Assembly: GCA_017469885.1 (NCBI GenBank)
Contig: JAFUFO010000038.1
Coordinates: 124,001-188,000, forward strand
From: Solobacterium sp.
GTDB taxonomy: Bacteria > Bacillota_I > Bacilli_A > Erysipelotrichales > Erysipelotrichaceae
Reading direction: 5' to 3'
DNA: 64,000 bases
The notes below the pieces were generated by a model. That model was not told where the DNA came from, ran no database searches, and saw nothing but the letters and a program-made list of their open reading frames with translations. Below are positions 1 through 64,000 of the stretch, one piece after another. The position numbers and the translations under genes are program-made. Within the stretch, counting starts at the first letter, position 1; each line of letters opens with the position of its first letter.

Positions 1-697
1 TTGCCGGGATATCGGCCTTTGCCATGACCTGACGCATTTCATCGGCTGCGCCGGAAAGAATAATTCCGCCGCCGAAGTAGATGACCGGACGTTTTGCGTT
101 GTTCAGAAGCTCTGCGGCTTCCTTCAGTGCCTCTTCATCGAAGTCTTTCTTTACTTCCGGCTTTACGGGTTCCGCCGGTGTGAATTCACAGCTTGCGGCG
201 GTGATGTCTTTCGGAATATCCACGAGCACTGGACCTTTCCGTCCGCTCTGTGCGATGCGGAAGGCGTCCCGCATGATATCCGCGAGGTCTTCGACATGAC
301 GCACAGTGTAGTTGTGCTTGGTGATCGGCATCGTGATGCCTTCGATATATGCTTCCTGGAAGGAGTCTTTTCCAAGGCCTGCGGTTCCGACATTTCCGGT
401 AAATGCGACAAGCGGCACACTGTCCATGTATGCAGTTGCGATGCCCGTCACAAGGTTCGTGGCGCCCGGTCCGCTCGTTGCGAGCACGACACCGGTTTTT
501 CCGGTCGCTCTTGCATAACCGTCCGCCGCATGGCACGCGCCCTGTTCATGGGCTGTCATATAGTGGTGGATACGGTCCTGATTGCGGTACAGTTCGTCAT
601 AGAGATTCAGAACCGCGCCGCCCGGATAACCGAACAGCGTATCCACACCCTGTTCCAGCAGCACTTCCACAAAAATCTGGGAGCCTGTAAGTTTCAT
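1..697 (-). CDS. ilvB: Acetolactate synthase large subunit, N-terminal part (cut by window edge)
   Basis: Thiamine-diphosphate enzyme that condenses pyruvate with pyruvate or 2-oxobutyrate, the first shared step of Val, Leu and Ile synthesis. About 232 residues are visible, beginning MKLTGSQIFVEVL; the rest lies left of the window. The FGYPGGAVL segment, the catalytic Glu in AHEQGACHAADGYAR and the TSGPGATN motif are intact. The ITKHNYTVRHVEDL stretch resembles anabolic IlvB rather than catabolic AlsS (from memory). The ATG at 697 follows a strong AAGGAGG. It differs from the second IlvB at 5727-7358, so the genome carries two large subunits. Confidence 0.93.
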   Translation of the reverse strand, partial: MKLTGSQIFVEVLLEQGVDTLFGYPGGAVLNLYDELYRNQDRIHHYMTAHEQGACHAADGYARATGKTGVVLATSGPGATNLVTGIATAYMDSVPLVAFTGNVGTAGLGKDSFQEAYIEGITMPITKHNYTVRHVEDLADIMRDAFRIAQSGRKGPVLVDIPKDITAASCEFTPAEPVKPEVKKDFDEEALKEAAELLNNAKRPVIYFGGGIILSGAADEMRQVMAKADIPA

Positions 698-709
698 GGA
701 TTTCCTCCT

Positions 710-737
710 TTGTTTCCAAGTTGTTTTAGAATATACT
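710..737 (+). promoter_or_regulatory. Weak promoter for the DUF815 ATPase gene
   Basis: TTGTTT (710-715), a 16-nt spacer and TATACT (732-737) lie in the 71-nt gap between the divergent ilvB and ATPase genes. The predicted start is about 25 nt before the ATG at 769. The boxes are imperfect. Confidence 0.35.
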
Positions 738-768
738 GATTCAGAAATATTGATGAGGTACGATTCGT

Positions 769-1938
769 ATGAACAGACTGTCTTCACTGCGGAATCAGCT
801 GCATACGCTTGTTGTCTTCCGCGCACTCCTTGACGATACTGTCATCTCACATTTCCTGAACATGCTTGAATACGCAGATTCAGAGAAATCATTTCCTGAC
901 GAATGCGCGCTGTTTGAAGCTGCCCTGTTTGAACATGGGGACAGCTGGAGCCGTTATCTTCTGAATGCCGTTACTGCGCTTGAGAATACGGCTGTTCGTC
1001 TCAAGGCTGTCGGCAAGTCCCGGAAGACGGTTGATGCGTCGGTTCACCGTGAACTGCAGATCCTGCAGGATGCTTCCGCGGTTCCCGCAGATGCGTTTCC
1101 GTATGCCGGTTCCTTTACGCCCTGGACAACCGAGTCCATCGATTTCACCGCAGAATACGAAGCACATCTTGAGAATGTTGCCCGCCGCGGTTATGGAATC
1201 TATGCATCCCATCATGTCTTCACGGTCGGCGAAGACGGACTTGTTCCGGTTCACTATCCGGATCCGCAGCGCCTTTCCCAGCTGCCCGGCTATGAAGCGG
1301 AGCGGAAGAAGGTGCTTGCCAATGTTCAGGCCCTGCTTGCAGGGGAACCTGCGGTGAATATGCTGCTGTACGGCGATGCCGGAACCGGCAAGTCCAGTAC
1401 GATCAAGGCGATCGTAAATGAATACCGGGAGGAAGGACTTCGTCTTGTGGAAGTCCGGAAAAATCAGTTGTTCCGGATCCCGCCGCTGCTCGAACAGCTT
1501 GCGGAACTGCCCCTGAAGTTCATCGTGTTCATCGATGATCTGAGCTTCTCTTCCAACGATGACAACTTCGCTTCATTGAAGGCAATTCTTGAGGGAAGCG
1601 TCAGTAAGCAGGCTTCCAATACGATCATCGCCGCAACATCGAACCGGCGTCATCTTGTGAAAGAGTCCGTGTCCGAACGGTTTGCGGATGATCTTCATGA
1701 AAGTGATACCCGCCAGGAACTGCTGTCCCTGTCTGCCCGGTTCGGTCTGATCGTCACCTTCCAGAAACCCGACCGTTCCCGCTTCCTGTACATCGTGCAT
1801 GAGCTTGCGGAACAGTACGGAATTGAAGCAACGGAAGATCTCGATTCCAAGGCAGAAGCCTTCGCGCTTCGCGCCGGCGGAAGAACGCCGCGCGTTGCGA
1901 AACAGTTTATTGAACAGATCCGGTCCGGTGTCCTCTGA
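769..1938 (+). CDS. DUF815 family AAA-type ATPase
   Basis: A 389-residue P-loop ATPase of the DUF815 family, whose members are cytosolic and have no settled function. The N-terminal ~190 residues are helical and family-specific. The Walker A motif GDAGTGKS is at about 202-209, and a Walker B of the form FIVFIDDL at about 251-258 is followed by a sensor-like IIAATSNRR stretch. The length fits the family. A GAGGT ribosome site precedes the ATG at 769. It is one of the few plus-strand genes here, divergent from ilvB, and ends in its own terminator. Confidence 0.9.
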   Translation: MNRLSSLRNQLHTLVVFRALLDDTVISHFLNMLEYADSEKSFPDECALFEAALFEHGDSWSRYLLNAVTALENTAVRLKAVGKSRKTVDASVHRELQILQDASAVPADAFPYAGSFTPWTTESIDFTAEYEAHLENVARRGYGIYASHHVFTVGEDGLVPVHYPDPQRLSQLPGYEAERKKVLANVQALLAGEPAVNMLLYGDAGTGKSSTIKAIVNEYREEGLRLVEVRKNQLFRIPPLLEQLAELPLKFIVFIDDLSFSSNDDNFASLKAILEGSVSKQASNTIIAATSNRRHLVKESVSERFADDLHESDTRQELLSLSARFGLIVTFQKPDRSRFLYIVHELAEQYGIEATEDLDSKAEAFALRAGGRTPRVAKQFIEQIRSGVL

Positions 1939-1955
1939 GGCACCGGATTTTTTAT
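1924..1955 (+). terminator. Rho-independent terminator of the DUF815 gene
   Basis: A 7-bp stem, TCCGGTG (1924-1930) with CACCGGA (1941-1947), is followed by six T residues. It overlaps the stop codon, and the T run sits at the end of the convergent ridA gene. Confidence 0.8.
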
Positions 1956-2335
1956 TCGCCTTTTGAAGCGATTACTTCACATTCGACCTTTACGCCTTTG
2001 GGAAGTGCGCTGATCTCAACACAGGAGCGAGCCGGATAAGGCTTCACGAAATGCTTTGCATATACTTCGTTTACTGCCGCGAAGTCATTGAGATCGGTCA
2101 GGAATACGGTGCTCTTTACGACATCCTTCATTCCAAGACCTGCTTCCTTAAGCACTGCCTCAATGTTGGTAAATACCTGCTCTGCCTGTTCTGCGGCGGT
2201 TTCACCGACAATCGTTCCGGTTGCGGGATCCAGCGGAATCTGACCGCTCGCGAAGACGAGTGATCCGACTTCAAGCGCCTGGGAGTACGGGCCGACTGCG
2301 GCCGGTGCGTTTTTGGTTGCGATTTCCTTTGCCAT
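1952..2335 (-). CDS. ridA: RidA family reactive enamine/imine deaminase
   Basis: A 127-residue RidA (YjgF/YER057c) protein. It hydrolyses the unstable 2-aminocrotonate and imine intermediates released by PLP enzymes such as threonine deaminase. Seen: the N-terminal APAAVGPYSQA segment, the SGQIPLDP strand and the conserved Arg of PARSCVE near the C-terminus, which binds the substrate carboxylate. An AAGGAG lies 9 nt before the ATG. It starts 17 nt after ilvA, its natural partner, and is probably co-transcribed with it under the Ile T-box. Confidence 0.95.
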   Translation of the reverse strand: MAKEIATKNAPAAVGPYSQALEVGSLVFASGQIPLDPATGTIVGETAAEQAEQVFTNIEAVLKEAGLGMKDVVKSTVFLTDLNDFAAVNEVYAKHFVKPYPARSCVEISALPKGVKVECEVIASKGE

Positions 2336-2352
2336 AAGTGGTTCTCCTTCTG

Positions 2353-3558
2353 TTAACTGTATTCTGAGACCCGGTCAAATCCGGCATCTCTGAGTTTCTC
2401 AATAATTTCGTTGATCTGTTCGCGGTCACGGGTTTCTAGACCCAGCCGCAGATAACAGTCATTGATTGCCATGTTGGTATCACTGCGGTCATGGTAGACC
2501 GAAACAACATTGGCGCCGCAGGATGCGACGATTTCACTGACAACCTGGAGCTGTCCGGGTTTATCGGTCAGCGCAATCATCAGTGTTGTATTTCTGCCGC
2601 TCATCACAAGACCTCTTGTAATGACGCGGGAGAGAATATTGACATCAATGTTGCCGCCGGATACCAGACACACGGTTTTCTTTCCCTGAATCGGCAGCTT
2701 GTCAAACAGCGCCGCCGCAACCGGCACAGCACCTGCACCTTCCGCAATCAGCTTCTGCTTTTCAATCAGTGCAAGAATTGCGGCTGCGGTTTCATCCTCA
2801 CTGACCGTCACGATATCATCCACATACTTCTCGATGATTTCATAAGTCAGTTCGCCCGGACACTTTACCGCAATACCGTCCGCAAACGTCGCCGCATGGT
2901 CAAGATTCGTGCGTTTTTTATTTTTGAAGGATTCATACATCGACGGTGCGCCTTCCGACTGTACACCGTAGACTTTGCACTGCGGTTTGAGACTCTTGAT
3001 CGCATAGGCGACACCGGCAATCAGACCGCCGCCGCCAATCGGCACAATGACCGCTTCGACATCCGGCAGCTGGTTCAGAATCTCCAGGCCGATCGTGCCC
3101 TGTCCGGCGATGACATCAGGATCATCATACGGATGAAGGAATGTCATGCCTGTTTCCTTCTGCAGTTCCACTGCCCGGTCATGGGCATCATCATAGGTGC
3201 CTTTGACAAGACATACCTCAGCGCCGAGTGCCTTTGTGCTTTCGATCTTCATGATCGGCGCACTGTCCGGCATGCATACCACCGCATGGATTCCCATACG
3301 GTTTGCGGCGAGCGCCACACCCTGCGCATGATTTCCGGCTGAGCAGGCAACGATTCCCTTTGCCTTTTCCTCGTCACTCAGCTGTGTCATTTTGAAGTAG
3401 GCTCCGCGAAGCTTGAAGCTTCCCGTCCGCTGCAGGTTCTCAGTTTTGAGATAGAGGTTTCCTTCCTCAGACAGTTTCTCTGCCAGAATCAGGTCGGTGT
3501 TTCGTGCGACCTCTTTCAGTGTGAAGGCTGCCTGATATACTCTGTCCAATGTCAACAT
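2353..3558 (-). CDS. ilvA: Threonine ammonia-lyase (threonine deaminase)
   Basis: PLP enzyme converting threonine to 2-oxobutyrate and ammonia, the committed step of isoleucine synthesis. About 401 residues: a catalytic fold with the PLP lysine in TGSFKLRG, the SAGNHAQG loop, the glycine-rich PIGGGGLIAG phosphate cup, and one C-terminal ACT domain (from about NTTLMIALTDKPGQ). I chose the ATG at 3558 because GGAG lies 6 nt upstream. The longer reading frame to 3597 starts inside the T-box terminator hairpin. The single ACT domain matches the shorter class of the enzyme. ridA follows directly. Confidence 0.95.
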   Translation of the reverse strand: MLTLDRVYQAAFTLKEVARNTDLILAEKLSEEGNLYLKTENLQRTGSFKLRGAYFKMTQLSDEEKAKGIVACSAGNHAQGVALAANRMGIHAVVCMPDSAPIMKIESTKALGAEVCLVKGTYDDAHDRAVELQKETGMTFLHPYDDPDVIAGQGTIGLEILNQLPDVEAVIVPIGGGGLIAGVAYAIKSLKPQCKVYGVQSEGAPSMYESFKNKKRTNLDHAATFADGIAVKCPGELTYEIIEKYVDDIVTVSEDETAAAILALIEKQKLIAEGAGAVPVAAALFDKLPIQGKKTVCLVSGGNIDVNILSRVITRGLVMSGRNTTLMIALTDKPGQLQVVSEIVASCGANVVSVYHDRSDTNMAINDCYLRLGLETRDREQINEIIEKLRDAGFDRVSEYS

Positions 3559-3570
3559 ACACTTCTCCAT

Positions 3571-3845
3571 AAAACAAAGGCTTTCATCCCTGTACATCTG
3601 TCAGAGACGAAAGCCTGAAATCTTCCGCGGTACCACTCTGCTTGCCGCAAATCTGCGGCCGCTCATCCGGGTCAGTCAACCCGAGGACTCTGATAACGGT
3701 GTCTGCCGTATCCGCTTACTGGGTAATTTCAGCGGATCTGCTGCGGGGTGATCTGCTCAGAATTCCGGAACTGTCTTTCACCAGCCGACAGCTCTCTGGT
3801 CCGGGACCATTCATCGCCACTCCCCGTTGTACGCATTTGGTCACT
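3571..3845 (-). promoter_or_regulatory. T-box leader of ilvA, probable isoleucine specifier
   Basis: On the minus strand the T-box core AGAGTGGTACCGCGG (about 3624-3638) is followed by a terminator hairpin (3578-3616) with a T-rich tail. Stem I features are visible, including AGAGAGCTGTCGGC and GGTGAAAG. In the specifier loop the register ATC-A-CCCCG gives ATC (Ile) at 3750-3752. The leuA leader reads CTC in the same register, which supports the assignment. Uncharged tRNA-Ile should stabilise the antiterminator and turn ilvA-ridA on. Confidence 0.92.
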
Positions 3846-3851
3846 GAAAAA

Positions 3852-3880
3852 AGTTTATCGGAACCAATCGTGTTTGTAAA
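3852..3880 (-). promoter_or_regulatory. Promoter of the ilvA T-box transcript
   Basis: TTTACA (3875-3880), a 17-nt spacer and TAAACT (3852-3857) on the minus strand. The predicted start near 3845 is just before the T-box stem I. Confidence 0.6.
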
Positions 3881-3914
3881 TAAAAAAGAAAGCGATTTCT
3901 GAAAATATTTTATA

Positions 3915-3950
3915 TAAAAATGAAACAAAATGAGTTTTTGTTTCATTTTT
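3915..3950. terminator. AT-rich inverted repeat, possible bidirectional terminator
   Basis: AAATGAAACAAAA and its near-complement TTTTTGTTTCATTT flank a 4-nt loop, with T-rich runs on both sides. It may back up the terminator of the aldo/keto reductase gene or insulate the ilvA promoter. The stem is nearly all A-T, so strength is doubtful. Confidence 0.4.
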
Positions 3951-3990
3951 GTCATATGGGCAATCCTATCCCGCTCTGACTCAGGTACAG

Positions 3991-4022
3991 AAAAATCCTG
4001 TCGCCTTCCGGAGGGGCAGGAT
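3991..4022 (-). terminator. Terminator of the aldo/keto reductase gene
   Basis: ATCCTG and CAGGAT enclose an imperfect GC-rich inner stem with a TCCGGA centre, followed on the minus strand by TTTTTC. It lies 20 nt past the stop codon. Confidence 0.75.
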
Positions 4023-4041
4023 CACATGGGGGAATTTCTGT

Positions 4042-5157
4042 TTATTCGAGTACGCGCATCTGTTCAAGAAGCGAAATAATCGGCAGATGCTGGGGGCATG
4101 CATTTTCGCACTGACCGCACTGAATGCAGTCGGAGGCTTTTCCTTTGTCCATGGTAACGATGAGATATTCCCGGCGGACCCGGAATTCCGGACTTCCCTT
4201 CTTCCGGTTCTCAACATTGAAGATTTCCGGAATCGGAATATTCATCGGGCAGCCCTTCGTGCAGTAATGACATGCCGTGCACGGAATGGACTTGTCTTCA
4301 TCCAGTGCTTTCTGCGCCTGACGGATTACCTCATGTTCATGTTCGGACAGCGGTTTGAAGTCTTTCATGAAAGACAGGTTGTCCTTCATTTGTTCAACAG
4401 AGCTCATTCCGCTCAGCACCGCAAGCAGGTTTTCCTTTTCCGCAACATACCGCAATGCCCAGGACGCATAGGACATTCCGGTGTTCTCTTTGTCAAAGAC
4501 GGCTTTTACCGTGTCAATCGGATCGGCAAGGATACCTCCCTTGACCGGCTCCATGACGACAACCGGCTTGCCGTATTTCTTGCAGATCTCAAAGTTCTGT
4601 TTTGCGGCGACGCCGGGGTTGTCCCAGTCGGCGTAGTTTATCTGAAGCTGAACGAATTCACTGTCCGGATGTGCCTCAAGAATCTGAACCAGAAGGTCGG
4701 GATCCGCATGGAAGGAGAAGCCGTAATGTTTGATCAGTCCCTGTTCCTTCAGACCCTTTACATAATCCCAGATGCCGTATTCCTCATACTTCTCCCAGTT
4801 CGTGCGCTGAATCGCATGCACCAGGTAGTAATCGATATATCCGGCATTGGTTCGCTCAAGCGTGGTTTCAAACTCTTTTTTCGCCTCTTCCTCGGTGATC
4901 GAACTTCCGGGCTGAATAAACAGTTTGGAGGCTAAGGTATAGCTGTCTCTGGGATAACGTTCCACAAGTGCTTTTCTGATTGCCTCCTCACTGCCGGGAT
5001 AGGCAAATGCAGTGTCAAAATACGTTCCGCCGGCTTCCATGAACAGGTCGACCATTTCACAGACCTGCGGAATGTCAATGGTGTCGTCTTCGAGCCGCGG
5101 AAGGCGCATCATTCCAAATCCGAGTTTCAGTTTTTCTTTTCCGGTAAATACACTCAT
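4042..5157 (-). CDS. Aldo/keto reductase with C-terminal 4Fe-4S cluster domain
   Basis: About 371 residues. The N-terminal ~290 residues form an aldo/keto reductase barrel (LGFGMMRLP, DTAFAYPGSE with the catalytic Asp/Tyr, ASKL, LVHA). The C-terminus carries CTACHYCTKGCP and CIQCGQCENACP, the two cysteine sets of a ferredoxin-like domain. This is a common family of predicted oxidoreductases in anaerobes with unknown substrate. The ATG at 5157 has AAGGA 9 nt upstream; the longer frame starts with a GTG overlapping that ribosome site. It stands alone between two terminators. Confidence 0.9.
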   Translation of the reverse strand: MSVFTGKEKLKLGFGMMRLPRLEDDTIDIPQVCEMVDLFMEAGGTYFDTAFAYPGSEEAIRKALVERYPRDSYTLASKLFIQPGSSITEEEAKKEFETTLERTNAGYIDYYLVHAIQRTNWEKYEEYGIWDYVKGLKEQGLIKHYGFSFHADPDLLVQILEAHPDSEFVQLQINYADWDNPGVAAKQNFEICKKYGKPVVVMEPVKGGILADPIDTVKAVFDKENTGMSYASWALRYVAEKENLLAVLSGMSSVEQMKDNLSFMKDFKPLSEHEHEVIRQAQKALDEDKSIPCTACHYCTKGCPMNIPIPEIFNVENRKKGSPEFRVRREYLIVTMDKGKASDCIQCGQCENACPQHLPIISLLEQMRVLE

Positions 5158-5204
5158 ATTGTCTGTTCCTTTCACTGTGTTTATTTCAGTCTTGCCAAAA
5201 TATC

Positions 5205-5233
5205 AGAAAGGCGCAAGTCCTCTGCGCCTTTTC
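5205..5233 (-). terminator. Terminator closing the leu-ilv operon
   Basis: The stem AAAGGCGCA with TGCGCCTTT, followed on the minus strand by TTCTG, lies just after the ilvN stop codon. Confidence 0.7.
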
Positions 5234-5241
5234 TGTACAGT

Positions 5242-5730
5242 TTATTTTTCGGTATCGACACAGCGCTGCAGCGCTAGCGTGCCGGTACGTGCGACTTCCA
5301 CGATACTGATGCCCGCCAGAAGATCCAGCAGCATCTGCACCTTTTCCGGAGTGTCACACAGCTGAATCATCATGGTGCGCTTTCCGGCGTCCACGACTTC
5401 TGCGCCTGCCAGCGTACAGATACTCAGGATTTCCTCCCGGTTGGACTTGTTGTAGCGGAGCTTGATGAGAATCAGTTCTCTTGTCACGCTCTGCCAGTTT
5501 TCAAAACTCTTGATCTTGATGACATCGAGTTTCTTGTTCAGCTGCTTTTCAATCTGTTCCATCGTCTGCTTGGAGCCTGAGGAAACGATCGTCATGCAGG
5601 ATACATCCGGATCGTTTGTCTCACCGACGGCGAGGGAATCAATGTTGAAGGAACGGCGCGCAAACAGACCCGAGACCTTACTCAGGACACCGGAACGGTT
5701 CTCCACCAGTACGGAAAAGATTCGTTTCAT
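5242..5730 (-). CDS. ilvN: Acetolactate synthase small (regulatory) subunit
   Basis: A 162-residue regulatory subunit with an N-terminal ACT domain (RIFSVLVENRSGVLSKVSGLF) and the second C-terminal IlvN domain. It binds valine and gives feedback inhibition of the large subunit. The start overlaps the ilvB stop by 4 nt (ATGA), so the two subunits are translationally coupled. It is the last gene of the leu-ilv operon. Confidence 0.96.
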   Translation of the reverse strand: MKRIFSVLVENRSGVLSKVSGLFARRSFNIDSLAVGETNDPDVSCMTIVSSGSKQTMEQIEKQLNKKLDVIKIKSFENWQSVTRELILIKLRYNKSNREEILSICTLAGAEVVDAGKRTMMIQLCDTPEKVQMLLDLLAGISIVEVARTGTLALQRCVDTEK

Positions 5731-7358
5731 TTCCGGTCCCCCTTTCTGACAATGCCGTCCTCATCGACGATCACCTCAAGCAGAACGCTTCCCTTTGTCC
5801 TCAGGAATTTCTTTACGGTGCTGTCGACAGTGTCATTGTTTTCGATCTTCAGATATTTCAGGCGGTATGCTTTTGCCAGCTGTTCATAATCCGGTCCGCC
5901 GTTCAGATCGACCATGGTATAGCGTTCTCCGAACGAGAATTTCTGCGCTTCCCGGACCATGCCGAGCGTCGAGTTGTTCAGAACGACGATCTTGAGATCG
6001 AGATTCTCCTGATTCATTGTCGCAAGTTCCATCATCGCCATCTGGAATCCGCCGTCTCCGCTGACCGATACGACCTGTGTATCACGGTCTGCCATCTTGG
6101 CACCGATTGCGGCAGGCAGAGAATATCCCATTGTGCCCATACCGCCGCTGGTCAGGAACCGGCCTTCCCGCATGATGACGTTTGCGCAGCTCCAGATCTG
6201 ATTCTGACCGACGTCCGCCACATAAACCGCATTGTCATCCATTGCGGAAGACAGCTTCTGTACGAAATATGCCGGATCCGTATATTTGTCCGGAGTCACA
6301 CGGCGGCTCTTCTTTTTCCGGTAGGTCTGCAGTTCCGTTGTCCATCCCCGCATGTCGCCCATGTGAATTTCTTCCTTAAGCAGCTCGGTGAAGATTGCTT
6401 TCGCATCGCCGACGATCGGAAGATCGCAGTGCGCATTCTTTCCGATTTCCGCCGGATCCACATCAATGTGAATCAGCGTCTTGTTCGCCATCATTTTCCC
6501 CGGATTGTTTACTGCCCGGTCCGCAATGCGCGCACCGACCAGGATCACGGTGTCAGATTCATTGATTGCCTTGTTCGCCGCAAGGTTGCCGTTGTTTCCG
6601 GCCATACCCATATACAGCGGATGCTTTGAAGGCATCGCGCCGATGCCCATCATTGTGGAGACCACCGGAATATTGAACTTCTCGCTGAACGCACGGACCT
6701 CATCCCTTGCCTGGCAGAGGTGCACACCGCCGCCGGTATAAAGAATCGGCCGTTCACAGTTTTCCAAAGCCGTTACCACTTTGCGGATCTGCATCGGATT
6801 TCCGTAGAAGGTCGGCTTGTACGTACGCAGATTTACTTCCTCCGGCCAGTCGAATTTCCGCACTTCCTGATTCTGAATATCAAACGGAATATCAATCAGC
6901 ACCGGACCTCTCCGACCGGTCGAGGCAATATGAAATGCCTCCTTGAAAATACGGGGAATATCAGATGCTTTGCGCACAAGATAGCTGTACTTTACAAAAC
7001 TCTCCGCCGCACCGGTAATATCCGCCTCCTGGAACACATCTCCTCCGATCAGATCACTGTTGACCTGTCCGGTAATGCATACCAGCGGAATACTGTCCAT
7101 GTATGCCGTCGCAATGCCGGTAATGAGATTGGTTGCGCCGGGACCGCTCGTACAGATGCACACGCCCGGTTTCCCCGAGATACGCGCCATTCCGGATGCC
7201 GCATGCGCCGCATTGGCTTCCGAGCGCACAAGCACGGTATGAATATCTGTATTCAGCAGGCTGTCAAACACCGGGCAGATCGCAACGCCGGGATACCCGT
7301 AAACCGTTGTGACGCCGGCAAGTTCAAGACATTTCGCAGCTGCCTCAGCACCATTCAT
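5727..7358 (-). CDS. ilvB: Acetolactate synthase large subunit
   Basis: About 543 residues of a thiamine-diphosphate enzyme for the first step of branched-chain synthesis. It has the GYPGVAICP segment, the catalytic Glu in VRSEANAAHAASG, TSGPGATN, and the C-terminal GDGGFQM and NNSTLGMV cofactor/Mg segment. I chose the second ATG (7358), which has AGGAGG 8 nt upstream; the first lies only 2 nt from it. The protein lacks the usual RHEQ tetrad (RSEA instead), a lineage variant that keeps the Glu. It sits between leuB and ilvN under Leu T-box control. Confidence 0.95.
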   Translation of the reverse strand: MNGAEAAAKCLELAGVTTVYGYPGVAICPVFDSLLNTDIHTVLVRSEANAAHAASGMARISGKPGVCICTSGPGATNLITGIATAYMDSIPLVCITGQVNSDLIGGDVFQEADITGAAESFVKYSYLVRKASDIPRIFKEAFHIASTGRRGPVLIDIPFDIQNQEVRKFDWPEEVNLRTYKPTFYGNPMQIRKVVTALENCERPILYTGGGVHLCQARDEVRAFSEKFNIPVVSTMMGIGAMPSKHPLYMGMAGNNGNLAANKAINESDTVILVGARIADRAVNNPGKMMANKTLIHIDVDPAEIGKNAHCDLPIVGDAKAIFTELLKEEIHMGDMRGWTTELQTYRKKKSRRVTPDKYTDPAYFVQKLSSAMDDNAVYVADVGQNQIWSCANVIMREGRFLTSGGMGTMGYSLPAAIGAKMADRDTQVVSVSGDGGFQMAMMELATMNQENLDLKIVVLNNSTLGMVREAQKFSFGERYTMVDLNGGPDYEQLAKAYRLKYLKIENNDTVDSTVKKFLRTKGSVLLEVIVDEDGIVRKGDRK

Positions 7359-7384
7359 AAGCATTCCCTCCTGTCTCCGACAGA

Positions 7385-8455
7385 TCAGATTTCCTCCAGG
7401 ATCTTATCGGTTATTTCTATTGTACCGAGTACGGTACATCCTTCGCTTTGATTATCCGCAGTCCGATACCCTTTGTCGAGTACTGCACTGACTGCTTTTT
7501 CAATTGCATCTGCCTCTTCCGGCATATCGAAACTGTAACGGAACATCATGGCCGCGCTCAGAATGCAGGCCATCGGATTGACGATGTTCTTTCCCGCGAT
7601 ATCCGGAGCGCTTCCGTGAATCGGCTCATAGACGCCGACTGTGGTTGCGCCGAGGGAAGACGACGGAATCATACCGATGGAACCGGTAATCATGCTGGCT
7701 TCATCCGACAGGATATCGCCGAACATATTTTCCGTAACAATGACATCAAACTGCGCCGGGTTCTTCACGATCTGCATGGCGCAGTTGTCCACCAGCATAT
7801 CTTCATATTCCACATCCGGATATTCTTCCTTCAGCTGATGCATGATCTTCCGCCAGAGACGCGAGGTATCCAGGACATTCGCTTTGTCCACGCTTGTCAG
7901 CTTCTTCCGGCGCTTGCGTGCCGTCTCAAAGCCGATACGTCCGATCCGTTCAATTTCATGTGCGGAGTAGACCATGTTGTCCTTTGCGACTTCTTCAGTG
8001 CCGTTGTTTTCTGTTTTATGTTCACCGAAGTATACGCCGCCGGTCAGCTCCCGGATGATCACAAAGTCAATTCCGTTTGCGGCGATATCTGCGCGCAGCG
8101 GACTTGCGGGCGCAAGCTGCGGCCAGATGGTTGCCGGACGCACATTGGAATACAGTCCCATTCCTGCACGCAGGGCAAGCAGTCCTTTCTCCGGACGCTT
8201 GTCACCAGGCAGGCCGTCCCATTCCGGACCGCCGACTGAGCCAAGCAGTACAGAGTCACTGTTCAGGCACTTCTGCAGTTCTGATGCGGGAAGCGGTTCG
8301 CCGAACCGGTCAATCGCATCGCCGCCCATCGCCACATCGATGTAATGGAAGGTGTGTCCGTATTTCTCTGCGATCCTGTCCATGACACGCAGGGTTTCTC
8401 TTACAAATTCACGGGAGGAATGATCTCCGCGGATTACCGCAATGTTTTTTTCCAT
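7385..8455 (-). CDS. leuB: 3-isopropylmalate dehydrogenase
   Basis: A 356-residue NAD-dependent oxidative decarboxylase, third step of leucine synthesis. It has the N-terminal IAVIRGDHSSREF, the substrate region RAGMGLYSNVRPA and RELTGGVYFGE, the metal-binding DEASMITGS and the NAD-binding PIHGSAPDIAGKN. The ATG overlaps the leuD stop by one base (TAATG), with GGAG upstream, so translation is coupled. Confidence 0.97.
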   Translation of the reverse strand: MEKNIAVIRGDHSSREFVRETLRVMDRIAEKYGHTFHYIDVAMGGDAIDRFGEPLPASELQKCLNSDSVLLGSVGGPEWDGLPGDKRPEKGLLALRAGMGLYSNVRPATIWPQLAPASPLRADIAANGIDFVIIRELTGGVYFGEHKTENNGTEEVAKDNMVYSAHEIERIGRIGFETARKRRKKLTSVDKANVLDTSRLWRKIMHQLKEEYPDVEYEDMLVDNCAMQIVKNPAQFDVIVTENMFGDILSDEASMITGSIGMIPSSSLGATTVGVYEPIHGSAPDIAGKNIVNPMACILSAAMMFRYSFDMPEEADAIEKAVSAVLDKGYRTADNQSEGCTVLGTIEITDKILEEI

Positions 8456-8943
8456 TACTGCTTCTCCTTGATCGAATTCATGAGTCCGCCGGCTTTGATC
8501 ATATTCTGAATGAATTCCGGGAACGGTGCTGCCTGGAAGGTCTGACCGGTAGTTTCATCGGTGATCCTACCGGTGTCAAAGTTTACAGAAACGGTGTCCC
8601 CTGCCTGAATGGCATCGGCCGCTTCTTCGCATTCCATGATCGGAAGACCAATATTGATCGCATTGCGGTAAAAGATACGCGCAAAGCTCTTGGCAATGAC
8701 AACGGAAGCTCCGCTTGTCTTGATAACCAGCGGCGCGTGTTCACGGCTGGAGCCGCATCCGAAGTTCCATCCGCCGACCATGATGTCACCGGGCTTTACC
8801 TTCTTAACGTAATCCGCATCGATGTCTTCCATCGTATGCATTGCCAGTTCCTTTGCGTCCTGGGTATTGAGATAACGTGCCGGAATGATAACGTCGGTAT
8901 CAACGTTGTCTCCGTATTTGAATACTGTTCCCTTTGCCTGCAT
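8455..8943 (-). CDS. leuD: 3-isopropylmalate dehydratase small subunit
   Basis: A 162-residue swivel-domain subunit of isopropylmalate isomerase, of the short bacterial/archaeal type. The motifs [24 protein letters not shown] and [10 protein letters not shown] are clear. It pairs with LeuC, whose stop lies 1 nt upstream. Confidence 0.97.
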
Positions 8944-8944
8944 C

Positions 8945-10216
8945 TCAGTTCTCCTTTCCGATCGTGCGCGGATCGGTAATATAGCCGGTCAGTGCGCTTG
9001 CGGCGGCAGTTGCCGGGCTTGCCAGATAGACTTCGCTCTTTACATGACCCATACGTCCGACGAAGTTTCGGTTGGTTGTGGAGACACAGCGTTCTCCCTC
9101 TGCGAGGATTCCCATATATCCGCCAAGGCACGGTCCGCAGGTCGGCGTGGAGATGATACAGCCGGCATCGATAAACGCAGTCGCATAACCGCGCTTGATG
9201 CATTCCTTGAAGACCTCCATGGTAGCCGGAATAATGATGCCGCGCACCCACGGCGCGATCTTCTTTCCGTTCAGAATTTCATATGCGGCTTCCATGTCTT
9301 CAATACGGCCGTTGGTGCAGCTTCCGATCACGATCTGATCGATCTTGATGTCTGATCCTTCGGATGCCGGATGGGTATTCTCCGGCAGATGCGGCCAGGA
9401 CACGGTCGGAACCAGTTCGGAAAGATTGATTTCAATGGTCTCATCATAGACAGCGTCTTCATCCGCTTCATAAACAGTATACGGACGCTCGGTTCTTCCA
9501 TCCATGTATTCAACGGTCTTTTCGTCGACCGGGAAGATACCGTTCTTTGCGCCGGCTTCGATTGCCATATTGCAGATGCAGAAACGGTCATCCATCGACA
9601 GCTCCTTTACACCTTCACCGACAAACTCAAGACTCTTGTACAGTGCGCCGTCAACGCCGATCTTACCGATCAGATAAAGAATGACATCCTTGCCGGAGAC
9701 ACGTTCATTCAGTTTTCCTGTCAGAACCACCTTGATCGCAGACGGAACCTTGAACCAGGCATATCCGCTTGCCATCCCGGCTGCCATATCCGTGGACCCC
9801 ACACCGGTGGAGAATGCGCCAAGCGCACCATAGGTACAGGTGTGGCTGTCTGCGCCGATCACACAGTCACCGGCTCCGACAATTCCCTTTTCCGGCAGTA
9901 ATGCATGTTCAATGCCCATCGTGCCGACATCATAGAAATGCGTGACGCCCTGCGCGCCGGCAAACAGTCTGCACTGCTTGGACTGGGTTGCGCTTTTGAT
10001 ATCCTTGTTCGGCACGAAGTGATCGAGGACGATGGATACTTTTTCCTTATCGAAGACTTCGGTGAAACCGGCTTTTTCAAATTCATTGATTGCGACCGGT
10101 GTTGTGATGTCGTTGCCGTGGACAAGATCAAGCTTTGCGTTGATCAGCTGTCCGGCAGTCACTTCCGGAAGACCCGCGTGAGCAGCGAGGATCTTCTGCG
10201 TCATTGTCATTCCCAT
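8945..10216 (-). CDS. leuC: 3-isopropylmalate dehydratase large subunit
   Basis: A 423-residue aconitase-family subunit carrying the 4Fe-4S cluster. It has [11 protein letters not shown] near 140, [10 protein letters not shown] near 295 and TCGPCLGG near 357, which together supply the three cluster cysteines. It isomerises 2- to 3-isopropylmalate with LeuD. The start ATG (10216) is 2 nt past the leuA stop with AAGGAGG 10 nt upstream; two further in-frame ATGs follow at codons 3 and 5. Confidence 0.97.
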
Positions 10217-10218
10217 GA

Positions 10219-11895
10219 TTACGCTTCCTCCTTCACATAGCCGTTATTGAATGCGGAGACAAGTGCCTTGATACCGGCACGGATGATATCGGTGTCAAAT
10301 CCTGCACCCCATGATGCGGTGCCGTTCTTCCAGCGAAGGCCGACATAGCAGGCAGCCATCGCAGAAGATTTGTTGTCGAGCGCATGCTCGGTATAGGTTT
10401 CCAGTACGAACTGTTTTCCGGTAAAGTCGGCAATTGCACTTGCGACAGCGTCGAGGCGGCCGTTTCCTTCTGCCGACACGCGGCGCTCCTCACCGTTGAG
10501 GAAGAGCTTTGCCGTTGCGGCGATCTGATCGTTTTCTTCCTGAATGAAGTGCGTGCTGAGAATATTCAGAGGAACGGTGAGATTGAGATATTTGTTGCGG
10601 AAGACTTCGTAAACCTCTTCCGGCTTCAGCTCACGGTGGCTGACATCGGAGACATCCTTGACCGCATAGCCAAGTTCTTCGCGCATCTTCGGCGGGAGAA
10701 CGATGCTGTACTTCTGTTCGAGTACATAACCGACGCCGCCCTTTCCGCTCTGGCTGTTGATACGGATGATATCCGCATCATAGGTACGGCCAATATCATG
10801 CGGATCGATAACGATATACGGAACGGTCCAGCGTTCATCACCGCGCTCGGCACGGTATGCCATTCCCTTGGCAATCGCATCCTGATGGCTTCCGGAGAAG
10901 GCCGCAAATACGAGTTCTCCGCCGTACGGGCTTCTCTGATGTACCTGCATGCGTGTAACACGTTCAAACACTTCAACGATTTCCGGCATGTTGGAGAAAT
11001 CGAGATGCGGATCAACGCCGTGGCTGTACATGTTCATTGCCAGTGTTACCGCATCGACATTTCCGGTACGTTCACCGTTTCCGAACAGGCAGCATTCAAT
11101 GCGGTCTGCGCCGGCCAGTACGCCGAGCTCCGCATCCGCCACTCCGGTCCCGCGGTCATTGTGCGGATGCAGCGAGAGAACAACGGAATCGCGGTATTTC
11201 AGATTCTTGGAGAAGTACTCGATCTGCGATGCATAGACATGCGGCATGGACATCTGCACAGTGGACGGCAGATTGATAATCATCGGCTTATCCGGCGTCG
11301 GCTGCATGATATCCAGTACGGCATTGCATACTTCCAGAGCATATTCCGGTTCGGTTCCGGTAAAGCTCTCCGGGGAATACTGGAAGCGGAAATTGCCTTC
11401 ATATTCTTCCGACAGCTGCTTGACGAGTTTTGCGCCGTCAACCGCAATCTGTTTGATTTCTTCCTTGCTCTTTTTGAATACCTGTTCGCGCTGAGCAACA
11501 CTGGTAGAGTTATAGAAATGAATCACTGCCGCAGGAGCTCCCTTTACCGCTTCAAATGTCTTGCGGATAATGTGATCTCTGCACTGGGTGAGGACCTGTA
11601 CGGTCACGTCATCCGGAATCCGCTTTTCATCGATCAGCTTGCGCAGGAATTCATATTCCGTTTCGCTTGCGGCGGGGAATCCTACTTCGATCTCCTTGAA
11701 TCCGATCTTCAGCAGCATCTCATAGAATTCCATCTTTTCTTCGAGGCTCATCGGGATGATCAGTGCCTGGTTTCCGTCACGGAGATCCACACTGCACCAC
11801 TTCGGTGCTTTTTCAATGTGATCCTTTTTTACCCAGTCATCATTTCCGGCGGGAGCGGGAAAATATCCCGGCGCATACTTCGCTGCATTCATCAT
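10219..11895 (-). CDS. leuA: 2-isopropylmalate synthase (type 2)
   Basis: About 558 residues; condenses acetyl-CoA with 2-oxoisovalerate, the first committed leucine step. The sequence ([41 protein letters not shown]) and length are those of the longer type 2 LeuA family found in yeast and corynebacteria. The C-terminal regulatory domain (from about 430) should bind leucine. The frame opens upstream to 12009, but that part lies inside the T-box and terminator. The ATG at 11895, downstream of AGGAG, is the credible start. First gene of leuACDB-ilvBN. Confidence 0.95.
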
Positions 11896-11941
11896 AATCT
11901 GTTTTTCTCCTGTCATTCCGTTCGTGATCCTGATAAACGAA

Positions 11942-12228
11942 AAGCTTCCGTCTCTCAGGAGATGTCCATGAGAGACGGAAGCTGTAAGTTCAGCGTACCG
12001 CGGTACCACTCTCGTTGCCGCAGATCATTGCGACCCCTCAGCCGATCAGCAGATATTCTGCGAATCGTGTCCCTGTTAACGTAGGTCATTCCGGCTCGGC
12101 TTACTGCATTGTTCAGCCTTGCTGCTTGGGGGTGAGTTATTCCGGTCTGCGTCTGCTGTCTTTCACCAGTCGACAGCTCTCTGCCAGCACGCATTGCCGT
12201 ATTTTTCCCCGTCATTGCATTTGCTATT
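11942..12228 (-). promoter_or_regulatory. T-box leader of the leu-ilv operon, leucine specifier
   Basis: Minus strand: stem I with GCAGAGAGCTGTCGACTGG and GGTGAAAG, specifier loop AA-CTC-A-CCCCC (CTC, Leu, at 12134-12136), the core GAGAGTGGTACCGCGG, and a perfect terminator hairpin TTCCGTCTCTCA/TGAGAGACGGAA at 11946-11981 followed by TTTTCG. Low charged tRNA-Leu should switch on leuACDB-ilvBN. Leucine alone appears to gate ilvBN, which also serves valine and isoleucine. Confidence 0.95.
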
Positions 12229-12234
12229 GGGTAA

Positions 12235-12263
12235 ATACTACTTGAACAGAGAAAATTCGTCAA
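12235..12263 (-). promoter_or_regulatory. Promoter of the leu-ilv operon
   Basis: TTGACG (12258-12263), an exact 17-nt spacer and TAGTAT (12235-12240) on the minus strand, immediately before the T-box. A strong sigma-A type match. Confidence 0.8.
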
Positions 12264-12291
12264 GAAATTTTCAGAAAATAGTAAAGCGTTT

Positions 12292-12603
12292 TCAATTTTG
12301 TTTCAGTAATGCTGCTTTCACTGTTCCCTTTGGGTCTGTTACCAGCAGACGGACAACCCAGATAACCAGGGCAAGCGCAATCACACTGAGGCCAAGGAAC
12401 GCATCATTTACCATATCTTCAACCGCCGGTGTAAAATATGCAGCTTTGAGTTCCGCATACTCAAAAACCGCATCCACAAGCCACATCAGGGACGCGCCCC
12501 AGAACATGAACATCAGCATTCCCAGCTTCATACTGTCATCTTTTCTGTTGTACCAGATGACGGTTGTAATCACTGCCGCAAATACGGTAAGAAGCAGAGT
12601 CAT
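12292..12603 (-). CDS. Small membrane protein, unknown function
   Basis: 103 residues with about three hydrophobic segments: residues 1-17, about 27-45, and 68-88. No enzyme motif is seen. Its ATG overlaps the stop of the 121-residue gene by one base (TAATG), so the two form a translation-coupled pair and probably work together in the membrane. I do not recognise the family. Confidence 0.75.
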   Translation of the reverse strand: MTLLLTVFAAVITTVIWYNRKDDSMKLGMLMFMFWGASLMWLVDAVFEYAELKAAYFTPAVEDMVNDAFLGLSVIALALVIWVVRLLVTDPKGTVKAALLKQN

Positions 12604-12968
12604 TATTTCGCTTCCGCCTTTTCCGGTGCCCGTTTTACAATCGCATCAGCCGCAAGGCACATGACACCCCAGACAGCGGTGATCAGCACTGCCATTGCCG
12701 TACCGACCGTTGCCATTTCCTGCAGCATCGCCGCCTTGTCTGCCGGATTATACATTGCGGTCAGGAACGGGAACCAGGGAACAACTTCTCCATGCCATAC
12801 ATGTTCAAACATCAGCAGCACAGCGCCGCCGATCAGAAGACCGGAGAGCCATTTCAGCTTGCGGCTCATCGAGATGCCCTGACTTCTGTCAGAAGTGCCT
12901 TTGACAACCGTCTTTTCAATCGCCTTTACGATTACTGCCTCCGCAGCAGGTACTACAAAACATGCCAT
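12603..12968 (-). CDS. Small membrane protein, unknown function
   Basis: 121 residues. An N-terminal helix rich in Ala/Val (VVPAAEAVIVKAIEK), then a basic stretch and two likely membrane segments (about 40-58 and 88-108) with a charged C-terminus. A strong GAGGAGG precedes the ATG. The gene sits behind a leader that is homologous to that of the next upstream gene, an ECF S component. This suggests common regulation and perhaps a linked transport role, but no function is established. Confidence 0.75.
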   Translation of the reverse strand: MACFVVPAAEAVIVKAIEKTVVKGTSDRSQGISMSRKLKWLSGLLIGGAVLLMFEHVWHGEVVPWFPFLTAMYNPADKAAMLQEMATVGTAMAVLITAVWGVMCLAADAIVKRAPEKAEAK

Positions 12969-12983
12969 TTTATTATCCTCCTC

Positions 12984-13050
12984 TAAAAATTAAGAAAGGT
13001 ATGCGCTGACTGCTTCTGCGGTCAATGCATACCTTCTGGCATACGTCACT
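12984..13050 (-). promoter_or_regulatory. Attenuator-like leader, copy A
   Basis: On the minus strand GTATGCCAGAAGGTATGC (13027-13044) can fold as a 7-bp hairpin with an AGAA loop. Its 3' arm is also the 5' arm of a terminator hairpin (AAGGTATGC with GCATACCTT) followed by a T-rich run. The two structures exclude each other, as in riboswitch or antiterminator control. It is closely similar to the leader of the ECF gene at 13695-13772. Ligand unknown. Confidence 0.6.
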
Positions 13051-13125
13051 GAAAAATATTAAAACGTTCTGATTATCACCTGCACGCTTCAGCGTACATC
13101 ATCCGGCTTCCTGCCTGATGAAGTC

Positions 13126-13131
13126 ATTATA
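13126..13131 (-). promoter_or_regulatory. Extended -10 promoter for the small membrane protein pair
   Basis: TGCTATAAT on the minus strand is an extended -10 box. No good -35 is visible. The predicted start near 13119 gives a ~150-nt leader that contains the attenuator-like element. Confidence 0.55.
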
Positions 13132-13156
13132 GCAGAATCCCTGCAGGCAGGTGTGA

Positions 13157-13675
13157 TTATCCTGCCCGTCTGGAAAGCAGGCGTACGATCAGCGGGATCA
13201 GAATCAGCTGTGCGATGATGCCCGGCACCGCATTCACAAATGCGCCGGCGAGGAACATCGGTACGGTAAATCCGGTACCGCGGATTCCGAGCAGAATGAT
13301 TTCTGCAATTCCCCAGACCGCTCGACCTCCCAGCATGCCGGCAATCAGCGAAATCAGCACCGACGCAAATGTCTTCTCCTTGAAGCGTGCATACACAGAC
13401 CCTGTCACAAACCCATAGGTCATCAGTTCAAATGCCATCGCTGTTCCGTTGGGAAACAGTACCGGCATGCCGAACAGAATTCCCCGGAGCAGCGGACAGA
13501 TAAACCCGATCAGTGCCGCATATTGCGGACCGCAGAAAAAGGCGCAGAGAAACACCGGGAAATGCATCGGCAGCAGCATCGCACCGATCTGTGTGATCTG
13601 ACCGGTAATAAACGGCAGTACCTGCCCGATTGCGAGAAACAGCGCCGCCAGGGTCAGTTTTCTGATATTGTTCAT
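13157..13675 (-). CDS. ECF transporter substrate-binding (S) component
   Basis: 172 residues, about six membrane segments, N-terminal KLTLAALFLAIGQVLP typical of S components that dock on the shared EcfA1/A2/T module. The LLPMHFPVFLCAFFCG segment is characteristic of one vitamin-type subgroup of ECF S proteins; the substrate cannot be told from sequence. The ATG at 13675 follows AGGAGG by 9 nt; the longer frame runs into the leader. It has its own promoter and attenuator-like leader. Confidence 0.85.
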   Translation of the reverse strand: MNNIRKLTLAALFLAIGQVLPFITGQITQIGAMLLPMHFPVFLCAFFCGPQYAALIGFICPLLRGILFGMPVLFPNGTAMAFELMTYGFVTGSVYARFKEKTFASVLISLIAGMLGGRAVWGIAEIILLGIRGTGFTVPMFLAGAFVNAVPGIIAQLILIPLIVRLLSRRAG

Positions 13676-13694
13676 ATAAAGCTTCCTCCTAAAA

Positions 13695-13772
13695 CACAAA
13701 AAAGGTATACGAACGCCTTCAGCATTCAACGTATACCTTCTGGTTTACGGTTCTCTGCGGCTTCAGCCGCTG
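13695..13772 (-). promoter_or_regulatory. Attenuator-like leader, copy B
   Basis: After the predicted start near 13772 the RNA has a GCGGCTGAAGCCGC hairpin, then GTAAACCAGAAGGTATAC (13731-13748), which folds with an AGAA loop. This competes with a terminator formed by AAGGTATACG and CGTATACCTT plus six T (13695-13739). The aptamer space before the switch is only ~40 nt. The 3' half aligns with copy A almost base for base, including the ribosome site region. Confidence 0.65.
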
Positions 13773-13777
13773 TTTTT

Positions 13778-13805
13778 ATTGTACGGCATTTCCGTACCGG
13801 TTCAA
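13778..13805 (-). promoter_or_regulatory. Promoter of the ECF S-component gene
   Basis: TTGAAC (13800-13805), a 16-nt spacer and TACAAT (13778-13783) on the minus strand, just before leader copy B. Confidence 0.65.
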
Positions 13806-13817
13806 CCCGTACGCATT

Positions 13818-13842
13818 AAAAAAAGCATGCGTCTCCGCATGC
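13818..13842 (-). terminator. Terminator after the Nif11-like protein gene
   Basis: The perfect hairpin GCATGCG-gaga-CGCATGC is followed on the minus strand by seven T residues. Confidence 0.9.
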
Positions 13843-13871
13843 CTCTCAGCTCATTTATGTGTTACAGCTTC

Positions 13872-14300
13872 TTACAGCTTATTACCGCCGAACTGTTCCA
13901 GTTTTTTCTTCAGTTCCTCAAGGTCACTCGGATTCAGATCCTTGCCGAACTTTGCGAGGATGCTTTTTACGCCTTCAGCGTCTTTTACCGAGGCCAGTTC
14001 AGCCAGCGCTTCCTTCGGCAGAACCTTTTCGAACGCCAGTCCTCCGCCGATCTTTCCAAGCAGATCATCCGCAAGACCCTTTACGTTCGCTCCGTCGACC
14101 ACTCCTCGCCTCTCAAACATCTTCTTTACCTTTGCCAGCTTTTCTTCATCAAGCCGGATTCCCGCAGTCGCAAGTACATCCGCCAGCTCTTTTTCATTAT
14201 TTGCGAGCGGAAGCTTTTCAGCGAGTTCCTTGGTCAGGCCGTTAACACCGCCGCCTACGGTTTCAAGAAGTTCATCAAGCATAGCCTTTTTGTTTTCCAT
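13872..14300 (-). CDS. Helical protein with two Nif11-like GGG repeats
   Basis: 142 residues, acidic and lysine-rich, almost wholly helical. Two ~55-residue units are visible, each with a GGG turn (ETVGGGVNGL at about 14-23; GKIGGGLAFEK at about 86-96) followed by a helix pair ending LDEEKLAKVKKMF or LNPSDLEELKKKL. The pattern resembles Nif11-type leader domains (helix, small residues, then an acidic EEL motif). No cysteines or core-peptide region, and no modifying enzyme nearby, so a RiPP precursor role is not supported. It has a GGAGG site and its own terminator. Confidence 0.75.
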   Translation of the reverse strand: MENKKAMLDELLETVGGGVNGLTKELAEKLPLANNEKELADVLATAGIRLDEEKLAKVKKMFERRGVVDGANVKGLADDLLGKIGGGLAFEKVLPKEALAELASVKDAEGVKSILAKFGKDLNPSDLEELKKKLEQFGGNKL

Positions 14301-14370
14301 TATCGTTCCTCCTGCACACTTCTGTGCTCCTTACATATCAATATACGTGAGTCGGGGGTTTGTTCCACGG

Positions 14371-14400
14371 AAAAAGAAAACCCGGATCATATGACCCGGG
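14371..14400 (-). terminator. Terminator of the DUF3842 gene
   Basis: CCCGGGTCA-tatg-ATCCGGG-like stem followed on the minus strand by TTTTCTTTTT, directly after the stop codon. Confidence 0.85.
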
Positions 14401-14408
14401 CAGATAAT

Positions 14409-14831
14409 TCACTCGTTTCGCAGCAGCTGTGCTAGATGAGAAGCCGCATCACTGATCAGATCACCGGTCGCGATCCCGTCGGTGCCTGCCATATAGTTAC
14501 TGCAGTTGTTGAAGGGAATCAGAATGCGCACCGCATCGGACTGACCGACTGCTTTTGCGATGGCAGGTGTGATTTCTCCCAGCATGGAATCCGCAATGAC
14601 AATTCCGACCGGCCCGATGATATAATCCGCTGTTCGGGCGCAGACGACCACCGCATTTTCGCCGGTCGCTGCCCGATCCGCCCCGGCCTTTAACATCGCA
14701 GCACTGGCGGCGGAATTTGTGCCGACCGCAATCAGTTCGGCATTGATATTCTCCTTGCGCAGGCGGCTGATCAGCTGTTTTCCGAGTCCACCTCCCTGCG
14801 CATCAATAATTACTACACGTTTCTTCTTCAT
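14409..14831 (-). CDS. DUF3842 family protein
   Basis: 140 residues of the DUF3842 family, which has no assigned activity. The N-terminal VVIIDAQGGGLGKQL is a glycine-rich nucleotide-binding-like start of an alpha/beta fold. A further conserved block is IVIADSMLGEITPAIAKAV. It is 6 nt downstream of the PrsW gene and so likely last in that transcript. Confidence 0.85.
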   Translation of the reverse strand: MKKKRVVIIDAQGGGLGKQLISRLRKENINAELIAVGTNSAASAAMLKAGADRAATGENAVVVCARTADYIIGPVGIVIADSMLGEITPAIAKAVGQSDAVRILIPFNNCSNYMAGTDGIATGDLISDAASHLAQLLRNE

Positions 14832-14837
14832 TTCCTG

Positions 14838-15536
14838 TCAGATTTCCATATCCGTCTGCGATTCACGTTTTACCTTGCGGATGACCACGAAGTACATGAT
14901 CACCACAAAGACGATGAACGCGATCATTGCCTCATCGGTTCCCAGCATTGCGCATGCATCATAGAAGGCATGGAATGCGGCTGCACTCAGCACGCCAAGC
15001 AGAAGCAGAAGTTTTGCCTTTCCTTCCCGGCCGTACACATCATGGATTTTTGCCCATCCGTAGAAGGATCCCATGAAGACACCGAACGCCATATGAGCCG
15101 GCACCGCAAGCAGTGCACGGGACGGCGCGACACCGATGCCGTAATAGAATACGTATTTAATATTCTCAAATGCCGCAAAGCCAAGCGATACAAACACAGC
15201 ATAGACAATACCGTCATAACGGTAATTGAAATGCGGTGTATTCCAGGAACGGATGTACAGGAAGATGAACTTGGCAATCTCTTCGGACAGTCCGACCATG
15301 ATTGCGGTCCAGATAATGTACTGCGTCCGGTCGGTAAACCCTGCGTTATCAAGCAGGGATGTGCCGATGCGCTCCAGCACGATTGCCAGGAACGCAGAAT
15401 AGACACCGCTGATCACCAGTTTCATAAGCAGCGGGAACGGCTCTTTCTCAATCCGGTCATGCTTGTAGATGTAGCCCATCAGAAACAGTGCCGGCAGAAC
15501 AGCAGCCGCAACATAGATGGTGAGAATAAGTGTCAT
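14838..15536 (-). CDS. PrsW family intramembrane metalloprotease
   Basis: 232 residues with about seven to eight membrane segments. The CAAX-like protease motifs are present: GLSEEIAKF (paired glutamates), GFAAFENIKY, the His in VPAHMAFGVFMG and the C-terminal HAFYDACA. In Bacillus PrsW performs site-1 cleavage of anti-sigma RsiW; the substrate here is unknown. A strong AAGGAGAG precedes the ATG, 25 nt after rsmI. Confidence 0.92.
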   Translation of the reverse strand: MTLILTIYVAAAVLPALFLMGYIYKHDRIEKEPFPLLMKLVISGVYSAFLAIVLERIGTSLLDNAGFTDRTQYIIWTAIMVGLSEEIAKFIFLYIRSWNTPHFNYRYDGIVYAVFVSLGFAAFENIKYVFYYGIGVAPSRALLAVPAHMAFGVFMGSFYGWAKIHDVYGREGKAKLLLLLGVLSAAAFHAFYDACAMLGTDEAMIAFIVFVVIMYFVVIRKVKRESQTDMEI

Positions 15537-15560
15537 AATTGCTCTCCTTCCCGGATATCA

Positions 15561-16415
15561 TCAGTTTTCAATACTGTGAACCATTTCATAGAGTTTGCGT
15601 CTGGATATGCCCGTTTCTCCCGCGACTTTCTTCACGGCATCCGATTTTGACATACCCTGACTGATCTGATCATTTACCATCATCATGAGTGCCCCATAGT
15701 CAATGTCCTTGTGGAAGTCCTCGTGATTTCCGTCAATGATAATGACCATTTCACCTTTCAGGCCCTCACATTCTTCAAGCACCTCGCTGATCGTTCCGCG
15801 CAGGAACTCCTCATGTATTTTTGTCAGTTCCCGTGCCAGGCAGCACCGGCGGTCTCCGAAGATATCCAGACAGGATTTCAGGCACTTCGTGATCCGATGC
15901 GGCGCTTCATAGAATACAAGCGTCATCGGATAGCTGCGGTACTCCCGCAGTTTCTTATTGCGCTCATTGTCTGACTGCGGCAGAAAGCCGATGAAGATAA
16001 ACGGCTGCACGATCAGGCTGCTTGCGACCAGTGCGTTAAGGAACGCCGAACAGCCCGATACCGGCACAACGTTATATCCAAGCGCCGTCGCTTCCGTCAC
16101 AACGCGCTGCCCCGGATCATTGATCAGCGGGTAGCCGGCGTCCGAAATCAGTGCAACATTCTGTCCCTGCGACAACAGGTTGATGATGCCGCGTGCGCTT
16201 GGGTCCTCATTAAAATTCTGATAGGCAATCAGACGGTTATGAATGCCGAAATGCTTCAGCATCTGTCCGCTTGTCCGTGTATCCTCACAGGCAATCACAT
16301 TGACACTTTTCAGAATCTCGATGGCACGCGGTGACATCTCGGAAAGATTTCCAATCGGGGTCGGCACGAGATAAAGAGTCGGCTTTTCGTTTTCAAAGCT
16401 CTTCTGCCGATTCAT
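15561..16415 (-). CDS. rsmI: 16S rRNA (cytidine-1402 2'-O)-methyltransferase
   Basis: 284-residue SAM-dependent enzyme that methylates C1402 in the ribosomal P site. The N-terminal LYLVPTPIGNLSEMSPRA and CEDTRTSG motifs, SDAGYPLINDPG and FYEAPHR are diagnostic. The start overlaps the ricT stop by 4 nt. The tmk-holB-ricT-rsmI order is conserved in Firmicutes. Confidence 0.97.
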   Translation of the reverse strand: MNRQKSFENEKPTLYLVPTPIGNLSEMSPRAIEILKSVNVIACEDTRTSGQMLKHFGIHNRLIAYQNFNEDPSARGIINLLSQGQNVALISDAGYPLINDPGQRVVTEATALGYNVVPVSGCSAFLNALVASSLIVQPFIFIGFLPQSDNERNKKLREYRSYPMTLVFYEAPHRITKCLKSCLDIFGDRRCCLARELTKIHEEFLRGTISEVLEECEGLKGEMVIIIDGNHEDFHKDIDYGALMMMVNDQISQGMSKSDAVKKVAGETGISRRKLYEMVHSIEN

Positions 16416-17677
16416 TTCTTTGCTTCCTTTGCGGCCTCGGACGCACGGGTCTTGGATGACTTGAAGCTCCGTACCGTTACGTTCGGGTTGTTATTGGTTT
16501 CCGGAATACGGCGGGAATTGTCGCGGCGGCGGTTATTGTTGTTTGCGCTGCCGGAGCGGCGTCCTGCCTGCCGGTTATTGTTGTTATTGTTCTGCGGTTT
16601 TTCCTTCGCCTGTACACTCTTTGCCTTGCGCTCACTGCGGGCGGGCTTCAGCTTGAGATCTGCTTCCTTCTGATGAGTCGTATCCTTGGACTCCGCAGAG
16701 ATGCCGCGGGACTTCTCACTTTCGCTGGCGCTGAATGCGCCATGCGGTTCATGCATGTTGCGCACACCCGGCGCAACATGATTCTGTTTTGCGGTGCGCT
16801 GCGGAGATTTTCTTCCAACGGTGATGCCCTTGCGCACAATCGTCTTCTCACGCAGGTCATCAATTGTGATCACTTCATAGCTCTCACTGTTTTCAAGGCG
16901 TGCCTCATTGGTCATGACATTCATGGAAGTGACACGGTACATCACACCCTGATACTCGACATGGGCACCCATTTTCGGAAGCCCTGCGGTCAGTTCCTTG
17001 TAGTTGGCGTCTTCATATTTCAGACAGCACATCAGTTTGCCGCACATACCGGAAAGCTTCTCCGTGTTCAGCGCAAGCAGCTGATTCTTTGCCATATTGA
17101 TGGAGATGACATCCATCTTTGATTTGAACCGTGCACAGCAGCACTCCATGCCGCACACACCGATGCCGCCGACCATCTTCGCTTTATCACGCTCACCGAT
17201 CTGCCGCAGCTCAATCCGGCAGTGCAGTTTGGAGCCGAGCCGCTTCAACAGCTCACGGAAATCCACACGCTGTTCTGCCTGATAGACAAACAGAATCTTG
17301 GAGCGGTCCAGCGTATAATCCGCGGACAGCAGATGCATTCCGAGTTCAAGGTCCTTGATTTCCTCTTCACAGATTGCCATCGCCTGTTTTGCATATTCCA
17401 GGTTTTCATGAAAGTCCGCCACATCACTCTGTCCTGCCCGGCGGTGTACCGGCATGAGCGGAGTGCGCGGAATCGGATAGATGTCGGAGCTTGTGCTTGC
17501 GGTCTGGCACGTTGCCAGTTCAAGACCCTGTGAGGTCTCCACAACTACTTTTTCGCCTGCCCTGAGATCCGGCATACTGGTGCCGAATGTATAGGAGCGA
17601 CCGCTGTTGTGAAACCGCACAGAAACCACATAATCATAATGCTGTTCTGCGGCAGCTGTATTTTCGTTATTGGACAT
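16412..17677 (-). CDS. ricT: PSP1-domain protein RicT (YaaT) with long Asn/Arg-rich tail
   Basis: 421 residues. The first ~270 form the PSP1/RicT core, with cysteine sets GVCGMECCC and MCGKLMCC that in Bacillus bind an Fe-S cluster within the RicA-RicF-RicT complex acting with RNase Y. The last ~140 residues are an extension rich in Lys, Arg, Asn and Gln, with two poly-Asn runs. It is low-complexity, likely disordered and possibly RNA-binding. Start overlaps holB by 11 nt. Confidence 0.93.
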   Translation of the reverse strand: MSNNENTAAAEQHYDYVVSVRFHNSGRSYTFGTSMPDLRAGEKVVVETSQGLELATCQTASTSSDIYPIPRTPLMPVHRRAGQSDVADFHENLEYAKQAMAICEEEIKDLELGMHLLSADYTLDRSKILFVYQAEQRVDFRELLKRLGSKLHCRIELRQIGERDKAKMVGGIGVCGMECCCARFKSKMDVISINMAKNQLLALNTEKLSGMCGKLMCCLKYEDANYKELTAGLPKMGAHVEYQGVMYRVTSMNVMTNEARLENSESYEVITIDDLREKTIVRKGITVGRKSPQRTAKQNHVAPGVRNMHEPHGAFSASESEKSRGISAESKDTTHQKEADLKLKPARSERKAKSVQAKEKPQNNNNNNRQAGRRSGSANNNNRRRDNSRRIPETNNNPNVTVRSFKSSKTRASEAAKEAKK

Positions 17678-18806
17678 GTTCTGAATCCTCCAGTCGGGAA
17701 ATGGTCTGCGCCAGAAGCAGGCTCAGATCATTGTTTCGGTTTACTTTGTCGCGCGCTTCCGCGGCGATCTTCATCTGTTCCGTGCAGATACGCACGTAAT
17801 CATTCCGGCGCTGCATCGCCGTGACAGCATCATGATACCATGACGGACCGGCGCCGTCATTTTTCAGCACATCATGGAAAAACTGCACAAGAAAGCGGAA
17901 ATAGAGATCCAGGGTATCCAGATTCTCATCCCGTGCATCCTTGTATCGGACCCCTTCTCCCTCATCATTTCCTGCTTTGGAGCGGTAGCGGTATTCATAA
18001 TCCGCAAACAGCAGATCACGGCTTGCGTCGATGTTCAGATACTGTCTCAGCATCCGCTTCGCGGTCTGATAACTGCGTCCGGCAGCCATCTTACCCGCTT
18101 CATTGGGACGCGGTGAGGCAATACTGACAAAGAAGATATCTTCTTCATCCAGTCCTTCTTCTTCGCAGAATGCGATCAGTGTTTCGCGGCTCAGTGCCTG
18201 AAACGGGACCGTGATACAGCGCGAGCGGATGGTCGGAAGAATCCGTTCGATGTTGTCTGCCGTAAGTACGGCATACACGTTGTCTGCCGGTTCCTCAAGG
18301 AACTTGAGGAGGCTGTTCATCGCGCTGAGACTCGAGTTCTCCGCGTGCGTGATGACATAGACCTTGGTTCCGCGCTCGGAAGACGCCGTCAGAGAAAACC
18401 GGCGCTGGATCATATCCACTTCTTCCTTTTTGATTGCCTCCCGGCGGGAACCGTCCAAAAATATAAAATCACTGTGCTCCCCATGATGCATCTGGGTGAT
18501 CACGGAAGCAGAAGCCTCCGGTTCCGTGCGTTCAATGACCAGATGATCACTGCCGGTGAGAATGCTTGCGGCAAAGGTCATCGCCGCATCATCTTTCAGA
18601 GAATCGCCCGGACCATAGAAAAGGTATGCATGAAACACATCATTCTGTTTCAGCGCGGCTTCCAGAAGCCGTCCCGGCGGCGTTTCCTTCAGCATCTTCG
18701 TAATCCGGTCCCTGCGTTCCGCAGCGGAACGGTCTTCCGCTTCACTCTGTTTCTGTGCTTCGAGCGCTTCCTTTTCCTTTGCGGTAAGCTTCGTCTTAGT
18801 TGCCAT
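17667..18806 (-). CDS. holB: DNA polymerase III delta-prime-type clamp-loader subunit
   Basis: About 379 residues. After a ~40-residue Lys/Glu-rich N-terminal extension comes the clamp-loader fold: HAYLFYGPGDSLKDDAA replaces the canonical Walker A, as expected for an inactive delta-prime. SRC is present in LPTIRSRCITVPF, with NSLLKFLEEPADN before it. The ATG at 18806 lies within the end of tmk (11-nt overlap). The gene context tmk-holB-ricT supports the call. Confidence 0.92.
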   Translation of the reverse strand: MATKTKLTAKEKEALEAQKQSEAEDRSAAERRDRITKMLKETPPGRLLEAALKQNDVFHAYLFYGPGDSLKDDAAMTFAASILTGSDHLVIERTEPEASASVITQMHHGEHSDFIFLDGSRREAIKKEEVDMIQRRFSLTASSERGTKVYVITHAENSSLSAMNSLLKFLEEPADNVYAVLTADNIERILPTIRSRCITVPFQALSRETLIAFCEEEGLDEEDIFFVSIASPRPNEAGKMAAGRSYQTAKRMLRQYLNIDASRDLLFADYEYRYRSKAGNDEGEGVRYKDARDENLDTLDLYFRFLVQFFHDVLKNDGAGPSWYHDAVTAMQRRNDYVRICTEQMKIAAEARDKVNRNNDLSLLLAQTISRLEDSEHVQ

Positions 18807-19428
18807 CCAGAATCTCCCTGACAGCGCGGAGCGATTCTGCCACCACGGTTTCCAGCGGCTGTGAGGCATCGATCACAATCATGCGGTCGGATTCGCGTTC
18901 CAGCACCTTCCGGTAACCTTCGCATACCGCCTGATGAAAGGCAACGCCCTCGCTGTCAAGCCGGTCAGCCGCACGGCGTCTTGCGTTAACGCGCTCCAGC
19001 CCGGCTTCGGCCGAAATATCCAGGTAAATGGTCTTTACCGGCATCTGTCCGTTGATCGCAAAGCGGTTGATCTCCATTACGGCATCGGCACCGATGCCGC
19101 GCGCATATCCCTGGTAGGCAATGGAACTGTCGACAAAGCGGTCGCAGATCACATGCGTTCCTGCCGCAAGCGCAGGCAGAACGATATCCTTCAGATGCTG
19201 GGCACGGCTTGCGGCATAAAGCAGCGCTTCACAGCGCGCATCCATATCGGTATTCTTCGGATCAAGAATAATATCGCGGATGGACTCCGCAATTGCGGAT
19301 CCGCCCGGTTCCCTTGTATACCGAACCGGATATCCGAGTTTTTTCAGTTCTTCACAGACCGCCTGGGAAATCGTTGTTTTTCCGCTTCCGTCCGGTCCTT
19401 CAAATGTAATGAATCTTCCCTGTTCCAT
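18796..19428 (-). CDS. tmk: Thymidylate kinase
   Basis: 210 residues; phosphorylates dTMP to dTDP. P-loop FEGPDGSGKTT at about 8-18, the DR[FY] motif in CDRFVDSSIAYQG and the LID region RRAADRLDSEG are present. The frame stays open 63 codons further upstream, but MEQGRFITFEGPDG at 19428 is the family start. No ribosome site precedes it; instead an extended -10 box ends 6 nt before the ATG, which suggests a leaderless transcript. Confidence 0.96.
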   Translation of the reverse strand: MEQGRFITFEGPDGSGKTTISQAVCEELKKLGYPVRYTREPGGSAIAESIRDIILDPKNTDMDARCEALLYAASRAQHLKDIVLPALAAGTHVICDRFVDSSIAYQGYARGIGADAVMEINRFAINGQMPVKTIYLDISAEAGLERVNARRRAADRLDSEGVAFHQAVCEGYRKVLERESDRMIVIDASQPLETVVAESLRAVREILDGN

Positions 19429-19434
19429 ACCGGA

Positions 19435-19440
19435 ATTATA
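19435..19440 (-). promoter_or_regulatory. Extended -10 promoter placed for a leaderless tmk mRNA
   Basis: TGCTATAAT on the minus strand. The seventh base after the hexamer is the A of the tmk ATG, so the predicted +1 coincides with the start codon. Upstream is a GC-rich inverted repeat GGCCCGG/CCGGGCC without a T run. Confidence 0.5.
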
Positions 19441-19487
19441 GCATGCAGGCCCGGTTCCCCGGGCCATGCGCATCGCTTCCTTTCTGT

Positions 19488-21215
19488 TTATGCGGCAAGT
19501 GCTTCCAGTGCCTGCCGCAATGCCGCAAGCCCTTCTTCTGCCGCCTCTGCGGTTTCTTCGCACACCCCGAAGTAGAACTTCACTTTCGGCTCTGTGCCCG
19601 ACGGCCTTGCGCAGCACCAGCCGCCGTCCAGTTCATAATAGACCACATCGGAAACCGGAAGTCCGGTGTCCTCTTTCTGATGTGTGATGCGGTCGGTGCG
19701 CAGTCCGGTTTTATAATCCCGTACCGCAAGAATCTTCCGGCCGCCGATTTCTGACAGGGTTCCGTTCCGCATCGCTTCCATCAGCTTCTGCCGTTTCAGG
19801 CGTCCGTCCTGACCGCTCAGCTTCACGGTCATCAGACCTTCCTTCCAGTATCCGTATTTCTGATACAGTTCCTCCAGCGCCTCGACAAGCGTAATGCCTC
19901 TTGCCCGGCAGGAGGCGGCCATCTCTGCCAGAATGACAACCGCCGACTGTGCATCCTTGTCGCGGACATAATCTCCGTACAGACAGCCGTAACTTTCTTC
20001 ATATCCAAAGACATATGACGGCGTTCCCTGTTCTTCAAAGATCCGCATCTGTTCACCGATATATTTGAATCCGGTAAGTGTTTCACCGAATGCACATCCG
20101 TGTGTCCCGGCAATCAGCCGGCCCATCGGACTGGAAACAACCGTCGTCATCAGGATGCCGTCCTTGGGCAATGTATGACGGGCAGCCCGCTCGTTCAGAA
20201 TGTACTCTGCCATGAGCACCCCGGTCATGTTTCCGGTGAACAGAACATATTCTCCGGTCTTTGGATCCTTTGCCTGTACACCAAGCCGGTCGGAATCCGG
20301 ATCGGTCGCAATCACAAGATCCGCATCATATTCCTTCGCCGTCCGCAGGGCATATTCCCATGCGGCAGGTTCCTCAGGATTGGGAGAGGGACAGGTCGGA
20401 AATCTTCCGTCCGGTTCCTCCTGTTCTTCCACCACCTTTACATGCCGGATACCGAGCCGCTCCAGGACCGTGCGTACCGGAATGTTTCCGCAGCCGTTCA
20501 GCGGTGTATATACGATGCGAAGCTGATCTGCCTGTTCTCTGAGTACATCCGGACAGATCGTCAGTTTCAGCAGTTCCTCATAATACCGTTCATCGATCTC
20601 TTCACCGAGTGTTTTGTAGAGATCGTTTTCGATCGCGTCTTCCCGCGCCATCGTCTTCGGCGCTGTCCAGGAAGTCACCGCAGCCGCATGGGCCATGATA
20701 TTGCGGTCATGGGGCGGCGTGATCTGTCCGCCGTCTTCCCAGTACACCTTATAGCCGTTGTATTCTGCCGGATTATGGCTTGCCGTAATGGCAACACCGG
20801 CAATGCATCCAAGTTCCCGCACCGCAAAGGAAAGCTCCGGCGTCGGGCGCAGGCTTTCAAACAGATACGTCCGTATGCCGTTGGCATTGAGACAGAGTGC
20901 GGTCTCTTCCGCAAATTCCGTGCTGTGTATGCGGCTGTCAAAGGAAATGACAACGCCGCGGTCGGCGCCGCCCTGTTCCTTTATATAATTTGCCAGTCCC
21001 TGAGTAGCTTTTCGCACGGTATAGATATTCAGACGGTTGGTGCCGGCCCCCATCAGGCCGCGCATTCCGCCGGTTCCGAACTCCAGATCCTTCCGGAAGC
21101 GGTCTTCGATCTCTTCCTCGTTCCCCGCAAGTGCACGCAGTTCTTTCTTTGTATGTTCATCAAAGTACGGCTCGTCCAGCCAGTACTGATAACGGGTCAT
21201 TACATCATTCATCAT
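19488..21215 (-). CDS. Phosphoglucomutase/phosphomannomutase family enzyme
   Basis: 575-residue alpha-D-phosphohexomutase of the long PgcA type. FGTGGMRGLMG near the N-terminus, the phosphoserine loop ITASHNPAEYNGYK at about 145-158, the metal-binding DPDSDRLG near 310 and the C-terminal phosphate-binding RPSGTEPKVK are intact. It interconverts glucose-6- and glucose-1-phosphate, supplying envelope polymers. Start (21215) overlaps the end of the upstream gene by 11 nt; further Met codons at positions 2 and 6 leave the exact start open. Confidence 0.94.
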   Translation of the reverse strand: MMNDVMTRYQYWLDEPYFDEHTKKELRALAGNEEEIEDRFRKDLEFGTGGMRGLMGAGTNRLNIYTVRKATQGLANYIKEQGGADRGVVISFDSRIHSTEFAEETALCLNANGIRTYLFESLRPTPELSFAVRELGCIAGVAITASHNPAEYNGYKVYWEDGGQITPPHDRNIMAHAAAVTSWTAPKTMAREDAIENDLYKTLGEEIDERYYEELLKLTICPDVLREQADQLRIVYTPLNGCGNIPVRTVLERLGIRHVKVVEEQEEPDGRFPTCPSPNPEEPAAWEYALRTAKEYDADLVIATDPDSDRLGVQAKDPKTGEYVLFTGNMTGVLMAEYILNERAARHTLPKDGILMTTVVSSPMGRLIAGTHGCAFGETLTGFKYIGEQMRIFEEQGTPSYVFGYEESYGCLYGDYVRDKDAQSAVVILAEMAASCRARGITLVEALEELYQKYGYWKEGLMTVKLSGQDGRLKRQKLMEAMRNGTLSEIGGRKILAVRDYKTGLRTDRITHQKEDTGLPVSDVVYYELDGGWCCARPSGTEPKVKFYFGVCEETAEAAEEGLAALRQALEALAA

Positions 21216-21864
21216 CGTCAGTTAATTCCTCATCCGGTTCCGGCTCTTCTTCCGGCATCAGTTCTTTGAATACCGGCAGCAGCTTCCGGCATACAATCCG
21301 GCAGAGCACTGCATGTCCGATCATCATCCAGAGATACAGCGCATAGCCGAACAGGCCGGGCAGAAACAGAAACAGCGCAGGCAGAAGCACGTTGCATGCG
21401 GCAATGACTGCCGTTACAGACGGATTCTGCAGAGCCAGGTTAAATGCATTGGAAAACATTGCGCCGACTGTGTTGTCAAACTGCGCAAACAGCGGCAGCA
21501 CCCATCCGAACAGCGTGGCCAGAATCAGTGTCAGGGCAGCGGTCAGCCCGATTGCAAGTGCGGAACTTCCGCCTCCCAGCATAAAGAACAGGGAGAACAC
21601 GCCGATGATTGCCGCCCACATCAGAAATGCATACGGCAGGCTTTTGAAAAAGTTGTTTTTCAGAAAGCGGAAATACGGCCGTGCCACACTGTCATCCGTT
21701 CCGCGCTCCAGTTTCAGCATCACATGATACATGCCGGCGGAGGTATCCGCTATGGTAATCAGCGGAATGGATGTAATCAGCCACAGGATATTCAGGATCA
21801 GTAAATTGGACATCGTTGTAAAAAACGACAGTCCAAATACCGGTTTTCGTTCTGTTTCACTCAT
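21205..21864 (-). CDS. YesL-like (DUF624) membrane protein
   Basis: About 219 residues with five to six membrane segments and an acidic tail. The N-terminal segment (LLILNILWLITSIPLIT, then AGMYHVMLKL) is the DUF624/YesL signature, a family often near sugar metabolism genes and of unknown function. I used the ATG at 21864, because the first ATG (21873) directly abuts a TATAAT box and could not be in the transcript. No ribosome site is visible. Coupled to the phosphosugar mutase. Confidence 0.85.
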   Translation of the reverse strand: MSETERKPVFGLSFFTTMSNLLILNILWLITSIPLITIADTSAGMYHVMLKLERGTDDSVARPYFRFLKNNFFKSLPYAFLMWAAIIGVFSLFFMLGGGSSALAIGLTAALTLILATLFGWVLPLFAQFDNTVGAMFSNAFNLALQNPSVTAVIAACNVLLPALFLFLPGLFGYALYLWMMIGHAVLCRIVCRKLLPVFKELMPEEEPEPDEELTDDDE

Positions 21865-21873
21865 ACAGCCCAT

Positions 21874-21879
21874 ATTATA
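21874..21879 (-). promoter_or_regulatory. -10 box giving a very short or no leader
   Basis: TATAAT on the minus strand, 9 nt before the ATG at 21864. It lies directly after the terminator of the preceding operon. Confidence 0.5.
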
Positions 21880-21890
21880 GTACGGAACCG

Positions 21891-21918
21891 CAAAAACAAA
21901 AGGAGACTTCCGTCTCCT
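21891..21918 (-). terminator. Terminator of the queT-peptidase operon
   Basis: AGGAGAC-ggaa-GTCTCCT followed on the minus strand by TTTGTTTTTG. Confidence 0.88.
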
Positions 21919-21928
21919 GATGATGTTA

Positions 21929-22708
21929 TCAGTCTGCGTAATCGCCGCCTTCTACACCGAAGAACTCTTCAAAGGTATAGAAGACATCTTTCTCATAGAT
22001 GGCCGTTGCGTAGTCTACACCGATATAGCGGAAGTGCCACGGTTCATACGCATAACCGGTGATTTCCTGCTTGTCCTTCGGATAACGCATGATAAATCCG
22101 TATTCATGCGCATGTTCGCGAAGCCAGTTTCCGCTTGCGGTTTCCTCAAAGGACGGGTTGAAGTTGATTCCGTTCAGCGAGCCGTCTCCTTCGACAAAGT
22201 CCGCCGCAAGTCCGGTCTGATGATCGGAATAGCCCGGACGCGAACTGATCGTGTCTGCGGTTTCCGAACCATAGCTTGCGCTGTATCCGTTGTACAGCGT
22301 GCGCTGATAATCTTCGCCGCGGTAAGCGGAAGAGATCTTCAGATATACCCCGTCTTCTGCGGCTGCACGGGACATTTCCGCAATTGCCTCCGCTGCCGGA
22401 GCCCGCATCGTACACGCGGCTGTCTGCGCGATGTCAGGCGTCACAAGATCTGCCGGCACATAGCCGTCCGGAAGCTTGTGTTTTTTATTGGCAACGATGA
22501 GCAGGCTGTCCGTATCCGTAAACAGCGCCGGATCGATCGTCGGTTCCGGTGTCGGCGTCGGTGCAGGTTCTTCCGGCACAGCCGTCACTTCCGGCTCGGC
22601 CGTCCGCTCGGGTGCTGCATTCCGCTTGCCGAAGAAGGTAAAATACGCGCTGACACCAAGCAGCGCCACAAGTACCACCAGAAGAGCAGAAAGCAGTTTT
22701 CTCAGCAT
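21929..22708 (-). CDS. D,D-carboxypeptidase family protein (VanY/M15B)
   Basis: 259 residues. An N-terminal membrane anchor (LLSALLVVLVALLGVSAYF) is followed by a Pro/Glu/Thr-rich spacer (about 30-60) and an extracytoplasmic M15B domain. The zinc ligands appear in SDHQTGLAADF and EPWHFRYIG, with the YRGEDYQ motif before them. It should trim the terminal D-Ala of peptidoglycan stem peptides. It begins 3 nt after queT and shares its transcript, with no evident functional tie. Confidence 0.92.
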   Translation of the reverse strand: MLRKLLSALLVVLVALLGVSAYFTFFGKRNAAPERTAEPEVTAVPEEPAPTPTPEPTIDPALFTDTDSLLIVANKKHKLPDGYVPADLVTPDIAQTAACTMRAPAAEAIAEMSRAAAEDGVYLKISSAYRGEDYQRTLYNGYSASYGSETADTISSRPGYSDHQTGLAADFVEGDGSLNGINFNPSFEETASGNWLREHAHEYGFIMRYPKDKQEITGYAYEPWHFRYIGVDYATAIYEKDVFYTFEEFFGVEGGDYAD

Positions 22709-22711
22709 ACG

Positions 22712-23212
22712 TTACTCCTTGAACAGTTTTTCTACAGGAAGATGACGGACAACCAGGTATCCGATAATAACGGAAATCAGTTCACCAACCGCAACCTGAA
22801 ATCCATAAATGACGGACATCTTTGCGATCTGGTCCGGATTCAGCATCCAGGCAAGTTCAATGCCGACAAATACGCCGTTGAACAGGACCGGCATCAGAAT
22901 CGCTGCGAGCGGAATTCCGGCTGTCAGTTTATCACGCAGCTTCCATGTGCATACTGCCGCAAGGAAGGTTGCGAGGGTTCCGACCACGATATCAATCGGA
23001 CCGGTAACCGACATGGCGGTTCCAATCAGGTTGGTGATGAAGCATCCCAGCGTAAGCGCCGGAATGGCAGGCTGCCAGATCAGCGGCAGCATCGTCAGCG
23101 CCTCTGCGATTCGGACCTGAATCGGACCGTAGGACATCGGTGCCAGGACAAGGGATACGGCAGCGTACAGCGCCGCAACCATTGCAATCATTGTGAAACG
23201 TTTTGTTGTCAT
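22712..23212 (-). CDS. queT: QueT family ECF S component (queuosine precursor uptake)
   Basis: 166 residues, about five to six membrane helices. The segment MSYGPIQVRIAEALTMLPL is the hallmark of QueT, the substrate-binding unit for a queuosine precursor such as preQ1 or preQ0, working with the shared ECF module. The ATG at 23212 has AAGGAG 6 nt upstream; the longer frame reads into the leader. A compact stem-loop just before the ribosome site fits control by preQ1. Confidence 0.93.
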   Translation of the reverse strand: MTTKRFTMIAMVAALYAAVSLVLAPMSYGPIQVRIAEALTMLPLIWQPAIPALTLGCFITNLIGTAMSVTGPIDIVVGTLATFLAAVCTWKLRDKLTAGIPLAAILMPVLFNGVFVGIELAWMLNPDQIAKMSVIYGFQVAVGELISVIIGYLVVRHLPVEKLFKE

Positions 23213-23218
23213 GAAATT

Positions 23219-23257
23219 CTCCTTATTTTGGGTATACGTCGGGTAGCCGCTACCGAC
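23219..23257 (-). promoter_or_regulatory. Candidate preQ1-type riboswitch before queT
   Basis: Minus strand: a CGTCGG/CCGACG stem with a ~10-nt loop, then an A-rich tail (ATACCCAAAATAAGG) that runs into the ribosome site. The size and layout recall class I preQ1 riboswitches, and the gene is right, but I could not confirm the conserved loop bases or the pseudoknot. Confidence 0.35.
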
Positions 23258-23280
23258 GGCGGTCCAAAACCGCAACACCT

Positions 23281-23309
23281 ATTCTATTAAAAAGGTCGGA
23301 TTCTCTCAA
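23281..23309 (-). promoter_or_regulatory. Promoter of queT
   Basis: TTGAGA (23304-23309), a 17-nt spacer and TAGAAT (23281-23286) on the minus strand. Confidence 0.65.
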
Positions 23310-23328
23310 CCGGAGATTTCACAACTTT

Positions 23329-23353
23329 ATAAAAAGACTGCCGGAACAGTCTT
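23329..23353 (-). terminator. Terminator after mtnN
   Basis: AAGACTG-ttccgg-CAGTCTT followed by TTTAT on the minus strand; it overlaps the mtnN stop codon by a base. Confidence 0.8.
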
Positions 23354-24057
23354 CAGAAATGTTCAATAATCGATGCGGTCACCGCAGAACAGTGGGCAGC
23401 TGCCTCCGCTTCTATCTCAGAATAAGCGCGTCCCGCGTCATCATTTGCCTTGTCGGAAATCGAACGCAGGATGACAAACGGAATATGGTTGAGCCATGCG
23501 GTCTGGGCAATTGCCGCCCCTTCCATCTCCGTGCAGAGCCCGCCGAAAGACGCTTTGATTGCGTCCTTCTTTTCCTGCGAGCTGATGAACTGATCGCCGC
23601 TGACAACCCGTCCTTCGAACACCTTCACATCAGGTGCTGCCGTACGGACGGCTTCCACCGCCATGGCACGGAATGCTTCGTCTGCCGGAAATGCCATGAC
23701 AGAGAGTCCCGGCACCTGTCCGGCCTCATAGCCAAACGGCGTTGCGTCCATATCATGCTGGAGGGCATCCGTGGAAACGACGATATCACCGATATCGATC
23801 GCATCATCGAGCGATCCGGCAATACCGGTATTCAGAATGTGGGTCACTTCGAAGCAATCCGCGAGAATCTGTGCACATGCGGCCGCATTCACTTTTCCGA
23901 TGCCGCTCTGTACAAGCACAATTTCCGTTGCGCCGAGCATTCCTTCATAAAAGGTCATTCCCGCCTTTACCACTTCACGTGTTACGGTCATGCGTTCATG
24001 GAGCACTTTCACTTCCGCTTCCATCGCGCCGATGATTCCGATCCGTTTATTCGCCAT
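23353..24057 (-). CDS. mtnN: 5'-methylthioadenosine/S-adenosylhomocysteine nucleosidase
   Basis: About 234 residues. Cleaves adenine from S-adenosylhomocysteine and methylthioadenosine. IGIIGAMEAEV opens the fold, followed by NTGIAGSLD, SGDQFISS, the CTEMEGAAIAQ substrate motif and the catalytic Asp in RSISDKAND. The ATG at 24057 is inside the end of luxS (11-nt overlap). With luxS it makes the consecutive two-step route from S-adenosylhomocysteine to homocysteine and DPD. Confidence 0.96.
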   Translation of the reverse strand: MANKRIGIIGAMEAEVKVLHERMTVTREVVKAGMTFYEGMLGATEIVLVQSGIGKVNAAACAQILADCFEVTHILNTGIAGSLDDAIDIGDIVVSTDALQHDMDATPFGYEAGQVPGLSVMAFPADEAFRAMAVEAVRTAAPDVKVFEGRVVSGDQFISSQEKKDAIKASFGGLCTEMEGAAIAQTAWLNHIPFVILRSISDKANDDAGRAYSEIEAEAAAHCSAVTASIIEHF

Positions 24058-24526
24058 AGTGCATATGCCTCTCATCAATGTGTTCCAGTGTTTCGTTCAG
24101 AAACCTTGCCGCAAGCAGTTTTGCCATTGGAAGGTTCATGTCGAGATAATTCCCGCAGTCCCTTGCGCAGGCGCCCGGAACCTCGCCTTCAAAGTCTGCC
24201 ATAAACCGATACAGTCGCTTCATGAGGTCGATAATATCTTCCGGTTCCTTTTCGCCTGCCAGAATCAGATAAAATCCGGTCCGGCAGCCCATCGGGCCCC
24301 AGTAGATCACTTCGTTCTTATATTCCGGATCATTCCGCAGAAAGGTAGCACCGAGATGTTCGAGCGTATGCACTTCCGCAGTATTCATGACCGGCTCTTT
24401 GTTCGGTGCCGTCATCCGTACATCAAACGTTGTCAGTACTGCATCCCTGACACGGTCCCTGCGGGATACATAAACGCCCGGTTCCAGAATCAGATGGTTT
24501 ACCGTAAAACTTGCGATCTTCTCCAT
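24047..24526 (-). CDS. luxS: S-ribosylhomocysteine lyase
   Basis: 159-residue metalloenzyme producing homocysteine and DPD, the autoinducer-2 precursor. HTLEH (metal ligands), the GPMGCRTGFYL segment and the metal-binding Cys in GACARDCGNY are present, and length fits. The ATG shares one base with the nudix stop (TGATG). Confidence 0.97.
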   Translation of the reverse strand: MEKIASFTVNHLILEPGVYVSRRDRVRDAVLTTFDVRMTAPNKEPVMNTAEVHTLEHLGATFLRNDPEYKNEVIYWGPMGCRTGFYLILAGEKEPEDIIDLMKRLYRFMADFEGEVPGACARDCGNYLDMNLPMAKLLAARFLNETLEHIDERHMHYGE

Positions 24527-25074
24527 CAGGCAATCGTCCCCCGTTCTTTAAACTCCCTGATCAGGAATGTCATCGCAACCGTCTTGGCATCCGTAACTTC
24601 TCCCCGGACGATCCGCTCAGTGATTTCATCCAGCGAAAGTTTTGTCAGATTGATGTTTTCATCCTCATCCAGATGCTGGCCGCGGAATTCTCCCTGTTTT
24701 GCGTAATACAGTTCAATCACTTCCGTATCATAGGCAGGCGTCGGGACGAGCGACCCCAGATGAACAAAGCCGGTTCCCGCATAGCCGGTCTCTTCCACGA
24801 TTTCACGCTTTGCGGTTTCCAGCGGATCTTCGCCCGGTTCTTTCTTACCGGCCGGATATTCCAGCATGACCTGTCCCTGTCCATAGCGGTACTGCGTGAC
24901 GAAAAAGAATTTTCCTTCTTCATCCTCAAGCGCAATGCCGACTCCGCCCGGGTGTACAACCACCTCGCGCGGTGCGGTTGACCCGTCCGGAAGTTTTGCC
25001 TCATCAAGACGCACCTTGATGATATGACCGTCATATACAGTCGTTTCGCTGATTGTCGTTTCCTTCAGTTCCAT
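24526..25074 (-). CDS. NUDIX hydrolase, ADP-ribose pyrophosphatase type
   Basis: About 182 residues. The Nudix box runs from GKKEPGEDPLETAKREIV to EETGY, and the VVVHPGGVGI plus EYPAGK context is that of NudF-like ADP-sugar pyrophosphatases. The ATG at 25074 has GAGGA 8 nt upstream; a longer frame begins with TTG. It overlaps luxS by one base and is close to the sortase gene end, so the four genes form one transcript. Confidence 0.92.
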   Translation of the reverse strand: MELKETTISETTVYDGHIIKVRLDEAKLPDGSTAPREVVVHPGGVGIALEDEEGKFFFVTQYRYGQGQVMLEYPAGKKEPGEDPLETAKREIVEETGYAGTGFVHLGSLVPTPAYDTEVIELYYAKQGEFRGQHLDEDENINLTKLSLDEITERIVRGEVTDAKTVAMTFLIREFKERGTIA

Positions 25075-25078
25075 CTGT

Positions 25079-25900
25079 TCATTCCTCTTCATCAAACCTT
25101 ATCCGCTTCAGTTCCCGGCACAGTACGATCTGCCGGGAATCGTTGTTTCCTTCAATACATGTCTGCAGGGTGATGAAATGATCGGTTTCATCAAAATCCA
25201 CCCCGGTATCGTAATACTCATATGTTCTGATATTTGCCTTATACTGCGTCATATACTCTTTCGTATACGAAAGCAGATTGTATTCAAAGCCTTCCCGCGT
25301 GTACTGATACCCGTCTATGGTTTCCAGCGGGCATTCAAATACCGAGACAACCTCACAGTAGCGGATGTCCTGTCCGGTCACCAGCGAAACATAGCGGTTC
25401 GGTTCCCAGTTCTCCTCGTTCATCAGTTCCGCAAGCGGCGTAAATACAAGCGTCCGGTCCGGATTGCGGAATTCATAAATGTAATGACCATAGATAATCG
25501 TATTCTGATCATCCCGGGTCAGATCATTTTCCGGCTCCAGTGTAATGGATCCGTAGGAAAGATATTCTCCGGTTTTCCAGTCCTTGTAAAGATACTCGTT
25601 CACATCCGCGCTCTGAAGAACCGGCGCATGAATCAGTCCGCTCTGAAAGCAGAGCAGCGCAGATACATCCGGATTGATTTCCCGGTCTTCCTGCAGTTCC
25701 CTGCGAAGATCCTGCAGGGCTGCCTCATCATATTCATAGATTTCCAGCGGTTCCGGTGTCGGCTCCGCAGAAGGCTCTGTGTTTCCATCCGGAAGCGGCT
25801 CTGCAGGTTTCTCAGCCGGCTTCAGCAACAGAAAAAGAAGCACGGCATCCAGCACCGCGAGCACACACAGCAATATGGCATATCTCAGAGTTCGTTTCAT
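25079..25900 (-). CDS. Class B sortase
   Basis: 273 residues. One N-terminal membrane segment (about 7-27), a Pro/Glu-rich linker, then a sortase domain. The catalytic His is in NTIIYGHYIY, the Cys in LQTCIEGN and the Arg in RQIVLCREL. It anchors substrate proteins to the cell wall; no sorting-signal substrate is seen in the window. A TATAAT lies 11 nt before the ATG and no ribosome site is visible, so the leader may be ~5 nt. Confidence 0.92.
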   Translation of the reverse strand: MKRTLRYAILLCVLAVLDAVLLFLLLKPAEKPAEPLPDGNTEPSAEPTPEPLEIYEYDEAALQDLRRELQEDREINPDVSALLCFQSGLIHAPVLQSADVNEYLYKDWKTGEYLSYGSITLEPENDLTRDDQNTIIYGHYIYEFRNPDRTLVFTPLAELMNEENWEPNRYVSLVTGQDIRYCEVVSVFECPLETIDGYQYTREGFEYNLLSYTKEYMTQYKANIRTYEYYDTGVDFDETDHFITLQTCIEGNNDSRQIVLCRELKRIRFDEEE

Positions 25901-25911
25901 AAAGTGTTTTA

Positions 25912-25917
25912 ATTATA
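25912..25917 (-). promoter_or_regulatory. -10 box of the sortase-nudix-luxS-mtnN operon
   Basis: TATAAT on the minus strand; the expected start is ~5 nt from the sortase ATG. The -35 region is weak. Confidence 0.45.
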
Positions 25918-25945
25918 ATTCAGGCTTACCCCGGTCTGCCATACA

Positions 25946-26215
25946 TCAGATCCAGCTGTAGTCTCCGCCGGTCACCGCAAGGGAAAGCAGCGTATCGTAC
26001 TTTTCCACATTTTCCGCGCCTTCAATCACTTCCAGCAGGACGGCTTCTTCCTTTACTTCCGGCAGTTCTTCATCCGGCCCAAGTTCCATATCCGGCTGTT
26101 CCCCGCAGTACGGGCAGACCATGCGGGGCATGACCTTCACATCCAGGAACCGTGTACCGCATGCGGCACATTCATAAAATCCGCAGCGGTCCGTTCCCTC
26201 CGGCACATAATACAT
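25946..26215 (-). CDS. Small zinc-ribbon protein, unknown function
   Basis: 89 residues. Two cysteine pairs, CAAC at about 16-19 and CPYC at about 34-37, form a rubredoxin-like zinc ribbon. The remaining half is acidic. A GGAGGGG site precedes the ATG. No wider family recognised. Confidence 0.75.
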   Translation of the reverse strand: MYYVPEGTDRCGFYECAACGTRFLDVKVMPRMVCPYCGEQPDMELGPDEELPEVKEEAVLLEVIEGAENVEKYDTLLSLAVTGGDYSWI

Positions 26216-26271
26216 GACAACCCCTCCGTTTCTTATATCGCAAGTATGATTCTAGCGCGCTTTCCGGCGCA

Positions 26272-26314
26272 GGAAAAAAGAAAATGCGGAACCTCACGAA
26301 GGAAGGTTCCGCAG
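26272..26314 (-). terminator. Terminator of the flavoprotein pair
   Basis: TGCGGAACCT and AGGTTCCGCA form a 10-bp stem, followed on the minus strand by TTTTCTTTTTTCC. Confidence 0.9.
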
Positions 26315-26322
26315 ATGATGGT

Positions 26323-27510
26323 TCAGAGAATCGGAATCCGGATGGTGCAGTCGCTGAGCGGCCATGTGCTGCAGGCATGTACATAACAGAACTGCTTGTC
26401 TGCCCTGCGGCGGCCATCGCCTTCTTCCGGAACGAATACATTTCCGCTGACAAGCTTCGTACGGCAGTACCCGCAGGCACCGGAACGGCAGCGGCTGTTG
26501 TTTTTGATTCCCGCACGTTCCAGGGCAACCGTCAGCGGTTCTCTCGAATCCGCCTCGATCACATCTTCCTGAATACCGCGCAGTACAGTCAGTTTGAATT
26601 TCTTCGGTTCAAAATCCTTTGGATATCCCTCCGCTGCGGTGACATCCCGCGGTGCACCGAAGACCTCCATGCGGATACGGCGGGCCGGAACATTCAATGC
26701 CTCGAGTTCGCCTTTAACAAAGTGATACATCGGCAGCGGTCCGCATACAAAGTAGGTCGTATCTTCCGCGGAATACTTTTTAATCAGATCACGGCTCAGG
26801 AATCCCTTTTCACCGTCATATTCCTCATCACCGCTGATGACATTCACAGACTTCACACGGTCGCACTGAATCGCCTTCAGCTGCTGTTCAAGGATGATGT
26901 CCTTTGTGGAAACGGAACCGTAGAGAATCGTAAGATCCATGTCCAGCGTGCCGTGCTCAATTTCCTTTGCCATGGCATAGAACGGCGTGATGCCGCTTCC
27001 GCCGGCAAGTGCCACAACATGTTTTGAATCGCGGAGCGGTTCAAAATGGAATTCTCCGAACGGAAGGTGTGCGGTCAGCCTGTTCCCTTCCTTCAGATTT
27101 GCGTACAGCCAGTTTGCGGCGAATCCGGTTTCCGGACGTCCGTTGCGGATCGTCAGCTGGAAGAACGGATGTTCGCCGGTGCGTGCTTCAAAGGGTGCAC
27201 TGGAGATGGAATACGGGCGTGTTGTCAGCGTGCCGTTGATATCAAGATCAAGTGATGCGTACTGTCCTGCCTGGAACGGCGGAAGTTTATCGCCATCTGT
27301 CGCCTCGAACGTGAAACGGCGTGCCGTCGGAGAAACATCTTCGACCTTTGTGACAACGATACGGGTTGCCTTGGGATGGAGTTCATCCGCAACATCGCGG
27401 ATATGATCGCGGTAATTGTTTTCCGGACTTCCGCTTTCAATCAGTTTCCGTCTTGCGTTTGTGACGCGGCTGGCACCGGTGACGTCTTTCAGAAAACCTT
27501 TGACTTTCAT
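26323..27510 (-). CDS. Ferredoxin/flavodoxin reductase-like flavoprotein with 2Fe-2S domain
   Basis: 395 residues. An FAD domain (RPYSISSAP at about 98-106), an NAD(P) domain (VVALAGGSGITPFYAM; FVCGP) and a C-terminal plant-type 2Fe-2S ferredoxin domain with cysteines in CRSGACGYC and FCYVHAC. This layout is that of electron-transfer reductases feeding a partner oxygenase or reductase. A ~45-residue N-terminal extension is unassigned. The start overlaps the CrtI-like gene by 4 nt, so the two are probably a redox pair. I infer that it supplies NAD(P)H electrons to that enzyme. Confidence 0.88.
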   Translation of the reverse strand: MKVKGFLKDVTGASRVTNARRKLIESGSPENNYRDHIRDVADELHPKATRIVVTKVEDVSPTARRFTFEATDGDKLPPFQAGQYASLDLDINGTLTTRPYSISSAPFEARTGEHPFFQLTIRNGRPETGFAANWLYANLKEGNRLTAHLPFGEFHFEPLRDSKHVVALAGGSGITPFYAMAKEIEHGTLDMDLTILYGSVSTKDIILEQQLKAIQCDRVKSVNVISGDEEYDGEKGFLSRDLIKKYSAEDTTYFVCGPLPMYHFVKGELEALNVPARRIRMEVFGAPRDVTAAEGYPKDFEPKKFKLTVLRGIQEDVIEADSREPLTVALERAGIKNNSRCRSGACGYCRTKLVSGNVFVPEEGDGRRRADKQFCYVHACSTWPLSDCTIRIPIL

Positions 27511-29066
27511 TTTGCGGCAGCCTCCTTCTTCATTTCTTCCAGAATCATCTTGGAAGCGATCTTTCCGTTATTTATATTGCAGGCCATACCGTCGCCGACA
27601 AGCTGATGGCTTGCACAGCCGACGAGACCCTTGATGTACTGTTCACGCTCCACATCTTCCAGACGTCCGACAACCGAGTTGTCCATGGAGTGCTGGTAAC
27701 CGTAAATGCCGCCCTGATACATACCCGTGTAGCGGGCGATGGTCATCGGGGACTCCACCTCGATTTCCTGTACATGGTCAAGCAGGTTGACGCCGAGACG
27801 CTTACTGACGGTATCGATCATCTGCTTTGCGATGGTCCGCTTCATTTCATAGTAGTTATCCGCATTGACATCTGCGAATGCCTCCGGCAGCGGGAGGTTT
27901 GTAATGGAAAGACTGGTCATGCCTTCCGGAACCGCCTCCGGATTTGCATAGTTCAGACAGATCGTCGTGAGATAACTCCAGTTTCCGAGTTTCTTTCCTT
28001 CTGCCCAGAAGACATCTGTGTCAAACGGAACTTCACTGGAGAATACGGAATAGGATCTGATGTTGAGATCCTCCGGCTTTTTATCAAGCAGAAGAACCAC
28101 CGAGAAATTGGTCACCGACATCGGCATTGCGTTGGCATATTTCCGTGCCTGTGCGGGAACTTCCGACTGCGGCTCGATCATCTTTCCGTAAACGGTGTTG
28201 GGATACGGCGCGCTTGCGACATAGCGGGCGTGAATCTCGTCTCCGCGGGAGGTACGGACACCATAAACATGTCCGTCCTTAACCAGAATCTTTTCCACGT
28301 TCTGGCAGTACTCAAACTGAACGCCGAGTTCTTCACAGCGGTTCTGCATTGCCATCGCCATCTCATGAGAGAAGCCTCTTGCGACATAGCTTCCGCCCAT
28401 CATGTAGTCTGCCATCAGGAACGAGTAGATTGTAAACGGCAGAGTGCTAAGCGGCTGTCCGACATAGATCCAGTACGCACTGAGAATCTTCTTTACCGGC
28501 TCCGGCAGAACAAACGCCGTGTCCAGCACTTCCTTTGCGGAATAGCCGGCAGTCTTGACAAGCGCTTCATGTTTCAGCAGCATCTGCAGTTTGGACAGGC
28601 TGTGCTCATTGAGGAACAGCGTGGAATTATAAACGCTGAGGCAGAGTTCCAGCAGGCGGTTGACCTCGGCTCTGGTGCCGGGATACTGCGCTTCAATTTC
28701 ATCTGCACATACCCATGTGCCGTCCGGACGTCTTCCGGCATGGAGCTCAATATCGATATTGTCTTTCGGAGAATACAGTTCATACGCTTCCGGAACCCGC
28801 AGCCAGTCAATGGCAACCTTCATCTCATCGAGATATTTGCGGATATACAGGGGATCTTCCACCGGTCCGAGCGACATCATTTCATGGAGTGTCGCCTCCA
28901 TTTCAATACCGCTGCGGACAAAACTTGTGGCGACGCCGCCCGGCAGGTTATGCCGTTCCAGCACGAGGACCGACTTTCCTTCCGAGGCAAGCCGCATTGC
29001 GCAGCTCATTCCGGCCAGCGCGCCGCCGATGACAATCACATCATAATTATCTTTATAGAATGCCAT
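27507..29066 (-). CDS. FAD-dependent oxidoreductase of the CrtI/RetSat superfamily
   Basis: 519 residues. An N-terminal dinucleotide fold (YDVIVIGGALAGMSCAM, then LVLERHNLPGG) and a C-terminal FAD segment around QLVGDGMACN, as in phytoene desaturase, carotenoid isomerase and retinol saturase. No carotenoid pathway genes are near. Together with the downstream reductase it could reduce or isomerise conjugated double bonds of a lipid. This is inference. A FadR-type operator (29081-29091) lies between its -10 box and start. Confidence 0.8.
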   Translation of the reverse strand: MAFYKDNYDVIVIGGALAGMSCAMRLASEGKSVLVLERHNLPGGVATSFVRSGIEMEATLHEMMSLGPVEDPLYIRKYLDEMKVAIDWLRVPEAYELYSPKDNIDIELHAGRRPDGTWVCADEIEAQYPGTRAEVNRLLELCLSVYNSTLFLNEHSLSKLQMLLKHEALVKTAGYSAKEVLDTAFVLPEPVKKILSAYWIYVGQPLSTLPFTIYSFLMADYMMGGSYVARGFSHEMAMAMQNRCEELGVQFEYCQNVEKILVKDGHVYGVRTSRGDEIHARYVASAPYPNTVYGKMIEPQSEVPAQARKYANAMPMSVTNFSVVLLLDKKPEDLNIRSYSVFSSEVPFDTDVFWAEGKKLGNWSYLTTICLNYANPEAVPEGMTSLSITNLPLPEAFADVNADNYYEMKRTIAKQMIDTVSKRLGVNLLDHVQEIEVESPMTIARYTGMYQGGIYGYQHSMDNSVVGRLEDVEREQYIKGLVGCASHQLVGDGMACNINNGKIASKMILEEMKKEAAAK

Positions 29067-29080
29067 AGGATTTTCCTTTC

Positions 29081-29091
29081 TGGTTTAACCA
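29081..29091. promoter_or_regulatory. FadR-type operator, site 1
   Basis: TGGTTTAACCA, a perfect palindrome matching TNGTNNNACNA, the known consensus of FadR-subfamily GntR regulators. It begins 5 nt after the minus-strand TATAAT box (29097-29102) of the CrtI-like gene, so a bound protein would cover the transcription start. Confidence 0.75.
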
Positions 29092-29145
29092 ATCTCATTA
29101 TATGACGAAAACCACCTGTGCGTTTTTAATAATGAGTGTTTCGCA

Positions 29146-29174
29146 TTGTTTTGCCTGTCATTATCCGCTACACT
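29146..29174 (+). promoter_or_regulatory. Promoter of the GntR-family regulator
   Basis: TTGTTT (29146-29151), a 17-nt spacer and TACACT (29169-29174). The start should be near 29181, about 10 nt before operator site 2. Confidence 0.55.
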
Positions 29175-29190
29175 GAACTTAACTGGACTA

Positions 29191-29201
29191 TGGTCTGACC
29201 A
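29191..29201. promoter_or_regulatory. FadR-type operator, site 2 (autoregulatory)
   Basis: TGGTCTGACCA, matching TNGTNNNACNA, lies in the untranslated leader of the regulator gene and ends 14 nt before its ATG. This placement suggests negative autoregulation. Confidence 0.7.
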
Positions 29202-29215
29202 GAGTTGGAGGATTT

Positions 29216-29932
29216 ATGGATATCGGAATCATTGAAGCACCTACCGTAAAAGAACTGTTTATCCAGAAAATTACCGGAATGATCATCCGCGGCGAGCTGA
29301 AGCCGGGGGAAAAACTGCCGAGTGAACGGGAACTTGCGGCGCAGGCAAGAATCTCCAAGTCCGCCGTCCACTTTGCGATGGCAGAACTGGAGCGCCTGGG
29401 ATTTGTGGAAACCCATGCACGTCAGGGAACCTTTGTCAGTGACTACACCAAAAACGGTACGATCGAAACACTGAACCTGTTAATGAGCTACAGCAGCGAA
29501 AGCTTCCTGGACCGCGACCGCATGAAGGACATGCTGGAAATGCGGATGGCGATCGAAGGCAAGGCACTGGAAATGCTGGCGGAATGTCTTACACCGGAAT
29601 CATTCGAAATCCTCCGGCAGGATGTTTCCGCCAGCGAAAAAATTGCTCAGAGCCAGGCGGATAACCGCACGCTCGCAGTCAGCTTCTTTGATTTTCATCA
29701 TGATATCTGTTTCGTATCCGGAAACTTCATCCTTCCCCTGCTGTTCAATTCCTTCCGGGTCGTCACACTGGCCTATTGGGAGTATGCGATCCGATACCTT
29801 GGACGAGATGCCTGCATGAAGCTGATGACCGAACTGCTTACGGTGATTCAGCAGAAGGATGCGGAAAAATCACTTGCATTCCTGCATGATGAAATCACAA
29901 TGTTCTTCAATCTGACGGAAAGCCGCCGCTGA
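29216..29932 (+). CDS. GntR-family transcriptional regulator, FadR subfamily
   Basis: 238 residues. An N-terminal winged helix (about 8-75: PGEKLPSERELAAQ and the recognition helix ISKSAVHFAMAELERLG) is followed by an all-helical FCD-type effector domain. In FCD domains a metal or acid ligand is held by Asp/His residues; FFDFHHDICF near 160 is a likely part. TTGGAGGAT precedes the ATG. Four matching operators lie at this gene and at three neighbours. I infer a local repressor sensing a fatty acid, acyl-CoA or related carboxylate. Confidence 0.9.
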   Translation: MDIGIIEAPTVKELFIQKITGMIIRGELKPGEKLPSERELAAQARISKSAVHFAMAELERLGFVETHARQGTFVSDYTKNGTIETLNLLMSYSSESFLDRDRMKDMLEMRMAIEGKALEMLAECLTPESFEILRQDVSASEKIAQSQADNRTLAVSFFDFHHDICFVSGNFILPLLFNSFRVVTLAYWEYAIRYLGRDACMKLMTELLTVIQQKDAEKSLAFLHDEITMFFNLTESRR

Positions 29933-29962
29933 GTATCTGAGCCGGCTGATATCAGTACCATA

Positions 29963-29992
29963 CAAAAACGGAAGGCACGCCTTCCGTTTTTC
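29963..29992. terminator. Bidirectional terminator
   Basis: AAAAACGGAAGGC-ac-GCCTTCCGTTTTT, a perfect hairpin with A and T runs on both sides, serves the convergent regulator and citrate synthase genes. Confidence 0.93.
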
Positions 29993-29993
29993 T

Positions 29994-31340
29994 TCACCGT
30001 TCTTCCATTGTGATATAGCTGCGGTCTTCCGCCACGCTCCGATAGGCCGGCCGGATAATCTTATCCATGGTTACCAGTTCTTCCAGCCGGTGCGCACTCC
30101 ATCCGGCGATCCGCGCAATGGCGAAGAGCGGCGTGAACAGCTCACGCGGAATTCCCAGCATCTCATATACAAATCCGCTGTAGAAGTCGACATTCGGACA
30201 TACGCCCTTATAGATCTTCCGCTCTTCGGCGATGACCTTCGGGGCAGCCTGTTCGATATTGGTATAGAGTGTCAGTTCCTTATCAAGTCCTTTTGCCCTG
30301 GCAAGCTGTGCCGCAAATGTGCGGAGAATCTGTTCACGGGGATCAGACAGCGAGTAGATTGCATGGCCCATGCCGTAGATCAGTCCTTTTCCGTCATAGG
30401 CTTCCTTGCGCACGATCTTCCGGAGATACGCCGCAATTTCATCTTTATCTTCATAGTCGGATACATGCGTGCGGATATCATCCATCATTCTTACAACCTG
30501 GAGATTTGCGCCGCCGTGCTTATGTCCTTTCAGGGAAGACATCGCGGCCGCGATGGCGGAATAGGTATCCGTTCCTGCGGACGTCACAACACGGGTCGTA
30601 AAGGTGGAGTTGTTTCCGCCGCCGTGTTCCATATGAAGCAGAAGCGCAAGATCAAGCACACGCGCTTCAAGATCGGTAAACTGCATATCCGGCCGCAGCA
30701 GCCGCAGAAAGTTTTCCGCCGTCGTGAGTGAGGTGTCCGGGCGGTGAATGTACATGCTGTCTTCCGAGTCATAGTGGTTATGCGCATGATATCCGTAAAC
30801 CGCGAGCATCGGGAATACCGCCATCAGCATCATGCTCTGGCGCAGCACATTGCTTAACGACAGGTCCTCCTTGCGGCTGTCATATGACGCAAGCGTCAGG
30901 ATACTGCGGGTCATCGAATTCATGATATCTTCGCTCGGTGCCTTCATGATGACATCCCGGGTGAAATTGGTCGGCAGCTGGGTCAGCTCCGCAAGGTTGG
31001 CGCGGAACGCCTCGAGCTGGGTCTTTGAAGGAAGTTCTCCAAACAGCAGGAGGTATGCGGCTTCTTCATAGATGAACCGTTTTCCTGCCGCATCTCTTAC
31101 AAGATCTTTTACATCGTAGCCGCGGTAGCGCAGTTCTCCTTCGCACGGCGTTTTTACACCGTTGACCATACGAAAGGCATTTACCGTGGAGATTCTCGTC
31201 AGTCCGGTCAGTACGCCGGCGCCGGTTTCATCACGCAGTCCCTTTTTTACGCCGTATTCATCAAACAGTTCTCTGCTTACACTGTCATTCGTTACAAGCA
31301 GTTCCGCCTGCTGATTCATATATTCTTCTGAAATGTTCAT
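29994..31340 (-). CDS. Citrate synthase family protein
   Basis: 448 residues. Motifs of citrate/methylcitrate synthases are clear: GYDVKDL with ELRYRG near 80, the HMEHGGGNNSTFT active-site His region, SLKGHKHGGAN and GMGHAIYSLSDPR. It condenses oxaloacetate with acetyl-CoA or propionyl-CoA; sequence alone does not decide. It carries an extended N-terminus like other Firmicutes members. GGGAGG precedes the ATG. Unlike its neighbours it has no FadR-type operator upstream; an ATTGTT/AACAAT inverted repeat lies there instead. Confidence 0.93.
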   Translation of the reverse strand: MNISEEYMNQQAELLVTNDSVSRELFDEYGVKKGLRDETGAGVLTGLTRISTVNAFRMVNGVKTPCEGELRYRGYDVKDLVRDAAGKRFIYEEAAYLLLFGELPSKTQLEAFRANLAELTQLPTNFTRDVIMKAPSEDIMNSMTRSILTLASYDSRKEDLSLSNVLRQSMMLMAVFPMLAVYGYHAHNHYDSEDSMYIHRPDTSLTTAENFLRLLRPDMQFTDLEARVLDLALLLHMEHGGGNNSTFTTRVVTSAGTDTYSAIAAAMSSLKGHKHGGANLQVVRMMDDIRTHVSDYEDKDEIAAYLRKIVRKEAYDGKGLIYGMGHAIYSLSDPREQILRTFAAQLARAKGLDKELTLYTNIEQAAPKVIAEERKIYKGVCPNVDFYSGFVYEMLGIPRELFTPLFAIARIAGWSAHRLEELVTMDKIIRPAYRSVAEDRSYITMEER

Positions 31341-31454
31341 GTCCGCCTCCCTTCCTTCTGTCAGAAAAATGAAACATATTGTTATTTTTTACATATTTAT
31401 GCAAACAATACAATTATTTTCACAATTCTTTCGTGCATTTTTCATTATCTTCCC

Positions 31455-31490
31455 AAAATAAAGGACATCCGGCGGCTGCCGGATGTCCTT
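31455..31490 (-). terminator. Terminator of the fatty acid isomerase gene
   Basis: AAGGACATCCGGC and GCCGGATGTCCTT form a 13-bp perfect stem, followed on the minus strand by TATTTTGGG. Confidence 0.88.
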
Positions 31491-31516
31491 AACATTCATG
31501 AATGGTAAGCTGTTTC

Positions 31517-32875
31517 TCAGAAGAAACGTTCAACCAGTTCTCTGGAATATTCTGCAGTTTCGTCCATGTCACCGAACGACATGACTTCACCTGCGTAGTA
31601 GGTGTCGTATTTGCCCTGCATTGCCTCAACGTCATCATACCAGCCTGCCGCGTAATCTTCGGAGAAAACATGCGGGAAGTAGTACCAGCTCTGCTCGTTG
31701 ACGACATTGGAAGCCGGGTTCTTCATGACCTTGAGGTCTTCGAGAACCATCTGTCTGCACGCATCATACGGAATCTCTTCGCTGTTCTTATGCTTGCGGA
31801 GCGCATAGGTTGTGATGACCTGATCCTTGGTGTCCCTCCATCTTCTGTAATAAACCATCAGATGTCCGAGACGGTCCGGTGTCATGTTGTCGAACACATA
31901 GTAGGAGATTTCCGGATGATCTTCCGGACGGGTCTCCACTGCCAGAACGTCATAGCGTTCGTATTCGATCTTGGAGAAGTACTTCTTCTCATCCTCACGT
32001 GCATCCGCATAGTCCGGGAAGAACTGGAGCGGGGATGTGATGATCAGCTTGTCATACTCTTCCACTTCACCGTTGACAGTGACATAAACCTTGCCGTCCT
32101 TACGCTCAACATTGGTGATCTTGGAGTTGAGACGTGCATGGTTCTTGAGCTTGTCGTTCAGGCTTTCCCAGATGAACTGTGTTCCCTCTTTCCATGTCCA
32201 GAGGTTGATGCGGACAAAGTTCATGCAGGTCTGGAAGTCCAGATACTTCAGAACATACGCTGCCGGGATTTCATCAAAGTAGCCATAGCCGAAGGAAGTG
32301 AACGGACCGATCCAGATATCCTGGGTCAGCTCGACATTATTCATTTCACACCAGTCCTTGAACGGCATTGCGAGATCCTTGAGGTTCTCGTTGGTTCCGC
32401 TGATCGGTTCACGCTCCGGTGTAACTGCGAAGCCGTCATAGCGGCCCTGCGCAACACCGCGGTGTCCGTTGACATCATATCCCTTGTACTTTGTCTCAAG
32501 AATACGGCCAAGCTCTGTGACCTGCTTCTTCATCTTCATGAGACGCGGAATCTTCAGAATGTTCTTTTTCGGCTCAAACGGTTCAATCACGTTGCCGTTG
32601 CGATCCTTATAGTTACGGTTCAGCTGAGGTCCGTCATGTGTAATGCCGCAGAATTCCTCAACGTCATGAACTGCATAGTAAGAAGGAACACCCATGATTG
32701 CGCCCATTTCATAACGGCGTCCGTTATAGTGCGGGCTGTGGCACTTGCCTCCGACATGGTCATTTCTCTCGAGAATGGTGTAGTTTTCATAACCCTTCTT
32801 CTCGAGATACATGCCTGCGGAAAGTCCGGCGGGGCCGCCGCCGATGATGCAGATTTTAATGTTCTTATCCATCAT
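31517..32875 (-). CDS. Polyenoic fatty acid (linoleate) isomerase-like flavoprotein
   Basis: 452 residues. The FAD fold opens ICIIGGGPAGLSAGMYLE and continues TILERNDHVGGKCHSP. The blocks GRRYEMGAIMGVPSY, AAYVLKYLDF, WYYFPHV, SEDYAAGWY and YAGEVMSFG correspond, as I remember it, to the Cutibacterium acnes polyenoic fatty acid isomerase, which turns linoleate into trans-10,cis-12 conjugated linoleate using FAD and no net redox change. Similarity runs end to end. A GGAGG site precedes the paired ATGs. A FadR-type operator lies upstream. Substrate specificity needs a test; the family call is good. Confidence 0.88.
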   Translation of the reverse strand: MMDKNIKICIIGGGPAGLSAGMYLEKKGYENYTILERNDHVGGKCHSPHYNGRRYEMGAIMGVPSYYAVHDVEEFCGITHDGPQLNRNYKDRNGNVIEPFEPKKNILKIPRLMKMKKQVTELGRILETKYKGYDVNGHRGVAQGRYDGFAVTPEREPISGTNENLKDLAMPFKDWCEMNNVELTQDIWIGPFTSFGYGYFDEIPAAYVLKYLDFQTCMNFVRINLWTWKEGTQFIWESLNDKLKNHARLNSKITNVERKDGKVYVTVNGEVEEYDKLIITSPLQFFPDYADAREDEKKYFSKIEYERYDVLAVETRPEDHPEISYYVFDNMTPDRLGHLMVYYRRWRDTKDQVITTYALRKHKNSEEIPYDACRQMVLEDLKVMKNPASNVVNEQSWYYFPHVFSEDYAAGWYDDVEAMQGKYDTYYAGEVMSFGDMDETAEYSRELVERFF

Positions 32876-32904
32876 TATCCTCCGATAGATTTATCTCTGA
32901 TTTC

Positions 32905-32910
32905 ATTATA
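32905..32910 (-). promoter_or_regulatory. -10 box of the fatty acid isomerase gene
   Basis: TATAAT on the minus strand with a weak TGTACA 16 nt upstream. The leader is about 25 nt and contains GGAGG. A second possible promoter (TTGACC, 17 nt, TATTTC) further upstream would be overlapped by operator site 3. Confidence 0.5.
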
Positions 32911-32957
32911 AGGCGCCGTTTGCGTTTGTACACAGGAAATATCGCTTTCCGTGAATG

Positions 32958-32968
32958 TGGTCAAACCA
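32958..32968. promoter_or_regulatory. FadR-type operator, site 3
   Basis: TGGTCAAACCA, matching TNGTNNNACNA, lies 48 nt upstream of the -10 box of the isomerase gene. It could repress an upstream promoter or act at a distance with site 4, 88 nt away. Confidence 0.6.
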
Positions 32969-33020
32969 ATTACCAGAGAATGTCGGGACATGTAAAACCC
33001 CTGTTCATCCCCGTTTTAGG

Positions 33021-33050
33021 TTGACTGTCATTCTTTCCCTTTTCTATAAT
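33021..33050 (+). promoter_or_regulatory. Promoter of the large Fe-S flavoprotein gene
   Basis: TTGACT (33021-33026), an 18-nt spacer and TATAAT (33045-33050). Confidence 0.75.
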
Positions 33051-33055
33051 TTATT

Positions 33056-33066
33056 TGGTTAAACCA
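33056..33066. promoter_or_regulatory. FadR-type operator, site 4
   Basis: TGGTTAAACCA inside the larger palindrome TTGGTTAAACCAA. It starts 6 nt after the -10 box and covers the predicted start site, the classical repressor position. Confidence 0.78.
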
Positions 33067-33139
33067 ATTATCCGCCACCTGATCCATGAAATGAGACATG
33101 TATCTGAAAGCGGTTACAGGGACAATAAGGAGAACAGCC

Positions 33140-35956
33140 ATGCCTAGAGAAGTGAATCCCCGCATTCATGTCAATGAGCGCGATTTTCCCCAGGAAGATT
33201 ATCATTGCGATGATCCTGAGAAAAAAGAGCTCGTAATGAAGCTTGCCCGGATGATCACCGACAACATCCCGCGCAAACTTCCCGGCGGCATGCACGAGAA
33301 TCATATGGATTTCTGGATTCTTGACCGCATGCTTACAAAAGAAGAAGTGAAGTTCATGATCAGCTTCAGAAAACGCCGTGTCGGCCGTACCACGAAGGAA
33401 CTCGCCGAGTGGAACAACATGAGCGAGGAAGAAGCGCAGAAGATCATCAACCATCTGCTCTGGATCGGTATCATCGAGCAGAACCGCGACAACGCGGATC
33501 ACCACATTCAGTATCTGATTCCGAAGTGGGTTGTCGGAAGCGGTGAGTATATGGTCGAACATCCGACCCTTCCCGATCTTCATCCGGAAGTCGCGACCAT
33601 GTTCAACCTCGCGCCGCAGGAGCCGCTTGAGCTTGCGGCCAAACTGGTTCCTCCGGGAGGCGCCGGCATCGGCATGCATGTCATTCCGGTTGAAAAGGCA
33701 ATTGAGGCGGAAAGCCAGTCCGTATCGGTCGAGCATCTGTCGCACTGGCTCGAAAAATACGATACCTTCTGCAGTATGGTCTGTGCCTGCCGCAAGGCAC
33801 AGCGCATCCGCGGCGAAGGCGTCGGTGATATCGAAGGTCATATGTGCATCGGTGTCGGTGATATCGCCGAGTTCCTCGTGACATCCGGCAAGGATGCCCG
33901 ATATATCACCCGTGAAGAAGCAATGGATATCATCATGCGCGCAGAGCGCAAAGGATATGTCCATCAGATTACCAACCTTGACGGTCCCTACCGCATCGTC
34001 GGCATCTGTAACTGTTCGCCGGGAAGCTGTTATGGTCTGCGTACCAGCCAGCTGTTCAACACCCCGAACATGAGCCGCAGCGCCTACCGTGCACACGTGG
34101 ACGCCGAGAAGTGCGTTGCCTGCGGAAAGTGCGTGGAAGTCTGCCCTGCCGGTGCCGCAAGACTCGGTCAGAAACTCTGCCGCAAAGACGGCTCCAAGGT
34201 AATGTATCCCATGCATGAGCTTCCGGATGACAATGTCTGGGGCGAAGACAAGTGGGATCCCGATTACCGTGACCACAACAAGATCAACTGTTATGACACC
34301 GGAACCTCGCCATGCAAAACCGCCTGCCCGGCACACATTGCCGTACAGGGGTATATCCGTATGGCGGCGGAAGGCCGGTATGAAGATGCGGTAAAGCTGA
34401 TCCGCCTGGACAATCCGTTCCCGGCCGTCTGCGGCGCCGTCTGCAACAAACGCTGTGAAGACCGCTGCACACGCGGAACCATTGACAAGCCGGTCGCAAT
34501 CGACGAAATCAAGAAGTTCCTCTGTCAGTATGAGCTGAAGAATCCGGGACAGTTTGTCCCGATCTGCGACAACGCCGAAGGAAAACAGTGGGACAACTAT
34601 AAGATTGCCGTGATCGGATCCGGTCCCGCCGGTCTCACCGCTGCCTACTGGCTGCGCACCGAAGGCTATCCGGTTACGGTATTCGAAAAGGAAAGCCGTC
34701 CGGGCGGCATGTTAATGAACGGCATTCCGAACTTCCGTCTGGAGAAGGACGTCCTCAACGCTGAGATTTCCATCATCGAACAGATGGGCGCCGAGATCCG
34801 CTGCGGCGTGGAAGTCGGTAAGGATATCACAATCGAAGAACTGCGCAAACAGGGATACAAGGCGTTCTATATCGCCATCGGCCTTCAGGGCGGACGCCTT
34901 GCCGGCGTTCCGGGTGAAGACGCACGCGATGTCGAAAGCGGTGTTTCCTTCCTGCGCCGCATCAATCAGGATCCGTCGATCCGTCTGAACGGCGACACGG
35001 TTGTCGTGGGCGGCGGAAATGTTGCGGCGGATGTCGCACGCACTGCACTTCGTGCCGGTGAAGGCAAAGTTTATATGGTCTGCCTTGAACAGCGTGAGGA
35101 AATGCCTGCCGCGAAGGATGAAGTGGAAGAAGTCGAGGCGGAAGGCATCACCATCGTCAACGGCTACGGTCCGAAGGAGATCCTTACGGATGCGGAAGGC
35201 AATATCACAACCATCGTCTTCAAAAAATGTACCAGCGTATTTGACGCAGACCACCGCTTCAACCCGCAGTATGACGAAAACGACACTCTTCGTGTCGACT
35301 GTTCCAATGTACTGATGTCCATCGGACAGAGTGCGGAATGGGGCGATCTTCTCAAGGGAACGTCCGTTAAACTCAACCGCAACGGAACTGCCATCGCAGA
35401 TAAGATCACCTACCAGACCGATGAGCCTGATATCTTCGTCGGCGGTGATATTTACCACGGTGCCCGCTTTGCGATCGACGCCATCGCGGAAGGCAAACAG
35501 GGCATGGTCTCCATCAACCGGTATGTCCATGAGGGTCAGTCCCTTACGATCGGCCGTGACCTGCGTGAATTCATCGAGCTCGACCGTGACGATATCCGTA
35601 TCGAGTCCTATGACAATGCGGATCGTCAGCGTCCGGGATTCAAGCCGGGTGACGCAAAATCCACCTTCAGCGATCTGCGCGAACCGCTCACAGAAGAACA
35701 GGTACGCACCGAAGCGAACCGCTGCCTTAAGTGCGGTGCCACAACCGTTGACCTGAACCAGTGTGTCGGATGTGGTCTCTGCACAACACGCTGTGAATTC
35801 GATGCCATTCATCTGAAACGGGATATCCCGGGCGGCGCAGACATGCATACTGCAGAAGAAATGATGAAGTGCGTCGGACCGTATGCTCTGAAGCGCGGCA
35901 TCAGAATCCTCAAGAAAAAGATTACCGGCAAGTCGGATTATCCGACCGAACAGTAA
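33140..35956 (+). CDS. Large multi-domain Fe-S flavoprotein oxidoreductase
   Basis: 938 residues. About 1-320 is a cysteine-bearing module of unknown type (a winged-helix-like stretch near 55-130, then CSMVCAC and CNCSPGSC near 211-297). A ferredoxin motif CVACGKCVEVCP lies at 325-336. A GltD/DPYD-type Fe-S domain follows (CKTACPAH, CGAVCNKRCEDRC, about 392-443), then FAD and NAD(P) folds (GSGPAGLTAAYWL at 493-505; VVGGGNVAADVA further on) and a C-terminal ferredoxin (CLKCG; CVGCGLCTTRC, from 862). It should move electrons from NAD(P)H to an unknown acceptor. The ATG at 33140 has AAGGAG upstream. Strong FadR-type operator; I infer a lipid reductase or its electron donor. Confidence 0.85.
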   Translation: MPREVNPRIHVNERDFPQEDYHCDDPEKKELVMKLARMITDNIPRKLPGGMHENHMDFWILDRMLTKEEVKFMISFRKRRVGRTTKELAEWNNMSEEEAQKIINHLLWIGIIEQNRDNADHHIQYLIPKWVVGSGEYMVEHPTLPDLHPEVATMFNLAPQEPLELAAKLVPPGGAGIGMHVIPVEKAIEAESQSVSVEHLSHWLEKYDTFCSMVCACRKAQRIRGEGVGDIEGHMCIGVGDIAEFLVTSGKDARYITREEAMDIIMRAERKGYVHQITNLDGPYRIVGICNCSPGSCYGLRTSQLFNTPNMSRSAYRAHVDAEKCVACGKCVEVCPAGAARLGQKLCRKDGSKVMYPMHELPDDNVWGEDKWDPDYRDHNKINCYDTGTSPCKTACPAHIAVQGYIRMAAEGRYEDAVKLIRLDNPFPAVCGAVCNKRCEDRCTRGTIDKPVAIDEIKKFLCQYELKNPGQFVPICDNAEGKQWDNYKIAVIGSGPAGLTAAYWLRTEGYPVTVFEKESRPGGMLMNGIPNFRLEKDVLNAEISIIEQMGAEIRCGVEVGKDITIEELRKQGYKAFYIAIGLQGGRLAGVPGEDARDVESGVSFLRRINQDPSIRLNGDTVVVGGGNVAADVARTALRAGEGKVYMVCLEQREEMPAAKDEVEEVEAEGITIVNGYGPKEILTDAEGNITTIVFKKCTSVFDADHRFNPQYDENDTLRVDCSNVLMSIGQSAEWGDLLKGTSVKLNRNGTAIADKITYQTDEPDIFVGGDIYHGARFAIDAIAEGKQGMVSINRYVHEGQSLTIGRDLREFIELDRDDIRIESYDNADRQRPGFKPGDAKSTFSDLREPLTEEQVRTEANRCLKCGATTVDLNQCVGCGLCTTRCEFDAIHLKRDIPGGADMHTAEEMMKCVGPYALKRGIRILKKKITGKSDYPTEQ

Positions 35957-35992
35957 CCCTGAAGCAAACACGGACAGGAGAATGAAGTCATA

Positions 35993-36031
35993 AAAACACC
36001 ATCAGGACAGATCTAATGGTGTTTTTAATAC
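35993..36031 (+). terminator. Terminator of the large flavoprotein gene
   Basis: AAAAACACCAT and ATGGTGTTTTT form the stem, with an 11-12 nt loop and a T tail. Confidence 0.88.
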
Positions 36032-36316
36032 ATCGATTTTCAGAGCGTGTTTCATCCTCGCCCGCTGTTTTCTGAGCCAATGCGAATCAGAGGTTTTCTC
36101 CGTTGCTCTCTATCACCTTTTTATACCACCAGAACGAATCTTTCCGAACCCGGTGAAAGTCTCCTTCTCCTTTGTCGCTGCGGTCTCGTGTATCCTGATC
36201 TGATGCAGATTTTGTTATTCAGTGATTCTGTACATTTTTCGCAAGCGTTTGAAGGATACTGCAGTTGTCATTACACCTCCCTGTTATTGAAAGATTATCC
36301 GACCGGGCAATGATTC
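36032..36316. other. Intergenic stretch, no gene recognised
   Basis: About 285 nt between two terminators. A short plus-strand frame of 88 codons exists but has no ribosome site, odd composition and no family resemblance. I see no RNA gene or repeat. Confidence 0.6.
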
Positions 36317-36368
36317 AAAAACAGAACAGGCTGCTTCACATCAATGTGAGGCGGCCTGTTCTGTTTTG
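36317..36368 (-). terminator. Terminator of the P-loop/CYTH gene
   Basis: A long stem, ACAGAACAGGC paired with GCCTGTTCTGT plus inner pairs around TCACAT/ATGTGA, is followed on the minus strand by TTTTTG. Confidence 0.9.
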
Positions 36369-36386
36369 TCTTTGTTTCTGTCTGAT

Positions 36387-37499
36387 TCAGTGGCTGAGTG
36401 TGTTGAATGAAGCTTCCGCAAGCGCGGAGTTTTTGTATGCTGGATCACCGGTGACCTCTTTGCGCACGGTCAGTTCCTTCGGGAACCGGATCTCTTCGTG
36501 CTCTTCCTGAAGTTCGATTTCAAGGATTGCCTTGTCATGCCAGAATGGATAGATATCGATCTCGAAATACTGGTTATCATAGGTCAGACAGTATCTGGTC
36601 TTGCGGATCGGACGCTTGCCGGGATCGGCCTCCATCAAAAGGTCAAGATACTGGTTCTGCGTCAGACGTTCTTCCACCTGAATGATTTTTGTCGGCGATA
36701 CCTGCCGCTTGGAAGTCATGTAGTAGGAGTAGTGCCCTTTCTCGCCGCGCTGGCGGACACGGAGCTCCTCTCCTTCCGGCGTGATCAGATAAGTCTGATT
36801 GATCTCCACCCGACAGCAGTTCTCCAGGCTTTCGAGCCAGCGGATATCCGGGAAGTCAATAACAAACTTCCGCTTGATGTTGAACGGTAGCTGGCCGCCG
36901 AGCACATAGGTCATCTCGGAGATCAGACGCTTGAGCTTCTCGTTGAAATCCGTGGTATTGTCAATGACCCGCAGATGCGGATGGCCGGTCCATGCGGCGA
37001 TCAGCTGGTTGTCCAGTTCAATCGCCCGCTCTACAGATTCAATGCGCGCGCCGTTGTTTTCGGTGGTATAGAACTGCTCCGCCCCTTTGGCAGCGGTCAC
37101 AAGATGGAATACCGCGTCATAGGAATCCCGCACTTCGATCTCATTAAGATTCATTTTCGCAAGGATGCGCTGAAACTCATCCTCCGTCATATATGCCCGG
37201 TTATCGATCATTCCGCGGTCGCAAATGATGAGGATCTTGTCCTCCGGCATCGTTTTTGCGGCATTGATAAAGATCTGTTCCTTCTCCCACTGCAGACGCA
37301 TCTGTCCGACCTGGTAATCATAATTGGTCCCGCAGGTCCACGGCGCCACACCGCCGGTGATCAGTTCCGTTGCGGTTTCCGGCACAAAGAGCACCTTGTA
37401 TCCGGTCTTGGAGAAGGCATTATGGATCCAGCTCAGCGCTGTTGTTTTTCCGGCGCACGGACCGCCGGTAACGACTACTTTTTTGATTGTCTTGGACAT
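36387..37499 (-). CDS. P-loop NTPase fused to a CYTH domain (Ttd14-like)
   Basis: 370 residues. The N-terminal half is an AAA_28-type P-loop domain: Walker A GGPCAGKTT at about 12-20, LFVPETATELI, and Walker B-like ILIICDRGMID. The C-terminal half has the CYTH pattern of paired charged residues (EINQTYLI, EELRVRQRGEKG, KRQVSP, EIDIYPFWHDKAILEIEL). The same two-domain order occurs in animal Ttd14, a GTP- and phosphatidic-acid-binding protein (established knowledge for the fly protein). The bacterial role is unknown. Monocistronic, with its own promoter and terminator. Confidence 0.85.
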   Translation of the reverse strand: MSKTIKKVVVTGGPCAGKTTALSWIHNAFSKTGYKVLFVPETATELITGGVAPWTCGTNYDYQVGQMRLQWEKEQIFINAAKTMPEDKILIICDRGMIDNRAYMTEDEFQRILAKMNLNEIEVRDSYDAVFHLVTAAKGAEQFYTTENNGARIESVERAIELDNQLIAAWTGHPHLRVIDNTTDFNEKLKRLISEMTYVLGGQLPFNIKRKFVIDFPDIRWLESLENCCRVEINQTYLITPEGEELRVRQRGEKGHYSYYMTSKRQVSPTKIIQVEERLTQNQYLDLLMEADPGKRPIRKTRYCLTYDNQYFEIDIYPFWHDKAILEIELQEEHEEIRFPKELTVRKEVTGDPAYKNSALAEASFNTLSH

Positions 37500-37550
37500 A
37501 TTGAACGCCTCATTTCACATGTATTATATCAGCCGGATCACCGATTCTTT

Positions 37551-37583
37551 GGAAAAAGGAAGCGCGCTTACATACACTTCCTT
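37551..37583 (-). terminator. Terminator of the PTS IIC-type gene
   Basis: AAGGAAG and CTTCCTT flank a 14-nt loop, followed by TTTCC on the minus strand. Confidence 0.7.
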
Positions 37584-37606
37584 GAGAGAATTCCTGTTTT
37601 ATCTGA

Positions 37607-38677
37607 TTACAGTGCGAGATCACCGTCTTTCACCCAGCCAAGCTTCCGGCATACTGTATTGATCAATGGGGCAAGAATTGCCGGAAGAACAAACGAAATC
37701 AGAATCAGTCCGATCCAATCCACGGCTGTCGGCGTAATTGCGAAAGCCCCGCGGGCAACCGCTGCTTCGCTTGGCGCAAGCCATCCGGTCCAGACACCAA
37801 TCTGACCGCAGAAGCCACAGGTTCCCATGCCGGAATTGATCGGAGCCCCGTTCATCTGAAGATGAAACAGACAGGTCGCAACAGGTCCGGTAATCGCAGA
37901 GGTCACGATCGGTGCGATCCAGACCCGCGGGTTCTTTATGATATTCGGCATTTGCAGCATCGAGGTTCCGATGCCCTGGCTGATGAGACCGCCCCATTTG
38001 TTTTCTTTAAACGACATAACCGCAAAGCCGACCATCTGCGCGCAGCATCCGGCAACTGCCGCTCCGCCCGCAAGCCCGGTCAGCCCGAGCACAGAACAGA
38101 TTGCCGCAGAAGAAATCGGAAGTGTGAGCGCAATTCCAACCAGTACCGATACTGCGATGCCCATCCAGAACGGCTGAAGCTTTGTGGCTTCATCGATCAG
38201 AATGCCAAATGATGCGGCTGCGGTACCGATTGGCGGGGCAATCAGTTTTGCGAGCGCAACTCCAATGAAAATCGTTACTGCAGGGGTCACAATGATATCC
38301 ACCTTCGTTTCTTTGGATACCGCCTTTCCACATTCCGCTGCGATGATTGCGATGATCAAAACTGCTAATGGTCCGCCGGCCCCGCCCTCCGCGTTTGCGG
38401 CCCAGCCTACAGCAGCCAGTGAAAACAGCACCATCGGATCTGCTTTGAGTGCATACCCGATCGCCACTGCCATGGCTGGACCGGATACACTCATTGCGTA
38501 ACTGCCGATATCTGTAAGAAATGCCCAGCCGAACTGCTGGCCGAGTGTTTTTAAAATTGTACCGATCAGCAGGGAACAGAACAGACCCTGTGCCATGGCG
38601 CCAAGCGCATCAATGCCATAGCGTTTTGCGGAGAATACTATATTCTTACGCGCAAGAAATCTTTTTACATCACTCAC
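37607..38677 (-). CDS. PTS EIIC-like membrane permease
   Basis: 356 residues with about ten membrane helices, of the PTS_EIIC_2 family (PF13303-type: VDIIVTPAVTIFIGVALAKLI, GINSGMGTCGFCGQIG-like segment, TPTAVDWIGLIL). No IIA or IIB partner lies beside it. Family members act without known PTS partners and their substrate is uncertain. The start is a GTG at 38677 after GGGGGA; the ATG next to it is out of frame. Upstream is a TGTAC-tttg-GTACA inverted repeat close to a likely promoter, perhaps an operator. Confidence 0.82.
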   Translation of the reverse strand: MSDVKRFLARKNIVFSAKRYGIDALGAMAQGLFCSLLIGTILKTLGQQFGWAFLTDIGSYAMSVSGPAMAVAIGYALKADPMVLFSLAAVGWAANAEGGAGGPLAVLIIAIIAAECGKAVSKETKVDIIVTPAVTIFIGVALAKLIAPPIGTAAASFGILIDEATKLQPFWMGIAVSVLVGIALTLPISSAAICSVLGLTGLAGGAAVAGCCAQMVGFAVMSFKENKWGGLISQGIGTSMLQMPNIIKNPRVWIAPIVTSAITGPVATCLFHLQMNGAPINSGMGTCGFCGQIGVWTGWLAPSEAAVARGAFAITPTAVDWIGLILISFVLPAILAPLINTVCRKLGWVKDGDLAL

Positions 38678-38831
38678 ATCGAAATCCCCCTTATTTCTGA
38701 TACTTATCTACCATTATTGTTGTCAATGTACCAAAGTACAAACATTCCATCCTGTTTTTTGCGGTAAATATCGTTGAAAAAAACAGTATATTCAGATGAA
38801 CAGAGCTGCTGTAATGTAATGAGAACTGACA

Positions 38832-38863
38832 GAAAAAAATGGGTATCACATCACATGCGATAC
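38832..38863 (-). terminator. Terminator of the thioredoxin-reductase-like gene
   Basis: GTATCGCAT-gtg-ATGTGATAC followed on the minus strand by CCATTTTTTTC. Confidence 0.75.
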
Positions 38864-38874
38864 TCTTTGTCTGT

Positions 38875-39741
38875 TTACTGTGCCTTGTGCTCAAGCTGTG
38901 TCAGATAGCTGACTGCGGAGAGCACGGCGGTATTGCCCTGGCCGGCGGACTTGATGTACTGGTACGGGAGGCCTGCAATATCCCCTGCCGCAAAGCAGCC
39001 CGGGATAGATGTGGACATGTCGATGTTCACCTTTACATGGGCGCCTTCGGTTTCAAGACCCGGAACCAGTTTTCCCGGCGCAACCGCTTCACGGAGAATA
39101 AAGACACCGTCTGTCTCGATTTCCTGTCTGTCAGTCTTCAGTTTTTCCACCTTAGAGGTTCCGATGATTTCCACCGGCTTCTCGTTAAGCACTTCAATGC
39201 GCTCATTGACATGCACTTCATCCTTATAAAGCGGAATATAGTAAACCTTTGCGGCATACTCACTCAGAAAGTCCGCTTCCGCTTCCTCTTTTGCGGAGCT
39301 TGCGATCACAACTGCGGTCTTTCCCTTATACAGTGCTGCGTCACAGGTTGCGCAGTAACTGACGCCGCGGCCAAGCAGCTCATCCTCATTCGGATACGGC
39401 TTTGCGGCAATGACACCGGTCGCCAGGATGACGCTCTTTGCCTCATACATATTGGATGCGCCCTGAATCGCAAACGACTCACCCATCGCATAGACAGCGG
39501 TGATCTGTTCTTCCGTGATCTCGATTCCCATCTGAGCGATGTGATCGAGGAATGCCTTCTGCATTGCCTCTCCGCTCACTTCCGGAAGACCGAGATAATT
39601 CAGAATCGTGTGTGCCTTCGCTACCTTGACTGAAGAGCTCTTAGAGCCGAACAGAATCAAATTTTTATTTCTTACTTTCGCTGTGATTGCGGCTTCCAGT
39701 CCTGCAGGACCGGTTCCGATAATCGCAATATCATAAACCAT
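38875..39741 (-). CDS. Thioredoxin reductase-like NAD(P)/FAD disulfide reductase
   Basis: 288 residues. FAD fold YDIAIIGTGPAGLEAAI, redox-active YCATCDA at about 138-144, and the C-terminal CFAAGDIAGLPYQYI. Shorter than canonical TrxB and lacking the usual GGGxSA-type NADPH motif (VIASSAKEEAEA instead), so pyridine nucleotide use is uncertain; ferredoxin-type variants of this family exist. GGAGG precedes the ATG. Single gene, divergent from the diguanylate cyclase. Confidence 0.87.
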   Translation of the reverse strand: MVYDIAIIGTGPAGLEAAITAKVRNKNLILFGSKSSSVKVAKAHTILNYLGLPEVSGEAMQKAFLDHIAQMGIEITEEQITAVYAMGESFAIQGASNMYEAKSVILATGVIAAKPYPNEDELLGRGVSYCATCDAALYKGKTAVVIASSAKEEAEADFLSEYAAKVYYIPLYKDEVHVNERIEVLNEKPVEIIGTSKVEKLKTDRQEIETDGVFILREAVAPGKLVPGLETEGAHVKVNIDMSTSIPGCFAAGDIAGLPYQYIKSAGQGNTAVLSAVSYLTQLEHKAQ

Positions 39742-39855
39742 AACATTGTTCCTCCGCTGATATTGTAACCGCAGTCGTACAAAAAACCGGAACAGATGCC
39801 CGATTGATATACATTTCGGCGTTTAGTATTCAGTACCCCGCGGCAATAATCACGC

Positions 39856-39861
39856 TATAAT
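39856..39861 (+). promoter_or_regulatory. -10 box overlapping an upstream in-frame ATG
   Basis: TATAAT whose last bases are part of the first ATG of the frame. The real start must be the next ATG (39872), leaving a leader of about 3-4 nt. The -35 region is poor, and an AATAAT 10 nt upstream is an alternative -10. Confidence 0.4.
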
Positions 39862-39871
39862 GAAATTGACA

Positions 39872-41233
39872 ATGAAGGAATCCAGACAATCACAAGCTGT
39901 CGTCGGCGGAGTCAAACTTCAGAATGCCGGAATTGTTTTTATCATCCTTGCGGCAGTTTTAATTGCGCTTCTTTCCTACACCGTTCTTAAGGTATCCGCG
40001 TTTTACTCCGAATTCACCCGGACAAGCCAGACTTATGCACAGCTTGAAAATGCGGCAGAATCCTATCAGGATGCCGCAGCCTTTCTGACCTCCAATGCAC
40101 GGGATTTTGTATCGACCGGAAGACGTCTTTATCTGGATGGGTATTTCCGGGAACTGTATGAAACAAGACGATGTGAGACGGCGCAGAATCAGCTGCGTCA
40201 GTACGGCAGTCCGGAAATTGTCTCCCTCTGCGATGAAGCGGAACAGATTTCCATCTCCCAGCAGAAACAGGATCTGTATGCCATGTGTCTGTTCGTTGAT
40301 TCCCTTGGAATGAAACGTTCGGACTTCCATACCGATTTTGATTCGGTTGAGCTCAGCGCGGCGGATGCCGGGCTTTCCGCTGCCGCAAAACAGCGAAAGG
40401 CACAGAATCTGATCTATTCCGACGCGTATGAAACGGAAATGCATGAGCTTAACAGAATCATCGAACAATGCCAGGACTCTATCGTAGAGACCGGTATTGT
40501 GTATCAGCGCACCTCTTCGCAGCTTCTCCGCAGTCTGATGCGTCTTCAGAGCCTGCTTATCGGAATTAATATTGCGCTGATGTGCGCAATCCTGTATATC
40601 GGGTATTATCTGATTCTCAAACCGCAGCACAATATCGTTCAGCGCATGGCTGATCATGAAGAACTCCCTCTGGAAGGTGTACATGAGCTTCAGTACATTG
40701 CGTCCACCTATAACAGTATTTTTGAAGAAAACCGCAGTATTCGCGATCAGCTTTCCTTTGAGGCTGTGCATGACAAACTGACCGGTCTTTATAACCGCAG
40801 AGAATTTGACCGGCGCAGAGCGCAGGGCGGATACGGAACACTCGTGCTGATCGATATCGATGAATTCAAGAAATACAACGATACCTACGGTCATGAAACC
40901 GGCGACCGTGTTCTCGTCCGGGTAGCCGACGTCCTGCGGCAGTTCTTCCGGAAGGATGACATCATTTGCCGGTACGGCGGTGATGAATTCGCTGTCCTGA
41001 TGCACGGGGTAAACGATGCCCGCAAAGACCGTCTTGAAAAACGCTGTATCGAAATCCAGCAGGTCCTTAATCAGGAAGAAGACAGGATTCCGCCAGTTAC
41101 GCTCAGTATCGGCATTGCGCTGGAAGACCGGAAGACCGAAACGAATGATGTCTTCCGTGATGCGGACACTGCGCTGTATGAAGTGAAAAAACATGGCCGC
41201 AACGGCTATACCTTCTATAATCCGGCACATTAA
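39872..41233 (+). CDS. Membrane-bound diguanylate cyclase (GGDEF)
   Basis: About 453 residues. Two membrane helices (about 18-40 and 228-250) bracket a ~180-residue helical extracytoplasmic sensor. A short linker leads to a GGDEF domain from about 295 with DKLTGLYNRREF, IDIDEFKKYNDTYGH and the intact RYGGDEF. An inhibitory I-site RKDD lies five residues before GGDEF. It should make cyclic di-GMP with product feedback. The ATG at 39872 lacks a ribosome site. Confidence 0.92.
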   Translation: MKESRQSQAVVGGVKLQNAGIVFIILAAVLIALLSYTVLKVSAFYSEFTRTSQTYAQLENAAESYQDAAAFLTSNARDFVSTGRRLYLDGYFRELYETRRCETAQNQLRQYGSPEIVSLCDEAEQISISQQKQDLYAMCLFVDSLGMKRSDFHTDFDSVELSAADAGLSAAAKQRKAQNLIYSDAYETEMHELNRIIEQCQDSIVETGIVYQRTSSQLLRSLMRLQSLLIGINIALMCAILYIGYYLILKPQHNIVQRMADHEELPLEGVHELQYIASTYNSIFEENRSIRDQLSFEAVHDKLTGLYNRREFDRRRAQGGYGTLVLIDIDEFKKYNDTYGHETGDRVLVRVADVLRQFFRKDDIICRYGGDEFAVLMHGVNDARKDRLEKRCIEIQQVLNQEEDRIPPVTLSIGIALEDRKTETNDVFRDADTALYEVKKHGRNGYTFYNPAH

Positions 41234-41251
41234 AACCCCGCCGAAGCAGGG
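41232..41251 (-). terminator. Terminator of the AmmeMemoRadiSam operon
   Basis: CCCTGC-ttcg-GCGGGG, a UUCG-capped stem, followed by TTTTAAT on the minus strand. It abuts the stop codon of the convergent GGDEF gene. Confidence 0.75.
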
Positions 41252-41266
41252 CCTTCACAGATTCAT

Positions 41267-41857
41267 TCATACGATCCGTCTTGAGACCATGACACCGTCC
41301 CCGACATCGGGATGCCACGTCGTCTCAAAGCGCGGATCGTTTTTCATGGTTTCCCGGAACTTCCGGATCTTCCGTGTCATCTGCAGGGTGCTGCGGTTTT
41401 CGGAAAGCTCCGGATGATCGACAATACCATGGAAATTCAGGTTGTCAAACACAAATACCGATCCAATCACGGAGTTCGGCAGAAAGTGTTCCACATACAT
41501 GCGGTACTGCGATTTTGCGGCATCGATAAAAAACAGATCATAGTACTGGTTCGTCCGGTACAGTCCGGCATCACACAGATGCGCAAACACACGGTCATCC
41601 AGACCAGCCTCATGGATGTTCCGTACAGCCTGGGCATGCATTTCCGGATCGATCTCAAGTGTATCCACAGTGATGTTCTCCCGCACACCGGCGATCTTCA
41701 TTGCGGACCAGCCGACGGCAGTCCCGCATTCCAGAACGCGCATGACTGACGGATGAGAACGGATGTATTCCAGCAGGAATTCCATTCCGTCTCCCAGCAT
41801 GATCGGCACATGGTCCTGCCGGGCGGCATGTTCAATTTCGTTCAGTGTTTTTCCCAT
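41267..41857 (-). CDS. SAM-dependent O-methyltransferase, TrmR/YrrM-like
   Basis: 196 residues of the class I methyltransferase_3 group. The SAM-binding motif LECGTAVGWSAM at about 42-53, DTLEIDPEMHAQA and the metal/substrate Asp in LFFIDAAKSQYRMY are seen. In Bacillus the relative TrmR methylates tRNA wobble hydroxyuridine; catechol-type substrates are the alternative. The start ATG (41857) is 3 nt past the amrS stop, so it belongs to that operon. Confidence 0.85.
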   Translation of the reverse strand: MGKTLNEIEHAARQDHVPIMLGDGMEFLLEYIRSHPSVMRVLECGTAVGWSAMKIAGVRENITVDTLEIDPEMHAQAVRNIHEAGLDDRVFAHLCDAGLYRTNQYYDLFFIDAAKSQYRMYVEHFLPNSVIGSVFVFDNLNFHGIVDHPELSENRSTLQMTRKIRKFRETMKNDPRFETTWHPDVGDGVMVSRRIV

Positions 41858-41860
41858 CAC

Positions 41861-42679
41861 TCAGACATTCCCCACAAATACATGGCGCAGCGACTGTTCT
41901 GCCGTCTCTTTCAGATCGTACAGTGTATTCCGCGGCGTTGCGGGTATATTATACCGGAAGCGCGGAAAGTACCGCGTCAGATGAAGCGGAATCTCCGGAT
42001 TCAGAGACGCCAGCCACTCCGACTCCTGTTTCACCCATTCATGCGAATCATTTTTCCCCGGAATGATCAATGAGGTGATCTCGACATGACATTTATCGTG
42101 CATATATGCGATCGTATGCTTTACGGATTCATAACTTCCGCCAAGTTCCCGGTAGAATTCCGCATCTCCTTTCAGGTCAATGTTCATCGCATCCACATAC
42201 GGGGCCAGCTTCTCAAGAACCCACGGTTCCGCGCAGCCGTTTGATACCAGGACCACCTGTTTTCCGGCCGGTTTCACCAGCGCTGCGACATCCCGGATAT
42301 ATTCCCATTCAATCAGCGGTTCGTTGTAGGTAAAGGCAATTCCGACACTGTCTTCTGTTTTCAGAATCAGATCCGCCAGCTGTTCCGCATTCCATTCCTC
42401 AAAGCCGGAGGTCTGTTCATCCGCCATTGAAATCTGCCAGTTCTGACAGAACGGACAGGAATGATTACAGCCATAGGAGCCGGCCGACAGAATCCATGAG
42501 CCGGGATGAAACATCGCCAGCGGTTTCTTTTCAATCGGGTCCAGCGCAAGACTCGTGATCCGTCCGTAAGTGGCACATATATTCTCACCGTTGCGGTTCA
42601 TGCGGGCACGGCAGCGTCCATGCATGCCTTCCTTCAGCACGCAGTGATGAAAACAGATTTCACAGCGAAGTTCATTCAT
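41861..42679 (-). CDS. amrS: AmmeMemoRadiSam system radical SAM protein
   Basis: 272 residues. The radical SAM motif is CNHSCPFC near 80; an N-terminal CEICFHHC plus a later Cys is typical of the PflA-like AmrS group. Further blocks are FTYNEPLIEW and NIDLKGDAEFY. The ATG at 42679 lies inside the end of the upstream fused gene (8-nt overlap); the frame itself is open 50 codons further but without a start signal. The system is widely conserved and its chemistry unresolved to my knowledge. Confidence 0.92.
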   Translation of the reverse strand: MNELRCEICFHHCVLKEGMHGRCRARMNRNGENICATYGRITSLALDPIEKKPLAMFHPGSWILSAGSYGCNHSCPFCQNWQISMADEQTSGFEEWNAEQLADLILKTEDSVGIAFTYNEPLIEWEYIRDVAALVKPAGKQVVLVSNGCAEPWVLEKLAPYVDAMNIDLKGDAEFYRELGGSYESVKHTIAYMHDKCHVEITSLIIPGKNDSHEWVKQESEWLASLNPEIPLHLTRYFPRFRYNIPATPRNTLYDLKETAEQSLRHVFVGNV

Positions 42680-44057
42680 GACGCACGACCTCAAAGCGTT
42701 CCAGCTGATAGTCATCATATTCACTGATCCCGCCCTTGGAGCGGGCAATGGAGATCTGTTCTTCCACGGTATCCACTCCGTCAAGATTGGGCAGTAACAG
42801 TCCCCTGCGGCCATCCTCCGTGGAGACAATCACACCATACCGCGTTACGTCGAGCTGGTGTGCTCCGTCAATCGGTTCCGGTTCATTCAGCACATCAACC
42901 GACACTTCGAGATACGGAAGCTCTTCTGCGGTGACCGGTTCAAACCGGGGATCTCTTGAACATGCGGAGATCCCGTTTTCAATAATTTCCTTCGCAATAC
43001 AGGAACGCACCGGTCCGATTGTACCGATACAGCCGCGCAGGGAACCCAGCTTATGAATGGAGACAAATACGCCAGCGCGCTGTGTGCGCATCTCTTCCGG
43101 CAGATCCTCCGGCAGCGCAGGCCGTTTTCTGTGCAGGACCCATTCCTGTATGGTCTGTACCGCCAGTTTTACATACGCATCTGCGGCCTCTGTTTTTGCG
43201 CGGCACTCCGCTTTCATTTCTGATTCATAGATATCCAGGAAATGCCGGGATTCATCCGTTCCGCCAATGTCATAAATCACAAATCCATATCCGACGCCGA
43301 AGGTCGCCTCGTGGCTTAAGGTGCGTGCGTGAACCGCAAGTCCGTCCAGAGCGCCGGCCATGATGGTGAAGGAACGATGTCCGCACTCCTGTGCCTTATC
43401 CAGAAAGGCGTCCGGGTACCGCATCAGATTACCGAACGACGCCGATGACATATCCTGCATCAGACGCGCATCATATTCCGGTCCTTCCGGTTTGAATCCA
43501 TATGGACCGTCCTCCTTTTCACAATGCGAAAGATCTCCGCTTGCGACCAGCAGGATCCGCCGGTCTGTTTCCTGTGCCGCTTTCTGAATCATCATGCCGA
43601 AGCGGTAATGCATGGAAAGCGGATATCCGCTTAGCCCGATCCGAACCAGCTTATAATCCGTGTACTTCCGGTTAATGAAGTACAGCGGCACCATGGTTCC
43701 CTGATCGAGTTCCGGATCCCGGTCATAATCGGTTCCTGCCGGAATATTATCTGCTTTGCACAGCGCTTCAAGACGCCTTACAAATTCCTCATCATAATCG
43801 ACATGAAAGGACACCTTCTTTGCCCGATAGCGGCTGAAATCACCGTATGCCTCTGCACCGCGTGAAATATTGAACCAGTCCCGATACATGAGTGCGTGCG
43901 GTGTGGTCAATACAATGGTGTCCGGTTTCTGCCGGGCAATATAGTCTGCGACAGCGTCAAAACTGTCCAGTGTGGTCTGAATCTTCGCTTCTTCTCCCCT
44001 GCCGATCTCGTGAACCGCAATCGGCGGATGGGGAACCATGACTGCGCCAATGATCAT
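42672..44057 (-). CDS. AmmeMemoRadiSam proteins B and A, fused
   Basis: 461 residues joining two components. About 1-270 is a MEMO/LigB-type extradiol-dioxygenase fold (MVPHPPIAVHEIGRG, TTPHA, ASGDLSHC, GHRSFTIMAGALDG). About 285-461 is an AMMECR1 domain (GVFVSIHKLGSLRGCIGTIGP, DPRFEPVTAEEL, GLLLPNLDGVDTVEEQI). In many genomes these are separate genes or this same fusion. The ATG at 44057 has AGGAG 8 nt upstream. With amrS it forms the complete three-part set. Confidence 0.92.
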   Translation of the reverse strand: MIIGAVMVPHPPIAVHEIGRGEEAKIQTTLDSFDAVADYIARQKPDTIVLTTPHALMYRDWFNISRGAEAYGDFSRYRAKKVSFHVDYDEEFVRRLEALCKADNIPAGTDYDRDPELDQGTMVPLYFINRKYTDYKLVRIGLSGYPLSMHYRFGMMIQKAAQETDRRILLVASGDLSHCEKEDGPYGFKPEGPEYDARLMQDMSSASFGNLMRYPDAFLDKAQECGHRSFTIMAGALDGLAVHARTLSHEATFGVGYGFVIYDIGGTDESRHFLDIYESEMKAECRAKTEAADAYVKLAVQTIQEWVLHRKRPALPEDLPEEMRTQRAGVFVSIHKLGSLRGCIGTIGPVRSCIAKEIIENGISACSRDPRFEPVTAEELPYLEVSVDVLNEPEPIDGAHQLDVTRYGVIVSTEDGRRGLLLPNLDGVDTVEEQISIARSKGGISEYDDYQLERFEVVRHE

Positions 44058-44149
44058 ATCGAGTTCTCCTCTTCCGTTCGAATCGGATGTATCTGTTTTC
44101 ATTCTAATCCGTACAGATGCGTTTCAGACAGCAGTTCCTGTTCTGACAG

Positions 44150-44179
44150 AAAAAAATGATCCGGGAAATCCGGATCATT
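44150..44179 (-). terminator. Terminator of the ACT-DUF711 operon
   Basis: AATGATCCGG-attt-CCCGGATCATT followed by TTTTTC on the minus strand. Confidence 0.9.
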
Positions 44180-44187
44180 GTCAGAAT

Positions 44188-45543
44188 TCAGTTTTTCAGG
44201 CTGTGAATCGGAGACGGAATCCGTCCGCCGCGCTTTACCATGACTTCCGGGCTGACCGACCGCAGCGGCATGACCGGACCGTATCCAAGCAGACCGCCGA
44301 AGTTCAGCGTATCGCCTTCTTCTTTTCCGATTGCCGGAATCAGACGGCAGGCTGTGGTTTTGTTGTTGACCATACCGATTGCGGCTTCATCCGCGATCAG
44401 TGCGGAAATGGTTTCTGCCGTTGTATCACCCGGAATGATGATCATATCAAGACCGACCGAGCATACCGCGGTCATCGCTTCCAGTTTTTCAATGGAGAGC
44501 ACGCCCTTTTCGGCCGCCTCAATCATACCGGCATCTTCGGAGACCGGAATGAATGCGCCGGACAGTCCGCCGACCGAAGAGCTCGCCATGACGCCGCCCT
44601 TTTTTACTGCATCGTTCAGCATCGCAAGGCATGCGGTAGTTCCCGGACCGCCGCAGGTTTCAAGACCGATTTCTTCCAGGATACGCGCCACCGAGTCACC
44701 GACGGCCGGTGTCGGCGCAAGCGAGAGATCCACTATACCGAACGGCACGCCCAGGCGCTCCGCCGCAATCGATCCGACCAGTTGTCCCATCCGGGTAATC
44801 TTGAATGCGGTCTTCTTGATCACTTCCGCAATCTCATTCATCGTCTTGTCCGGTCCGGCTTCCTTCACCGCTTCGCGGACAACACCCGGTCCGGATACAC
44901 CGACATGAATGACGATATCCGGTTCCGTAATGCCGTGGAACGCGCCGGCCATGAACGGGTTGTCTTCGACGGCATTGCAGAAGACGACCAGTTTGGACGC
45001 ACCGAAACAGTTGTTGTCTTTGGTCAGCTCTGCGCATTCACGCACAACCTTGCCCATCAGCTGTACCGCATCCATATTGATGCCGGCTTTTGTGGAGCCG
45101 ACATTGACGCTCGAACAGACGATATCCGTGCAGGCAAGTGCTTCGGGAATCGAGCGGATCAGTGCTTCATCACCTGCCGTCATGCCCTTCTGCACAAGTG
45201 CGGAATAGCCGCCGATGAAATTGACGCCGACTTCCTTGGCTGCCTTATCCAGCGTCTTAGCATATTTTACGGGATCACCGCCGCTGACACTTACAAGCAG
45301 GGAAATCGGGGTTACGGAAATACGCTCGTTGATAATCGGAATGCCGTACTCCATGGAGATATCCTTTGCGGTCTGCACAAGATCCTTTGCGGCGGTGGTA
45401 ATCTTCCGGTAGATCTTTTCGCAGGCAACATCGATATCACTGTCACAGCAGTCGAGCAGTGAAATGCCCATGGTGATGGTACGGATGTCCAGGCATTCCT
45501 CTTCGATCATCCGTACGGTTTCAAGAATATAATCGCTTCTCAT
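44188..45543 (-). CDS. UPF0210/DUF711 family protein
   Basis: 451 residues of the DUF711 (PFL-like) family, which is related in fold to pyruvate formate-lyase but lacks a recognised glycyl-radical site. Conserved blocks include IETVRMI-like N-terminus, [29 protein letters not shown] and [11 protein letters not shown]. Function unknown. Always seen beside a small ACT protein, as here (14-nt gap); a GGGAGAAG site precedes the ATG. Confidence 0.93.
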
Positions 45544-45557
45544 GCGCTTCTCCCGGC

Positions 45558-45827
45558 TCAGATCCGATGCATGGCATTGAAGATATCTTCATGCATGACA
45601 TGAATCTTCAGGCCCTGTGCTTCACCGAGTGATTCGAGATCCGTCACAAAGGAATGGTATTCCTCCGGATCCTCCGGAATGGTCACGATCATGATCATGG
45701 TGAAGATGTCTTCCAGAACCTTCTGGGTAACGTCTTCGATGTTGATATTCCGATTTGCGCATTCATTCGCAGTAAATGCGAGAATGCCCGGCCGGTCCTT
45801 GCCGACGACTGAAATGACTGCTCTCAT
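45558..45827 (-). CDS. UPF0237 ACT domain protein
   Basis: 89 residues, one ACT domain ([20 protein letters not shown]). Likely the ligand-sensing partner of the DUF711 protein encoded next. The ligand is unknown. GAGGAA precedes the ATG. Confidence 0.94.
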
Positions 45828-45857
45828 AGTTCCTCCGATGTGTATGTATATGGCTTA

Positions 45858-47099
45858 TCAGGAAGCTGTGCTCTGATTGGCTTCACCGGCAAGATCATCC
45901 AGTGAAAGTCCGCAGTAGTACAGTTCCATCGCAAAGTATTTCCTTACAGCTTCGATCTGCTCTGCCGTACTGTCTTCACAGGAAGGTGTACGGGTTCCCT
46001 TGCGGAAATCGATCGAGCAGCTGTCTTCGAATCCTCCCTGATCGCCCTTCCAGTTATAGACATAATGACTGGTCCGGTTGGAGTAGGTAAACAGGCTGTG
46101 TTCAAAGTCCACGCGATAGGACTCGGTCTCATTGAACTCCGCAAGATAGGTTCCGTCATCCTGAAGCTCATAACCCAGGCGGTTTACAAGCCGTTTCCGG
46201 AACGTTGCCTCAGCGGTGTCCTCCGGATCGTCGCTAGTGATATCCGCATCGCTGATCGCATCTGTATCAATGTCCTGATAGTTCACAAAGGTCTCAAAGA
46301 CCTGTTTCTGTTCAGGAGATATCGAAACATCTGTTTCTCCGACATTCAGATACCCAAGGCTGGTCGTCGCATTGATGGAAACCGGACTGCCGTTGGATGT
46401 TACCGAACACTGAAACGCCGTTTCTTCACCGGTAAGGCGTCCGGATTCATCGAACGTCTGGGTGATGATACCGGTCTGCACATCATAATTTCCGTATGCA
46501 TTCAGCCCGTAGATATCATACCGTCCGCTGAACAGTGCCTTTGCGGATTCCGGCTTCAGGGTCAGGGTGTATACCGTGTCCGTTCCCTGTGTTCTGGATT
46601 CAACCGACGCAAGATCACTCTCCTTCGGTTCATACGGTTCCAGCTTTACAAGCATGACATCACGCACCGCATTCCGATCCATGTCCTCGTAATAGTCTAC
46701 CGTGTTGTAGGTCATATACAGACGGCTGCCGTTATACCAGCCTTCGATATCTGCCTGAATCCCGTCGGAGTAGATGTGCTGGGTAAGATGAATGCAGTCA
46801 TCATCCTCCGCAATGACACCGTCGAGATCATAGGTGCCAAGGGAACCGTCCTCATAGCGCATCTTATAGGTACGCTGCACGCCGGCAGTATAGTTGTCCG
46901 CAGGACCCGCATGTTCCATCAGCGCATGGTAGGACGCATATGCATCGCTTATCCCGGGATCTTCCGTCTGAACCGGTTCTGTATCCGGAACGGCAGGTTC
47001 CGCCGCCGGGGCAGGTGTCTTAGTGCATCCTGCAGTAAGTATCAGCGCGGTCAGAAGCACCGCTGTTCTGTTTCTTTGCATAGGCATATTGTACATCAT
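45858..47099 (-). CDS. Lipoprotein, unknown function
   Basis: About 413 residues. A signal peptide ends in a lipobox, LLTALILTAGC, followed by a Pro/Glu/Thr-rich linker and a beta-rich acidic domain with many Tyr, Asp and Thr residues. No family recognised. Four in-frame ATGs (47099, 47096, 47087, 47081) lie close together without a clear ribosome site; 47081 would give the most typical signal peptide. It begins 4 nt after the Nif3-like gene and is probably coupled to it. Confidence 0.8.
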   Translation of the reverse strand: MMYNMPMQRNRTAVLLTALILTAGCTKTPAPAAEPAVPDTEPVQTEDPGISDAYASYHALMEHAGPADNYTAGVQRTYKMRYEDGSLGTYDLDGVIAEDDDCIHLTQHIYSDGIQADIEGWYNGSRLYMTYNTVDYYEDMDRNAVRDVMLVKLEPYEPKESDLASVESRTQGTDTVYTLTLKPESAKALFSGRYDIYGLNAYGNYDVQTGIITQTFDESGRLTGEETAFQCSVTSNGSPVSINATTSLGYLNVGETDVSISPEQKQVFETFVNYQDIDTDAISDADITSDDPEDTAEATFRKRLVNRLGYELQDDGTYLAEFNETESYRVDFEHSLFTYSNRTSHYVYNWKGDQGGFEDSCSIDFRKGTRTPSCEDSTAEQIEAVRKYFAMELYYCGLSLDDLAGEANQSTAS

Positions 47100-47103
47100 T
47101 AAC

Positions 47104-48027
47104 TCATTCTGCTTTCCGCAGAATATAGCTGTAGTTATCACCGGACTGCACAAAGGAACACGGAACGGCATCCCCGATCGCTTTGGAAAGCCAGTTCACC
47201 ATATACCGCATGCCCGGTTCTTCCAGATTAAAGTGTCCGACACCGATAATGACAGGTCCGGTTCCTGTCATGGCAGAATCCCTCACATATTCCGTAAGCG
47301 TATAATCAATCAGCTCCATACTAAGAAAACAGTCGGTTTTCCCCTCATCCGCCATGGTGATCATCGGATTGGCATCCCCGAAGATATGAAACGGAACACT
47401 GATCCTTGAAACAACGCGGTCCGGATCACCGATAATCTTTGCGCCGTTAAGGTTCAGACATGCGGTAAGATGTTCCGCAAGATCCGAAGCCTTCATCGGC
47501 GGAATCACATAGGCAAGCGGTGCCCGTTTTCCTTCCGCCGCAAAGCCATCCCAGCCATGCGCAGATTCCAGCAGTGCAGAACTGTCCCAGTCGATATATC
47601 CGGTCCAGCCAAGCGCATCCGCAAGCCCAAGGAAGATGCCGTCCGCATAGCTTCCGTCGTCCAACGGAATTCCGGAGTGAATGTAATCATGGTCTCGCCA
47701 GACGGTGATGCCGTACTGATCCAGCAGTGCGGTCTTTGCGGAGAATGTACGGTTCCGCTGGATCCGCAGCCATTCTGTATGATCTCCATGATTCCAGAAC
47801 AGTGCCTCATGACAGATGATCAGGTTTGCGCCGCGCCGACCTGCTTCCCGGATCACATCCATATTTGCCCAGCAGGTCGTCACAATTCCGGTGCATTCCC
47901 GCTCCGCATCCCCGTAAAGAATCCGGTCTCTGCTTAAACGGTCATCAATCTTTGCAGAACCGGTTTCCCCCGGTACATATCCGTAGTGATAGTCTTTGAT
48001 TTTCTGAATAATGTCCCTGATTTTCAT
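47104..48027 (-). CDS. Nif3-like dinuclear metal-centre protein
   Basis: 307 residues of the NIF3/DUF34 family. The metal-binding His motif is in IICHEALFWNHGDH, and the C-terminal GVGHFNLEEPGMRYM supplies the second His and Glu. Members form toroidal hexamers with two metals; the activity is unsettled. AGGAAAAT precedes the ATG. Confidence 0.82.
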   Translation of the reverse strand: MKIRDIIQKIKDYHYGYVPGETGSAKIDDRLSRDRILYGDAERECTGIVTTCWANMDVIREAGRRGANLIICHEALFWNHGDHTEWLRIQRNRTFSAKTALLDQYGITVWRDHDYIHSGIPLDDGSYADGIFLGLADALGWTGYIDWDSSALLESAHGWDGFAAEGKRAPLAYVIPPMKASDLAEHLTACLNLNGAKIIGDPDRVVSRISVPFHIFGDANPMITMADEGKTDCFLSMELIDYTLTEYVRDSAMTGTGPVIIGVGHFNLEEPGMRYMVNWLSKAIGDAVPCSFVQSGDNYSYILRKAE

Positions 48028-48312
48028 ATATTTTCCTGTTTTCTGTGCTCACAATACCCAATTTTGCGCATCCCCGCAAGAAAAAAGAGAGGTCACGGGC
48101 ATCAGGAACCCGCAGCCTCATCATGCACGGTGCCGGATCTGTAGAGGAGTAACCCGGCATAAACAGGTTTTTGAAGAGGATGGCGTTACACCGAAAAGTG
48201 TACTTATCTGAACACTCCTGCATTCATAAAAAAAGAAGATTCCGCTTAATAATAAGCATTATCTTCTGTGTTTTTCATATTGTCTTACCCTTGAATGTAA
48301 GGTACTTTAGCG
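48028..48312. other. Intergenic stretch with inverted repeats, no gene
   Basis: It holds a GC-rich segment (48066-48165) able to form CGGG/CCCG and TGCCGG/CCGGCA hairpins, and an AGAAGAT/ATCTTCT hairpin flanked by A and T runs (about 48229-48277). A GTGTACTT element here partly matches GTACACTT near the recombinase 3' end. No reading frame is convincing. Confidence 0.5.
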
Positions 48313-49023
<711 letters not shown>

Positions 49024-49029
49024 TTATAA

Positions 49030-49043
49030 TACGATTTATCGTA
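49030..49043. repeat. Palindrome upstream of the recombinase
   Basis: TACGAT-tt-ATCGTA, a perfect 6-bp inverted repeat in AT-rich DNA next to a TATAAT-like box. A possible recombination or operator site for the recombinase. Confidence 0.45.
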
Positions 49044-49055
49044 CTTAAGGCTATA

Positions 49056-49081
49056 AGAAAAGCGGTCAATGACCGCTTTCA
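49056..49081 (-). terminator. Terminator of the double-glycine peptide gene
   Basis: AAAGCGGTCA and TGACCGCTTT form a tight hairpin followed by TCTT on the minus strand. Confidence 0.78.
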
Positions 49082-49103
49082 TACACAATGGGTGTTCAGC
49101 TGA

Positions 49104-49307
49104 TCAGAGGATGGTGCCCGGCGAACCGCCTAAGATATCCTCGTTTCCGCCTTCCTTGTTTTTACCGGCAACGGAGGCGTTGATTCCGATTGAAACCAGC
49201 GTTGCCTTTCCGTCAAGGACAATCTGTTTTGTCACAACACTTCCGCCGGAAATGGTGTTGAGTTCTTCATCCGAAAGTGCAACCTTTACAGCTACTTCTT
49301 TTTCCAT
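49104..49307 (-). CDS. Double-glycine leader peptide, bacteriocin-like precursor
   Basis: 67 residues. The first 22 end in LSDEELNTISGG, the classic leader cut by C39-peptidase ABC transporters of class II bacteriocins and peptide pheromones. The 45-residue core is small, Gly/Val/Ile/Asn-rich and lacks Cys. GAGGAG precedes the ATG, a TATAAT lies about 55 nt upstream, and a terminator follows. No transporter, immunity or modification gene is in the window. Confidence 0.8.
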   Translation of the reverse strand: MEKEVAVKVALSDEELNTISGGSVVTKQIVLDGKATLVSIGINASVAGKNKEGGNEDILGGSPGTIL

Positions 49308-49386
49308 GGTTATTCTCCTCTTCGAGCCCTCCGGCTCCTGTTACATTTTATTATACGTTCCGAACGCCGATACTCCACTGTTTTCA

Positions 49387-49422
49387 CAAAAAAACCGCAG
49401 TGCTTCAACTGCGGTTTTGTGA
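49387..49422 (-). terminator. Terminator of the ribosomal protein super-operon
   Basis: AAAACCGCAGT-tgaagc-ACTGCGGTTTT followed by TTTG on the minus strand, just past rplQ. Confidence 0.93.
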
Positions 49423-49433
49423 TGATTTACTGC

Positions 49434-49796
49434 TTATACAAGCTCGATGGTAGCCATCGGAGCAGCGTCGCCGCGGCGAACACCTGTCTTTGTGACACGT
49501 GTATATCCGCCGTTGCGGTCCGCATACTTCGGCGCAACTTCATCAAACAGCTTCTGCAGAACAGTCTGGCGTGTCTTCTCATCTGCGTATACATCGCGGA
49601 TGAAGGAAGCTGCCTGTCTGCGGGCAGCGAGATCGCCCTTCTTGCCGAGCGTAATCAGCTCGTCAACTACAGAACGCATATCCATCGCCTTTGCGTAGGT
49701 TGTCTCAACCTTTCCGTGCATGATGACGGAAGTGGCGAGGTTTCTCAGCATTGCCTTGCGGTGATCCGCAGTTCTGCCGAATTTACGATTCCACAT
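49434..49796 (-). CDS. rplQ: 50S ribosomal protein L17
   Basis: 120 residues, normal length, with [19 protein letters not shown] at the N-terminus. Last gene of the alpha segment, directly before the terminator, after rpoA. Confidence 0.98.
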
Positions 49797-49813
49797 GTTT
49801 GTCTTCCTCCCAA

Positions 49814-50767
49814 TTAGTCGAAGGACCGGAAGCTCAGATCGAGTTCAGTGAGCTTGTCCTTTACCTCTTTCAGTGATTTCTTTCCGAGGTTACGGACTTT
49901 CATCATCTCATCCTCGGTTTTTTGTGTGAGCTCTTCCACAGTCTGGATGCCGGCGCGCTTCAGGCAGTTGTAGGAACGGACAGAGAGATCGAGATCTTCG
50001 ATCATCAGCTGCTGTCCCTTGCTGGAAACTTCCGTGCTTCCTTCATTAATGACATTTTCCATGGAGAGAACATCTTCATTGATACCGGCAATGATATCGA
50101 GATGATCAATCAGGATCTTCGCCGCAGTCGCAAGAGCTTTCTGCGGGTTGACGGAACCGTCTGTCCAGATTTCCATCGTCAGTTCATCATATTTGGTATC
50201 CTGTCCGACACGGGTCGGCTCCGATGCATACGCAACACGGGTAACCGGAGTATAGATCGAATCAGTGAAGACTGTTCCGATACCATGGGATCCCCGGCTG
50301 TGCTTGTTCTGATCAGCACCGACATAACCGCGGCCGTTGTTCGCCTTGAGTTCCATCTCCAGAACGGCACCCTTTTCCAGATGCGCAATCTCGAGATCTT
50401 TGTTCAGCACTTCTACCTGAGCCGGGCAGATAATATCACCGGCAGTAACAGTGCACGGACCTTTCGCAGAAATCTGCAGGGTATATACCTCGTCGTCTTC
50501 AATCTTCATGATCAGCTGCTTGAGCTGCAGGATGATCATGGATACATCTTCACGAACCCCCGGAATGGTGGTGAACTCGTGATAGACACCATCTACCTTG
50601 ATGGCGAAGATCGCGGCTCCCGGCAGGGAGGACAGCAGGACTCTGCGCAGTGCATTCCCGATTGTAGTTCCATATCCTCTCTCAAGCGGAGACAGGATAA
50701 ACTTTCCATAGTTCTCTGATTCTACGTATTCAGCGACTTCAAACTCGGCGCGTTCAAATTTCTGCAT
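49814..50767 (-). CDS. rpoA: RNA polymerase alpha subunit
   Basis: 317 residues. N-terminal dimerisation domain ([28 protein letters not shown]) and the C-terminal domain ([34 protein letters not shown]) that contacts UP elements and activators. Standard length and place between rpsK and rplQ. Confidence 0.99.
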
Positions 50768-50789
50768 CAGTTATCCTCCTATCGTGCAA

Positions 50790-51194
50790 TTAACCACGCG
50801 GCCTCTTCGGCGGGCGGCATCCGTTGTGCGGAATCGGAGTAACATCATTGATTGCAGTAATTCCAAGTCCCGCTACAGCAAGTGCACGAACTGCTGCTTC
50901 ACGTCCGGGACCCGGACCCTTGACGTTTACTTCAACCGTCTGAAGTCCCTGCTGAACAGCTGCCTTGCCGGCTGCTTCAGCACACAGCTGAGCTACATAC
51001 GGAGTGCTCTTACGGCTGCCCTTGTAGCCAAGAGCACCTGCAGAACTCCAGGAAATAACATTTCCGTTTTCATCAGCGATGGAAACGATTGTGTTGTTAA
51101 ATGTGGAATGGATGTGTGCAACACCCTTCGATATATTGCGCTTGATCTTCTTTTTACGGACGGTCTTCGCAGTCTTCTTTGTATTCTTAGCCAT
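50790..51194 (-). CDS. rpsK: 30S ribosomal protein S11
   Basis: 134 residues with a Lys-rich N-terminus; [27 protein letters not shown] and the C-terminal [16 protein letters not shown] are typical. Platform protein of the 30S subunit. Confidence 0.99.
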
Positions 51195-51211
51195 TGCTTA
51201 TTCCGACCCCC

Positions 51212-51577
51212 TTACTTCTTCTTGTTCGCGACAGTACGACGCGGTCCTTTACGTGTACGGGCATTTGTGCGGGTGCGCTGTCCTCTGACAGGCAGTCCGC
51301 GGCGGTGACGCATGCCTCTGTAGCATCCGATTTCCATCAGACGCTTGACGTTCAGTGCGCGCTCACGACGCAGGTCACCTTCGGTCTTGATAGCGTCAAT
51401 CTGCTGACGGATTGCAGTTTCCTGATCCGTTGTCAGATCCTTTGTACGGATGTCTTCACTGATCCCGCATTCCTTGAGGATCTTGGAAGCGGTCGACGGA
51501 CCGATTCCATAAATATAGGTAAGGGATATTACGATACGCTTATTGTTCGGAATATCCACACCAGCAAAACGTGCCAT
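51212..51577 (-). CDS. rpsM: 30S ribosomal protein S13
   Basis: 121 residues; [20 protein letters not shown] start and [15 protein letters not shown] motif with basic C-terminal tail. Head protein contacting the A- and P-site tRNAs. Confidence 0.99.
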
Positions 51578-51598
51578 ATGTGTTTTCTCTCCTCCTGA

Positions 51599-51712
51599 TT
51601 AACCCTGTCTCTGCTTGTGCTTAGGGTTTTCGCAGATGACCATTACTACACCCTTGCGCTTAATCACTCTGCACTTGTCGCAAATCGGTTTAACTGACGG
51701 TCTTACTTTCAT
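51599..51712 (-). CDS. rpmJ: 50S ribosomal protein L36
   Basis: 37 residues ([14 protein letters not shown] start). The zinc ligands C11, C14, C27 and H32 are all present, so this is the zinc-binding form. It sits between infA and rpsM. Confidence 0.98.
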
Positions 51713-51731
51713 GATAAGTACCTCCTTAAAT

Positions 51732-51950
51732 TCACTTGTGTCTGTAGGTAATACGCCCACGTGTTAAGTCATAGGGTGAAATTTCAACGGTGACCCGGTC
51801 TCCCGGTAAAATGCGAATGTAGTTCATACGGATTTTACCAGCAACGTGGGCACGGATCTCCATGCCATTCTGAAGCTTCACCTTAAAGTTGGCGTTAGGA
51901 AGTGTTTCTTCAACAACTCCGTCCATTTCAATGACGTCCTGTTTTCCCAT
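51732..51950 (-). CDS. infA: Translation initiation factor IF-1
   Basis: 72 residues of the S1-like OB fold: [35 protein letters not shown] and the C-terminal GRITYRHK. It precedes rpmJ, as in most Firmicutes. The map gene that often lies between adk and infA is absent; the gap is 74 nt. Confidence 0.99.
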
Positions 51951-52024
51951 TCAATCTCTCTTTCTGGATTTTAATAACAGTACCCGGTGCAGGCACGACA
52001 TCCATCATACCCGCACCGAACTGT

Positions 52025-52675
52025 TTATGCAACCTTTCCTAATGCCTCTTTTACCTGCGCAAAGGTTTCTTCCGCATTTTTGGATGCATCGATGTGGCTG
52101 ACGACTCCCTTCGGCTCAAAATAGCCGATAATCGGAGCGGTCTTTGCCTCATATTCTTCCATGCGGACCTTCAGCTGTTCGACAGTGTCATCCTTGCGCT
52201 GCTGCAGCTCACCGCCGCATTCATCGCAGATGCCCTCTGTCTTACTGGGCTTGTTGCGAACATGGTAGATCGCACCGCATTTCGGGCAGATCCGTCTGCC
52301 GGTAATGCGGTCGACCAGTGTATCAAATGCTACTTCGAGCGCGAGCACCGACTCCACCGGTTTTCCGATGCGATCGGCCATCTCCTCAAATGCCTTTGCC
52401 TGTACGAGTGTACGGGGGAATCCGTCAAGCAGATACCCTTTCTGGCAGTCAGGCTCGAGAAGACGCTGTTCAACCATGGCGTTGATCAGCTCGTCCGGTA
52501 CCAGACGGCCGGTGTTCATAAACTCCTTGGCCTTCTGTCCGAGCTCTGTGTTGTTTCGAACGTTCTCTCTCAGCATATCTCCGGTCGAAATGTGCGGGAT
52601 ATCAAACTCCCTGATAATCAGATCGGACATAGTGCCCTTTCCTGCACCTGCAGGACCCATAATCAGAATGTTCAT
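52025..52675 (-). CDS. adk: Adenylate kinase
   Basis: 216 residues. P-loop GPAGAGKGT, the DGFPRT AMP-binding motif and a LID with four cysteines (CPKCG...CDECG) that bind zinc, as in Gram-positive enzymes. Co-transcribed with secY. Confidence 0.98.
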   Translation of the reverse strand: MNILIMGPAGAGKGTMSDLIIREFDIPHISTGDMLRENVRNNTELGQKAKEFMNTGRLVPDELINAMVEQRLLEPDCQKGYLLDGFPRTLVQAKAFEEMADRIGKPVESVLALEVAFDTLVDRITGRRICPKCGAIYHVRNKPSKTEGICDECGGELQQRKDDTVEQLKVRMEEYEAKTAPIIGYFEPKGVVSHIDASKNAEETFAQVKEALGKVA

Positions 52676-52691
52676 GTTTTCCTCTCTCTTT

Positions 52692-53978
52692 TTATTTCAG
52701 GAATCCGTGATACTGTTTCTGAGTTAACTGACCTTTCAGCTGCGACACAGTTTCCATAGCCACACCAACAACGATGATGATTCCGGTTCCGCCGAGAGCC
52801 ATACTGCTCGGAAGCGATGTAATGAGCATCGGCAGGAGATACGGAATAACAGCGATAACAGTCAGGGCTGTAGCACCGAGAACGGTAATCCGGTTCAGAA
52901 CCTTTCTGAGATAGGTTCTGGTTTCCGTACCGGGACGGATGCCCGGGATGTACGCGCCGGATTTTCCGAGATTTTCCGCGATCTTGTCCGGATCAACCTG
53001 AAGATCGGTATAGAAGAATGTGAAGAGGAAGGTCAGGACTGCGTAGATAATCAGTCCGATCGGCTTCTGCACACTCAGGAAGTTGCTGACCTTCTGGTAT
53101 GCATCCTGGTTGATGAAACTCAGGATGATCTGCGGCGCCGTCATGATCGATGACGCGAAGATAACCGGAATAACAGATGCGGAGTTGATTTTAAACGGAA
53201 GATAGGTCATATCTCCGCTTCCCCGTGTATTCGAGCTCGAGGTGTACTGGATCGGGATCTTACGAACCGCGGTTTCCATGATAATGACACCTACGATAAT
53301 TGCGAAGTACAGGATGCAGTACAGCAGGAACTGCAGCACACCGCTGAACATCGCACCCGCTTCCGCGCCGCCTACCGAGATATTCCAGACCTGTACGAAC
53401 TGTGCCGGCATGTTGGAAACGATACCCGCGAAGATAATGATCGAGATACCGTTGCCGATTCCGAACATGCTGATACGGTCGCCCAGCCAGATCAGGAACT
53501 GTGTTCCCGCTGTAAGGATCGTAGCGGTGAACAGATAGGTGGAGAGTCCGGAAGATGCGAGGATGTTGTACTGCCGGTCAAAGGCATAAACCAGTGAGAT
53601 CGACTGTACAAATGCAAGAACGACTGCGAAGTACCGCGTGATGCGGTCCATCTTCGTTCTTCCGGTCTGACCGGATTTTGCCATCTCGGTCAGGGCCGGA
53701 ATTACATCCATGCTCAGGAGCTGGATGATAATGCTTGAGGTAATGTACGGCGTAACACCAAGCGCAAACACGCTCATCCGTTCGAAGGCGCCGCCTCCGA
53801 GCAGATTCATCATGCTGAGAATGGAGTTATCTGCAATCTGCGCAGAAAGTTTGGCGGCATCCACACCCGGAACCGGGATTGCGGAGCCGATGCGATAGAT
53901 CAGCAGCATGGCCAGTGTGAAGAGAATCTTTTTGCGGATCTCCTTGTTTTTGAACATGCTGGCGAACGTATGCATCAT
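52692..53978 (-). CDS. secY: Preprotein translocase subunit SecY
   Basis: 428 residues, ten membrane helices; PGVDAAKLSAQI in the plug region and GTGIIIVVGVAMETVSQL near the C-terminus are typical. Central channel of Sec export. Start 2 nt after rplO with GAGGTG upstream; a second ATG is at codon 2. Confidence 0.98.
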   Translation of the reverse strand: MMHTFASMFKNKEIRKKILFTLAMLLIYRIGSAIPVPGVDAAKLSAQIADNSILSMMNLLGGGAFERMSVFALGVTPYITSSIIIQLLSMDVIPALTEMAKSGQTGRTKMDRITRYFAVVLAFVQSISLVYAFDRQYNILASSGLSTYLFTATILTAGTQFLIWLGDRISMFGIGNGISIIIFAGIVSNMPAQFVQVWNISVGGAEAGAMFSGVLQFLLYCILYFAIIVGVIIMETAVRKIPIQYTSSSNTRGSGDMTYLPFKINSASVIPVIFASSIMTAPQIILSFINQDAYQKVSNFLSVQKPIGLIIYAVLTFLFTFFYTDLQVDPDKIAENLGKSGAYIPGIRPGTETRTYLRKVLNRITVLGATALTVIAVIPYLLPMLITSLPSSMALGGTGIIIVVGVAMETVSQLKGQLTQKQYHGFLK

Positions 53979-53980
53979 GA

Positions 53981-54421
53981 TTACAGCACCTCGGCTGTTC
54001 CGCCTGCTGCTTCGATTGCCTTCTTAGCCGATTCGGAGAACTTCGCTGCCTTGACAGTGAGCTTCTTCTCGAGCGCGCCTCTTCCGAGGACCTTAACGCC
54101 GTCGAGCTGCTTCTTGACAAGACCGGCAGCCTTCAGAGCTTCGAAGTCAACTGTGACACCCTCGTCGAACTTGTTGAGATCCTCAACATTGACGATCGCA
54201 TATTCCTTGCGGTTCATGTTTGTGAATCCGCGCTTCGGGAAACGCTTGAATGCAGGTGTCTGTCCGCCTTCAAATCCGATTGCGACACCTCCGCCGCTTC
54301 TCGAATTCTGACCCTTCTGACCCTTGCCGGAAGTCTTTCCGTTTCCGGAACCCTGGCCGCGGCCAATGCGCTTGGATACGAAGCGGGCTCCTTCAGTCGC
54401 TTTCAATTCATTCAGTTTCAT
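53981..54421 (-). CDS. rplO: 50S ribosomal protein L15
   Basis: 146 residues; Gly-rich [22 protein letters not shown]-terminal arm region and [15 protein letters not shown]. It directly follows rpsE with a 14-nt gap, so there is no room for rpmD (L30), which normally lies here. Confidence 0.98.
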
Positions 54422-54435
54422 CGAGATACCCCTCC

Positions 54436-54981
54436 TTAGCGAATCTCGCTGACTTTCTTGTCACGGAGTTTCGCGACATCGTCAACGGTACGCATCTTTG
54501 CCAGCGCATCAATTGTCGCATAAACGATATTGACGCTTGTGCGGCTGCCGATCACCTTGGACAGGACATCGGTAACGCCTGCGAGTTCGAGAATCGAACG
54601 AACTGCGCCGCCGGCGATAACTCCGGTACCAGGAGCGGCAGGCTTCAGGACAACGGATGTTGCACCATGCTTTCCGATTGCATCGGAAGGAACAGTGAGG
54701 TTGTTCGCACCTGCTTCCTTGTTGTTCTTAACAAGCTGTACACGGAATACATTTTTAACTGCAGCTTCGTTAGCCTTCTTGATTGCATCAGGAACTTCTG
54801 CTGCCTTCCCCATGCCGAATCCGATACGGCCCTTGTGGTCACCGACCACAACGAGAGCCGAGAAACGCATACGGCGTCCGCCCTTCACGGTTTTGGAAAC
54901 GCGGTTAATGGAGACTACTACATCATCGAACTCTTTCGGTTCGCGAGGTTTTCTGAACGGTTTTCTTCCTTCGTTAGCCAT
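54436..54981 (-). CDS. rpsE: 30S ribosomal protein S5
   Basis: 181 residues; [20 protein letters not shown] and GYGMGKA-like [15 protein letters not shown] segment, then the C-terminal S5 domain. Fidelity and mRNA helicase site. Confidence 0.98.
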
Positions 54982-54996
54982 TGTATTCTCCTCCCC

Positions 54997-55353
54997 TTAG
55001 AACTTCAGTCCTGCTTCGCGGGCTGCATCAGCCAGCGCCTGGACTCTTCCGTGATAGACATAGCCGCCGCGGTCAAACCGGACGGATTCGATACTGAGTG
55101 CTTTGCATTTTTCAGCGATGTCGGCACCGACCTTCTTCGCTGCTTCAATGTTTCCGCCCTGCTCAAGCTTCAGTACTACAGAGCTGGACGCAGCCAGTGT
55201 CTTACCGGTTGTGTCATCGATGATCTGTGCGTAAATCTGCTTGTTGGAACGGAAGACATTCAGTCTCGGGCAGTCGGGAGTTCCGCTGACAACCCGGCGT
55301 ACACGCTTATGTCTGCGCAGACGCTCTTCATTTTTTCTTGTCTTTTTCAGCAT
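54997..55353 (-). CDS. rplR: 50S ribosomal protein L18
   Basis: 118 residues; basic N-terminus, [18 protein letters not shown] and the C-terminal [19 protein letters not shown]. 5S rRNA binding. Confidence 0.98.
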
Positions 55354-55371
55354 TGTACTCTCTCCTTCCCA

Positions 55372-55920
55372 TTACTTCTTCGCAGCAGCGGTCTTACCTT
55401 CCTTACGACGGATATGCTCGTCCTTGTAACGGACACCCTTTCCTCCGTAAGGCTCCGGCTTACGCTTCGCTCTTACATTTGCCGCAAACTCACCGACGCG
55501 CTGTTTGTCGATGCCGGTAACCGTAATGGTATTTGCATCCGGGCATTCAACCTTGACGTCAGACGGGATCTCCATCTCGATCGGATGAGAGAAGCCGAGG
55601 TTCATTGTGAGCTTGTTGCCGGAGATCGCAGCACGGTAACCGATACCGACGATCTGCAGAATCTTTGTGTAGTTCTTTTCGCAGCCTTCAATCATGGTTG
55701 CGATGAGGGCACGTGTTGTGCCGTGGAGCTGCTTGGTGTGCTTGTCCTCGTTAGGACGGGTGACTGTAACGGTTCCGTCCTTAACTTCAATACCCATGAG
55801 CGGGGAGAACTTTCTTACGAGCGTTCCCTTAGGACCTTTCACCGTCACCTCATTCCCTTCAGCGACGGTAACTTCGACGCCTGCAGGAATGGTAATCAGC
55901 TTATTACCGATACGTGACAT
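55372..55920 (-). CDS. rplF: 50S ribosomal protein L6
   Basis: 182 residues; two L6 repeats, with GPKGTLVRKFSP in the first and KPEPYGGKGVRYKDE near the C-terminus. Confidence 0.98.
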   Translation of the reverse strand: MSRIGNKLITIPAGVEVTVAEGNEVTVKGPKGTLVRKFSPLMGIEVKDGTVTVTRPNEDKHTKQLHGTTRALIATMIEGCEKNYTKILQIVGIGYRAAISGNKLTMNLGFSHPIEMEIPSDVKVECPDANTITVTGIDKQRVGEFAANVRAKRKPEPYGGKGVRYKDEHIRRKEGKTAAAKK

Positions 55921-55942
55921 TTCGTTTTCCTTTCCTTACGTA

Positions 55943-56344
55943 TTACCAGACGTAAGCGACGACTTCGCCGCCTGCGTGCTGTTTGCGTGCTTCCTTGTCT
56001 GTCATCATTCCGTTGGATGTGGAGATGATTGCGATTCCGAGTCCGTTGAGAACCTTCGGAACATTGTCGCCCTTCGTGTAGACACGGAGGCCCGGCTTGG
56101 AAATACGCTTGATACCTGTGATTACAGGGCGCTTGTCAGCGCTGTACTTCAGCGTGACGGTCATCTTCTTCTGGATGCCTTCTCCGCTGACTTCATACTT
56201 CGCGATGTAACCCTCTTCCTTGAGGATACGTGCGATTTCAACTTTTACCTTGGATACCGGGGCAACGTCAACGGTTTCCATTTTTGCCTGCATACCGTTG
56301 CGGATTCTGGTAAGCATATCGGCGATAGGATCTGTCATGTTCAT
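55943..56344 (-). CDS. rpsH: 30S ribosomal protein S8
   Basis: 133 residues; [15 protein letters not shown] start and the C-terminal [17 protein letters not shown] rRNA-binding loop. In other bacteria S8 represses the spc operon by binding its mRNA. Confidence 0.98.
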
Positions 56345-56364
56345 AGTTCAATCTCCTCCAATCC

Positions 56365-56550
56365 TTACCAGCTTGCCTTCTTGACGCCCGGGATCTGGCC
56401 CTGATAAGCCAGCTCTCTGAAGCAGATACGGCAAACCTTGTACTTTCTTAATACGGAATGCGGACGACCGCAGCGCTCGCAGCGTGTGTACTCCCGAGTG
56501 GAGAACTTAGCAGGACGGCTCTGTCTGACCTTCTGTGATGTCTTTGCCAT
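56365..56550 (-). CDS. rpsZ: 30S ribosomal protein S14, zinc type
   Basis: 61 residues, the short zinc-binding form, with CERCG and CRICF cysteine pairs. The gene order rplE-rpsZ-rpsH is standard. Confidence 0.98.
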
Positions 56551-56553
56551 AAA

Positions 56554-57102
56554 TTAAGCCTCCTTCTTCGCGAACGGCATGCCCATCTGAGAGAGCAGCG
56601 CATACGCTTCCTTGTTTGTGTTGGCACTTGTGACGATGACGATGTCCATACCTCTGACCTTGTTGACCTTGTCGAAGTTGATTTCCGGGAAGATCAGCTG
56701 TTCCTTGACACCGAGTGTGTAGTTTCCGCGGCCATCGAATGCGGTAGCGGATACGCCGTGGAAGTCACGGACACGCGGCAGGGAAATGTTGAACAGCTTG
56801 TCGAGGAAGTCGTACATGCGGTCACCGCGGAGGGTAACCTTTGTACCGATCTGCATGCCTTCACGAAGCTTGAAGTTCGCAATGGACTTTTTAGCCTTTG
56901 TGATGACCGGCTTCTGACCGGCGATCTGTGTGAGCTCTGCGACAGCCTCTTCGAGTGCCTTCGGATTTGTGATGGCATCACCAACACCGAGGTTGATGAC
57001 GACCTTCTCGATTTTCGGGCACTGCATCGGTGTCGTATATCCGAATTCCTTGATCAGGGAAGGCTTAACGGATTCGTTATATTTCTGTAACAGACGATTC
57101 AT
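56554..57102 (-). CDS. rplE: 50S ribosomal protein L5
   Basis: 182 residues; [33 protein letters not shown] and the C-terminal [16 protein letters not shown]. The start overlaps rplX by one base. Confidence 0.98.
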
Positions 57103-57425
57103 TACTTCTTAGCCTCCTTGATCTCTTTACCGGTCTTCTTGTTGACGCGGACCTTTTTGCCCTTGTCAGTAACCTTCGAGCCGAGCTTGACTGCTGTCTT
57201 GCCCTTCTCATCGTAGAACGCAACGTTGGACGCATCGATCGGAGCTTCGTGCTCGACGATGCCGCCTTCCGGATTCTGCTGCGTCGGCTTCAGCGATTTC
57301 TTGATGAGGTTGACGCCTTCAACGATGATCTTGTTGGTTTTCGGGGAAACCGCCTTGACCTCGCCGACCGTTCCTTTGTAGTGGCCGCTGATGACCTTTA
57401 CCTTATCACCTGTTTTGATCTTCAT
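57102..57425 (-). CDS. rplX: 50S ribosomal protein L24
   Basis: 107 residues; KOW motif [20 protein letters not shown] at the N-terminus and a lysine-rich C-terminus. Confidence 0.98.
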
Positions 57426-57438
57426 AGGTTGTTTCTCC

Positions 57439-57807
57439 TTATAAGACTTCCGGCGCCAGGGATACGATCTTCATGTAGCCCTTGTCACGGAGTTCACGTG
57501 CGACCGGACCGAAGATACGGGTTCCCTGCGGGGTGTTGTCTTCCTTGATAATGACGGCTGCGTTTTCATCGAACTTGATGTAGGAGCCGTTCGGACGGGA
57601 TACGCCGTACGCAGTACGGACGATAACCGCCTTGACTACCTGGCCCTGCTTGACAGAGCCGTTGGGGATCGCGGACTTGACAGCGCAGACAACGACATCG
57701 CCGATGTTTGCACTCTTGCGGCGCGAACCGCCGAGGCAGCGGATCACCAGCAATTCCTTAGCACCGGTATTGTCAGCGACCTTCAATCTACTCTCATTCT
57801 GAATCAT
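57439..57807 (-). CDS. rplN: 50S ribosomal protein L14
   Basis: 122 residues; [19 protein letters not shown] start and the [13 protein letters not shown] segment. Standard length. Confidence 0.99.
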
Positions 57808-57826
57808 TGACTTTCTCCTTTCGTGC

Positions 57827-58090
57827 TTACAGAATTACTGCTTTCTCTACGATGCGGACGAGACGGAAGTGCTTGTCCTTGGAGAGCGGACGGGTCTCCA
57901 TGACCTCGACTACATCTCCGACCTTGGCCTCGTTGTTCTCATCGTGAGCCTTAAACTTTGTGGAATATTTCACCTGTCTTCCGTAGAGCGGATGACTGTG
58001 TGTTGTTGTGATCTCCACAACGATCGTCTTGTCCATCTTGTCGGACACGACGGTACCGCGTAATACCTTACGGCTGTTTCTTTCACTCAT
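57827..58090 (-). CDS. rpsQ: 30S ribosomal protein S17
   Basis: 87 residues; [16 protein letters not shown] and [22 protein letters not shown]-like core with [10 protein letters not shown] near the end. OB-fold 16S rRNA binder. Confidence 0.98.
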
Positions 58091-58104
58091 TCCTCATGTC
58101 CTCC

Positions 58105-58308
58105 TCAGTTCTTTTCCGCAGCGTTTGCGCGCTCGGTCTGAACAGTCTTGATTCTGGCGATCGTCTTGCGGATGTCCTTCATCCGTGCGGGATTCTCGAG
58201 CGATCCGGTAGCCTGCTGGAAACGCAGGTTGTAGAGCTCCTCGCTGAGGGAAGCAACTTCCTTCACGAGTTCATCATTGCTCATATCTCTGATTTCTTTT
58301 ACATTCAT
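58105..58308 (-). CDS. rpmC: 50S ribosomal protein L29
   Basis: 67 residues, two helices; the N-terminal KEIRDMSNDELVKEV and NPARMKDIRKTIARIKT are typical. It lies near the exit tunnel. Confidence 0.98.
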   Translation of the reverse strand: MNVKEIRDMSNDELVKEVASLSEELYNLRFQQATGSLENPARMKDIRKTIARIKTVQTERANAAEKN

Positions 58309-58310
58309 GA

Positions 58311-58727
58311 CTACTTAACCTCGCCCTTCTTCGCAAAGCGTGTCTTGACACAGAGTTTGTGGGATCCAAGACGGAGCGCTTCACGTGCGACATCTTCGGG
58401 AACACCTGCGATCTCGAAGAGAACACGGCCCGGCTGAACAACTGCTACCCAGTGATCAGGAGCACCTTTACCGGAACCCATTCGGACTTCCAGCGGCTTC
58501 TTCGTTTTGGAGAGCTGCGGGAATACTTTGATCCAAACCTTACCGGTACGGTCCATGTAACGCGTCATAGCGACACGTGCTGCTTCCAGCTGGTTGCTGG
58601 AGACGTATGCACCTTCGTCTGCGACAAGTCCGTATTCACCGAACGTGATCTCACGTCCTGCTTTTGCACGGCCTTCGTAGCTGAGACGATGCGGTCTTCT
58701 GTACTTAACTCGATTCGGCATTAACAT
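58311..58727 (-). CDS. rplP: 50S ribosomal protein L16
   Basis: 138 residues; [15 protein letters not shown] start agrees with the family, so the first of two close ATGs is used. Contains the [18 protein letters not shown]-like motif ([12 protein letters not shown]). Confidence 0.98.
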
Positions 58728-58729
58728 GA

Positions 58730-59647
58730 TTAATTGTTACCTCCTTCCTGAGGAGCAGCGGCTGCCTCCGCCTGAGGAGCTGCAGGTCTTGCGCCCTGCG
58801 CGTTTCTCGGACGGTCGTTGCGGCTGTTGCGGCGGTCGTTACGGCCTCCGCGTCCGCCTCTGCGGTCTCTCTGGAAACGGCCTTCCGGTGCCTTCGGTTC
58901 TTCAACCATCTTGCCCGGGAGAACTTCACCGCGGCAGATCCAGACTTTTACGCCGATCTTACCGTATGTGGTGTGAGCTTCATCGCTGGCATAGTCGATG
59001 TCGGAACGCAGTGTGTGCAGCGGAACGACGCCCTGTGAATAGCCTTCTTTACGAGCGATTTCAGCGCCTCCCAGACGTCCGGAAGCGAGGGTCTTGATTC
59101 CCTTTGCGCCGGAACGCATGGTCTGCTGGATCGCCTTCTTCTGTGCGATACGGAAGGACTGACGAGCTTCGAGCTGTTCGCAGATCTTGCGCGCAACCAG
59201 GTGTGCGTCGAGATCCGGATTCGCAACAGCGACGACGTCAATCTTGACATTCTTTCCGTTTGTGATCTTCTTCAGTTCCTTCTTCAGAACTGTGATCTTG
59301 TCGGCTGCCTTCTTTGCAGGAGCCTTAGCGTCTGCAGCGGGTGCTGCTTCTGCCGGTGTTTCCACAGCCTGTGCAGGAGCCTTGCGGTCCGCACCTCTGC
59401 GGTCATCGCTGCGGCCGAGGGCTGCGCCCGGGCGCGAGCAGCGGATTACTACGTGAACATCGGAGCCTGTGCGTTCGATTTCAACGCGGCTTACATATGC
59501 ATCACGGAGTGTCTTTTCAATGTGCTTGCGGATCTTGATGTCTTCATTCAGAAGATCTCCGAAATCAGCTTTTTCTGCGTACCATCTGGACTCCCAGTCA
59601 CGGATGACACCTACGCGCATGCCGATCGGGCTTACTTTCTGTCCCAT
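58730..59647 (-). CDS. rpsC: 30S ribosomal protein S3 with KH-loop insert and long tail
   Basis: 305 residues against a usual 210-230. The N-terminal domain ([20 protein letters not shown]) and the C-terminal S3 domain ([36 protein letters not shown]) are normal. In the KH domain, the family sequence RPGxxIGKGG is replaced by [11 protein letters not shown], so the second Gly of the GXXG loop is missing. A ~35-residue Ala/Pro-rich segment (about 80-115) then precedes the next KH helix. A ~55-residue Arg/Gly/Asn then Ala-rich tail follows residue 250. No frameshift is evident. Confidence 0.95.
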
Positions 59648-59664
59648 TTGTCGATCTCCCTTCC

Positions 59665-60000
59665 TTACTTCTCATCCGAAACCACAACTGTGATGTGGCT
59701 CGTTCTCTTGAGGATCTGTGATGCGCTTCCCTTCGCGCGGGGCATATAGCGCTTCATGACCAGACCTTCGTCCGCGTAACATGTTTTGATGTAGAGCTCA
59801 TCGCGATTGAGCTGATGGTTATGTTCCGCATTCGCTGCGGCACTCTTTACGACCTTCGCGATCGCGCCTGCTGCCTGGTTCGGAATGAACTCCAGCATAG
59901 CCAGCGCTTCATCCACGTTCTTGCCGCGGATGTTGTCCAGCACAAGGCGAGCCTTGCGGGGAGTAACGCGAACGGTCTTTGCGGTTGCTTTAACGTCCAT
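59665..60000 (-). CDS. rplV: 50S ribosomal protein L22
   Basis: 111 residues; [23 protein letters not shown] and the extended loop [17 protein letters not shown] that lines the exit tunnel. Confidence 0.99.
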
Positions 60001-60021
60001 TATTCTTTACTCTCCTTCTTC

Positions 60022-60288
60022 TTACGCCTTATCGGAGCCGTGGCCGCCGAACCGGCGGGTCTGAACGAATTCTCCGAGCTTATGTCCGACCATGTCTTCG
60101 GTTACATAGACAGGCACGTGTTCCTTACCGTTGTATACCGCGAATGTGTGCTCCACGAAACTCGGGTAAATGACTGAACGGCGGGACCATGTCTTGATAA
60201 CTTCTTTTTTGTTCGCCGCGTTCTGTGCTTCGACCTTCTTCATCAGGCTCGCATCACAGAAGGGGCCCTTCTTAAGACTTCTTGCCAT
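60022..60288 (-). CDS. rpsS: 30S ribosomal protein S19
   Basis: 88 residues; [15 protein letters not shown] start and [15 protein letters not shown]. Head protein next to S13. Confidence 0.99.
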
Positions 60289-60309
60289 CTTTTAACTTTC
60301 TCCTTTCAG

Positions 60310-61143
60310 TTATTTGCCGTTGCGTCTCGTCATGATGAGCGCATTGGATGCTTTCTTATGCTTGCGGGTCTTGACGCCCATAGCCTTCTTGCCCCAAGGG
60401 GTCATCGGGCTCTTGCGTCCGATCGGGGTCTTACCTTCACCACCACCGTGCGGATGGTCGACCGGGTTCATCGCAGAACCTCTGACGGTCGGGCGGATGC
60501 CCTTCCAGCGGTTGCGGCCTGCCTTACCCCAGTTGATGAGGGAGTAGTCCTCGTTGCCGACGACACCGATCGTAGCGCGGCAGTTGTTGCGGACCTTGCG
60601 GACTTCGCCGGAGGACAGACGCAGTGTTGCGTACGGACCGTCGAAACCGAGGATCTGTGCGCTGCATCCTGCAGCTCTTGCCATCTGGCCGCCCTTGCCC
60701 GGAACCAGCTCAACGCAGTGAACGAAGGTACCTTCGGGGATGTTTCTCAGTTCCATCGCATTTCCGACCTTGATGTCAGCTGCGACGCCGGAGACGATCT
60801 TGTTTCCGACTTCGAGCTGCTGCGGAGCGATGATGTAACGCTTTTCGCCATCGACATAGTTGATCAGAGCGATGTTTGCATTACGGTTCGGATCGTATTC
60901 GATCGCTGCGACAACACCGACGACATCATCCTTGTTGCGCTTGAAGTCAACGATACGGTACTTCTGCTTAACACCGCCGCCCTGATGGCGTGTTGTGATG
61001 CGGCCTGTATTGCCGCGGCCACCCTTGCTCTTCTTCGGAGCCAGCAGGCTCTTCTCAGGAGTGGACTTGGTAATCCGATCATTTGCCAGGGTCGTCATGT
61101 TACGGCGGCCGTTGGTGGTCGGCTTGTACTTTTTAATAGCCAT
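60310..61143 (-). CDS. rplB: 50S ribosomal protein L2
   Basis: 277 residues; [20 protein letters not shown], and the peptidyl-transferase-region loop [20 protein letters not shown] with the conserved His. Standard. Confidence 0.99.
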
Positions 61144-61204
61144 TTTCCTTTACTTTCCTTTCGCGATTATCCGGAGATAGCGAATTCCTCCGATAGTTTA
61201 CTTC

Positions 61205-61492
61205 TCAGTTCTCATCGAACAGGGTGATATCCTGTCCTTCCGGAAGCTTGACAACAGCCTTGCGGACCGCGTTTGTCTTTCCGACATAACGGCCCATCCG
61301 CTTTGTCTTCGGGCGAACATTCACAATGTTCACTTTCTCCGGCTTAATGTTGTAGATCTCCTGAATAGCCTGTGCAACTGCAGTCTTGTTAGCGTCCTTG
61401 GCAACTTCGAATGTGATCTTGTTGTCTTCGCTGTTCTGACGCATACTCTTTTCGGTGATGATCGGGCGAATGATGATGTCTCTAGCGCTCAT
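61205..61492 (-). CDS. rplW: 50S ribosomal protein L23
   Basis: 95 residues; DIIIRPIITEKSM start, FEVAKDANKTAVAQAI and the loop KTKRMGRYVGKTNA. Exit-tunnel docking site for SRP and trigger factor. One-base overlap with rplD; 61 nt separate it from rplB. Confidence 0.98.
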   Translation of the reverse strand: MSARDIIIRPIITEKSMRQNSEDNKITFEVAKDANKTAVAQAIQEIYNIKPEKVNIVNVRPKTKRMGRYVGKTNAVRKAVVKLPEGQDITLFDEN

Positions 61493-62121
61493 TATGCGAA
61501 TACCTCCCCGGCAACTTCCGCTGCCTTCTCGGTGAAGACAATCCTGTCAGCGTTGACGATGTCATAGACATTGAGTTCACCGACTGTGACAAGCGCTGCG
61601 TTCGGGATGTTGTTCATCGCGATCATCGCGTTAGCGAAGTCATCCGATGCATCTGCGACGAAGAGCGTCTTGCGTTCGAATCCGAAGGCCTTCATCAGAG
61701 CGACTGCCTTCTTTGTCTTGAAATCTTCGAAGCCCAGGTTTTCGATCACGGTGAGACCGTTGTCCTGAACCTTTGCGCTCAGCGCAGAGCGGAGCGCGAG
61801 TCTGCGAACCTTACGGTTGAGCTTGAATCCATACTTGCGCGGATGCGGACCGAACGCGATTGCGCCGTGTCTCCACTGTGTCGCGCGGGTCGAACCCTGA
61901 CGGGCACGGCCGGTTCCCTTCTGGCGGAACGGCTTCTTGCCGGTGCCGCTGACATACGCTCTTGTCAGAGTGTTGTGCGTGCCCTGTCTCTGGCCGGCCA
62001 GATAAGCAAGGATCGTGTCGTACATTGCCTGTTCGTTCGGTTCGATTCCGAATACCGCGTCGGACAGCTCGATGGATTTAACGACCTTGGCTTCCTGATT
62101 GTAAACATCAATCTTGGACAT
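61492..62121 (-). CDS. rplD: 50S ribosomal protein L4
   Basis: 209 residues; basic loop GTHNTLTRAYVSGTGKKPF, RQKGTGRARQGSTRATQWR and HPRKYGFKLNRKVRRLALR. In other bacteria L4 controls the S10 operon leader. Confidence 0.98.
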   Translation of the reverse strand: MSKIDVYNQEAKVVKSIELSDAVFGIEPNEQAMYDTILAYLAGQRQGTHNTLTRAYVSGTGKKPFRQKGTGRARQGSTRATQWRHGAIAFGPHPRKYGFKLNRKVRRLALRSALSAKVQDNGLTVIENLGFEDFKTKKAVALMKAFGFERKTLFVADASDDFANAMIAMNNIPNAALVTVGELNVYDIVNADRIVFTEKAAEVAGEVFA

Positions 62122-62130
62122 GGTTTAACC

Positions 62131-62931
62131 TCACTTTCCCTTGCGGGCATCACTGGCCGCTTTTTTCTTTGCGGCTTCAGCAGCTGCCTTTTCTGCAGCT
62201 TCTTCCGCAAGTTCCTTGTTGATTTCTTCGTTGACCTTTTCCAGTTCTTCCTCAACCGAAGCACCCTTGTAGGAGATGAGCTCTTCTACCTTGACGCTCT
62301 TGACCGGCTTGACTGTGGTCTTGATGGTAACGAGGCCTTTGCGCGGACCCGGTACATTTCCCTTGACGAGGATGTATCCCTCTTCCGCGTCAACCTTGAC
62401 GATTGTCAGGTTCTGGTTGGTTGTGGCGAATCCGCCTTCCTGACCAGGCATCGGTGCGTTCTTGTTTACGACACCGTTGTTACGGCCGTTGGTAGCGAGG
62501 GAACCGACATGACGATGATGTCCGGAACCGTGGGACTTCGGACCGATCGTTCCGTTGTTGCGGACGATGACGCCGTTGTATCCCTTACCTTTGGAGATAC
62601 CGGAGATGTCGACGATATCGCCTGCGGCGAAGATGTCAGCCTTGACTTCTGCGCCGGTCTCAAGGTTCATCATTTCATCTGCCTTGATCTCGCGGATAAA
62701 CTTCTTCGGTGCAGTGTTGGCCTTCTTTGCGTGGCCGATCGCTGCCTTGGTAGCTCTGGACTCCTTGACGTCCTCATAGCCGAGCTGAATTGCTTCGTAG
62801 CCGTCTGTTTCCTTCGTCTTCTTCTGAAGAACGATGTTCGGCTGTACTTCGATGACAGTGACCGGAATCAGCGCACCGTCAATGGTGAATACCTGGGTCA
62901 TACCCAGCTTTCTTCCTAAAATACCTTTCAT
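62131..62931 (-). CDS. rplC: 50S ribosomal protein L3 with C-terminal extension
   Basis: 266 residues against about 210 usually. The core (KGILGRKLGMTQVF, DISGISKGKGYNGVI, HGSGHHRHVGS, PGPRKGLVTIK) is complete. The last ~50 residues are an added helical Glu/Ala/Lys-rich tail. The central loop reads NNGVVNKNAPMPGQEGG where many L3 have KGKRMPGRMGG. Confidence 0.96.
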   Translation of the reverse strand: MKGILGRKLGMTQVFTIDGALIPVTVIEVQPNIVLQKKTKETDGYEAIQLGYEDVKESRATKAAIGHAKKANTAPKKFIREIKADEMMNLETGAEVKADIFAAGDIVDISGISKGKGYNGVIVRNNGTIGPKSHGSGHHRHVGSLATNGRNNGVVNKNAPMPGQEGGFATTNQNLTIVKVDAEEGYILVKGNVPGPRKGLVTIKTTVKPVKSVKVEELISYKGASVEEELEKVNEEINKELAEEAAEKAAAEAAKKKAASDARKGK

Positions 62932-62954
62932 TCTTTAATTGCCGGTCCTTTCTT

Positions 62955-63266
62955 TTACATCTTGATCTGAACGTCAACGCCGCTCGGCAGATCCAGTCTG
63001 CTCATTGCATCGATCGTTTCCGCTGTCGGACCGATGATCTCAATCAGTCTCTTGTGTGTGCGGATTTCGAACTGCTCACGGCTGTCCTTGTACTTATGAA
63101 CAGCGCGGAGAACGGTGACGACTTCGCGTTCTGTCGGCAGGGGAACAGGTCCGACGATCTTCTTAGCGCCGTGCTTGTCTACGGTTTCAATAATCTTCTT
63201 GGAAGCCGCATCCAGATTTCTGTTCTCATAAGCCTTCAGACGAATTCTCAGAGAGTTTTTTGCCAT
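62955..63266 (-). CDS. rpsJ: 30S ribosomal protein S10
   Basis: 103 residues; [36 protein letters not shown] and the C-terminal [11 protein letters not shown]. First gene of the super-operon; AGGAGG precedes the ATG. Confidence 0.99.
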
Positions 63267-63394
63267 GAAATTTTCCTCCTTTATTTCACTCCGACATTCG
63301 CGTCGGATCGCTCGGTGTGAGTTCCCCGGTTATCACGCCAGGACTGACAACGCTTTCCAGCGTGCCGGCAATCTCCCACGTCTACGCGAGTGCT
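63267..63394 (-). promoter_or_regulatory. S10 operon 5' leader
   Basis: About 128 nt between the predicted start and rpsJ. Possible stems include ACGCT-ggaa-AGCGT and CCGAC-gcgaat-GTCGG just upstream of the ribosome site. Autoregulation by a ribosomal protein (L4 in enterobacteria) is plausible, but no known binding motif is recognised. Confidence 0.4.
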
Positions 63395-63399
63395 CCACT

Positions 63400-63428
63400 A
63401 TCCTACCACCCCGAAAATAGCATTGCAA
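63400..63428 (-). promoter_or_regulatory. Promoter of the S10-spc-alpha super-operon
   Basis: TTGCAA (63423-63428), an exact 17-nt spacer and TAGGAT (63400-63405) on the minus strand, in an AT-rich context. No internal terminator is seen down to rplQ. Confidence 0.65.
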
Positions 63429-63672
63429 GCATTATTTTTGCGAATTTTTAAATGTTTTTTCTGCCTGTCAGAACACCCCCTTTTGGTGCCCAATCGGGGT
63501 GAAACAAGTTTCATTTCCAACCAAAACCGGTAATTTTTCTGTGAAAGCGCTGTCATTTTCAAAGTTTGCGCAAAGGGTACACGCAATGCATTCCGTTTTC
63601 TTTCCGATTTGGCTCGTGTATGATAGGAAATAGTTCAGACATACACCCTGTGTGTCAGGAGGAATCTGTATT

Positions 63673-64000
63673 ATGAAACCCATTCTCCGTATCCTTACCG
63701 TACTGATCACCGCACTTGTTCTTACAGCCTGCGGATCTTCCGCCGCATCCGAGCCGGAACCGCAGATCGCAGCAGGAACCTATCGTCTGAAAGAACTGTA
63801 CGATGATGAGGGCACATCCCTGAATGACAAGCTTGCCCGGCTGGAAGCAGAAGGAAGCACTGTGACGCTGGTATTGGCAGAGGACGGAACCGGTACATAC
63901 CATCTGTTTGATGAGACAGAAGCCGTTACCTGGAACGAGACTTCCCTCACCCTGTTCGGGGAAACATACACCATGGAACAGACCCCGGAGGCGCTGACCG
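63673..64000 (+). CDS. Lipoprotein, unknown function (cut by window edge)
   Basis: About 109 residues are visible. The signal peptide MKPILRILTVLITALV ends in the lipobox LTAC, followed by a Ser/Ala/Glu/Pro linker and a beta-rich domain with YRLKELYDDEG and GTGTYHLF. The pattern recalls small extracellular lipocalin-like or DUF-type lipoproteins of Firmicutes, but no family is assigned. AGGAGG lies 10 nt before the ATG and TATGAT about 40 nt upstream. Divergent from rpsJ. Confidence 0.85.
   Translation, partial: MKPILRILTVLITALVLTACGSSAASEPEPQIAAGTYRLKELYDDEGTSLNDKLARLEAEGSTVTLVLAEDGTGTYHLFDETEAVTWNETSLTLFGETYTMEQTPEALT

Follow-up and report, generated by a model that had tools for sequence, protein, structure and literature searches.

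In a 64,000-nucleotide stretch of a Solobacterium sp. genome (contig JAFUFO010000038.1, positions 124,001 to 188,000; hereafter, the window), two nearby genes are each preceded by a leader resembling a transcription attenuator, which raises the questions of what kind of switch these leaders form, which signal they answer and which pathway they serve. As read from the sequence, both leaders lie on the minus strand, within positions 12984-13772. The genes concerned are as follows.

12603..12968, minus strand: 121-residue membrane protein of an unnamed family ("MACF"), a target of the leader in Erysipelotrichales and Clostridia
12292..12603, minus strand: 103-residue membrane protein, which comes after the MACF gene in other genomes too
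13157..13675, minus strand: ECF transporter S component (ECF S; PF12822), start ATG at 13675, the commonest gene behind the leader
14409..14831, minus strand: DUF3842 protein (PF12953), elsewhere often directly upstream of the leader

The leader of the MACF gene (copy A) and that of the ECF S gene (copy B) contain the following parts, each given with its basis.

13126..13131, minus strand: copy A putative extended -10 element, TGCTATAAT; consensus match only, start near 13119
13100..13120, minus strand: copy A hairpin 1, core GGC-AGGAA-GCC; sequence, loop class as in homologues
13082..13097, minus strand: copy A hairpin 2, GUACGC-UGAA-GCGUGC; script-based hairpin search
13027..13044, minus strand: copy A hairpin 3 (antiterminator), GUAUGCC-AGAA-GGUAUGC; sequence, model score, covariation, folding
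12996..13035, minus strand: copy A intrinsic terminator; model score, covariation, folding
12977..12983, minus strand: copy A Shine-Dalgarno sequence GAGGAGG; sequence
13778..13805, minus strand: copy B putative promoter TTGAAC-16-TACAAT; consensus match only, start near 13771
13757..13770, minus strand: copy B upstream hairpin, GCGGC-UGAA-GCCGC; script-based hairpin search
13731..13748, minus strand: copy B hairpin 3 (antiterminator), GUAAACC-AGAA-GGUAUAC; sequence, model score, covariation, folding
13702..13739, minus strand: copy B intrinsic terminator, U-run at 13698-13703; model score, covariation, folding

The initial annotation described two homologous attenuator leaders with mutually exclusive folds, and both are present as described. 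A covariance model spanning hairpin 3 and the terminator, with both copies in its training set, gave each copy 50 bits and the remaining matches within the window at most 18 bits, and homologues exist elsewhere. In both copies, the 3′ arm of hairpin 3 doubles as the 5′ arm of the terminator; the apex of the copy A terminator additionally carries GC-AGAA-GC. Folding gave -7.6 kcal/mol for hairpin 3 and -23.5 kcal/mol for the terminator of copy A, and -5.7 and -18.4 kcal/mol, respectively, for those of copy B, so that the terminator is favored by 13-16 kcal/mol. The length of about 40 nucleotides that the initial annotation gave for the sensing part of copy B proved right, since the putative promoter places the start at about 13771, at the first hairpin; the sensing part is nevertheless more than hairpin 3, the only array hairpin that this annotation had noted, as extra hairpins with NGAA-type loops lie upstream (two in copy A, one in copy B).

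Loci bearing the same leader were collected from 60 related genomes by protein searches with both downstream genes, and relatives of the ECF S gene were gathered from named genomes. A covariance model of hairpin 3 and the terminator built from 15 sequences (R1) found additional leader copies, and a refined model (R2) was applied to samples drawn from the order, the class and the phylum, and also to the order to which one Clostridia carrier belongs. The covariance search proposed at the outset thus did yield further homologues: leaders occur in many genomes of Erysipelotrichales, spanning two families (the order being assigned via named relatives), in one other Bacilli family (f17, with hairpin-array leaders L170, L173 and L176), and in Clostridia, including Lachnospiraceae, Oscillospiraceae/Ruminococcaceae and a Tissierellia MAG. 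Across the phylum sample, R2 detected no strong new family past those already known, and weak matches were mostly ordinary terminators without array hairpins.

These homologues also bear out the compensating stem changes reported from the two copies, as covariation is seen in both the terminator helix and hairpin 3. Among 30 homologues, two-sided changes affect 12 of the 15 pairs of the terminator helix. The covariation score of the terminator in 30 sequences was 0.424, compared with 0.193 when shuffled and at most 0.124 when slid, in an alignment fitted to the structure, which favors the structure; an alignment of 15 homologues made with MAFFT only gave 0.379 versus 0.192. For hairpin 3, which was not included in the structure of the covariance model, 401 of 462 cells are paired, against a mean of 320 and a maximum of 339 in 1000 shuffles. 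A terminator and an antiterminator that exclude each other and both covary constitute the arrangement of a transcription attenuator.

Comparison of the sequences shows that the defining feature of the element is an array, typically of two to four short hairpins with a near-constant loop. The loop reads C-[A/U]GAA-G or C-ANGAA-G, with C-CGAA-G also seen, and is carried on variable stems with compensating changes. Usually one or two, occasionally three, extra hairpins lie upstream of hairpin 3, the terminator apex often bears another, and the linkers between hairpins are mostly 0-10 nucleotides long but reach 47; some leaders have no or just one canonical hairpin before hairpin 3. Upstream in 30 leaders, 37 C-(A)NGAA-G hairpins with a stem of at least 4 were counted, where dinucleotide shuffles gave 0.44 on average and 4 at most, and none were present in 24 weak matches of the same model. 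A loop-blind tally of every hairpin with at least 5 pairs and a 4-5-nucleotide loop, no loop being preselected, returned C[AGAA]G 32 times, C[AGGAA]G 17 times, C[TGAA]G 15 times and C[ATGAA]G 8 times. NGAA-type hairpins make up 83 of 164 hairpins in the leaders versus 37 of 767 in flanking DNA (half versus 5%). With near-constant loops on differing stems, the loops look recognized and the stems look like scaffolds.

The genes directly downstream of distinct leaders encode ECF S (39), MACF (16), LarC (9), LarE (5) and CbiM/NikM (3) and, more rarely, BtuC-like (2), NikA-like (2), BtuF-like (1) and LarB (1) proteins. LarB, LarC and LarE, the three enzymes that synthesize the nickel-pincer nucleotide (NPN) cofactor, all pass NCBIfam cut-offs (LarB: NF033503, E 1.7e-86; LarE: TIGR00268, E 9e-77 and 6e-72). 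The CbiM, NikA and BtuC/BtuF assignments are family-level, under equivalog cut-offs: Q and O genes come after the CbiM-like ones (CbiM/NikM-Q-O), and for the NikA-like proteins the best named model is an oligopeptide SBP with nikA second, both under cut-off. Relatives of BtuC/BtuF and CbiM can serve B12, iron or cobalt, and the two most frequent targets, ECF S and MACF, are orphan as to substrate. Among 157 distinct model matches, a regulon gene follows 68 of the 72 that have an upstream hairpin versus 10 of the 85 that lack one, a difference whose formal p of 3e-28 is inflated by the relatedness of the genomes, some loci also having been reached through their protein. Of the four exceptions, L242 is in reality an ECF S locus that the classifier overlooked. 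The LarA loci examined carried no such hairpin array. The window's own genome encodes LarC and LarA; its ECF S and MACF genes are the only ones found with a leader, no such leader being found at its larC, and a third match to the model in this genome (C4:76779) is false, being an ordinary terminator without hairpins.

At the sequence level, the association of the leader with lar and nickel genes is therefore established, and LarB/C/E, CbiM/NikM-Q-O, the NikA-like and BtuC/BtuF-like proteins, ECF S and MACF would form one regulon. Because the leader precedes genes for nickel uptake and for nickel-pincer cofactor synthesis, it probably controls this pathway. The regulon points to nickel and NPN instead of the vitamins and ECF substrates that the initial annotation had suggested as ligands, and the gene content suggests that nickel or NPN status is the signal. 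We conclude with considerable confidence that the element is an unnamed cis-regulatory RNA of Firmicutes that controls nickel/NPN genes.

Since the terminator is far stabler than the competing hairpin 3, the default state should be OFF: the RNA alone would fold into the stronger terminator and the gene would be silent. A factor acting in trans, probably a protein that binds RNA, would touch two or more loops at once and keep hairpin 3 closed, allowing RNA polymerase to read through and the gene to be ON. More tentatively, this ON state may prevail when the supply of nickel or NPN is short or the demand for NPN is high. The initial annotation named both a riboswitch and an antiterminator target without choosing between them. 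Conservation restricted to the loops, together with a variable number and spacing of hairpins, suits a compact aptamer less well than the target of a factor that binds the loops, and antitermination through such a factor is the mode of action that we moderately favor. Multiple copies of one loop at free spacing would suit a dimeric or multivalent RNA-binding protein, for which EutV offers a comparison (PMC3369931).

Two larC leaders, L097 and L083, lack a terminator. In the minimum-energy fold of L097, the last hairpin gives up its 5′ arm to pairing with the Shine-Dalgarno region, which implies that the gene would be ON there, too, once the hairpin forms; similar pairing appears possible by eye in L083, which is not taken as evidence because its minimum-energy fold retains the hairpin. 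The termination and Shine-Dalgarno platforms would both indicate that a formed hairpin corresponds to ON.

The alternative that survives best is a riboswitch, in which a ligand (the ECF substrate, Ni2+, or NPN or one of its precursors) binds directly to single hairpins or, as in guanidine-II, to pairs of them and thereby stabilizes hairpin 3; we regard it as unlikely, though well worth weighing. The N7 atoms of G/A-rich loops could ligate Ni2+, and the loops are nearly invariant on free stems, but a loop of 4-5 nucleotides without other conserved joining or junction sequence offers very little for a selective aptamer, and the loops are not self-complementary, unlike those of guanidine-II. The leader is short and both termination-type and Shine-Dalgarno-type platforms occur, in line with a riboswitch, whereas the hairpins differ widely in number and spacing (linkers of 0 to 47 nucleotides). 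The search gave no protein candidate; nevertheless, nickel importers would hardly be expected to be switched ON by Ni2+. That arrays of ~15-nucleotide NGAA-loop hairpins form a new riboswitch class that senses Ni2+ or NPN directly and switches the whole NPN/nickel regulon is, if anything, slightly less likely still.

Antitermination of the ANTAR type (EutV/NasR/AmiR) with altered loops is very improbable. ANTAR targets comprise a pair of short stem-loops, located ahead of a terminator or overlapping it, in which certain loop residues are conserved (PMC3369931), and the leaders resemble them in layout, having an array of at least two small hairpins with conserved loop residues and a variable linker, one hairpin competing with the terminator. 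However, ANTAR hexaloops have A at position 1 and G at position 4, whereas here a C-G pair closes an NGAA or ANGAA loop; moreover, up to four hairpins occur, nickel/NPN genes follow, and many carriers have no ANTAR domain. This domain was matched in just 15 of 60 relatives and in none of six leader carriers of 92-98% completeness (G003, G007, G010, G019, G022 and G030), and the best match in the window's own genome, at 20.8 bits, is under the cut-off; the many carriers without the domain largely refute ANTAR as the trans-factor.

Other candidates for a trans-factor were also considered. DUF3842 is encoded in most leader genomes of the order, often adjoining the leader, but it fails as an obligate factor because G140 (100% complete) carries two leaders and has no DUF3842 match. 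AlphaFold predicts a Rossmann-like fold for it with confidence, and the weak PDB matches of this model (UbiX-like, MgsA) give no clue to RNA binding. The targets of CsrA (GGA loops), HutP, TRAP, PyrR and LicT/SacY were provisionally set aside on loop sequence.

Attenuation dependent on a leader peptide or a tRNA (uORF, T-box) has even less to recommend it. The terminator/antiterminator architecture does adjoin leu genes that carry a T-box, but the genuine T-boxes of the window sit elsewhere than both leaders, Rfam gives no T-box (RF00230) on the leaders, and conservation lies in the hairpin loops, not in codons or a T-box bulge; copy B, which is too short for a T-box and has no ATG between its putative start and the terminator, contradicts this reading. 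Least credible of all is that copies A and B, alike and 0.7 kb apart, are ordinary terminators multiplied by a recent local duplication with no regulatory role; homologues in other genera and in Clostridia, whose stem changes compensate and which precede further genes of a single pathway, refute this reading.

In agreement with the initial failure to assign the leaders to a known class, a scan with Rfam 15 gave no family on the leaders of the window at gathering or permissive thresholds, with sub-threshold matches that looked like chance, and nothing in 20 homologous loci. The guanidine-II (mini-ykkC) riboswitch consists of paired tiny hairpins with conserved tetraloops and is similar in this respect, but its loop is ACGR; the present element has no Rfam match, and its loops lack self-complementarity. 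Nickel-related RNA control is represented by the NiCo (czcD) riboswitch, a four-way junction that switches on efflux genes, whereas the element described here, again without an Rfam match, precedes uptake and cofactor genes. LarR and NikR likewise govern lar or nickel-uptake genes, but as DNA-binding proteins instead of an RNA leader. Text searches of the literature returned no description of the element, and the searched literature contained no RNA-level control of nickel-pincer cofactor synthesis. Term searches within the main texts of motif-discovery papers likewise gave no matching motif, although an earlier unnamed listing may exist. This switch-like leader RNA is apparently undescribed so far. 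It would offer a handle on the timing of NPN cofactor production in gut Firmicutes and would yield testable hypotheses that link DUF3842, the MACF membrane protein and an orphan ECF S component with nickel/NPN metabolism; it would also point either to an antiterminator that binds RNA or to a new riboswitch of very small size.

Several observations concern the surroundings of the leaders. The predicted structure of MACF (pLDDT 74) had no useful match. A 142-residue protein starting MENKKAMLDELLETVGGG, encoded at 13872-14300 of the window (minus strand), resembles a protein of the double-glycine leader-peptide type, and small GG-leader-like genes are also located near the leaders in L105 and L109. 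The usual place of DUF3842 is taken in L111 (9117-9548, minus strand) and L201, upstream of the ECF S gene, by another small protein (MKNQDIIHARELLTEDITCVVCKGEDVL...), which we take to be DUF1893-like from its appearance, and in L113 and L117 by proteins that are presumably DUF362-like. In L052, L054, L164 and L168, the DUF3842 coding sequence contains one array hairpin at its 3′ end, where coding and RNA signal overlap. Finally, one T-box leader of the window (3600-3840, minus strand) exceeds the Rfam gathering score, and another, upstream of leuA (11968-12224, minus strand), reaches 88.5 bits against a gathering score of 93 and is therefore overlooked by a standard scan.
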